From Candidatus Zixiibacteriota bacterium (GTDB lineage: Bacteria > Zixibacteria > MSB-5A5 > GN15 > FEB-12), in NCBI GenBank assembly GCA_034439475.1, contig JAWXAN010000058.1:1-34353 (forward strand): a stretch of 34,353 nucleotides of DNA. Direction: 5' to 3'. Below the pieces are notes generated by a model. The model saw only the letters and a program-made list of their open reading frames with translations, did not search any database and had not been told where the DNA came from. Of this stretch, positions 1 through 34,353 are shown piece after piece. The first letter of the stretch is position 1. Each line of letters begins with the position of its first letter. The position numbers and the translations under genes are program-made.

Positions 1-136
1 CCCGATCAAATTGTCTGCGTCTGTCCATCGATAGTACCTCCAGTGCCAAGCTAATCCAACCTTAGCAAACTGTTCACTAAATTGGGGCAAGATCAATCCT
101 GACCTACTAATATCGGAGAACCAGCCACAAAATAAC

Positions 137-1807
137 CTACTCCGGCTTTTTCGGCTCGACCATCACCGACTTCTCACGCTCGACACTCACAAGCCCAGGC
201 TTTGCCTTGCGCGGTTTCCGGACATACTTCCGCTCGGTATAAATAACCGGCACAAGCCGATCATTTTTAGCTCTGCTGTGAAATGCGGCAATTGCCGCGG
301 TCTCCTCGATTTCGCGCCGGGAGGGCGTAAATGATTTGTTTGGAAATTTCAATATAACATGCGAGCCGGGACATTGTTGGGCATGGAACCACAACTCATA
401 CGGACGAGCAAACTCAAATGTTGTCCGGTCATTGTCGGCTCCATCGCGACCAATAAAAATTGTCACACCGGTCGAAAGCGTGTGCGGACGATAGGGGAGC
501 CGCTGGAGACTCTCCTGCTTTTCTCCCACAATTGGCAAAAGGGATGCAAGCTCAGTTTGATAACGCGCAGTGGCATTTTCATAATCATTTCGGACGGATG
601 ACTGAACGGTTTCCAATTCTGCAAGTTCTTGACGTGTGACTTCGAGTCTTCGCTCAAGCAACTCCAATCCTTCGCGCCCTTTGCGGTGTTTTTTGAAATA
701 CGCTTCGGTGTTGCCGCTTGCCGAAAGCGCGGGATCAAGCGGAATACTGATTTTCCGTTGATCTTCGCTGAGGATGTCAGCGACAATTATTTCGGTCATT
801 CCCCTTTTGATCGTGGTATGATTTATCTGAAGCAGCTCACCGAGCTTTTTATATTGCTCGAATTTGCCGGCCTCGCGAATATCCCGTTCAATATGGACGA
901 TACGTTTTTTGAGTTTATCTATTCCCTTTTCAATGGAATTATGAACCCGCTCGCTGCTGTCTTCTTCATCAATTGCGGCCTGTTTTCGACCGAACATCTC
1001 GAGTACAGCCAGTGAGATTGATTTGAATTTCTCAGGGTCGGTTTCAACTGTTGTCAGTTTGAAGGGATAGGCTTCGAAGCTGCTCTTTATGGAATACAGA
1101 TAACCCGTCTCCATCGCTAAAAATCGCTCCGCCATTTCCTTCATTTTACCACAGAGTGTTTCAAACATGATATCTGTGAGAACGCTCAACTCAACAAAAT
1201 CCAGTCCGGCGCGCTTTACTGCTTCCTTTGATATAGTGCGGTTGAATCCGGTTACGCGTTTTTCTATGGCTGTAACAAGCGAAGGAAACTCTTCTTCGGC
1301 CATTTTTTCTCGAAGCGAGTGGGGGGTGATATCAAAGGGGTTGAGTTTGGATTGCATAATAACTGACTGATATTTTTCTCCCGGCTCGAATGTTTTGTTT
1401 CGAAGTGTTGCCTGACGTCCCCCCGATTCATCGAGAAACCAGATATTGCCATTCGGGCCGATGGCCTCGAATACAACTGTGCAGGTCTTGCCTTGGACAA
1501 GACACTTAAATTCAAATATCCGATCGAGGCCATGCTGGTCGATTGACTGTATGACGGCATCGTTGAGGCCAAAGATAGGCCATGGTTTCTCAGTTGTTTC
1601 GATTTTTATTTTGGATGCCGGAACGCAGAAATAGCCTGAGCCGCTTGGATGGAAAACAAACCCGAGGGCGCTCAGCGTTTTGTCTTTCCGAATGAAAAAA
1701 TAGGCGGCCCGCTCTTTTTTATAATATTCAGAGGAGACAATTGTCCCGCCAGCGCAGGTTTTTTTCAATTCAGCCACAAGCGCGGCGATATGTAGTGCGG
1801 TTTGCAT
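137..1807 (-). CDS. rqcH: RqcH/NFACT-family ribosome quality-control protein
   Basis: This 556-residue protein has the NFACT layout: an N-terminal NFACT-N domain (about 1-200), a charged central helical or coiled-coil part (about 290-410), and a C-terminal NFACT-R/DUF814 domain containing ELWFHAQQCPGSHVIL. Characterised RqcH proteins bind peptidyl-tRNA-obstructed 50S subunits and add C-terminal alanine tails that mark the stalled peptide for degradation. The Asp-Arg pair needed for tailing in Bacillus RqcH appears here as GLDRIFEF (D95-R96), so activity is plausible. It was formerly annotated as a fibronectin-binding protein. The ATG at 1807 has no clear Shine-Dalgarno. The gene is last in a minus-strand run, 56 bp after the PAP2 gene. 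A highly basic tail (KYVRKPRKAKPG) closes the protein. The 136 bases beyond the stop hold nothing I can recognise. Confidence 0.92.
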   Translation of the reverse strand: MQTALHIAALVAELKKTCAGGTIVSSEYYKKERAAYFFIRKDKTLSALGFVFHPSGSGYFCVPASKIKIETTEKPWPIFGLNDAVIQSIDQHGLDRIFEFKCLVQGKTCTVVFEAIGPNGNIWFLDESGGRQATLRNKTFEPGEKYQSVIMQSKLNPFDITPHSLREKMAEEEFPSLVTAIEKRVTGFNRTISKEAVKRAGLDFVELSVLTDIMFETLCGKMKEMAERFLAMETGYLYSIKSSFEAYPFKLTTVETDPEKFKSISLAVLEMFGRKQAAIDEEDSSERVHNSIEKGIDKLKKRIVHIERDIREAGKFEQYKKLGELLQINHTTIKRGMTEIIVADILSEDQRKISIPLDPALSASGNTEAYFKKHRKGREGLELLERRLEVTRQELAELETVQSSVRNDYENATARYQTELASLLPIVGEKQESLQRLPYRPHTLSTGVTIFIGRDGADNDRTTFEFARPYELWFHAQQCPGSHVILKFPNKSFTPSRREIEETAAIAAFHSRAKNDRLVPVIYTERKYVRKPRKAKPGLVSVEREKSVMVEPKKPE

Positions 1808-1863
1808 GGTGGCGAATATAGACTAAGAGCGAAAACGGAACAAGAAAGCGTTGGGGGCAGTAT

Positions 1864-2469
1864 CTAATCAATCACCGGTGGCCCAATCTTCTCTTCTGTA
1901 GCTACGGGCAAAACCCTCAGGCGTCCATTTCGAGGCAGCCCGTTATACAAATAGACCATTGCAAGCCCAACTGAGCCGCCTATCAGCCCCCCCGCGGCAA
2001 TATCGCCGGGGTAGTGCACACCGACACATACCCGGCTGAGCGCGACGAGCGCTGCGAAGACCAATAAATACCACAGCAGTCTTCGGTAGTACCAGGAAAA
2101 AAAGACAGCCAAACCAAAAGCATTTGCGGCATGGGCCGAAGGCATTGATTTGCCCGCTCCGCATGGAACCAACAGCCGAATATCGGTCAATTGCCCCGAA
2201 TGACACGGACGAGGTCGGTCAATTATTTCTTTCAGTACAGAACTCACAAGCTGGTCGCTGATAAGCACTACAAGCCCGGAGAACAATGCGAGCCAGCAAA
2301 GTTTGCGATCCCCTTTCCAGAACATCAGAATCAAAGCAAGGGCATAGAGAGTACGAAGGACATTATTTGATGTCAGAAACGGCATAATAAGATCAGTAAC
2401 CGGATTGGCCAGAGTAACATTGAAAAAATAGAAAAGCTCGCGGTCAATCCCGCCTAACCACTCAAACAT
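1864..2469 (-). CDS. PAP2-family membrane phosphatase
   Basis: This 201-residue polytopic membrane protein carries the three phosphatase signatures of the PAP2/lipid phosphate phosphatase superfamily, in order: KEIIDRPRPC, PSAHA (the PSGH motif with alanine replacing glycine, a common variant), and SRVCVGVHYPGD. The two histidines and the arginines of the active site are present. Family members dephosphorylate undecaprenyl pyrophosphate, phosphatidic acid or phosphatidylglycerol phosphate at the membrane; the substrate cannot be read from sequence. Four or five hydrophobic helices are visible. The ATG at 2469 lies inside the last codons of the upstream PfkB gene (8-bp overlap), which argues for translational coupling. 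The C-terminal 30 residues are polar and probably cytoplasmic. Confidence 0.9.
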   Translation of the reverse strand: MFEWLGGIDRELFYFFNVTLANPVTDLIMPFLTSNNVLRTLYALALILMFWKGDRKLCWLALFSGLVVLISDQLVSSVLKEIIDRPRPCHSGQLTDIRLLVPCGAGKSMPSAHAANAFGLAVFFSWYYRRLLWYLLVFAALVALSRVCVGVHYPGDIAAGGLIGGSVGLAMVYLYNGLPRNGRLRVLPVATEEKIGPPVID

Positions 2470-3379
2470 AAGTCACAGGAGCGTTTTTGAGGAATTTATT
2501 GAGCGCAGTGGCTGTTGGCAATCCTGTCCTCGCTCCGGGCTTCATACATTTTATTGCCGCTACTGCCGAGCCTAATTTGAGCCGTTCGGCAAGCGGTTGG
2601 TTATTCAACAATCCAAAGATATAACCGGTGTGAAAGGCATCCCCGGCCCCGGTTGTATCGACGGTTTCGACTATGTAAGCTGGATGGCGGACAAACGAGT
2701 CATTTTCACATCCGGTTGCTCCGGTAACCCCCTTGGTAACAACCACGGTACCGAGGCATAACCGACGCAGTGCAGTAATCGCATCTGTGGCATTTTTCGC
2801 TCCCGTATATGGAAACGCAAAGCTGTCGGCGACTATTAAATGGTCAACAAATGGAAAGATAGGCGAGACATCGTTTCGGATTGAACCGATATCAAAGGTA
2901 ATAATCGAACGATGCTTTTTACCCCATCGCGCCAGTTTGATGCATGCTTCCAGATCGCGCCCATCCAGATGAATGAGCTTGGGCACAGGGTACTCTTTGA
3001 GCTTTAGATCAGTTGGTTTTACCGACGCCCCGCGATAGAGCGAGATGGTTCTTCGGCCAGATCCTTCTTCCACAAATCCGAGCGCAGCGTCAGAGGATCC
3101 TTTCTTGCTCACTAAATATTTACTGCTGATATTTTCCCTGAGGAGCTCTTTGCGCATTTCTTTGCCGGCCAAGTCATCGCCCACGGCGGCAATGACAGCG
3201 CACTTGAGCCCAAGCCGAGTCAATCCAACCATGACACCCGGAACCGGACCGCCGCCATGAGTGTGGAGAGACGAAGCATCGACCTTGCCTCCGGCAGGGG
3301 GCAGGGATGGAACGGTGAAGAGAATATCATACGGCATTATCCCCAGTCCGAGGCAGTCAATTCTATGCGCTTTATTCAA
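2462..3379 (-). CDS. PfkB-family carbohydrate (ribokinase-like) kinase
   Basis: This 305-residue ribokinase-fold sugar kinase has an N-terminal strand and substrate region (CLGLGIMPYDILFTVP, then GGKVDAS and HTHGGGPVPGVMVGLTRLG) and the C-terminal PfkB signature DTTGAGDAFHTGY, whose GAGD aspartate is the catalytic base. The family transfers ATP gamma-phosphate to sugars, nucleosides or related alcohols; the substrate here is unknown. The start is a TTG codon at 3379 that overlaps the stop of yigZ, with GGAGG a few bases upstream. The next in-frame ATG lies inside the first beta-strand, so TTG is preferred. The gene sits between yigZ and the PAP2 gene with 8-bp overlaps at both ends, so the three are almost certainly co-translated. 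Confidence 0.88.
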   Translation of the reverse strand: MNKAHRIDCLGLGIMPYDILFTVPSLPPAGGKVDASSLHTHGGGPVPGVMVGLTRLGLKCAVIAAVGDDLAGKEMRKELLRENISSKYLVSKKGSSDAALGFVEEGSGRRTISLYRGASVKPTDLKLKEYPVPKLIHLDGRDLEACIKLARWGKKHRSIITFDIGSIRNDVSPIFPFVDHLIVADSFAFPYTGAKNATDAITALRRLCLGTVVVTKGVTGATGCENDSFVRHPAYIVETVDTTGAGDAFHTGYIFGLLNNQPLAERLKLGSAVAAIKCMKPGARTGLPTATALNKFLKNAPVTYV

Positions 3380-3983
3380 TCGCCTCCAGAGTCCCTTTGC
3401 CGGCAGTCAGCTCTGTGAATGCAAGACGGAGATCATTGCTGCGAGATTTTCTAATAGATACTTTCATAGATACATTTTCGGAAAATTCCGAATCGAGAAT
3501 ATTTACCTCAAGCTTCGGTGCAAGCTTTAGCCAGCGATCATAGAGCGAGAATTCCAATATCAGGCGGAATTGCTCCAACACAAACTGTTCTTTTCTTCCC
3601 GACTGTTCGAGAGCCAGCTTTGCCGTTTCAGAATACGCCCGCGCAAGCGGGCCGGTGCCGAGCTTTGTACCGCCAAAATAACGCGTGACAACAAGCAGGG
3701 TGTTCATCAACCCATGTCCGGTAAGAACATCGTAGATAGGTTTGCCTGCCGTTCCTTTCGGCTCGCCGTCATCAGAGTATTTGAATTTTTCACTGCCAGG
3801 CAGTCCGATTATCCAGGCAGTGCAATGATGACTTGCGGAAAATTCTCTTTTTTTAACCACCCCAATCATTGCCTGTGCTTCGTTCTGGTTTGTAACAAGA
3901 AATGTCTCCCCGATAAACCGTGATGCTTTCTCTTTCAGCTCTACTCGCGCAGACTGGCCGATGGTAAAATAGTGGTCATCCAT
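3372..3983 (-). CDS. yigZ: YigZ/IMPACT family (UPF0029) protein
   Basis: This protein has about 203 residues from the ATG at 3983; a TTG 15 bases upstream (3998) is the alternative. The UPF0029 signature is clear: KYSDDGEPKGTAGKPIYDVL, followed by LLVVTRYFGGTKLGTGPLARAY. The C-terminal part (about 135-203) matches the ferredoxin-like second domain of YigZ. The family is the bacterial relative of the eukaryotic translational regulator IMPACT; its biochemical role in bacteria is not established. Here it lies 29 bases after dprA and overlaps pfkB, in a run that ends with rqcH. The neighbours loosely suit a translation or stress function, but that is inference only. Confidence 0.9.
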   Translation of the reverse strand: MDDHYFTIGQSARVELKEKASRFIGETFLVTNQNEAQAMIGVVKKREFSASHHCTAWIIGLPGSEKFKYSDDGEPKGTAGKPIYDVLTGHGLMNTLLVVTRYFGGTKLGTGPLARAYSETAKLALEQSGRKEQFVLEQFRLILEFSLYDRWLKLAPKLEVNILDSEFSENVSMKVSIRKSRSNDLRLAFTELTAGKGTLEAIE

Positions 3984-4012
3984 AGTGACAGACTGCAATC
4001 AGATGAATCTGC

Positions 4013-4918
4013 TCAGACAAGAACTTTGATGATATTGTCGACTTTATCATATCCCTCTATGGGAATAAGCCCGTTGCTGAGAGCCTTGGCAAGACTGGTT
4101 TCATCGGCAAGGGCGCCGTAGCGCGGGTCAATAAAAATAAAGGCCAATTTGCCGATATCGTTGCAGAACTCTATGATATCATGCACTCGTTTTGAATCCG
4201 AATATACTTCGGTGATAACCACCGCCTGAGAGAGGCCGACCAACAAGCGATTGGAATCAAAGATAGTTTCTTCGCTAACCTGACGTTCAGGAGAATATTC
4301 GCTTATGACTCCTCCGGTCAAGGCAATATCAATGGCAAGCGGCATTGTGGCTGGGTCGGTTAAATTTTCAAAGCCTCGGTCAATAACGGCAAACGACGAT
4401 CCCTTGGAGACTTTGCTTCCTAAATGCACTGCGGCATCGGTTCCCAGTGTGAGGGAGGAAATAATCTGTATGCCGGCCTCGCTGAACCGTTTTGCCAGAG
4501 CGGATGTGATTTCGATTCCTTCAGCCGAGGCGTTTTCCGCCCCTAAAAGACCGATTGTTTTTTTATCGGGGTCCGACAACTGGCCGCGCACATAGAGCAG
4601 GGTCGGCGGGTCGTTGAGTTCAAGTAAAAGCGCCGGATATGGCTCTTCGAATCGCGAAGTAATCGTGATCTCGCGCGCCTTCAGGGATGAGATAAACTCT
4701 TGAGCTTCCTGAAGATGATCTGACGCCTCAACAATTTTACTTACAGTAACCGACGATAATCCCTCGATTTCTTGAAGCGATTCCCGCTCGGCCAGCAAAA
4801 TCTCCTCGGTCGTCAGATAGCGCCGGATAAGAAGATCAAAAAGTCGTGGGGAAATCTGGCCATATTTGCAGATGGCAAGCATCTGCACTACCGAACTGTA
4901 TTGTGTGAGATTAATCAT
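4013..4918 (-). CDS. Divergent DprA/SMF-family DNA-processing protein
   Basis: This protein has 301 residues from the ATG at 4918; the frame stays open further upstream but runs back into the preceding gene. The N-terminus (about 10-80) contains a helix-hairpin-helix stretch (EEILLAERESLQEIEGLSS), as in DprA. A Rossmann-like SMF domain follows, recognisable by LLGAENASAEGIE, the core around GTDAAVHLG, and NRLLVGLSQAVVITE. Canonical DprA binds single-stranded DNA and loads RecA during transformation. Several hallmark positions differ here: the usual G-S-R is G-A-E, the SGLARGID-type loop is SSLTLGTD, and the SGxxxTA stretch is absent (YSDSKRVHD instead). The protein may be a diverged paralogue with changed DNA binding. 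No other competence gene is visible. It sits 31 bases after the metzincin gene and 29 before yigZ. Confidence 0.72.
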   Translation of the reverse strand: MINLTQYSSVVQMLAICKYGQISPRLFDLLIRRYLTTEEILLAERESLQEIEGLSSVTVSKIVEASDHLQEAQEFISSLKAREITITSRFEEPYPALLLELNDPPTLLYVRGQLSDPDKKTIGLLGAENASAEGIEITSALAKRFSEAGIQIISSLTLGTDAAVHLGSKVSKGSSFAVIDRGFENLTDPATMPLAIDIALTGGVISEYSPERQVSEETIFDSNRLLVGLSQAVVITEVYSDSKRVHDIIEFCNDIGKLAFIFIDPRYGALADETSLAKALSNGLIPIEGYDKVDNIIKVLV

Positions 4919-4949
4919 AAGAGGCAATGTACGGATTGTGGTTTGCCTG

Positions 4950-6569
4950 TCAATCGTTGCCCGTTGAAAGCCATTCACGTCGCCCCTGCAATAGCACTTG
5001 AGCCTGCCAGTGGCCAAGCTCTGCGGCGCGGGTCATTGCATCCAGTGAGAATTGACCCTGAGTACAAAGGGCATAATAATAATGCAAGGCGGCATACCTT
5101 GGTTCTTTGGAGATGGCTTCGCGAAATAGCGAAGCCGCAACATTTACATTGCCGTTGGCATAGTGGCCGAAGGCCTCGCCAGCTAAGAGATAGACCGGTG
5201 ACTGCACAGACGTCTTCAATTGTTTTTCCTGATTTTTTGACCTTGCCGCGACCAGCCCACGGTATGCAATTGGAGGGAAGTCCACAAGCCTATGATTACC
5301 CCTAGACAGCATATCGCCCACTGTCGCTGCATACTCAACGGGATCACTCGGATCAAGCGAATCGGCAAGGGTATGGCGAATAATCTCGCGGTTGAAACTG
5401 TCGAAGTTTTCTGTGCCGGTCCAAGACAACATTGGCGACATAATTGAGTTCATATCCGAGACATGAATCGCTCCCATAAGATGGCCGATTTCATGAGCCA
5501 GTGAGCGGCCTGAAAACATTCCCTGCCAGTTGCGGAGGTCATGGTTAACGACGGGAAAAGCTTTGAGCAAAATTCGTGTACCGCCTATTTCGCTGAGTCC
5601 AATTTGGTCAGAATCCCGTCCGGTGAAAAAATCGACGCCATGTCCTCCGGTCAGCCCGATGATGAGGGTGTCGCCCTGAACGAGATAGTTTTCGCAGAAG
5701 TGATGAAATTGAAGGCTCAATGAACTATGGGCAATAAGAGTGTCTTGAACCTTCGAAATATCGACTCCAATAATTTCCAGAGAACAGTTAAATGCCTGTG
5801 CGAGAGTTGATGATGCAGTAATGACAATCCAAGCGGCTCTTTCTGTCCAATTGGATGCGTGTTCATTCACAAAGTTGCTGTCAACCAGTATTCGGGCAAA
5901 CAGATTTCTGCTGCCAATAATCTCGAGTGGAAGCGAGTTTCCAAGATCCAAGTTATCCACAAGTTTCTCCACTGTCCGTGCTAAAACAAATTCAAGCGGC
6001 TCGGCGGTAGATGAAATAAGCGAATCGACCGATCGGGTTTGGTTCGGGGTCCGGGGATGTATCCAGCGAGGGCGCGAAGTTTCAGTGACATTTGTTTTTT
6101 GTGCAGTTGTGAAACGATTTGTAGGAGGATCGTATTTCAGAAGCTCCGCCTTGATGCTAATATGCAGTTGTTCTTTCACCCTCTTAAACGAGTATCCGCG
6201 TTTTGAATTTGGCAATAAGAGAGGATCATCGGAAAGATATCCGGATACGCTTACAAACAATATGTTCGATAACGAGTCTGCTTGTGAAAAGTGATTGGCC
6301 GTCGCTTCCGGAATGCTCCCAACCATTTGAATGTTGGTTCCCGTGATTCTGTTCTGACGAAAGTCATATTCAAGATAATTCTTTACCGCGGCAGCCAGCG
6401 AGACATCGAAAGGAGTGCTTGCGGTTGATGGAACGTCTATCTCAAGCGATGGTTTGGCATCGACCGAATCTCTATTGGGATCGGGTTCTTTCGCTTCAGC
6501 CGAAAAAAATGCACACAGGCATAAAATAAAAAATCCCTCTACAGCCCAATGAGTTACCCGATTGTTCAT
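4950..6569 (-). CDS. Secreted metzincin-type zinc metalloprotease with C-terminal TPR
   Basis: This protein has about 539 residues from the ATG at 6569. The reading frame extends 31 codons further, but a hydrophobic signal peptide (about residues 8-25, FFILCLCAFFSAEAK) directly follows this ATG, and GGAGG abuts it. The zinc signature HEIGHLMGAIH (three His ligands plus catalytic Glu) is followed by NSIMSPMLSW, fitting a metzincin Met-turn. The N-terminal 250 residues match no domain I recognise. The C-terminal 90 residues look like one or two TPRs (AGEAFGHYANGNVNVAASLF, then YAALHYYYALC). Export and periplasmic or extracellular proteolysis are likely; the substrate is unknown. It heads the six-gene minus-strand block and is divergent from a TPR lipoprotein. 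Confidence 0.75.
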   Translation of the reverse strand: MNNRVTHWAVEGFFILCLCAFFSAEAKEPDPNRDSVDAKPSLEIDVPSTASTPFDVSLAAAVKNYLEYDFRQNRITGTNIQMVGSIPEATANHFSQADSLSNILFVSVSGYLSDDPLLLPNSKRGYSFKRVKEQLHISIKAELLKYDPPTNRFTTAQKTNVTETSRPRWIHPRTPNQTRSVDSLISSTAEPLEFVLARTVEKLVDNLDLGNSLPLEIIGSRNLFARILVDSNFVNEHASNWTERAAWIVITASSTLAQAFNCSLEIIGVDISKVQDTLIAHSSLSLQFHHFCENYLVQGDTLIIGLTGGHGVDFFTGRDSDQIGLSEIGGTRILLKAFPVVNHDLRNWQGMFSGRSLAHEIGHLMGAIHVSDMNSIMSPMLSWTGTENFDSFNREIIRHTLADSLDPSDPVEYAATVGDMLSRGNHRLVDFPPIAYRGLVAARSKNQEKQLKTSVQSPVYLLAGEAFGHYANGNVNVAASLFREAISKEPRYAALHYYYALCTQGQFSLDAMTRAAELGHWQAQVLLQGRREWLSTGND

Positions 6570-6593
6570 CCTCCGAAAGTAGAGAGATGACTC

Positions 6594-6622
6594 TTGTATT
6601 ACAAGAGTATATTGTCTATACT
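6594..6622 (+). promoter_or_regulatory. Sigma70-like promoter for the TPR lipoprotein gene
   Basis: TTGTAT (6594-6599) and TATACT (6617-6622) are separated by 17 bases. They lie between the divergent starts at 6569 (minus) and about 6648 (plus). Transcription from here would begin near 6629, which argues against the more upstream in-frame starts of the plus-strand gene. Confidence 0.5.
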
Positions 6623-6647
6623 TATGACCGTTATGCCCAGACCTGCC

Positions 6648-7502
6648 ATGCGATTCATTCAAGCCGCTATTGTCCCCTTTGTCGTTACGATAACGGGAAT
6701 TTTCTTTTTTGGCTGTAGCGGCAATGATTCGATTGAGTCACTAAAACAAAAGGGGGAGGAAGCCTTTTTAAATCAAAAGTATCCCCAGGCCCGTACCTAT
6801 TTCCGCAAAGCTTTGGCCAAAGCCCCATCAGACAGGGACGCCCTTTATTTTCTTGGGATGGCCAGCCGACGTGATTTTATTTATGACTCCGCCTTAACAT
6901 TCCTCAAGCGCGCCGATTTACTGTATCCGGGCGATAGGGAGATCTATACGCAGTTGTTGGAAGTGGCTTTGGCTATGCAGGATTGGGATATTGCCATTTC
7001 GGCAATTGGCGGACTTATAAAAACCGGCGACAGACCCGAAAGCCGTTACGCCCAACTCGCGGAGTTATGGGGACGCAACAATCACCCCGCGAACTCATAC
7101 TTCTATATCAAAAAAGCTCTTGAGGTTGAACCGGATAATCAGAATCACTACATCCAGGCCGCAAACCTCGCCGGTATTGTCGACTCGGTCCAGGCAGCCC
7201 TGGCCTACAATGACAGCGCTATTGCCCGATTTGGCTCGCTTGATCAGTTCATAACAAGCCGCGCGCTTATCTATATGTCCATGAAGGAATACACCAAAGC
7301 CGAAGAGCTGTATCGGAATATCTTTGTGAAGGATTCAAGCTTACCCTATGCAAGACTAAATCTTGCCAATTGCCTCGGGGCTCAGGAGAGCAAAGTAAAG
7401 AAGCAGGAAGCACTTAAGCTCTATACATCCATATTGGGCAAGATCGGACCGGAATTTAAGATTGATTCTTTGATTATAGACCTGAAAACCTCCCTAAAAT
7501 AA
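6648..7502 (+). CDS. TPR-repeat lipoprotein
   Basis: This protein has about 284 residues from ATG 6648; in-frame ATGs at 6624 and 6633 are alternatives. The N-terminus is a lipoprotein signal peptide: a basic start (MRF), a hydrophobic core, then FFFGC with the lipidated Cys followed by SGN. The rest is helical tetratricopeptide repeats, for example EEAFLNQKYPQARTYFRKAL (start of repeat 1), YFLGMASRRDFIYDSALTFL, and ALEVEPDNQNHYIQAANLAG. TPR lipoproteins act as scaffolds at the outer or inner membrane; no partner can be named. The gene is divergent from the metzincin gene, which also ends in TPR, so a shared role is possible but unproven. The C-terminus (KKQEALKLYTSILGKIG) is a final helical pair. 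Two small hairpins follow the stop. Confidence 0.8.
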   Translation: MRFIQAAIVPFVVTITGIFFFGCSGNDSIESLKQKGEEAFLNQKYPQARTYFRKALAKAPSDRDALYFLGMASRRDFIYDSALTFLKRADLLYPGDREIYTQLLEVALAMQDWDIAISAIGGLIKTGDRPESRYAQLAELWGRNNHPANSYFYIKKALEVEPDNQNHYIQAANLAGIVDSVQAALAYNDSAIARFGSLDQFITSRALIYMSMKEYTKAEELYRNIFVKDSSLPYARLNLANCLGAQESKVKKQEALKLYTSILGKIGPEFKIDSLIIDLKTSLK

Positions 7503-7505
7503 CAG

Positions 7506-7558
7506 TTGGGCAGGACTGTTGCCAATCCTACCCAACGCTGGGCTGTCCTAATGGACAG
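7506..7558 (+). other. Two hairpins just after the TPR gene stop
   Basis: The first hairpin pairs TTGGGCAGGA (7506-7515) with TCCTACCCAA (7526-7535) with one C-A mismatch. The second pairs CTGTCC (7543-7548) with GGACAG (7553-7558) around TAAT. Neither is followed by a T-run, so they are not clear terminators. They may stabilise the mRNA 3' end. The rest of 7559-7710 shows no gene. Confidence 0.3.
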
Positions 7559-7710
7559 AGACAGGAGGGGGGTTATTTATCTATCTACTACAACAGTCTA
7601 TTTTAAAGATTGTTTCATGGTTAAATAATTTTTTCTGATACCTAACCCGAAACCAAAATCCATCTCCCGTCATCATTTCAAGTTCCGTACAGGTTCTACA
7701 CCCAAAGTAT

Positions 7711-7744
7711 TAAAACCGACTGGTTTCTAACCAGCCGGTTTTAA
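7711..7744. terminator. Bidirectional Rho-independent terminator between convergent genes
   Basis: AAAACCGACTGGTT (7712-7725) and AACCAGCCGGTTTT (7729-7742) pair over 13 of 14 positions around a TCT loop. The stem is flanked by A/T-rich ends that give a T-tract in both directions. It lies between the convergent TPR lipoprotein gene and the MORN-like lipoprotein gene, so it can serve both. Confidence 0.7.
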
Positions 7745-7786
7745 TTAATTTAGATAAATTTGTGAGGTTTGTCGACTAAGAAAAGG

Positions 7787-8944
7787 TCAAAAACCGTCAT
7801 TATTACGGTCGAAATCTTGACCATTTTTGCCATCGTGATCACCATCATCTCCGTTTCTTAGGCAGTCAAACTTCCAGCGCCCTTGAAGAAATCCTTCTTC
7901 GAGTTTTTCGCTCGAGCGATAATGCCCTCTAATTTCGCCTACTCTATGGCCCTCGCCAGTAAAAATGCCGCCTTCAAATCTACCGCCTTCTCGTCCGGCG
8001 ACTGGGTCGGTATTCATTGCAGGATAGGGCAGAAATATTCCCCGAATAAAGCCTTCGAAGCGTCCATTTAGGTCGATCCACTTGCCAAAAAATGTCCGCT
8101 CTCCCTTATCATTTTCTTCAAAATGCCCTTGGAAATGTCCATTGATATGGCCATGTTTGGAAACCCATACACCGCGAAAGGCCCCCTTGCCTTCTTCGTT
8201 GAAGCCCCAATGTCCGCCAAGGAATCCGCGAGGACATGTATTGCGGAACATACGTAAAGCATGAAAAGCAACTGAATTCCCGTCATCGAGATGCACAACC
8301 GTGTCGAGCTTGGCAAGGTCTTCCAGCGTGAAAGTTCGGCTATACGGCCCAGTTGTAAATTCTACAGTTACCGATTCGGGATGAAGGGTATCCACAACAA
8401 GCGAGCTATCGCCATGTTCGTCATGAACATACGAGCTGTCAAGCACTGGCCGAATGCGCGGCACAAAGAGATCGACGGCGATCCCGTCGTTGTGACCTGT
8501 CGTAAAAGTAACCCACTCAATCGTTTTGCGATCGGTTCGAGGGACAATATAGTCGCCGTCTTCAAATCGTATGACACGACGCAAAATCTCCGCACCCCGG
8601 CTGATGGTCAGCGAGCCAGTCCAATCAGTCTTGGTGACGACCGTGGAATCTCCGCGCAATCTTCCCCAAACAGCGCGAAGGTGGTACCAGCCGACACCAT
8701 CGTGATTAATTAGTGAATCGACACCTCGACCGCCGAGAATGGGATCGTTGTACTCTACTTCACCATCGCCAACATTAGTGGTTGCAGGATCGCCGAAAGC
8801 CGGGACCTCATTATCGGTTGTGTATCCCCCAAATTGGCTCGCAGCGCGAGGATCGGGCTCAGGTCCACTCGGAATTTTATTGCATCCCTCACCCCATATC
8901 ACGAGTGCGAGTATAGCGGTAAACATACATGTCTGTTTGAGCAT
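7787..8944 (-). CDS. Lipoprotein with MORN-like Gly/aromatic repeats and acidic tail
   Basis: This protein has about 385 residues from ATG 8944, which AAAGGAG precedes at good spacing. A signal peptide ends in WGEGC, an atypical lipobox followed by NKIPSGPEPDP. No family is recognised for residues 30-220. Residues about 240-365 repeat a short pattern of G-x-F/W-x-G, for example FRGVW, INGHFQGHF, FFGKWIDLNGRFEGF, GGRFEGGIF and LQGRW, like MORN or sugar-binding beta repeats. The last 20 residues are rich in Asp, Asn and Gly (DGDHDGKNGQDFDRNNDGF) and resemble a calcium-binding type-3 repeat. A surface or outer-membrane role is likely; the function is unknown. The gene stands alone with its own apparent promoter. 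Confidence 0.7.
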   Translation of the reverse strand: MLKQTCMFTAILALVIWGEGCNKIPSGPEPDPRAASQFGGYTTDNEVPAFGDPATTNVGDGEVEYNDPILGGRGVDSLINHDGVGWYHLRAVWGRLRGDSTVVTKTDWTGSLTISRGAEILRRVIRFEDGDYIVPRTDRKTIEWVTFTTGHNDGIAVDLFVPRIRPVLDSSYVHDEHGDSSLVVDTLHPESVTVEFTTGPYSRTFTLEDLAKLDTVVHLDDGNSVAFHALRMFRNTCPRGFLGGHWGFNEEGKGAFRGVWVSKHGHINGHFQGHFEENDKGERTFFGKWIDLNGRFEGFIRGIFLPYPAMNTDPVAGREGGRFEGGIFTGEGHRVGEIRGHYRSSEKLEEGFLQGRWKFDCLRNGDDGDHDGKNGQDFDRNNDGF

Positions 8945-8989
8945 AGTCCCAGATCTCCTTTGATTCCCAGTTTTAGTTGAGATATACAA

Positions 8990-9018
8990 ATTATATTTGA
9001 GTGAAGTTTATACAAGAG
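8990..9018 (-). promoter_or_regulatory. Probable promoter for the MORN-like lipoprotein gene
   Basis: A perfect TATAAT -10 on the minus strand (plus coordinates 8990-8995) lies 17 bases from a weak CTCTTG -35 (9013-9018), about 40 bases upstream of ATG 8944. The rest of the divergent spacer to 9233 contains a 14-bp palindrome GTACCGGCCGGTAC (9105-9118) and a weak plus-strand promoter TTGTAG-17-TATGAA (9185-9213) for the GT39 gene. Confidence 0.4.
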
Positions 9019-9233
9019 CCGTGCCAAATGGCCGACCCGTTTGTAAGTTTCGGTCAAATCGAAAGTTATACCAATCTGGCCGAATAGGCAAGGACAATGT
9101 TCGCGTACCGGCCGGTACAGTGCAGCGCTATTGGCCCGCCTGGGACGAGTGGGGCTAATAGGATATGGCTCGCTCACCCTAATCTTGTAGAAACATTACT
9201 CTCTAATTATGAAAAAAAGATATATATAAGTAA

Positions 9234-11087
9234 ATGGTAAAGCTTGCTATCAAGCGTCTTATGAGTGATCGCCCGTCATGGCAGTTACCCCTGCTCATCT
9301 TTGCTGCAGCTTTGCTGGTTCGCCTGGTCTATCTATACCAGATACAGTCTATGCCCACATTCGACTATCCGGTTATGGATGAACAGTACCATATTCAAGT
9401 GGCAAGCCAAATTAATTCGAGTCAGGGCTTTCCCGACGAACCTTACTACCGCGCTCCGCTCTATCCGTATTTTCTGGCGGTACTTCTGCAGATATTTGGT
9501 GATTCGCTCTTTTTTCCACGACTCATTCAAATATTTTTAGGCTCCTTGCTACCCGTTGTTCTTTTTTTCATAACAAGAATGCTCTTGAGTCAGACAATGG
9601 CCCTTTGGGTCGCCGGAGCAGCGGTACTTTATCCGACATATCTTTACTACGACGCATCGCTTCTTATTGAATCAATTATGCCTCTGCTGGTGGCGATACT
9701 GCTTTGGCAGTGTTTGCGCTCGCAGATCAAGCCCACAGCTCTTAATTTCGCTGCAATCGGTATCCTGCTTGGCCTGACTGCGCTGGCAAGACCGAACATT
9801 TTATTTTTCGCCCCGGCGTTGCTTGTTTGGATATTCTGGATAATTCGTCCGTTGATCGGATTGAAAAAATCTCTTATTGCCTATTCCATCATAGGCCTTT
9901 GCATAATTGTTGCAATTCTTCCGGTGACCGTCCGAAATTATCTTGTATCAGGCGACCATGTTCTTATAGCGTGGCAAGGTGGTTTCAACTTTTTCATAGG
10001 GAATAATCGTCTATCCAACGGCTGGTCAGCCACTGTGCCGGGAGTCGATGCGACCTGGGAAGGAGGTTATCGCGAAGTAATTTCCATTGCTGAACAAGAA
10101 GCGGGCCATCCATTGGCAAAATCAGAAGTCTCGGATTTTTGGTATGATGCCTCCTGGCAGGAACTCAGAGAGAATCCATCGCTTTTGCCAACGCTCATCC
10201 TGTTGAAAACCAGGCTTATTTTCAACGGGTATGAAATACCAAATAATCACAGTGACTACATCACCCGTGATTATTCTTCACTCATCAGTATGTTAATGTT
10301 CGATTTCCCTTTCAGTTTTCCATTTGGAATCCTGGCGCCGCTTGCCGTTTTGGGAATAGGGCTCGGGTTGACTCATTTTCGAAAGTTCATGCTCCTGTAT
10401 CTGCTTCTCTTTAGCTACCTGGCAAGTTTGCTGATGTTTTTTGTCTGCGGACGGTTTCGCCAACCGATCATGGCCCTATTTATTTTTTTTGCTGTCTTTG
10501 CCGTCATGCGGTTAGTGGCGTACTTTAGACAGCGCAACCTAAAAGGTCTTTTACTTTTTCTTCTCGTTTTTGCGCTGCTGGCCATTGAATCAAATCACAA
10601 TATTCTCGGAATCGATTCTGCCCGCGTGCGCGCCGAAGAATCTTCCCTGCTTGGAAACGCCTTTTTGCGCCAGGGGAAAATCGACGAAGCAGGGATCCGG
10701 TTTCATACCGCGATAACATCCGACCCGACATACGCACAAGGTTATAATAATCTTGGGAATTTGAGTATGAAGCGCGGACAAAAAAAGCAGGCCGCGCTCT
10801 ATTTCGAGATCGCTGTGGCAAAAGACTCTACTCTGTTTGAACCATATATGAACCTTGCGACCACGTATGTCGATGCAGGGCGGAATGCCGAGGCAATTTA
10901 TATTCTTGAACTCGCTCGCGCCCGTTTTCCTAATAATGATTATGTTCACTTGAAGCTTGGCATGACTTACTTTGAGGCCGGACGTGTAGTGGAAGCCGAG
11001 CGGAGCGTAGAACGTGCGCTCAAATTGAACCCGGTAAATACTACTGCCATTCAAGTTGCACAACAGATCAGGAATAGACGGCGATAG
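9234..11087 (+). CDS. GT39-like membrane glycosyltransferase fused to TPR domain
   Basis: This 617-residue protein has two halves. Residues 1-460 form a polytopic membrane domain with about 10-12 hydrophobic helices and the GT-C marks of the ArnT/PMT group: an acidic first-loop motif FDYPVMDEQYH, then YYRAPLYPYFLA, and a second-helix region around LARPNILFFAPALL. GT-C enzymes transfer a sugar from a polyprenyl-phosphate donor to lipid or protein on the periplasmic face. Residues about 470-617 hold three or four TPRs (LLGNAFLRQGKIDEAGIRFH, GYNNLGNLSMKRGQKKQAAL, LKLGMTYFEAGRVVEAERSV). The TPR half may recruit an acceptor or partner, which is an inference. The acceptor and sugar are unknown. The gene is monocistronic and converges on murQ. 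Confidence 0.8.
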   Translation: MVKLAIKRLMSDRPSWQLPLLIFAAALLVRLVYLYQIQSMPTFDYPVMDEQYHIQVASQINSSQGFPDEPYYRAPLYPYFLAVLLQIFGDSLFFPRLIQIFLGSLLPVVLFFITRMLLSQTMALWVAGAAVLYPTYLYYDASLLIESIMPLLVAILLWQCLRSQIKPTALNFAAIGILLGLTALARPNILFFAPALLVWIFWIIRPLIGLKKSLIAYSIIGLCIIVAILPVTVRNYLVSGDHVLIAWQGGFNFFIGNNRLSNGWSATVPGVDATWEGGYREVISIAEQEAGHPLAKSEVSDFWYDASWQELRENPSLLPTLILLKTRLIFNGYEIPNNHSDYITRDYSSLISMLMFDFPFSFPFGILAPLAVLGIGLGLTHFRKFMLLYLLLFSYLASLLMFFVCGRFRQPIMALFIFFAVFAVMRLVAYFRQRNLKGLLLFLLVFALLAIESNHNILGIDSARVRAEESSLLGNAFLRQGKIDEAGIRFHTAITSDPTYAQGYNNLGNLSMKRGQKKQAALYFEIAVAKDSTLFEPYMNLATTYVDAGRNAEAIYILELARARFPNNDYVHLKLGMTYFEAGRVVEAERSVERALKLNPVNTTAIQVAQQIRNRRR

Positions 11088-11128
11088 CGAGTAGAATGAG
11101 ATTGTTGATGGCCAATAAACGAAGATCA

Positions 11129-12040
11129 CTAAGCCAATTTTGAGATAAAGCCGCCGGCATCATTCAACCGCTTAGAGGCTTCGGTGTTGTCACAGTTAAG
11201 CTTGTGCATCACAATGGCAATTTTCACCGAACCATCCGCGCTTTCTAAAAGCGATTCAGCCTCATTAAGTTGCACACTCAGGGTTTCCATCAGAATTTTT
11301 CTTGAGCGGGCGGCGAGTTTTTCAGATTTTGACTGAAGATCAACCATCATATTTCCGTAAGTCTTGCCGAGCAGGATCATGGCCGTTGTGGAGATCGTAT
11401 TGAGCGCCATCTTCTGCGCGGTCCCAGATTTCATTCGTGTCGAACCAGTGATGACTTCCGGGCCGACCGGAAGTTCAATGAGCACTGAAGGAGTAATGGG
11501 AAGATTCTGCGCTGCGTTGCAAATAATAAAGGCCGTCTGACAGCCGAGCTGTATTGCATGGCGGAGCCCGGCAAGGGTATAGGGGGTTCTGCGCGATGCT
11601 GCAATGCCGATGACCATATCATTTCTTGTGAGCCTTCGCTCTGCGAACTGGCCGATTATGGCATGCTCATCGTCTTCAACACCTTCCAAGGAAAGAATCA
11701 TGGTCGAGTACCCGCCTGCGATAAGGCCGGTCACCTGCTCAGGCCTGGTCCCGAACGTTGGCGGACACTCGGCGGCATCAAGAACACCGAGACGTCCCGA
11801 TGTGCCAGCGCCGATATAAAAAACTCGGTCTCCCCTGCGAAGGGTCTCGGCGAATAGTTCCGCCGCACGGGCGATCTGCTTGAGAGCGGCTTCGACCACA
11901 CCCGCCACAGTTTTGTCTTCGGCATTAATTTTTTTTGTAATTTCCAACGCAGTAAGCCGGTCTATGTCGGCCGTATTGGGATTGGGGCGTTCAGTGCCAA
12001 GCGAGCCCAGTTGCTCAATGATATCTTTATAATCTGTCAC
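11129..12040 (-). CDS. murQ: N-acetylmuramic acid 6-phosphate etherase
   Basis: This 303-residue protein is homologous to MurQ along its whole length. Key segments are TERPNPNTADIDRL, the SIS-domain sugar-phosphate site FYIGAGTSGRLGVLDAAECP (the Glu of AECP matches the catalytic residue of E. coli MurQ), and TGSTRMKSGTAQKMALNTIS. MurQ cleaves the lactyl ether of MurNAc-6-phosphate to give GlcNAc-6-phosphate and D-lactate in cell-wall recycling. The start is GTG at 12040, with no clear Shine-Dalgarno. No MurNAc transporter, AnmK or NagZ is adjacent, so the rest of the pathway lies elsewhere. It follows the lipoprotein gene on the same strand after 95 bases and converges with the GT39 gene, with no obvious terminator between them. 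Confidence 0.93.
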   Translation of the reverse strand: MTDYKDIIEQLGSLGTERPNPNTADIDRLTALEITKKINAEDKTVAGVVEAALKQIARAAELFAETLRRGDRVFYIGAGTSGRLGVLDAAECPPTFGTRPEQVTGLIAGGYSTMILSLEGVEDDEHAIIGQFAERRLTRNDMVIGIAASRRTPYTLAGLRHAIQLGCQTAFIICNAAQNLPITPSVLIELPVGPEVITGSTRMKSGTAQKMALNTISTTAMILLGKTYGNMMVDLQSKSEKLAARSRKILMETLSVQLNEAESLLESADGSVKIAIVMHKLNCDNTEASKRLNDAGGFISKLA

Positions 12041-12135
12041 AGGGAAAACGTACTCGATATTTTTTTGGAGAGCAAACGAAAAGAGGACTTCAAATATGCG
12101 ATAGATGTGCTGGAATACTTGAAAATTTGATGAAA

Positions 12136-12945
12136 TTACGGCTGAGTTGCCTGACGAATTGAGTCTCTGAACGAAACGACTACCGAGCCAAAATGACCGG
12201 ACAATTCACGTTCATCTATGTTATCCGAAAGCTGGCTGGGCAGTGGGGCTGGCAGAAGAAATTCTGTCATTGCGCTGTCCGGGCTGCCGCTGATAGCATA
12301 GACATAGATATAATACCAACCAGTGTCGAGGTTTACCCCATCAGTCTGATAGAATGCATCCCTGATTATAAATTCGGCTGTGGACTGCGAAGTTACATAG
12401 TGGCTAAAGCCTTCTCTCTGATACACCCTGTTTCTTCTCACAGTCGCCAGAACATACGTCTCAGCATTTGCCGAAGCCGTCCAATTAACAGAAACCGGAT
12501 CGTTGCCGTTTGAAATTCGGTTGACGGGGGCTACCTGTGTGATTGCGAAGGGACCCGGTACAGCCTGATTGATCGACACAGAAAGCCCATTACCGTTCTG
12601 GATACTCAGGGCACGGGTTTGCGATAGTAACGGATTTGAGGAGCCAAGGCCGAACCTGAAGAGCGAATCCTGGGGGAGGCCGAGCGTGTCAAAGCGGACT
12701 GTATCTGAACCAAATCGAATCGTTCCGGTACGGGTAGCCGAGCTATCGAAACGAAGGTCTGCAATAATATTGGAGGTATCCCGGTTCAGATCAATAACGA
12801 GCGCCCCGTTTAGGTTGTAATCGGCACGCAAAGGGCGGTTTATTGAACCAGCTGAATCACAGCTTTGTAGGAGACCGACGACTGCCAAGGAGAAGCAGGC
12901 GCAGATAACAAGTAATTTTGTGGGCGAAAAGGTTCTGTTTTTCAT
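12136..12945 (-). CDS. Hypothetical lipoprotein with fibronectin-III-like region
   Basis: This 269-residue protein has a good lipoprotein signal: basic residues, a hydrophobic core, then VVGLLQSC with the lipobox Cys near residue 29. AGAGAGAT precedes ATG 12945. Residues about 35-130 are Asp/Asn-rich beta sequence. Residues about 140-235 (ITQVAPVNRISNGNDPVSV, then SANAETYVLATV and DTGWYYIYVYAIS) look like a fibronectin type III-type beta sandwich, which is an impression from the pattern, not a verified match. No enzyme motif is visible. The protein is probably anchored in the envelope and exposed to the periplasm. It may be transcribed with murQ. Confidence 0.7.
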   Translation of the reverse strand: MKNRTFSPTKLLVICACFSLAVVGLLQSCDSAGSINRPLRADYNLNGALVIDLNRDTSNIIADLRFDSSATRTGTIRFGSDTVRFDTLGLPQDSLFRFGLGSSNPLLSQTRALSIQNGNGLSVSINQAVPGPFAITQVAPVNRISNGNDPVSVNWTASANAETYVLATVRRNRVYQREGFSHYVTSQSTAEFIIRDAFYQTDGVNLDTGWYYIYVYAISGSPDSAMTEFLLPAPLPSQLSDNIDERELSGHFGSVVVSFRDSIRQATQP

Positions 12946-13342
12946 ATCTCTCTACAGTATCGGCAGTATTGGTTGACTCTTTCACATTTTTTTTTAGGCC
13001 CACTGCATCCAAGCAACCCACTTATTCATTTATACTTATAAGTTATGCGGATTTAGCTGAATTTCCTAACGTATCTGTAATTATGATTACGCCCAGGAAA
13101 CAACCGCAGCAATTAAACAAATCGACAACTGGCACGTCTCTACCCTTGAAAAGAGAAATCGCAAGGACTGATTACTCCTCCGTTGGTCCTGACAGGCGAT
13201 ACGTTTGCATGATACACCAGAGAAGATACTTTGATTCTTCTCAAGATAAGTAAATATGATGGCGTCAGGCCTGCCCTATGAGTTTCACCTACACCCTTGA
13301 CTGTCAACACAACTGGCGTCATCATAAAAAATATACTGCTTT

Positions 13343-13470
13343 GACAGAGGTCTCTGTTCCTCTGAGCGAAAGCGACCGAGCTTTGGCGGATGGCATTTCA
13401 ATCTCGACGCTCACCTGTCCCGCCAGATAAATCCTATGCCTGTCCCTCCCCAAACGGCGTAGGATTTTTT
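13343..13470 (+). ncRNA. Candidate structured RNA: three-way junction plus terminator
   Basis: A TATACT box (13332-13337) precedes a segment that can fold into nested helices. P1 pairs GACAG (13343-13347) with CTGTC (13415-13419). A small arm AGG/CCT (13348-13350 and 13359-13361) can extend to CAGAGG/CCTCTG. P3 pairs TGAGCG (13363-13368) with CGCTCA (13408-13413), and CGAG (13377-13380) with CTCG (13403-13406). TGGCGG (13384-13389) can instead pair with CCGCCA (13420-13425), which would compete with P1. A strong terminator ends the unit. The downstream peroxiredoxin gene has its own promoter after this terminator, so a free small RNA and a leader riboswitch are both possible. It matches no class that I know. 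Confidence 0.4.
13430..13470 (+). terminator. Rho-independent terminator of the candidate RNA
   Basis: AATCCTATGCC (13430-13440) pairs with GGCGTAGGATT (13456-13466), 11 pairs including one wobble. The stem runs into six Ts (13465-13470). The 15-base loop contains CCCTCCCC, which resembles an anti-Shine-Dalgarno sequence. It lies upstream of a gene rather than downstream of one, which is what suggests an independent transcript. Confidence 0.75.
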
Positions 13471-13497
13471 ATTGAAATTTGGTCAAAATATCTCCCC

Positions 13498-13526
13498 TTG
13501 TAAATTTTGTTTGGCTGAATTATTCT
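13498..13526 (+). promoter_or_regulatory. Promoter of the peroxiredoxin gene
   Basis: TTGTAA (13498-13503) and TATTCT (13521-13526) are 17 bases apart. The expected start of transcription is near 13533, giving a leader of about 16 bases with GAAAGAG before ATG 13549. It lies entirely downstream of the terminator at 13430-13470. Confidence 0.5.
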
Positions 13527-13548
13527 CTCATGGTATGAAAGAGATGAA

Positions 13549-14112
13549 ATGACCGAACACAATCCAAATCAACTGCCCGATAATTTTCCTATTCCCGAAG
13601 ACGACGGCGCTGCGGATCACCTCCAAGGCAAGGGCATGCCTTCTATTTTGCTCAGTTCCACTGCTGGCCAAGCAGTCAATATTGCCGAGATTTCCAAGAC
13701 GCTCACTGTTTTCTTTTTTTATCCTCGTACAGGCGTCCCCGGCGTGGAGCCGACGGTCGGATGGGATTTGATTCCTGGAGCGCGGGGATGCACCCCTCAA
13801 AGCTGTGGTTTTCGAGATGCATATCAGGATTTTAGTGAACTGCAAGCCCAGGTCTTTGGTGTAAGCGCCCAACCGACATCGTATCAAAAAGAATTCGCCG
13901 ACCGAAGTAAGCTTCCCTTTGAACTGCTGAGCGACAATGACCTTGAACTTACCGACTCGCTTGAATTGCCGACATTTTACGCAGGAGGTGCAAGGCTTAT
14001 CAGTCGCCTGTCGCTTGTTGTGAAAAACGGCATCATAGAGAAAGTCTTTTATCCGGTTTTTCCACCCGATAAAAACGCTGTGGATGTTCTGGAGTATCTT
14101 AAATCAAGATAG
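13549..14112 (+). CDS. Peroxiredoxin (AhpC/TSA-redoxin family)
   Basis: This 187-residue thioredoxin-fold peroxidase carries FFFYPRTGVPG and, after a short insertion relative to Bcp-type proteins (EPTVGWDLIPGA), RGCTPQSCGFRDAY. The Cys of GCTPQSC is the predicted peroxidatic residue, with a second Cys four residues later. The C-terminal KNGIIEKVFYPVFPPDKNA is typical of this subfamily, which occurs widely in proteobacteria and their relatives. The family reduces hydrogen peroxide and organic peroxides with thioredoxin-like donors. There is no export signal, so it is cytosolic. The gene stands alone behind its own promoter and next to the structured RNA described above. It converges with nth. 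Confidence 0.88.
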   Translation: MTEHNPNQLPDNFPIPEDDGAADHLQGKGMPSILLSSTAGQAVNIAEISKTLTVFFFYPRTGVPGVEPTVGWDLIPGARGCTPQSCGFRDAYQDFSELQAQVFGVSAQPTSYQKEFADRSKLPFELLSDNDLELTDSLELPTFYAGGARLISRLSLVVKNGIIEKVFYPVFPPDKNAVDVLEYLKSR

Positions 14113-14149
14113 CTGAATGATTGACACCCGTAGGGATTAGCCGAGCGTG

Positions 14150-14844
14150 TCATGACTCCGAGGAGATCCCTCGCATTGCAATAAAAGCTGACGGGCAGTC
14201 CTTGTTGAGCGGGCAGATCGGACATTCAGGACGGCGAGCTTTACAAATAGCGCGGCCATGGAAAATAAGCAGGTGGGAATAGAGTATCCATTCTTCTACG
14301 GGAATTATCTCCATCAAATCTTTTCGATTTTTGCCGGGTCGTTTTTTCTTGTGAACCCAAGCAGGCGGCTGATTCGTCCGACATGGGTATCCACTACAAT
14401 TCCTTCGGCGATGCCATAACCTACACCAAGGACAACTGATGCGGTCTTTCGGCCAACCCCGGCGAGTGTGGTCAATTCAGCAATTGACTTCGGGATCTCA
14501 CCTCCAAACTTTTCGATAATCTGCTTTGCCGATTCCTTGATGGCTTTGGCTTTATTGACATAGAATCCGGTGCTGAAGACTTCCTTTTCAAGCTCTTTCA
14601 CATCGGCGCTGGCAAAAGCTTCAATGTTCTGATATTTTTCAAAGAGCAATGGGGTTGTCAGATTAACCCGCTCGTCTGTGCACTGAGCCGAGAGAATTGT
14701 GGCGACAAGCAATTGGTGGACATCCCCAAAAAGTAGCGCGCACTTTGCCTGCGGGTATGTTTTTTGGAGTATTTGGATTATTTTGACGGCGCGTGTGCGA
14801 GTCTGATCTATTGTCTCCGGAGTTGTTTCTTCGGGTGTAGCCAT
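14150..14844 (-). pseudogene. nth: Endonuclease III (nth), broken by a 1-base frameshift
   Basis: From ATG 14844 (start codon five bases after the prmC stop) the frame encodes a good endonuclease III: LVATILSAQCTDERVN, then the helix-hairpin-helix and catalytic region ELTTLAGVGRKTASVVLG and VVDTHVGRISRLLGF. The frame hits TGA at 14314-14316. Shifting by one base in the AAAA run at 14321-14324 restores homology (DLMEIIPVEEWILYSHLLIF) down to TGA at 14150. That part supplies C-x6-C-x2-C-x5-C (CKARRPECPICPLNKDC), the 4Fe-4S loop. Nth is a glycosylase/AP lyase for oxidised pyrimidines, and the truncated product would lack the cluster. Restoring one A would give about 231 residues, a normal length. 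The cause may be true decay or a homopolymer sequencing error. It would be the last gene of the prfA-prmC block. Confidence 0.85.
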
Positions 14845-14848
14845 AGCC

Positions 14849-15742
14849 TTACTCAGCGTCGCATCCAAGAATCACCACACGGTCAATATCATTCAAATCG
14901 CGAAGTATGGCAATCGACCGGTAACGGCCGTCGCGTTCGGTTATCTCAGCCACTCGATCGGCCTGATTGTATCCGATCTCAAACATAACCCGCCCGCCCG
15001 GAGCTAGAAATGTCGGGGCTGTAGCAATGATATGGCTAATTGCATCGAGGCCTTCGCTTCCCGAAGTCAGAGAGATTTTTGGGTCAGCAAGAACCTCCGG
15101 CGGCAAATCACGGTATTCATCGTCTGATATATATGGCGGATTGGAAAGTATCAGATCAAATTTCTCATCAGGTTTCACGGCAGTGAAAAAATCAGATCGG
15201 CGGAATTCAATTCTGTCCGCCCCGCCAAGCGCCTCCGCGTTTCTTTTAGCAACAGCGATCGCATCGGGCGAAACATCTAGGGCAATTATTTGACTGTCTT
15301 TGATTTCATTTGCCAGAGTGACAGAAATAACGCCGGAGCCGACCCCAACATCGAGCAAACGTGGATTTATAAGATTGCGCTGCTTGATAAAGCGCATTGC
15401 GGTGTCACACAGGATTTCAGTCTCTGGAGTTGGAACCATCACCGCCGGCGAGACAAAGAATTTGCGTCCATAAAACCAGGACTCTTCGAGGATATACTGA
15501 AGTGGATAGCGTGTGGCACGACGGGCCAAAATATCGTCAAAACGCCGAAGCCGTTCTTGGGTGAGCTGGGTTGTGCCGCGGAGATAGAGAAAAAGCCGGT
15601 CGCAGTCGAGAATCGAGCAGAGGATGATTTCGATCTCCGCTTTGCCGGCATCGATACCAACCTTTTCGAGAATCTTTCCTTTTTCAGCAATAAATTTCGG
15701 CAGGTGTCCGATAATTGGGCTTTGGCTCACCATTGCTGTCAT
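14849..15742 (-). CDS. prmC: Release factor glutamine N5-methyltransferase
   Basis: This 297-residue protein has an N-terminal helical domain (about 1-95), then a class I SAM methyltransferase domain with motif [17 protein letters not shown], an acidic end of strand 2 (ALDVSPDAI), and the NPPY motif in [18 protein letters not shown] binds the substrate glutamine. PrmC methylates the Gln of the GGQ loop in release factors RF1 and RF2 and raises termination efficiency. Its ATG at 15742 overlaps the prfA stop (ATGA), the classical prfA-prmC arrangement, which strongly supports both calls. An alternative in-frame ATG lies at 15733. Confidence 0.95.
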
Positions 15743-16812
15743 TTGACCGCTTCGAATTTGAGCCGCTCTTCGCGATCATGTTGCGCAAGGGGTTCGATAA
15801 GGGCATCGACATTCCCGCCAAGAACATCGGTCAGGCTATACAAGCTCAGATTGATTCGGTGGTCGGTTACACGCGACTGCGGAAAATTGTAGGTTCGGAT
15901 TTTTGCCGAACGGTCACCGCTTGAAACCATAGTCTTTCGTTCAGCGGCAATTTTGGCCTGGCGTTCGGCGAGAATGGCGTCAAAGAGGCGTGCCCGAAGA
16001 ACTTTTAGGGCTTTGATCTTATTTTTCAATTGTGACTTTTCATCCTGACAGGTCACCACGAGACCGGAAGGCAAATGGGTAATGCGAACCGCTGAATCGG
16101 TCGTATTGACCGACTGTCCGCCGGGGCCGGAAGAGCGGTAGACATCGACTTTAAGGTCACTTTCTTTTATCTCAATTTCTACTTCCTCTGCCTCAGGAAA
16201 AACTGCGACAGTAACGGCAGATGTGTGAATTCGTCCTTGGGTCTCGGTATCAGGTACTCGCTGAACACGGTGCACGCCGGATTCATACTTCATCTTGCCA
16301 TAGACACCGTCGCCATCGAGAGAAAAGATAATTTCTTTGAAGCCGCCAGCGCCTGCCTCGCTTGAGTTGAGGATTTCCATCTTCCACCGTTTCGTCTCGG
16401 CGTAGCGCTGGTACATGCGGAAAATATCTGCAGCGAACAGTCCAGCCTCGTCCCCCCCCGTTCCGGCGCGGACTTCGATAACAGCCGGTTTGTCATCAGT
16501 TGGGTCATGAGGCAGCAGTTTTAGTTTGAAATCAGCCTCGACCGCTTCGATTTGGGATTCATAGGCTGTCAATTCCTCGCGGGCCATGGCGACTAACTCG
16601 GGGTCAGAGCCATCTTCGAGAATTGCATAGGCTTCATCCAAGCCCGTTTTGATGCGGCGATACTCGCGTCCGACTTCGAGAACTCCGGACACATGCCTCC
16701 GCTCACGATTCAGCTCAATTTGTTTTTTGCGGTCAGAAAGTACAACCGGATCGATAAGCTCGTTATCGATCCGGGCGAGTTTCTTTTCGAGTTTTTCTAC
16801 TATTTCAATCAT
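15739..16812 (-). CDS. prfA: Peptide chain release factor 1
   Basis: This 357-residue protein is a typical RF1. The codon-recognition tripeptide PxT is present as PDT within [19 protein letters not shown]. The catalytic GGQ follows in [20 protein letters not shown], and the C-terminal dimer region [18 protein letters not shown] is conserved. RF1 reads UAA and UAG stops and triggers peptide release at the ribosome; its GGQ glutamine is the target of the downstream PrmC. The start is ATG 16812, preceded by no strong Shine-Dalgarno. It lies 74 bases after the DUF1385 gene on the same strand. Confidence 0.97.
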
Positions 16813-16886
16813 TGGATAACTACAACCTACTTATTCTTTTTGAATATTTTACAATTACCGGAAAAAAAGAAAGATGTATGAAGTAG

Positions 16887-17852
16887 CTACGAAACGGGAA
16901 TGGATTTGGAGGGAATACGAGTGTTGACCACTCCGAGCGCGGCCTGAAGGGCGACAATGGCAACCTCAAGCTGGTCAGGGGTCGGCTCTTTGGTTGTGAT
17001 GCGCTGAAGCCAGAGTCCGGGCTGGATAAGTACTTTGGTAATAGCATTATTGCGGGTTTTGCCGGAAAGTTTAAGCAGTTCATACGATGTCCCGGCCACA
17101 AGCGGGAGGAGCGACATATGGAGCAAAAAGCGCGGCAGAAGCGCTGGCGGATGACCCGCGGCTATTGTGAAAATTGTATCGGAGACGGCGTACATGAGAA
17201 TAGCAAGCAATGCGACTATGAGAATAAACGAGGTTCCGCATCGGGGATGGAATCGGGTGTAGGTTGCGGCGCGCTCGGGAGTCAGTTCGTCGCCCATTTC
17301 ATAGGTGTAAATCGATTTGTGCTCAGCGCCATGGTATTGGAATATCCGATGAAAATCTTTGATGAATGAAATCCCCCAGACATAAAGCACAAACATCGTG
17401 AGACGTATCCCGCCCGCCAGAAGATTAAAGCTCACCGCGTCTTTTTGGATGCCGAAAAGACTTGCAATAGCTAAAGGCGTGAAGAAGAAAATCAGGACAC
17501 CAAAGGCCAGAGCGAAAATCGCGCTTCCGGCTAAATAGAGATTGTTTTGCTTCTTTGAGGGATCTACCGATTTCCCTTTTTTATTGGCTTCTTCTTTTTC
17601 GGCATCGCTCATAGCAACATCTGCCGAAAAATTAAGGGTTTTGATCCCGATAACCATCATTTCGGCAAAGGCAACCGCGCCTCGGAGAATGGGTGTGTTT
17701 AGAAAGGGGTAACGCACCGACAGGGGGTGGTAGATCTCGGTCTTGACCACAATTTCGCCGTTTGCGGTGCGGACCGCGGTCGAGATTTTATCTTTGGAGC
17801 GCATCATTACGCCTTCGATTACGGCCTGTCCGCCAATATTCAAATCAGCCAT
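16887..17852 (-). CDS. DUF1385 (YqhQ-like) membrane protein
   Basis: This 321-residue protein opens with the diagnostic NIGGQAVIEGVMMRS of the DUF1385 family. It has several membrane helices (about 105-130, 145-170, 205-230, 240-260) and a conserved central HGAEHKSIYTYEMG segment with FHPRCGTSFILIV. The family is widespread and often sits next to rpmE and prfA, as here; its biochemical function is unknown. ATG 17852 begins close to GAGAA. The C-terminus (about 270-321) is soluble and probably cytoplasmic. It heads the DUF1385-prfA-prmC-nth run. Confidence 0.92.
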   Translation of the reverse strand: MADLNIGGQAVIEGVMMRSKDKISTAVRTANGEIVVKTEIYHPLSVRYPFLNTPILRGAVAFAEMMVIGIKTLNFSADVAMSDAEKEEANKKGKSVDPSKKQNNLYLAGSAIFALAFGVLIFFFTPLAIASLFGIQKDAVSFNLLAGGIRLTMFVLYVWGISFIKDFHRIFQYHGAEHKSIYTYEMGDELTPERAATYTRFHPRCGTSFILIVALLAILMYAVSDTIFTIAAGHPPALLPRFLLHMSLLPLVAGTSYELLKLSGKTRNNAITKVLIQPGLWLQRITTKEPTPDQLEVAIVALQAALGVVNTRIPSKSIPVS

Positions 17853-17921
17853 GTATATTTCTCATTCTATAATAGTTCAACTCACTTAGGAGACCGTGAT
17901 ATTTGCTTCTGATAATAAAGA

Positions 17922-17952
17922 CGGGCGAAACATGATAAAATGCTTTCGCCCG
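17922..17952 (-). terminator. Terminator downstream of rpmE
   Basis: CGGGCGAAA (17922-17930) pairs perfectly with TTTCGCCCG (17944-17952). Read on the minus strand the stem is followed by TCTTTATT. It lies 33 bases beyond the rpmE stop and separates rpmE from DUF1385. Confidence 0.65.
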
Positions 17953-17985
17953 AAATTTATCCGGCCCGCAGGCCATCTGAAGCAG

Positions 17986-18198
17986 CTACTGCTTTTGCTC
18001 GGTCTGGCCGTATTTACGTCGGAAGCGCTCCACACGTCCGGCGGTGTCGATGAGCTTCTGTTTGCCAGTAAAATACGGATGACAATTGGCGCAGATTTCT
18101 ACGCTGATTGTCTTTCTTGTTGAGCGGGTCGGGTATGATGCGCCGCAGGCACAAGTTACGACCGTCTCATGATATTCAGGATGGATTCCCGCTTTCAC
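17986..18198 (-). CDS. rpmE: 50S ribosomal protein L31, zinc-binding form
   Basis: This 70-residue protein starts [20 protein letters not shown] and contains CxC (C16, C18) and CxxC (C37, C40) with [12 protein letters not shown], the complete four-cysteine zinc site of the C+ type of L31. The start is GTG at 18198, with GAGGTG at suitable spacing upstream. L31 bridges the two ribosomal subunits. In many bacteria the zinc form is replaced by a zinc-free paralogue under zinc limitation; no such paralogue is in this window. It has its own promoter and terminator. Confidence 0.96.
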
Positions 18199-18274
18199 TC
18201 TGTCACCTCAATGATGTGTAAGGTTTTCGGCTCTTTCTATCGTCAGTTCTAACAGCCGATTTTGCCGAATGTTC

Positions 18275-18302
18275 AATATATATCGGCGGCTTTAAATGGC
18301 AA
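18275..18302 (-). promoter_or_regulatory. Probable rpmE promoter
   Basis: On the minus strand TTGCCA (plus 18297-18302) and TATATT (18275-18280) are 16 bases apart, about 77 bases before the GTG start of rpmE. The 18303-18379 stretch shows no gene. Confidence 0.4.
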
Positions 18303-18379
18303 GAGATTTTCAGACTCCCTGTTAGGCTGCAATGCGCCGCGTCTCGTTACCCGTTGAAAAGCAGTCAGTTAGACTAAAT

Positions 18380-18428
18380 GTGACATAGGCGATCCGGTTG
18401 TCCATTTTTCAATGACAGTATATGTCAC
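18380..18428. promoter_or_regulatory. Operator-like inverted repeats upstream of the HTH gene
   Basis: TGACA (18413-18417) and TGTCA (18423-18427) form a perfect dyad around five bases. A second half, GTGACATA (18380-18387), is the exact inverse of TATGTCAC (18421-18428), with 33 bases between. A possible promoter, TTGTCC (18398-18403) with 17-base spacing to TATGTC (18421-18426), overlaps the dyad. The arrangement suits autoregulation by the downstream HTH protein. Confidence 0.4.
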
Positions 18429-18527
18429 CGCAACTGTCAATACTGCAGTGTGAAAAGCGGAAGAAACATGCAGGCGTACGGGTTCATCTACAGGGACTGG
18501 TACACAACAGCACAGGAGAGGTCCGGT

Positions 18528-18788
18528 ATGGTCAAAACACAAAGGCTTATTGTCATTCTCAAACTACTTGAAAAAGGGGAGCGTCTGACTGTCCCGCAGA
18601 TGGCCAATCTGCTTGGGATGACCGAGCGAACAATTTGGCGGGATATGGCTGAGTTGCGCGAACTTGAAGTCCCTATGAAGCTTAATGACGGCAGATATTC
18701 AATCGATCGACAGAGGTTTGCGAGTTGGGAAAAGGCGACAGTGGGGCAGAGGATCGAGAAGGTATCACGAGATTCAAAAGCTTTGTGA
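18528..18788 (+). CDS. Stand-alone DeoR/HTH_11-type DNA-binding protein
   Basis: This protein has 86 residues from ATG 18528, preceded by AGGAGAGG seven bases upstream. The frame remains open 26 codons further, but that start has no such signal. A winged-helix core is clear: KTQRLIVILKLLEKGERLTV, then PQMANLLGMTERTIWRDMAE, the recognition helix of DeoR or WYL-type regulators. The usual effector domain (sugar-binding or WYL) is missing; only a short basic tail follows (GQRIEKVSRDSKAL). It may work as a minimal repressor or be a domain remnant. Inverted repeats in the upstream region are candidate sites. The target is unknown, and the arsR gene follows 180 bases later. Confidence 0.72.
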   Translation: MVKTQRLIVILKLLEKGERLTVPQMANLLGMTERTIWRDMAELRELEVPMKLNDGRYSIDRQRFASWEKATVGQRIEKVSRDSKAL

Positions 18789-18941
18789 TAGTATAGATAG
18801 GCCGTCGAGGGGAATTATGCCCGCCTTCAATCATTTGGTATGCAATGGTTTACGTCTATAAATTTATATGACCCCTCCTCTTTTACTGTCATTGAATATA
18901 AAAACAAAGAAAATACGCACTCCCTACGGGAACATATATAT

Positions 18942-18959
18942 ACATATATGCGTATATGT
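18942..18959. promoter_or_regulatory. AT-rich palindrome in front of arsR
   Basis: ACATATA (18942-18948) and TATATGT (18953-18959) are perfect inverted arms around TGCG. It sits 10 bases before the preferred arsR start (18970), inside a run of alternating purine-pyrimidine AT sequence beginning near 18931. ArsR/SmtB proteins bind AT-rich dyads next to their own genes, so this is the likely operator. Confidence 0.45.
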
Positions 18960-18969
18960 GTATGTGAGT

Positions 18970-19398
18970 ATGATAAGCAAAGAGACAGACAAACAAACAG
19001 ACGATCAACTGACGCCTGCGCTTAGGGCAATGGCCGATGCAACAAGGCTCAAGATTCTGCTCATGCTCGAAGGGCGTGGCCGGACAGTCGGCGAGATCGT
19101 CGATTTTTTTGAGCAGTCCCAGCCAACAATTAGCCGGCATTTGCAAACCCTCACCGCCGCGGGGCTTGTACGACGCCAGCGCAAAGGCCAGAATGTAATG
19201 TATGAATTGAATCCCGAGAATCTTCGCGATGTATGTGTCTCACTGGCCAACTGTTTTCCGTGCTGTTGTGTCTCGGTGAGCAGGCCAATTGAAATTCAAG
19301 GAATAAAAAAATCTCAGGAGACGGCAGTGCCGTCGCTCACGGACGCCAAAGGGCGACCGACAGCCAAACGGCACTCAGGTACGAAACCTAAATCATAG
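18970..19398 (+). CDS. ArsR/SmtB-family repressor with C-terminal cysteine cluster
   Basis: This protein has about 142 residues from ATG 18970; a longer in-frame version from 18868 would add 34 AT-biased residues and cross the palindrome, so I prefer the short form. The winged helix is clear: LRAMADATRLKILLMLEGRG, FFEQSQPTISRHLQTLTAAG, then the wing QRKGQNVMYELN. The usual metal motif in the recognition helix (CVC) is absent. Cysteines cluster at the end: C89, C95, C98, C99, C100 (CVSLANCFPCCC). C-terminal cysteine sites serve as As(III)/Sb(III) sensors in some ArsR types, so a thiophilic-metal sensor is plausible but unproven. A basic tail of about 40 residues follows. No arsenic transporter or reductase is adjacent. 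Confidence 0.8.
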   Translation: MISKETDKQTDDQLTPALRAMADATRLKILLMLEGRGRTVGEIVDFFEQSQPTISRHLQTLTAAGLVRRQRKGQNVMYELNPENLRDVCVSLANCFPCCCVSVSRPIEIQGIKKSQETAVPSLTDAKGRPTAKRHSGTKPKS

Positions 19399-19411
19399 AA
19401 AGGATAAGCTA

Positions 19412-19486
19412 ATGACACGCTTTTCAATTCCGCGAGTTGCCCGTTGTTGCGGTGGCTCGATACGACCGTCCCAGGCAGGACATTAA
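19412..19486 (+). CDS. Tiny ORF (24 aa) after arsR with a Cys-Cys pair
   Basis: ATG 19412 is preceded by GAAAGGAT at about eight bases and follows the arsR stop by 13 bases, so it could be translated with arsR. The peptide begins MTRFSIPRVARCCGG and ends in SQAGH. It matches nothing I know and may be a chance ORF or a gene remnant. The CC pair beside a cysteine-rich ArsR is suggestive. A structured terminator follows four bases after its stop. Confidence 0.3.
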   Translation: MTRFSIPRVARCCGGSIRPSQAGH

Positions 19487-19489
19487 AAG

Positions 19490-19557
19490 GCCCATTAGAC
19501 TTAGTGCATACGGGGACCCCGCAAGGGGTCCTTCGTTATTTCAAGTCAATAATGGGC
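19490..19557 (+). terminator. Extended nested hairpin ending the arsR unit
   Basis: The core GGACCCC (19514-19520) pairs with GGGGTCC (19525-19531) around a GCAA loop, followed by TTCGTTATTT. It is nested inside GACTT/AAGTC (19498-19502 and 19542-19546) and GCCCATTA/TAATGGGC (19490-19497 and 19550-19557). The core alone explains termination; the outer arms are unusual. Confidence 0.6.
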
Positions 19558-19607
19558 TTGGATTTAAAATGATATAATTCTGTTGATAAATCAAGTGATA
19601 GCACACA

Positions 19608-20264
19608 CTATCGAAGACTCAGCACCACCGACCAGTAGTATTTTTTATAGGTTAGGCAGTCAATTTCAAAGCGATCTGAGAAAATTGTCCGCAATTGCGT
19701 TTCCGAGAAATAGTTTTTGAGAATGCGGTGCTTCTCGCTGTTTTCCAAAACTCGCTCTTTATAGTTATTCCCGTGTTCATCGACCCCGACAGAACTCTGA
19801 TTGGCTCCTTCGGCGGGAGGATTATTGTCTATAATCCAAATTTTGCCATTTGGGGCGAGTGGACGGCTGACTAGATCGAAAAATTTCTCATAACTTTCTT
19901 TCGGGTGGTGTGAAAACCAAAAGCCAACAGCAACCAGATCGAAATGTTTCACGGGAAACAAAAACGTAAACATATCAGTATCAATGAACTGCACCGACAC
20001 ACCGTATGATTTCTTTTTAGCCTCATCGATCATCTCCGAGGCGGCATCTACTGCCGTAATTGATTTGGCGCTGTGAGACATTCGTTCTGTCCAATAGCCT
20101 GTACCGCAGGCAAGCTCAAGTACATGATTGCGGCGCGCCAATTCTGTAACGCGTGAGGCTTCGTCGTCGATTTCGCTGCGGCGTTCGGCGTCATCCCGGT
20201 AATAGATCTGCTCATATTCTCCGGCACGGGAGCGGTAGTATTCAATGAGTTTATCGTCGCGCAT
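19608..20264 (-). CDS. Class I SAM-dependent methyltransferase
   Basis: This 218-residue protein carries motif I VLELACGTGYWTERM, the acidic residue at the end of strand 2 (ITAVDAASEMID), and motif post-I FDLVAVGFWFSHHP. It belongs to the Methyltransf_11/25 type of small-molecule or lipid methyltransferases; its substrate is unknown. It lacks the conserved cysteines of ArsM arsenite methyltransferases, so I do not link it to the neighbouring arsR. ATG 20264 follows weak ribosome-binding sequence. It converges with the arsR unit and lies just beyond the FKBP terminator, so it needs its own promoter, which I could not pick out. Confidence 0.85.
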   Translation of the reverse strand: MRDDKLIEYYRSRAGEYEQIYYRDDAERRSEIDDEASRVTELARRNHVLELACGTGYWTERMSHSAKSITAVDAASEMIDEAKKKSYGVSVQFIDTDMFTFLFPVKHFDLVAVGFWFSHHPKESYEKFFDLVSRPLAPNGKIWIIDNNPPAEGANQSSVGVDEHGNNYKERVLENSEKHRILKNYFSETQLRTIFSDRFEIDCLTYKKYYWSVVLSLR

Positions 20265-20283
20265 AAAGATTGTATTCGTCCCA

Positions 20284-20325
20284 ATAAAAAAACGGAGCGA
20301 CTGTTTTTACTGCAGTCGCTCCTTT
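20284..20325 (-). terminator. Terminator of the FKBP gene
   Basis: GGAGCGACTG (20294-20303) and CAGTCGCTCC (20313-20322) form a perfect 10-bp stem around a 9-base loop. On the minus strand the stem runs straight into GTTTTTTT (plus 20286-20293), a classical intrinsic terminator, about 60 bases after the FKBP stop. Confidence 0.9.
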
Positions 20326-20383
20326 CACATAATAAATCATTTGACTGTCTTAAAAACCAATCGAGATTTTTCTAAGGCAGCCC

Positions 20384-20956
20384 TTATTGGTATCTCACAA
20401 GTTCAATTTCAAAAATAAGATTGGTGTTCGGTGGGATCGCCTCGCCCATACCCGCCGGGCCGTAGGCATGCTTTGAAGGAATATGAACTTCGCGGATGCC
20501 GCCCGGCTTCATCCCCTGCATTCCTTCGCTCCATCCCGAAATCAGCAGATAGCCAATTTGACAGGGATAAGGAGCTCCCTCTTTTGAACTTTGGATGAGT
20601 TTTCCTTTTTTGCCTTCGATATCCGGCCACAGAGTATAGTGAGCAACAACTTTATCGCCGGTTCCGCAGGCTTTGCCGTCGCCGACTTTCATATCCATAT
20701 ACGACACGCCGCTCGGATTAGTAACCATTTTAGGAGCCCCTTGCTTTTTCTTCTCAGCTTTCATGCCTTTACTCCTCTTTTCTACCGCGCTCGAGCTATC
20801 AACCGACGATGTGTCGGCTTTGACGCTGTCAGCCTTCTTTCCCATCTGTTCTTCAGCCGGTTTCTCCGGAGTCTTGGTCGTGTCATCGGTTGCCGCATTG
20901 AGTGTCAAGGCCGCCAAACTCAGGCCGACACAGGCAATCAAAATTTTACTCACCAT
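20384..20956 (-). CDS. Exported FKBP-type peptidyl-prolyl isomerase
   Basis: This 190-residue protein has an N-terminal signal peptide (about 1-22, ending LTLNAA), then a charged low-complexity linker (about 23-75, rich in K, E, S and D), and a C-terminal FKBP domain (about 80-190): GTGDKVVAHYTLW, ISGWSEGMQGMKPGGIREVHIP, and HAYGPAGMGEAIPPNTNLIFEIELV. The family catalyses cis-trans isomerisation at prolines and assists folding. The signal peptide places it in the periplasm or envelope; there is no clear lipobox. It ends at a strong terminator and lies 60 bases downstream of purA on the same strand. Confidence 0.92.
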   Translation of the reverse strand: MVSKILIACVGLSLAALTLNAATDDTTKTPEKPAEEQMGKKADSVKADTSSVDSSSAVEKRSKGMKAEKKKQGAPKMVTNPSGVSYMDMKVGDGKACGTGDKVVAHYTLWPDIEGKKGKLIQSSKEGAPYPCQIGYLLISGWSEGMQGMKPGGIREVHIPSKHAYGPAGMGEAIPPNTNLIFEIELVRYQ

Positions 20957-21016
20957 GTAAACATCTCACTTTCTCAAAAATTATATTGAATCGTTAATAT
21001 ACTGTATTCATCCAGT

Positions 21017-22291
21017 TCATACCATGATTGTTTCTTCGCGCTTGGCACCAGTCGAGATAACGCAGATGGTCACCCCGAGGTCATCGGCTATGTAGCGGAG
21101 GTATTTCTGCGCTTTGAGAGGCAGACTATCAAACGAAGTCAATCCGGTTGTGTCACTTTCCCAGCCGGGCATCGTTTTGTAGACAGGTTTTACATGGGCA
21201 AGTTCAGCTAAATCGAGCGGGACCTCGCTCATAGTTTCGCCATTGAGTTGGTACTGGGTGCAGATATTCAATTCAGCAAAATTATCGAGCACATCGAGTT
21301 TTGTGATAGCGATGGAATCGACTCCGTTGATACGCACGGCGTGTCTGAGCGCGACCAAATCAAGCCAGCCGCAACGCCGCGGACGGCCAGTGACCGAACC
21401 ATATTCGTCCCCTTGCAAACGGAGCTGTTCTCCGGTTGCATCGACAAGTTCAGTCGGGAACGGCCCGGCGCCAACACGTGTCGTGTATGCCTTCACAACG
21501 CCGGTTACCTCATCGATCATGCCCGGCCCGACCCCAAGTCCGGTCAGGGCTCCGCCTGAGGTTGTGTTTGACGATGTTGCAAAGGGATATGTGCCCAGAT
21601 CGACATCGAGCATTGAGCCCTGTGCGCCTTCAAATAAAATAGTCTTTCCCTCTTTGGCCGCTTTATTTAGGGCAAGCGAGACATCGACAACCATCGGACG
21701 CAACCATTCAGTGAGTCCTTGAAGTTCTTCGAAGGTTCTATTGATATCAGCGCGCGGATCGGTTGATCCATCGAAATAACGCGCTTTGATTATTCTCTGG
21801 TAATCGAGCCGTTTGCGAAGCCGCTCAGGGGCGAAGAGATCGACCACTCGTATTCCATGCCGCGCGACTTTGTCTACATACGCCGGCCCGATACCGCGCA
21901 TAGTCGTGCCGATTGAACCAGTGCCGCGAGATTCTTCTTCGACCGCATCTATGAGTTTATGGTACGGCAACACCATATTGGCCGCGGGGGAAACGAAAAG
22001 ACGGCCTTGGTAGTTGATTCCTTTTTGGGCGAGAACATCAAGTTCTTCCTTGAAAGCAAAGGGATCGAGCACGACACCATTGCCGATGAAGCAAATTTTC
22101 CCGGGATGAATTATTCCTGATGGAATGAGCCGGAGAATATATTTTGTGCCGCCGACTAAAATGGTATGTCCGGCGTTGGCGCCGCCTTGGTAGCGGGCGA
22201 TGATATCGGCATCGGCGGCGAGCAGATCAACAATCTTCCCTTTGCCTTCATCCCCCCATTGACAGCCGACAATTATCCTGTTTTTACCCAT
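21017..22291 (-). CDS. purA: Adenylosuccinate synthetase
   Basis: This protein has 424 residues from ATG 22291. A longer frame exists upstream but the family start MGKNRIIVGCQWGDEGKGK fits here. The GDEGKGK phosphate-binding loop, the IMP region SRGTGSIGTTMRGIGPAY, YTTRVGAGPFPTEL and TGRPRRCGWLD are all present. PurA joins IMP and aspartate using GTP in the first step from IMP to AMP. The ATG lies within the end of engB (8-bp overlap), so the two are translationally coupled. The length is normal. Confidence 0.97.
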   Translation of the reverse strand: MGKNRIIVGCQWGDEGKGKIVDLLAADADIIARYQGGANAGHTILVGGTKYILRLIPSGIIHPGKICFIGNGVVLDPFAFKEELDVLAQKGINYQGRLFVSPAANMVLPYHKLIDAVEEESRGTGSIGTTMRGIGPAYVDKVARHGIRVVDLFAPERLRKRLDYQRIIKARYFDGSTDPRADINRTFEELQGLTEWLRPMVVDVSLALNKAAKEGKTILFEGAQGSMLDVDLGTYPFATSSNTTSGGALTGLGVGPGMIDEVTGVVKAYTTRVGAGPFPTELVDATGEQLRLQGDEYGSVTGRPRRCGWLDLVALRHAVRINGVDSIAITKLDVLDNFAELNICTQYQLNGETMSEVPLDLAELAHVKPVYKTMPGWESDTTGLTSFDSLPLKAQKYLRYIADDLGVTICVISTGAKREETIMV

Positions 22292-22955
22292 GTGCTGGCG
22301 CTTTCTGTTTGTGACTGTGGTCGTGTAAAAGGTCGCGGATTGCCGCGGCAAGTTCATTTTGTCCTTCGCCAGTAACAATGGAAAAGGATATCGCTCCCAC
22401 ACCCAAATCCGACTCGATCTGCGCCACTTTCCGTTTGAGCGCATCACGTCCAATCTTATCTGATTTTGTGACAACTGTCAAGACCGGCAATTCGCGGGTT
22501 CTGAGCCAATCGAGAAGTTGGACGTCTTCGGGTGTGGGATTGCGCCGGCAATCCAAGAGCAGTAATAGACCGATGAGCTTCTTTTCTTGAGTGAGATAAT
22601 CTTCGATAAGTTTCCCCCAGCCAGCCTTTGTTTCTTTGGCAACTTTGGCGTAGCCGTAGCCGGGCAGGTCGACCAGGTGGTATTTATTGTTCACGAGAAA
22701 AAAATTGAGCGATCGAGTTTTGCCGGGAGTCGATGAAACTTTGGCGATATTTTTTTGGCCGAACACTTTATTGAGAAGCGATGATTTGCCAACATTAGAG
22801 CGGCCAGCAACGGCGATCTGGGGGCGACGGTCATTGGGAAGCTGGCTCTGCTTAAAAAACGAACCGACAAAATCGACAGTCAGCTTTTTTGATGTAGGAC
22901 TGCTTGGCTTGCGGATCATGAGCGTGTAGTTATAAGGGAGCGACCCGCTAATCAT
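22284..22955 (-). CDS. engB: Ribosome-biogenesis GTP-binding protein EngB/YsxC
   Basis: This 223-residue protein carries the GTPase signatures G1 GRSNVGKSSLLN, G3 DLPGYGYAKV, G4 TKSD and a G5-like SIVTGEG. EngB assists late assembly of the 50S subunit. ATG 22955 overlaps the lon stop as TAATG; an internal ATG at 22919 is an alternative that would remove 12 residues lying ahead of the usual family start. The C-terminal basic tail (HDHSHKQKAPAHG) contains the purA start. It forms a lon-engB-purA run. Confidence 0.95.
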   Translation of the reverse strand: MISGSLPYNYTLMIRKPSSPTSKKLTVDFVGSFFKQSQLPNDRRPQIAVAGRSNVGKSSLLNKVFGQKNIAKVSSTPGKTRSLNFFLVNNKYHLVDLPGYGYAKVAKETKAGWGKLIEDYLTQEKKLIGLLLLLDCRRNPTPEDVQLLDWLRTRELPVLTVVTKSDKIGRDALKRKVAQIESDLGVGAISFSIVTGEGQNELAAAIRDLLHDHSHKQKAPAHG

Positions 22956-25354
22956 TAAATTCGCCGGGCAATGTCGCTGCCCTCTACTTTACTCTTTGCA
23001 GTCTGATACGGAGTGCGAACAAGCGAGAGCTTAATAACTTCCTTTACCGACGACACAAAATGCAGTTTTAGGCCTTCGAGAAGCTCAGGCTGTATCTCAA
23101 CCACATCTTTGCGGTTTCGCTCAGGAACAATTATTTCGTTGATGCCGATTCGTTTGGCGGCCAGCAGTTTTTCATTGAGGCCGCCTATAGGAAGGACATC
23201 GCCGCTGAGGGTGATTTCTCCCGTCATGGCAATATCAGTTCGCACGGGAATATTAGTCAGGCTCGACAGCATTGCTGTCAGAAGTGTGACACCCGCCGAC
23301 GGTCCGTCTTTTGGCACCGCGCCCTCGGGAATATGGACATGGAGTTCGAGCGTTTCGAAGAAGTCATGGCTCAACCCCAACTCCTTGGCATGGTTGCGAA
23401 TATAGGACATGGCCGCTGTGCCGGATTCGCGCATGACATCGCCAAGCGAGCCGGTGAGAGTGAGTTTTGCTTTACCCCGCATGGGAACGACTTCGACTGG
23501 GAGGACCTCGCCGCCGAGTTCGGTCCATGCCAGACCAACCGCATAGCCGATTGTCGGAATGGGTTTGATATTGGTGTCGATATACTTTCTCGCGCCAAGA
23601 AATTTCTGTGCTTTAGTTTTGCTGATGACTACTTTGCGAAGTTTTTTCCCTTCGGCTAACTCCACGGCTATTTTGCGGAGCATACTGCTCAGTTGACGTT
23701 CGAGTTCACGTACGCCCGATTCCCGGGTATAGTGATTGATGACTTCGTAGATTGCTTCGCTGCTCAATTGAACAAGAGATGGATCCAAGCCGAATTCGGA
23801 AACCAGTTTTGGAAGAAGAAAATCACGGGCTATGGCGGCCTTCTCAAAATCAAGATATCCGGGCAGACGGATAATTTCCATTCTGTCGCGAAGCGGTTCA
23901 GGAATACCAGCGGTTGAGTTGGCCGTGGTAATGAAAAGAATATTGGACAAATCATAATCCAATTCGAGATAATTGTCATAAAATGTCGAGTTCTGTTCTG
24001 GATCGAGCACTTCCAAAAGTGCAGCCGCCGGATCACCGCGGAAATCACGTCCGATTTTGTCGACTTCGTCAAGCAGAAAAAGCGGATTGGATGACTCGGC
24101 TTTTTTGAGCGACTGAATGATACGGCCCGGAAGGGCGCCGATATACGTTCTCCGGTGTCCGCGAATTTCGGCTTCGTCATGAATACCACCGAGCGACATG
24201 CGGACGAATTTCCTGCCCAAGGCATGGGCTATTGATCGGCCAATCGATGTCTTTCCGACACCCGGAGGGCCAACCAAACAGAGGATTGGCCCTTTGACTC
24301 TTCCCGCAAGACGGATAACAGCCAGATGCTCAAGGATTCTTCGTTTGGCTTTATCTAAACCAAAGTGGTCGCCGTCGAGGATTGATTTTACCGAGGCGAA
24401 ATCGGTTCTGTCCTGGGTATTGACTTTCCATGGCAAGCAGATGAGCCATTCAAGATATGAGCGGACGACGCCCGACTCGGCTGAATAGGGATGCATTTTG
24501 GAAAGTTTTTTGAGTTCCTCTTCGGCTTTTGCCTTTGCCTTTTCAGGAAAATCTCCGCTTTCGATCTTGGTAAGTAGATCATCGACTTCGCCAATCGATT
24601 CATCGGATTGTCCGAGTTCGTCTTTGATTGCTTTGAGTTGCTGTTGAAGATACATCTCGCGCTGCCCGCGTGACATAGACTCACGCACCGAACCTTCAAT
24701 CTTCATCTCAATTTTGAGAATTTCTATCTCTTCTTTGAGAATGTCGGCAAGTACCGCGAACTGGTCGCGTACGGTTACGGCTTCGAGTATCCGCTGTTTA
24801 ATATCGATTTTGTGCAGTAAGTGCGCGGCGATTGTGTCTGCCAGTTGATGATACTGATCGATTGAAGCCAGAGAGACAAGGACCTCATCGGGAATACGGC
24901 GATTCATTCTCACATATTCAGTGAACTGCTCGGCAACTGAGCGGGACAGGGCCTCGATTTCACGATTGGCAACTTTTGTTTCCGGCGGATAGAGTTTAAT
25001 TTTAGCCGAAAGAAATCCCTCAGTTCTGGACACTGCGAGCAGTTCTGCGCGGAAAAGTCCCTCAACGAGTACTTTCAGCGAGCCATTGGGCAGTTTCATG
25101 ACCTGTAAAACCCGCGCGACAACACCGAACGAATATAGATCGCCCGGTTTGGGATTATCAGTTCCCGGCGAGCGCTGCGCCACAAGCAAGACCTGTTTAT
25201 CAAGGATCATCGCTTCCTGAAGCGCCTGCACGGTGAATTTACGTCCGACAAGCAGCGGATATATCATGTGCGGAAATACCACTACATCCCGGAGCGGGAT
25301 GACTGGTAGTCTGGATTTGACATCAATTTCTTCTGAATTATGCTTTAACTTCAT
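22955..25354 (-). CDS. lon: ATP-dependent protease Lon
   Basis: This 799-residue protein has the full LonA layout: an N-terminal substrate-binding domain (about 15-205, starting LPVIPLRDVVVFPHMI), coiled coil (about 210-285), AAA+ module with Walker A GPPGVGKT (362-369) and Walker B LFLLDEVDKI, and a C-terminal protease domain with the catalytic serine in PKDGPSAGVT (S686) and the lysine in EKLLAAKRIG. Lon degrades damaged and regulatory proteins in the cytoplasm. No CIRCE or clear sigma32 box was found upstream. The 164-base spacer to the pseudokinase gene holds only a small GGAACA/TGTTCC hairpin near 25404, and no certain promoter. Confidence 0.97.
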   Translation of the reverse strand: MKLKHNSEEIDVKSRLPVIPLRDVVVFPHMIYPLLVGRKFTVQALQEAMILDKQVLLVAQRSPGTDNPKPGDLYSFGVVARVLQVMKLPNGSLKVLVEGLFRAELLAVSRTEGFLSAKIKLYPPETKVANREIEALSRSVAEQFTEYVRMNRRIPDEVLVSLASIDQYHQLADTIAAHLLHKIDIKQRILEAVTVRDQFAVLADILKEEIEILKIEMKIEGSVRESMSRGQREMYLQQQLKAIKDELGQSDESIGEVDDLLTKIESGDFPEKAKAKAEEELKKLSKMHPYSAESGVVRSYLEWLICLPWKVNTQDRTDFASVKSILDGDHFGLDKAKRRILEHLAVIRLAGRVKGPILCLVGPPGVGKTSIGRSIAHALGRKFVRMSLGGIHDEAEIRGHRRTYIGALPGRIIQSLKKAESSNPLFLLDEVDKIGRDFRGDPAAALLEVLDPEQNSTFYDNYLELDYDLSNILFITTANSTAGIPEPLRDRMEIIRLPGYLDFEKAAIARDFLLPKLVSEFGLDPSLVQLSSEAIYEVINHYTRESGVRELERQLSSMLRKIAVELAEGKKLRKVVISKTKAQKFLGARKYIDTNIKPIPTIGYAVGLAWTELGGEVLPVEVVPMRGKAKLTLTGSLGDVMRESGTAAMSYIRNHAKELGLSHDFFETLELHVHIPEGAVPKDGPSAGVTLLTAMLSSLTNIPVRTDIAMTGEITLSGDVLPIGGLNEKLLAAKRIGINEIIVPERNRKDVVEIQPELLEGLKLHFVSSVKEVIKLSLVRTPYQTAKSKVEGSDIARRI

Positions 25355-25518
25355 ATCGTTCAGTTCTTGTACACACTTTCGATCTAGGAGGACGAATTAC
25401 ATCGGAACATAGGCAATTGTTCCGCGTGTGGGAATAGTTTTTCCGCAAATTATCTTAAATTGTGGCTCAAATGTCCGGTAAGTTATTGAGAGGAAAAGAG
25501 TAAACTCGTACAAGATTC

Positions 25519-26400
25519 CTACTGCCGAAAGTACCAGATTTCGGTAATCCAAAGAACTATGAAGGCCAACATAACAAGCGCCGCTATGAGGTACGCCCGA
25601 GGAGTCCAATTCCCCCGTTCCAACACCACACGCTGGGGCATTGAGTGGTGTTCGGCGGAAATCATCTCAAGGGTGACTTTTAGTTCTTCGGCATTCCGAA
25701 TCTGCTCATCTGGATCATGTGACAGGAGTTTTTTGACGAGCAACTGAATATCAGTGGGAATGGCATTATTTTCTTCAGACGAGAATTCGGGCTTGGCTTT
25801 AGGTCTGTTTCCCATCAATAACTCAAAGAAAACGGCTCCGAGGGAATAGAGGTCACTTTGCGACGATAGGTTTCTCTGCACAATCTGCTCGGGCGCAAAA
25901 TGGGACAGATTATCCGGGTATTTTGACTGAATGCGGTCATAATCCAGAGGCAATCCGCAATCGACAATTCGGACAGTTCCATCCGTCGTAATAATGATAT
26001 TACTTGCGCAGATGTTGCCATGAACAAGCTCTTGGGCATGAATAGCATTGAGACATTTGGCAAGCTGGAGCGCGTAATCCAAAAAACCAGCGGTGGCCAA
26101 TTTTTTGCCTTTGGCTATTTCACTAGCGTTTATGCCGTCGATATAATCCCGAATAGCGTAGTAGCTCCAATCCTGTTCAAGAATCGAATCAAATGCGGCA
26201 ATTCGGTTTTTCCCCAGCCGGGCAAAATTACTCAAGTCCTGGTTGACTGCTGCGCGAATCTCTGGATCGGCAAGTTGCGGATGTGATAACCTTTTTAGGA
26301 TTATTTTGCGGTTTGTGTCACGTTCAAGCGCGATCCATGTCTCGCCGCTTTTGCTCTCGCCGAGCTGCTCGACTATGTCAAACTGCGATAGCTGTTTCAT
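25519..26400 (-). CDS. Membrane-anchored Ser/Thr kinase homologue, probable pseudokinase
   Basis: This 293-residue protein has a protein-kinase fold from residue 7 to about 245 and one C-terminal membrane helix (about 268-290, AYLIAALVMLAFIVLWITE). The strand-3 lysine is kept (IILKRL, K36), as are the DFG aspartate (DCG, D147), APE (169-171) and SDLYSLG (D183). The catalytic-loop HRDLKxxN is HGNICASN (127-134): the catalytic Asp is Asn129 and the Lys two residues on is Cys131. The glycine loop is GESKSG instead of GxGxxG. It is probably inactive or weak and may act as a scaffold; that is an inference. Its ATG lies 12 bases after pcrA, and lon follows after 164 bases. Confidence 0.85.
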   Translation of the reverse strand: MKQLSQFDIVEQLGESKSGETWIALERDTNRKIILKRLSHPQLADPEIRAAVNQDLSNFARLGKNRIAAFDSILEQDWSYYAIRDYIDGINASEIAKGKKLATAGFLDYALQLAKCLNAIHAQELVHGNICASNIIITTDGTVRIVDCGLPLDYDRIQSKYPDNLSHFAPEQIVQRNLSSQSDLYSLGAVFFELLMGNRPKAKPEFSSEENNAIPTDIQLLVKKLLSHDPDEQIRNAEELKVTLEMISAEHHSMPQRVVLERGNWTPRAYLIAALVMLAFIVLWITEIWYFRQ

Positions 26401-26412
26401 CGAGTATCTGTA

Positions 26413-28626
26413 TCAGCCCACCAGTGTGAGTTTGGCGTAACGCGCCATAATCTTTTTGACGCCGAGCCCGGAGAACATAATCTCAAGCCGCAATGAGTCG
26501 CCGAATCCATCGGATTTTATAATTTTGCCCCGGCCAAAAGTGGGATGTGAGACAAGCCGCCCGATTTTCATCGTTTCATTCTCATCGTATTCATAATGCA
26601 CACCCGTTTTGACCACACGCTCTGAAGATGAAGCACGGGAGTTGTATCCATTGCTGCTTAGAGGCAGCCCGGCTTGGACTGCGGTTCGCGTGCGAAGGTC
26701 TGTCCTGTCAAGGAGATTTTGAGGGATTTCTTTGATGAAGCGGGATGGGATGGATTCGACTTCGCCGAAACGATGCCGAACTGATGCCGATGTAAGGTAT
26801 AATCGATGTCGCGCTCTGGTCGCTCCGACATAGAAGAGCCTTCGCTCCTCTTCCAACTGCAGCGGGTCATCAAATGATCTCTGCATGGGAAATAAACCTT
26901 CTTCAAGGCCGACCAGATAAACAGTGTCGTATTCCAATCCTTTAGCCGAATGAATGGTCATCATTGTGACCTTGTCGTCGATTTCACGATACTGGTCCAA
27001 ATCTGTAAAGAGCGAAATCTCGGAGAGATATTCAACAAGATGCCCATCAGATCGCGCCCGGGCAAACTCGGCGGTACCTTCGATAAAGGCTTCCACGTTC
27101 TCAATTTTGGTTTGTCCCAGCACCGGGTCTTCGGATAACAGTTCGGTCAGAATGCTGATATCAGTCACAAGATTTTGGGTGAGCAAATCAACAGGAATGC
27201 TTGAGGCTTGGGCACGGTACTTTTCTATCATTTCAATGAACGGCTCGATGCGTTTGTATTTTCCGGCAAGCTCGGGGTACTGCGCCGACTGTCGGGCAAT
27301 ATCATAGCGGGAGCGCCCCTCTTTTCGGGCTAAGACGGCAATATCATCGACTGTTTTGTCTCCGATCCCGCGTTTGGGGTAGTTGATAACTCTTTCGAAG
27401 GAAATATCATCTTTTGGATTGGCTATAAGTTTCAGGTAGGCCAGAAGGTCTTTGATTTCTTTTCGCTGATAGAACGAGACGCCGCCGACAATCTGATAAG
27501 CAATATTATTCCGGCGGAATTGTTCTTCGAAAGCTCGTGACTGGGCATTGGTGCGATAGAGGATAACGGTCTGCTTTAATGATAACCCATCCGAGCCATT
27601 ACGCCCGGAAATAATCCGTGTACACACTTCAGTCGCCTCGGCTTCGGCAGAATCGACCAGAAGCAGGCGAATCATATCTCCATCGCCGGCATCGGTCCAG
27701 AGTGTTTTCCCTTTGCGCTGGGAGTTATGTTTTATTACCGATGAGGCGGCTTTGAGAATGGCGCCGGTGGAGCGGTAATTTTGTTCAAGCTTGATTATTT
27801 TGGCGCCGGGATAGTCCTTTTCAAATCCGAGGATGTTCTGGATGTCGGCTCCGCGCCAGCCATAGATGGATTGGTCTTCGTCACCGACCACACAGATATT
27901 GTCATGGCCGCCCAGAAGATTCCTAAGCAAAAGATATTGCACACGGTTGGTGTCCTGGTATTCGTCGACCATGAGGTATTTGAAGAAACGGCGGTATTTT
28001 TCGCCGATTTCGGTGTTGTTGGTCAACAACCAGACGGTGTTAGTGATGAGGTCATCGAAATCCATCGCCCCGCATTCCCGAAGACGCTTTTGATAGAGCG
28101 AATAGATTGTCGCGGTGCGCGACTCGAAATAACCATTGGCGGTTGCGGCAAACTGTTCCGGGCTCCTGAGTTGGTTTTTGGCGTCTGAGATTTTTCTGAG
28201 TTGTCCTTTTGGTGGAAACTGGGCGTCGGATATTCCGAGTTCTTTGATACAGCTCTTTATGAGCGAGAGAGAATCGGCGGAATCGAAAATAGTAAAATTG
28301 TTATCATATCCGATAACATGAGCTTCGCGCCGCAGAAGTCTCGCGCAGAAAGAGTGGAATGTCGAAACATTCATCGTCGCCGCTCCGGCTCCCACAAGCT
28401 GTGCGACGCGTTCTTTCATCTCGGCGGCGGCTTTGTTGGTGAAGGTCACCGCCAAAATCTGGTGCGGCTCGGCTTTGCGCTCGGTCAATATATAAGCCAG
28501 GCGGCGGGTTAACACACGCGTTTTGCCCGACCCGGCCCCCGCGATAATAAGAAGCGGACCTTCGGTGGTGGTGACCGCTTCGCGTTGCGGGTCATTGAGA
28601 TCTTTAAGCAGCCAATTCATATTCAT
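26413..28626 (-). CDS. pcrA: UvrD/PcrA-type superfamily 1A DNA helicase
   Basis: This protein has about 737 residues from ATG 28626 (28620 is an alternative); the frame extends upstream into repeat DNA that I regard as non-coding. The helicase motifs appear in order: Q-motif LNDPQREAV, I AGAGSGKTRVLTRRL, II MVDEYQDTN, III GDEDQSIYGWRGAD, IV LEQNYRST, V TIHSAKGLEYDTVYLVG, and VI YVGATRARHRLYL. The C-terminal tail HPTFGRGKIIKSDG with AKLTLV is the Tudor-like end typical of PcrA and UvrD. It is a 3'-5' helicase acting in repair and replication. No Shine-Dalgarno is evident at either start. The kinase homologue follows directly. Confidence 0.95.
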   Translation of the reverse strand: MNMNWLLKDLNDPQREAVTTTEGPLLIIAGAGSGKTRVLTRRLAYILTERKAEPHQILAVTFTNKAAAEMKERVAQLVGAGAATMNVSTFHSFCARLLRREAHVIGYDNNFTIFDSADSLSLIKSCIKELGISDAQFPPKGQLRKISDAKNQLRSPEQFAATANGYFESRTATIYSLYQKRLRECGAMDFDDLITNTVWLLTNNTEIGEKYRRFFKYLMVDEYQDTNRVQYLLLRNLLGGHDNICVVGDEDQSIYGWRGADIQNILGFEKDYPGAKIIKLEQNYRSTGAILKAASSVIKHNSQRKGKTLWTDAGDGDMIRLLLVDSAEAEATEVCTRIISGRNGSDGLSLKQTVILYRTNAQSRAFEEQFRRNNIAYQIVGGVSFYQRKEIKDLLAYLKLIANPKDDISFERVINYPKRGIGDKTVDDIAVLARKEGRSRYDIARQSAQYPELAGKYKRIEPFIEMIEKYRAQASSIPVDLLTQNLVTDISILTELLSEDPVLGQTKIENVEAFIEGTAEFARARSDGHLVEYLSEISLFTDLDQYREIDDKVTMMTIHSAKGLEYDTVYLVGLEEGLFPMQRSFDDPLQLEEERRLFYVGATRARHRLYLTSASVRHRFGEVESIPSRFIKEIPQNLLDRTDLRTRTAVQAGLPLSSNGYNSRASSSERVVKTGVHYEYDENETMKIGRLVSHPTFGRGKIIKSDGFGDSLRLEIMFSGLGVKKIMARYAKLTLVG

Positions 28627-29299
28627 ACCAGTCGAAGAATATATGGCTTTGATATAGAATGGCAATGATATTTGAGGCGGGAGGGGCAAAGAAGGGGAAA
28701 GTTGGTGCACGAGGCTCTCATGTCCGCCCCACCACAGGGGTAGGCGTGGTGAAGCATACACCAACCACAAAAATACAGAATCGCTGAACCACGGGGGTTC
28801 ATCGCTACATGGTCTTGTACCACACCGCTTACGGTGTGATCATATTTTTGGTACGGGGCAGAGACGCCCCGCACGAAAATGAGTGTGAGTTTGACATGCC
28901 GCGTCCGGGTCATTTCGAGCGAACAGCGAAGGATGAGTGCTGAGGCCACCGAAGTCCGCCTGTGGCGGGTGACTTGACGGTCATAAAATTGGCGGGTTCG
29001 GGGATCCACCACGGCGGACAAGCTTCCCCGCCCTACTTTTTGAAAATAGGAGTGTCGGGCATCCGCCGCGGCGGACCGACACCACGATATATTTGCAGTC
29101 AGGTCACACCTCTCCCTTCGCCCGCCTTGGCGGACTCAGAGAAAGCCAAGACCTGTCGGAACAAAAAATGCTGTCAGGCGCCCCGTTTCGATGGAGATGC
29201 CAAGCGACCCATTCCTTAGTCACGAAACCCGCTTTCGCTATAGAAAGAATGTCAATCGAATGGACGAGTGTGTGAGATTATCTGCCTTCTACGAACAAA
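28627..29299. repeat. Gene-free region with diverged intergenic repeats
   Basis: No credible gene is seen. GGTGCACGAGG (28704-28714) and a 20-base unit (28773-28792) recur with small changes at 33863-33873 and 33894-33913. CACACCG-CTTA-CGGTGTG (28821-28838) is a perfect hairpin, followed by ATCATATTTTT. GGGGC/GCCCC (28856-28870) is another. A 78-base element (28908-28985) has a copy at 34097-34174. The remainder is GC-rich and carries several CCGCC/GGCGG dyads. Confidence 0.6.
28908..28985 (+). repeat. Dispersed 78-bp repeat, copy 1
   Basis: It shares 64 of 78 positions (about 82 %) with 34097-34174 on the same strand without gaps. Both begin GGTCA(T/C)TTCGAGCGAA and contain GAGTGCTGAGG, CCGAAGTC, GGCGGGTGAC and TGACGG. 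The differences are spread evenly, with no codon pattern. Confidence 0.75.
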
Positions 29300-29328
29300 T
29301 TGATACCGAGCAGTGTATTATTTATAGA
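29300..29328 (+). promoter_or_regulatory. Promoter of the small zinc-ribbon gene
   Basis: TTGATA (29300-29305) and TATAGA (29323-29328) are separated by 17 bases; transcription should begin near 29335, 38 bases before ATG 29373. Confidence 0.5.
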
Positions 29329-29372
29329 CGAGTTTTTACCGCATCTAAAAATGGCAAACACAAAGATAGAAC

Positions 29373-29657
29373 ATGCCTATGAAACTGATCCCTGCTTTGA
29401 TTGCAATGACAATCGCACTCTCGACAACTTTCGGCTGGATAACAGCCGATTTGGCTGAGAAGTCCGGCCGGAACAGAGTTTACTGGTTTTGTATCGGACT
29501 CATTCTTGGACCGTTCGGCCTGTTTGCAATTTTGATAACCGCCAGGAAATATATCTGCCGCAGTTGCCATCAAAAAGTAGAACCGCTCATAGGTCTCTGC
29601 CCAAGCTGTTTCAATCAATTAGAACAGCCCCGCCAGCGAATACATATTCCTGAATAG
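29373..29657 (+). CDS. Small membrane protein with zinc ribbon
   Basis: This 94-residue protein has two hydrophobic segments (about 4-27 and 38-57, WFCIGLILGPFGLFAILITA). A C-terminal zinc-ribbon-like pair follows: CRSC at about 62-65 and CPSC at about 76-79. An alternative start at residue 3 is possible. It resembles small membrane proteins of the GPFGLFA type with a soluble zinc finger; the function is unknown. A promoter lies just upstream. The 200 bases after it are GC-rich spacer with a promoter for the next gene. Confidence 0.7.
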   Translation: MPMKLIPALIAMTIALSTTFGWITADLAEKSGRNRVYWFCIGLILGPFGLFAILITARKYICRSCHQKVEPLIGLCPSCFNQLEQPRQRIHIPE

Positions 29658-29788
29658 AATGTGAAATAGAGCCCGGCCTCCAAGATGCCCGCCATTGGAG
29701 GGGTTGCCCCCGACACCACTAAGAGGACAGCACCGTCCGCAGGTGGCGGGAAGTCCCTCCCAACAGCTTAAACCATTTGCCCAAAGCT

Positions 29789-29818
29789 TTGAGTTCTGCT
29801 ATTATTACAGAGTATAGT
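29789..29818 (+). promoter_or_regulatory. Promoter of the ACT/UPF0210 pair
   Basis: TTGAGT (29789-29794) and TATAGT (29813-29818) are 18 bases apart, about 40 bases before ATG 29860. It is the only promoter-like sequence in the spacer. Confidence 0.45.
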
Positions 29819-29859
29819 CAGAGACACGAGGAATTTGGTGAAAAGAAGACCGCACATCT

Positions 29860-30498
29860 ATGTCATATTCAGAATCTGAAATCTCCAAAATAACTGAAAT
29901 CGTCGCTGGCAAAATGGGTGTGCGTATGGACGCCAAAGTCCTTCGTCAAGTTGTCGACCGTATTGTCGATTCATTGCGCGAGAAACAAGGCAATCCACCA
30001 ACACAAGGCGTGATCCCCAAGGAATCAGAGCCGAAAACCAACGGCCACAGTCAGAACCCCGCTACGCTCACTTCGCTGGCATCTTCGTCGCCAACGCCGC
30101 CTTCGCTTCAACCTGTTCAGCCGACCGCCACAATTCATTCGTACCAGCCCCTCACACCTCAATCAGATCAGAACAAAGCTGACGCTAATCGAGGAGGTCT
30201 CTATGACCAAATTGAAAAGACTGACCGCACAAGAATTATCATCGCGGTATTTGGCAAAAACCGCCCGGGGATTGTTTCTTCGATTACTGCAGTACTTGCG
30301 GAGAATGGCTGTTCCATCGAAGATATTTCCCAGACAATTATGCAGGAGTTTTTCTCAATGATTATGGTTGTCGATATTAGCGGCTGTAAACTTGATTTCG
30401 CGGGACTTCGCGACAAAATCCAGTCGACCGAAACGCAGCTTGGTATGAAAGTCTATGTCATGCACGAAGATATTTTCCGGTATATGCACCGGATCTGA
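29860..30498 (+). CDS. ACT-domain (UPF0237) protein with N-terminal helical extension
   Basis: This 212-residue protein ends in an ACT domain (about 123-212), starting [20 protein letters not shown]-like ([20 protein letters not shown]) and including [20 protein letters not shown] and IVVD-type strands. Ordinary UPF0237 proteins are only about 90 residues. Here residues 1-45 form an amphipathic helical segment ([14 protein letters not shown], then [18 protein letters not shown]), joined by a Pro/Ser/Thr/Gln-rich linker of about 75 residues. ACT domains sense small ligands, often amino acids. The gene precedes the UPF0210 gene by 11 bases, the partner it keeps in many bacteria. The extension may dock the protein to an assembly; that is speculative. 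Confidence 0.85.
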
Positions 30499-30509
30499 GA
30501 CATTGCCCC

Positions 30510-31865
30510 ATGTCGTACAAACCCGAAGAAATAATCGAGACCATCCACATGACCGAGGTCCAGCACCTCGATATTCGCACCGTCACAATGGGGATATCGC
30601 TTCGCGACTGTGCCGACCCTGACCCAAAACAACTGTTAGCCAAAATCCGCCGAAAAATTTTGACCAAAGCAGAAAATCATGTTCGGACGGTCGAATCAAT
30701 TTCAAATGAGTATGGCATTCCAATTGCCAACAAAAGAATATCAGTCACACCTCTTGCCATTATTGCTGACGGACATACGGTCGACACATTTATTGCTATC
30801 GCCCAGACGCTCGATACCACAGCCGAAGAACTCGGGATAGATTATCTCGGCGGATTCGGCGCGCTTGTGCAAAAAGGAATGACAGCCGGAGACAAAAATC
30901 TCATCGACAGCATTCCCGACGCACTCGCCTCAACCAAACGAGTCTGCGCATTTGTCAATGTTGCCAGCACAAGAGCGGGTATTAATATGGATGCCGTCGC
31001 CCGGATGGGAACGATGATAAAAGAATTGGCCGGAAAGACTCATGAAGCCATCGGATGCTGTAAATTTGTCGTTTTCGCCAACTGTGTCGAAGACAATCCT
31101 TTTGTGGCCGGGGCTTTTCATGGAATCAGCGAACCAGAGACTGTCATCAATGTCGGTATCTCCGGGCCAGGAGTCGTACTTGCCGCTGTGAGACGCGCGG
31201 GGCAGTGTGATTTCGGGATTTTGGCCGAAGTTATCAAGCGCACTGCCTTCAAAGTTACCCGTATGGGAGAAATGGTCGGCAGGAAAGCATCGCAGAGACT
31301 TGGGGTCGAATTTGGCATTGTCGATCTCTCGCTTGCGCCGACTCCGGCCGAAGGGGATTCGGTGGCTGATATTCTCGAAGCGATAGGTGTCGAGCGGTGC
31401 GGTTGTCATGGCACAACCGCCGCTCTTATGCTTCTCAACGATGCCGTAAAAAAGGGGGGTCTTATGGCCTCTTCTTTTGTCGGCGGACTTTCCGGCGCGT
31501 TCATTCCGGTTGCCGAAGATCAGGGTATGATTCGCGCGGTCGAAGCTGGCGCGCTCTCGATTGAGAAACTTGAAGCGATGAGTTCGGTCTGCTCGGTAGG
31601 ACTCGACATGGTAGCAATCCCAGGGGACACGCCGGCCGCGACGATCTCGGCTATTATCGCCGATGAATGCGCAATCGGTGTGGTCAATCACAAAACAACA
31701 GCAGTGCGGATAATTCCGGTTCCCGGCAAAATGGTTGGCCAGTCTGCCGAATACGGCGGATTGCTCGGAACAGCGCCAATAATGGCTGTGTCTAAATTTT
31801 CATCGGCAAATTTTATTGCCCGAGGTGGTCGGATTCCCGCCCCGGCATCAGGTATAAATAACTGA
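30510..31865 (+). CDS. PFL-family protein UPF0210 (DUF711)
   Basis: This 451-residue protein spans the whole UPF0210/DUF711 family: [96 protein letters not shown], and the end [11 protein letters not shown]. The name refers to structural likeness to pyruvate formate-lyase; I see no glycyl-radical consensus near the C-terminus, and the reaction is unknown. It is regularly adjacent to a UPF0237 ACT protein, as here (11-base gap), suggesting ligand-regulated activity. The start is ATG 30510, with no clear Shine-Dalgarno. Doxx-like coding begins 25 bases after its stop. Confidence 0.93.
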
Positions 31866-31889
31866 CTTCAAAAATTGGAGGGATGGAAG

Positions 31890-32310
31890 ATGAAGAGATT
31901 TATTTTTGGCGAGTTTGGAAAGAGCTCCAGCGCAAGTGATTTTGGGTTGCTTATTCTTCGCATGGCGGGACTCTCGCTCGCTCTTGCCCACGGCGTCGCA
32001 AAACTGCCGCCGTCGGAAGAGCTTGTCTCTGGAGTTGCCGCGCTTGGGATTCCCAATCCCTGTTCTCTTTGCATGGTTGGCCGCGCTGGCTGAGTCCGTG
32101 GGAGCCTTTCTCCTTGCGCTTGGCTTGATGACTCGCATTGCAGCGGCGATGATTGCCTTCACAATGGCGGTCGCCTTTACACTCGCACATGCCGCCGATC
32201 CATTTGGTGTAAAAGAATTGGCCTTCCTGTATGGAATAGTTGCCGTCTGTCTTCTCCTGACGGGTCCCGGCAAAATGTCCCTTGATTATTTTCTGAGCAA
32301 GAGAAGGTAA
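31890..32310 (+). pseudogene. DoxX-family membrane protein, frameshifted
   Basis: ATG 31890 follows GGAGGG at seven bases. The first frame encodes KRFIFGEFGKSSS, then LLILRMAGLSLALAHGVAKL and ALGIPNP, and then stops at TGA 32091. Moving forward one base inside or next to the CCC at 32059-32061 gives VLFAWLAALAESVGAFLLAL, LMTRIAAAMIAFTMAVAFTL and an intact end at 32310. One base deleted from the C-run would yield a 139-residue protein with four membrane helices, a normal DoxX length. The family is implicated in redox and quinone-linked membrane functions but lacks a firm reaction. As at nth, the break lies at a homopolymer. Confidence 0.8.
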
Positions 32311-32316
32311 TTCGTT

Positions 32317-32808
32317 CTAAGAAAACAAAACGTTCCAGATAAACAGCCCGATCATAATCGAGGCAATAACCACTTTGAGCAGACTTCCGGCGAGGAATCC
32401 GATAAAACTTCCGATTCCCGCGCGGAGAGCTTGGGCCTGATTTTTTCCTGCAAGCATTTCTCCGATGACGGCGCCGATAAACGCGCCAGCGATAAAGCCT
32501 ATCAATCCGATACCCGGCAAAGCAAGTCCAGCAATCATTCCAACAAATGACCCGGCTGTCCCCATCCAGCTTCCGCCCATTTTTTTGATGCCGAGAATTG
32601 TGAGCAGCCATTCGGCAACGAAAGATACCCCGGTGAGGACAGTCAGTGTTATGAGTGTATTGCCGGTTATGTATTTGAAATCAGTAAGCAGGCCAAATCC
32701 AAAAGCCGCCAACAGAATTAAGGGTGTGCCGGGAATAATCGGCAGGATAACACCGGCCAATCCAACGAGCATAATGCCGAGCGCAAGAATAAAGAGCGTT
32801 ATTTCCAT
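32317..32808 (-). CDS. DUF456 membrane protein
   Basis: This protein has about 163 residues from ATG 32808; 32817 and 32847 are upstream in-frame alternatives. It is strongly hydrophobic with four or five helices and the glycine-rich DUF456 pattern: LVGLAGVILPIIPGTPLILL near the start, GTAGSFVGMIAGLALPGIG and FIAGAFIGAVIGEMLAGK centrally, then GIGSFIGFLAGSLLKVV. The family function is unknown; the inverted glycine-helix repeats recall small membrane proteins with glycine zippers. It converges on doxX with only six bases between the stops. Confidence 0.9.
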   Translation of the reverse strand: MEITLFILALGIMLVGLAGVILPIIPGTPLILLAAFGFGLLTDFKYITGNTLITLTVLTGVSFVAEWLLTILGIKKMGGSWMGTAGSFVGMIAGLALPGIGLIGFIAGAFIGAVIGEMLAGKNQAQALRAGIGSFIGFLAGSLLKVVIASIMIGLFIWNVLFS

Positions 32809-32884
32809 ACCAGACATAGCGGTAAATATATGACAATCTATACGCAAAAATACTGATTTGTTGCTCGCGTTACACAGCAGGCAA

Positions 32885-32994
32885 TTGAATGTTGAGGGAA
32901 CCCTATGTGTATAACTTATGCAGAATCGAAATCATCTGAAATATCGGTGAACTTAGATACTGCGTTCGCCCCGACGAAAGTTGGGGTTTTTTTT
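32885..32994 (+). ncRNA. Candidate short transcript ending in a strong terminator
   Basis: TTGAAT (32885-32890) and a TGTATAAC box (32908-32915) could start a transcript near 32920 that ends at the terminator 32969-32994, about 75 bases long. No gene lies upstream on this strand within 570 bases. A 40-codon ORF from ATG 32905 reads through the terminator, so coding is unlikely. Confidence 0.3.
32969..32994 (+). terminator. Rho-independent terminator with GAAA loop
   Basis: CCCCGAC (32969-32975) pairs with GTTGGGG (32980-32986) around a GAAA tetraloop, followed by eight Ts. It is oriented on the plus strand, away from both flanking minus-strand genes. Confidence 0.8.
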
Positions 32995-33056
32995 AGATGT
33001 ATCATTTTGAATGATGCTCGCTTTTAACATATAAAACGAGAGTAGTATTTACAGAG

Positions 33057-33533
33057 CTAATTCAGTTGTCCCCGAATTTCGCCGTTTGGATTTTGTGTGG
33101 TAAGGACGTTGACATAGATATCTCCTGATTCAATTCGAGAAATGAGTACATCAATCGTCTGTCCGGCAAGCGGGCTAATTAGATCGGCATTAGCAATGAC
33201 GCCTTCGGCAAGCACGCCCTGCATTCGGCCCTTGACGGTTGGTCCATCGAAGAGACGGAAAATAACCGGTCCGGTAGCGCCCATTTCTCCAAGGTGGAGG
33301 TGTGCGGCAGTTACATTTTCGATGTTCGAAACGATAACTTTATAATGAAGAGATGTTTCCTCTTTTGAAAGCCAGAAATTTGCCTGGCCTTGCGCGGTAG
33401 TGTTTACCGATGGAACATGCTCGTCTCCGGTCAGGTGTGTATTGAAGCGGCGACTATTCGCCAAGTTGTTTTCATTTGCAGCGACAAAGCTAAACAAAGC
33501 GAGCAATAATGCCAGTGATGCCAATTTTCTCAT
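33057..33533 (-). CDS. Secreted CHRD-domain protein
   Basis: This protein has about 158 residues from ATG 33533, which AAGGAGG precedes at seven bases, an excellent signal. A signal peptide (about 1-19, LALLLALFSFVAA) is followed by a single CHRD domain: FNTHLTGDEHVPSVNTTAQG, FWLSKEETSLHYKVIVSNIE, VTAAHLHLGEMGATGPVIFR, and YVNVLTTQNPNGEIRGQLN. CHRD domains were first described in chordin and occur in many secreted bacterial proteins; the bacterial function is unknown. There is no lipobox, so it is periplasmic or extracellular. It stands alone, with repeat-rich DNA upstream. Confidence 0.9.
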   Translation of the reverse strand: MRKLASLALLLALFSFVAANENNLANSRRFNTHLTGDEHVPSVNTTAQGQANFWLSKEETSLHYKVIVSNIENVTAAHLHLGEMGATGPVIFRLFDGPTVKGRMQGVLAEGVIANADLISPLAGQTIDVLISRIESGDIYVNVLTTQNPNGEIRGQLN

Positions 33534-33576
33534 TTTGTGCCTCCTTACAGGAATGAGCTTCACTACCTGATACTGG

Positions 33577-34288
33577 CATGAGAGAGCTTGGTTCCGTCTT
33601 ACCCACCAGACAAGGTGTAGCTTTGCAGGTATTGTTCATTAATGAGTTGTTGCACGCGCCCGACATCACGGTCGAAGAGGCGTTAGGTCACACCCGCCTG
33701 ACACGGAATAATAATAAGGGCAGGCACGGGGACCTGCCCCTACGCAGCTATCGGCCGAATCAAATTCCCGTTGTAGGGGCAATCCCCCGTGGTTGCCCTC
33801 TTGATTCCGTCAACGCCCGACAGTCCGCCGCGGGGTACAGCACGAAGTCGTAAACAAAGGCTGGTGCACGAGGACGTATACCAGCCACGGGAAATACAGA
33901 ATCGCGGAACCACCGTCGGCTGTGGCGGATTCTCTTCTCTTGTCATCCCAGTCTGCCGAAGGCGGAGGAACCATCTTCATCTTCGTGCAGGCTGTCTTCC
34001 ATTGGCGGATTCGAAAATCTCTGCCAGCACCAGATTTACCACCGTGCAGTCAGGCGTCCCCGCCTGACTGTCTTCTTTTCTATTCCGTCGGGTCTTGGTC
34101 ACTTCGAGCGAAAAGCGAGGAGTGAGTGCTGAGGCTTCCGAAGTCAGCCCACGGCGGGTGACCTGACGGCCACACTGTGCGCGACCGGGACGTCCCGCAC
34201 GAATATCAAAACTGGGTACCGGCCTGCCCGCTGTGGCGGATTCGAAAATCTCTGGCCTGCACCATCCGAAAGATCACACCACAAACAC
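33577..34288. repeat. Gene-free region packed with short repeats and palindromes
   Basis: I see no convincing gene. Palindromic units lie at 33717-33741 and 33775-33799, in opposite orientation. Pieces shared with the region at 28704 occur at 33863-33873 and 33894-33913. A 21-base exact direct repeat occurs at 34003-34023 and 34234-34254. CAGTCAGGCG-TCCC-CGCCTGACTG (34047-34070) is a perfect hairpin followed by a T-rich tract. The 78-base repeat copy is at 34097-34174. Confidence 0.65.
34097..34174 (+). repeat. Dispersed 78-bp repeat, copy 2
   Basis: This is the partner of 28908-28985, matching without gaps at 64 of 78 positions. It is followed by CGGGACGTCCCG (34186-34197), a small perfect palindrome followed by CACGAA, and a CCCGCACGAA-like piece also occurs just before copy 1 (28868-28877). 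Confidence 0.75.
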
Positions 34289-34289
34289 A

Positions 34290-34319
34290 AACGGCCACTC
34301 TATTTCTAAAGTGGCCGTT
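34290..34319. terminator. Perfect hairpin, possible terminator near right edge
   Basis: AACGGCCACT (34290-34299) and AGTGGCCGTT (34310-34319) form a perfect 10-bp stem around a 10-base loop. The minus-strand side continues as TGTGTTTG, so it may end a gene lying beyond the right edge. Confidence 0.45.
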
Positions 34320-34333
34320 CGGCTTACTAGCTC

Positions 34334-34353
34334 TATCAAGCGTGAGCTTGATA
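34334..34353. repeat. Perfect palindrome at the window end
   Basis: TATCAAGC (34334-34341) and GCTTGATA (34346-34353) are perfect inverted arms around GTGA, ending exactly at the last base. What follows cannot be seen. Confidence 0.4.

What the first reader, a model, noticed from the sequence alone, without database searches (positions are those of the whole stretch)
13343..13470. Candidate orphan structured RNA with competing folds and a strong terminator
Seen: nested complementary segments form a three-way junction, an alternative pairing (TGGCGG with CCGCCA) would disrupt it, and an intrinsic terminator with a CCUCC-containing loop follows. A TATACT box precedes it and no ORF spans it. Inference: this is either a small RNA or a riboswitch/attenuator-type leader. 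It lies directly upstream of a peroxiredoxin gene that also has its own later promoter. I cannot match it to a known class.
Basis: partly seen in the sequence, partly recalled or inferred. Interest (0 to 1): 0.6.

Follow-up and report, generated by a model that had tools for sequence, protein, structure and literature searches.

The report
Conserved C-rich-loop small RNA gene family
The window holds a small regulatory RNA gene, independent of the neighbouring peroxiredoxin gene, that belongs to a previously uncatalogued RNA family found in 44 of 54 related genomes and ends in a nearly invariant C-rich loop suited to blocking ribosome-binding sites.

Summary
The element is real, but it is not a peroxiredoxin leader and the proposed three-way junction is not supported. 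It is a free-standing small RNA gene (about 13343-13471, +). Covariance models started from it find it in 44 of 54 genomes of the same taxonomic family (25 of 30 genera), with up to three tandem copies. Both conserved helices covary: 14 of 17 pairs change on both sides, 65 cells against 17.6 in shuffles. The terminator loop (CCUCCCC) is kept in 55 of 56 copies and is predicted unpaired in all 55. No Rfam family matches. The neighbourhood (murQ-lipoprotein or ECF sigma operon upstream, often convergent asnS downstream) shows an independent gene; the peroxiredoxin is a local insertion. Many copies carry an ECF-type promoter (GGAAAC-N15/16-TTGT) and lie beside an ECF-sigma/anti-sigma/MMPL/LolA-like/DUF1302 operon; the window copy instead has a TATACT box. 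Hfq is absent from all 54 genomes. Most likely it is a trans-acting, Hfq-independent RNA whose C-rich loop pairs with G-rich ribosome-binding sites, often as the noncoding arm of an ECF stress response, like ErsA and FoxI/FoxJ. Targets and expression are untested.

The parts
13343..13471 (+). predicted small RNA gene (about 129 nt in this genome; the conserved core is 13378-13471)
   Evidence: covariance model R1 matches 13343-13476; R2/R3 core 13378-13476 found in 44 of 54 family genomes
13332..13337 (+). TATACT -10-like box; no convincing -35 hexamer; no ECF-type GGAAAC box in this copy
   Evidence: sequence; one search finds no GAAAC/GGAAC in 13201-13384
13345..13364 (+). 5' hairpin CAGAGG/CCUCUG, lineage-specific (not conserved)
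   Evidence: fold; not kept in G030, 4 of 6 pairs in G023
13382..13427 (+). conserved hairpin, helix 13382-13389 with 13420-13427 (GGCGG/CCGCC core)
   Evidence: all 7 consensus pairs have changes on both sides across 36 sequences, 91% of cells paired
13414..13424 (+). second C-rich motif CCTGTCCCGCC, a repeat of the loop motif at 13439-13449; not evidently conserved
   Evidence: direct repeat D1
13429..13471 (+). intrinsic terminator: stem 13429-13440 with 13456-13467, T-run 13465-13470
   Evidence: searches (I2; pair probability near 1 except the outermost pair), 7 of 10 consensus pairs with changes on both sides
13444..13451 (+). CCCTCCCC in the terminator loop: near-invariant presumed target-pairing site
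   Evidence: CCTCCCC in 55 of 56 copies; mean unpaired probability 0.998 in 55 copies
12136..12945 (-). divergent upstream lipoprotein-like gene (cluster c3), syntenic in relatives
   Evidence: no Pfam match for this protein
11129..12040 (-). murQ-like SIS-domain gene (cluster c7), syntenic in relatives
13549..14112 (+). peroxiredoxin (Redoxin/AhpC-TSA), a local insertion, not part of the element
   Evidence: its ribosome-binding site pairs poorly with the loop, -3.1 kcal/mol

Best explanation
It is a trans-acting small regulatory RNA gene of a new, lineage-wide family. SHOWN by comparison: an independent gene with one conserved covarying hairpin followed by a terminator whose loop carries a near-invariant C-rich stretch (consensus CCCCUCCCC); no Hfq gene found; in many copies an ECF-type promoter-like box. 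INFERRED: an extracytoplasmic-function sigma factor (often the one encoded divergently next door) switches the RNA on under envelope-type stress, and the exposed C-rich loop pairs with G-rich Shine-Dalgarno regions of target mRNAs and blocks translation without Hfq; outer-membrane or transport mRNAs are the likeliest targets. In the window's own genome the same payload appears to be transcribed from a different, TATACT-type promoter.
For: Homologues in 44 of 54 family genomes, E down to 4.5e-24. Covariation: 65 cells against 17.6 +/- 3.9 shuffled and at most 15 in slid controls. CCTCCCC loop in 55 of 56 copies while the stems change, unpaired in all 55. Independent gene: upstream gene divergent in most loci, downstream gene convergent in 25 of 39, three tandem copies in G009 each with its own GGAAC box. 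ECF-type bipartite promoter in 25 of 35 copies against 1.8 shuffled, 0 on the other strand, at most 1 of 20 upstream of neighbouring genes. ECF sigma (PF04542/PF08281), zf-HC2 anti-sigma-like, MMPL, LolA_like and DUF1302-like proteins in the adjacent operon. No Hfq in 54 genomes with working controls. Precedents: FoxI/FoxJ (PMC11005410), ErsA (PMC7565897), sX13 (PMC3771888), LhrC (PMC4132741), RepG (PMC8295292).
Against: No transcript data. The promoter pattern was tuned on the discovery set; in 15 further copies only 3 carry it, and the window copy lacks it. The adjacent ECF operon itself does not carry the same promoter (1 chance match in 16), and G000 and several other genomes with the RNA lack that ECF orthologue. 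The best target candidate (the DUF1302-like outer-membrane protein) has a strongly G-rich ribosome-binding site in only 15 of 35 genomes and was picked post hoc.
Confidence: 0.72

Rival explanations
1. Riboswitch or attenuator leader of the peroxiredoxin (or of whatever gene follows): the terminator forms or not depending on a ligand.
For: In the window the peroxiredoxin starts 78 nt after the T-run on the same strand; in 13 of 39 loci the next downstream gene is codirectional.
Against: 25 of 39 loci have a convergent downstream gene, often asnS; the codirectional genes are of several unrelated kinds; the family lacks orthologues of this peroxiredoxin at the locus. No conserved anti-terminator: the proposed competing helices are not conserved.
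Confidence: 0.04
2. Small RNA as described, but the C-rich loop binds a protein (a titration sponge) rather than mRNAs.
For: A single very conserved loop sequence with a variable body fits a protein-binding site as well; no target is proven.
Against: No poly-C-binding regulator was identified here; studied RNAs with the same kind of loop act by pairing with G-rich mRNA sites (PMC8295292, PMC3771888, PMC4132741).
Confidence: 0.12
3. Small RNA with C-rich loop, but its ordinary control is by sigma-70-type or LuxR-type regulators, and the ECF-like box is coincidental or bound by another factor.
For: The window copy has TATACT; seven copies sit beside PAS-LuxR genes with TTGAC/TATnTT-like boxes; the ECF operon lacks the box; only 3 of 15 newly found copies carry it.
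Against: The box is strongly enriched in the discovery set with a narrow spacing, and the nearest regulator gene is an ECF sigma factor in about 16 to 20 genomes.
Confidence: 0.15
4. Chance fold plus an ordinary terminator, without function.
For: Single-sequence folding is only moderately better than shuffles.
Against: Conservation, covariation, near-invariant loop and synteny.
Confidence: 0.02

Closest known systems
ErsA / Pseudomon-1 RNA (RF01719), Pseudomonas
   Same: 5' hairpin region plus a terminator whose Rfam consensus loop holds CCCUCCCC; expression under an ECF sigma factor (sigma22/AlgU) and envelope stress, negative regulation of a porin mRNA (PMC7565897, PMC5819304)
   Different: Only 18.8 bits for the window copy and 28.1 bits for the best other copy, against a gathering score of 50; different bacterial lineage; host genomes here have no Hfq; probably convergent
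FoxI / FoxJ, Fusobacterium nucleatum
   Same: ECF (sigma E)-dependent RNAs with a C-stretch seed (predicted in a hairpin loop in FoxJ) in a bacterium without Hfq or ProQ (PMC11005410)
   Different: Unrelated lineage; no sequence comparison made here
LhrC, Listeria
   Same: Multicopy, UCCC motifs including the terminator loop, binds the ribosome-binding region without Hfq, induced by cell envelope stress (PMC4132741)
   Different: Controlled by LisRK, not an ECF sigma factor; three redundant motifs rather than one near-invariant loop
RepG, Helicobacter pylori, and sX13, Xanthomonas
   Same: C/U-rich (terminator) loop pairs with G-rich mRNA sites; sX13 is Hfq-independent (PMC8295292, PMC3771888)
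   Different: No relation of sequence or regulation is known
CcsR RNAs / cuckoo family, alphaproteobacteria
   Same: Tandem small RNAs under stress sigma factors (PMC10253847); C-rich loops (from memory)
   Different: Co-transcribed with a DUF1127 gene and processed by RNase E; here each tandem copy in G009 has its own promoter-like box

Membership tests
ErsA / Pseudomon-1 (RF01719) | score above the Rfam gathering threshold (50 bits) | tested here: not met
   18.8 bits for the window, 28.1 bits for L163
any of 4227 Rfam families | match at the gathering score | tested here: not met
   0 matches in the window; no match in 20 member loci reached a gathering score
trans-acting C-rich-loop small RNAs (functional kind) | independent transcription unit with own terminator | tested here: met
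   context of 39 loci, tandem copies; by inference from sequence, no RNA data
trans-acting C-rich-loop small RNAs (functional kind) | exposed conserved C-rich seed | tested here: met
   CCTCCCC in 55 of 56 copies, predicted unpaired
trans-acting C-rich-loop small RNAs (functional kind) | G-rich mRNA targets regulated by pairing | tested here: inconclusive
   DUF1302-like mRNA: 15 of 35 genomes with strong pairing, chosen post hoc
ECF-sigma-dependent small RNAs | ECF-type promoter | tested here: inconclusive
   25 of 35 discovery copies, 3 of 15 further copies, window copy not
ECF-sigma-dependent small RNAs | transcription depends on the ECF sigma factor | not testable with these tools
   needs an experiment
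Hfq-dependent small RNAs | Hfq present in the genome | tested here: not met
   PF17209 in 0 of 54 genomes; the search rings in 5 of 14 controls
riboswitch / attenuator leaders | conserved downstream gene on the same strand | tested here: not met
   25 of 39 loci convergent; codirectional genes differ

The most novel reading that the evidence does not exclude
A further separate lineage, beside Proteobacteria and Fusobacteria, in which an ECF envelope-stress sigma factor has its own noncoding arm, here without Hfq, using one fixed anti-Shine-Dalgarno-like loop that paralogues have put under other regulators (PAS-LuxR), so that one payload serves several stress inputs.
Probability: 0.4. Interest if true: 0.72.

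Novelty: new member of a known kind. Interest (0 to 1): 0.52.

Why it matters
It is an uncatalogued small RNA family that can be recognised from sequence across a whole family of bacteria without Hfq, known here mostly from fragmented assemblies. It gives a concrete, testable case for C-rich-loop regulation and for the repeated coupling of ECF sigma factors with small RNAs outside the well-studied phyla, and a covariance model with which to annotate it.

Tried and rejected
Peroxiredoxin leader: tested by searching the family for the peroxiredoxin and by context; rejected. Three-way junction: tested by energy and by conservation; rejected. Rfam classes: no hit. A DNA-level search (221 bases) found no homologue in 146 relatives; covariance models were needed. 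Weak first-round hits L104 and L107 lie inside coding genes and were dropped; hits outside the family (G096, G121, G131, G060) look mostly like ordinary terminators, while G057 (L341) has a UUUCCCUCCCCC loop and remains open. The ECF operon's own promoter does not carry the box. Target test on the DUF1302-like outer-membrane gene: nominally enriched (binomial p 5e-7 against the 10% level of 385 genes) but chosen after the fact, with related sequences, and weak in genus g4, which has the RNA; kept only as a candidate. The window's own genes show no convincing conserved target; the peroxiredoxin is not one by this measure. The organism's name was not determined; the phylum has a single class in the held set and the gene content recalls Zixibacteria, which is a guess from memory.

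Full report
OBSERVATION. The stretch 13343-13470 folds with z = -2.29 against shuffles. Its minimum-energy structure has two 5' hairpins (13345-13364, 13369-13384), a hairpin closed by GGCGG/CCGCC, and a strong intrinsic terminator 13429-13467 with a 15-nt loop UGUCCCUCCCCAAAC and a T-run. Rfam has no match; the nearest is ErsA/Pseudomon-1 at 18.8 bits, E 0.29, gathering score 50.

HOMOLOGUES. The DNA itself finds no relative in 146 genomes. A covariance model from the single sequence finds one full-length relative in another genus of the same family (G023, E 2.5e-11), at the same place: between the lipoprotein-like gene and, there, asnS. A two-sequence model of the 99-nt core then finds the element in 33 genomes of the family, and a 36-sequence model in 44 of 54, 25 of 30 genera (new sequences read). 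The other ten have no convincing match. In the own genome it is single-copy (next candidate E 0.08). Some genomes have two or three copies, in G009, G015 and G033 in tandem.

STRUCTURE. On 36 sequences, 14 of 17 consensus pairs change on both sides; 65 such cells against 17.6 +/- 3.9 in shuffles and at most 15 when partners are slid. The loop of the terminator stays nearly constant while its stem changes: CCTCCCC in 55 of 56 copies, predicted unpaired in all 55. The two 5' hairpins of the window copy are not conserved.

CONTEXT. In 38 fetched loci plus the window the upstream gene is divergent in most: either the lipoprotein-like gene with murQ behind it, or an ECF sigma factor followed by a zf-HC2 anti-sigma-like protein, an MMPL transporter, a LolA-like protein and a DUF1302-like outer-membrane protein. 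The downstream gene is convergent in 25 of 39, asnS in 14. About seven copies lie beside a PAS-LuxR gene instead. The peroxiredoxin next to the window copy has no orthologue at this locus in the family (only partial matches of 29-48% identity), while closer relatives (55-58%) sit in distant phyla, so it looks laterally acquired. The element is therefore a gene of its own.

PROMOTERS. Word counts in the 65 bases before the core show GAAAC in 18 of 31 copies against 3.6 expected. A bipartite pattern (GGAAAC-like, 13-19 nt, TTGT-like) is in 25 of 35 copies against 1.8 in shuffles and 0 on the other strand, and in at most 1 of 20 neighbouring gene starts; but this pattern was written after seeing those sequences, and only 3 of 15 further copies have it. 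GGAAC-type -35 boxes are typical of ECF sigma factors (established knowledge). The ECF operon itself lacks the box, and the window copy lacks it too, having TATACT. So ECF control is likely for many copies, not proven, and probably not true of the window copy.

MECHANISM. Hfq is absent from all 54 genomes. C-rich motifs in other bacteria pair with ribosome-binding regions or G-rich sites without Hfq (LhrC, PMC4132741; sX13, PMC3771888) or with G-repeats (RepG, PMC8295292). ECF-controlled RNAs with C-rich pairing regions occur in the Hfq-less Fusobacterium (PMC11005410), and ErsA, whose Rfam terminator consensus contains CCCUCCCC, depends on the ECF sigma factor sigma22 (PMC7565897). The simplest reading is the same action here. 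Among gene clusters in the loci the DUF1302-like outer-membrane gene had the best loop/ribosome-site pairing (mean -12.7 kcal/mol against -5.5 for 385 genes); on 35 genomes the mean was -10.1 with 15 strong sites, so it is only a candidate. The peroxiredoxin is not a target by this measure (-3.1).

VERDICT. A real, new small RNA family; a known kind of mechanism by inference; no leader function. Expression and targets remain to be shown.

Noticed in passing
window 13255-13268 and 13313-13326; 13298-13308: A 14-nt inverted repeat (TATGATGGCGTCAG / CTGGCGTCATCATA) and a palindrome TTGACTGTCAA just upstream of the TATACT box; they may be regulator sites of the window copy.
   Followed up: no
window 13549-14112: Peroxiredoxin with 55-58% identity to proteins of distant phyla but no orthologue at this locus in its own taxonomic family: probable lateral acquisition.
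   Followed up: partly
L203, L215, L217, L218, L230, L231, L234: Paralogues of the small RNA next to PAS-LuxR genes, several with TTGAC/TATnTT-like boxes and ACGTA-containing repeats upstream: the same RNA under a different regulator.
   Followed up: partly
L199, L201, L220, L222, L223 and others: Conserved operon: ECF sigma, zf-HC2 anti-sigma-like, MMPL, LolA-like, DUF1302-like outer-membrane protein; an envelope-transport-like set whose role is open.
   Followed up: partly
L341:1019-1105 (-): Possible distant member in a sister family of the same order, terminator loop UUUCCCUCCCCC.
   Followed up: no
G005, G006, G008, G010, G022, G025, G027, G032, G052, G053: Ten family genomes without a convincing match; for G005, G008, G032 and G053 the flank of the ECF gene was searched too and gave none.
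   Followed up: partly
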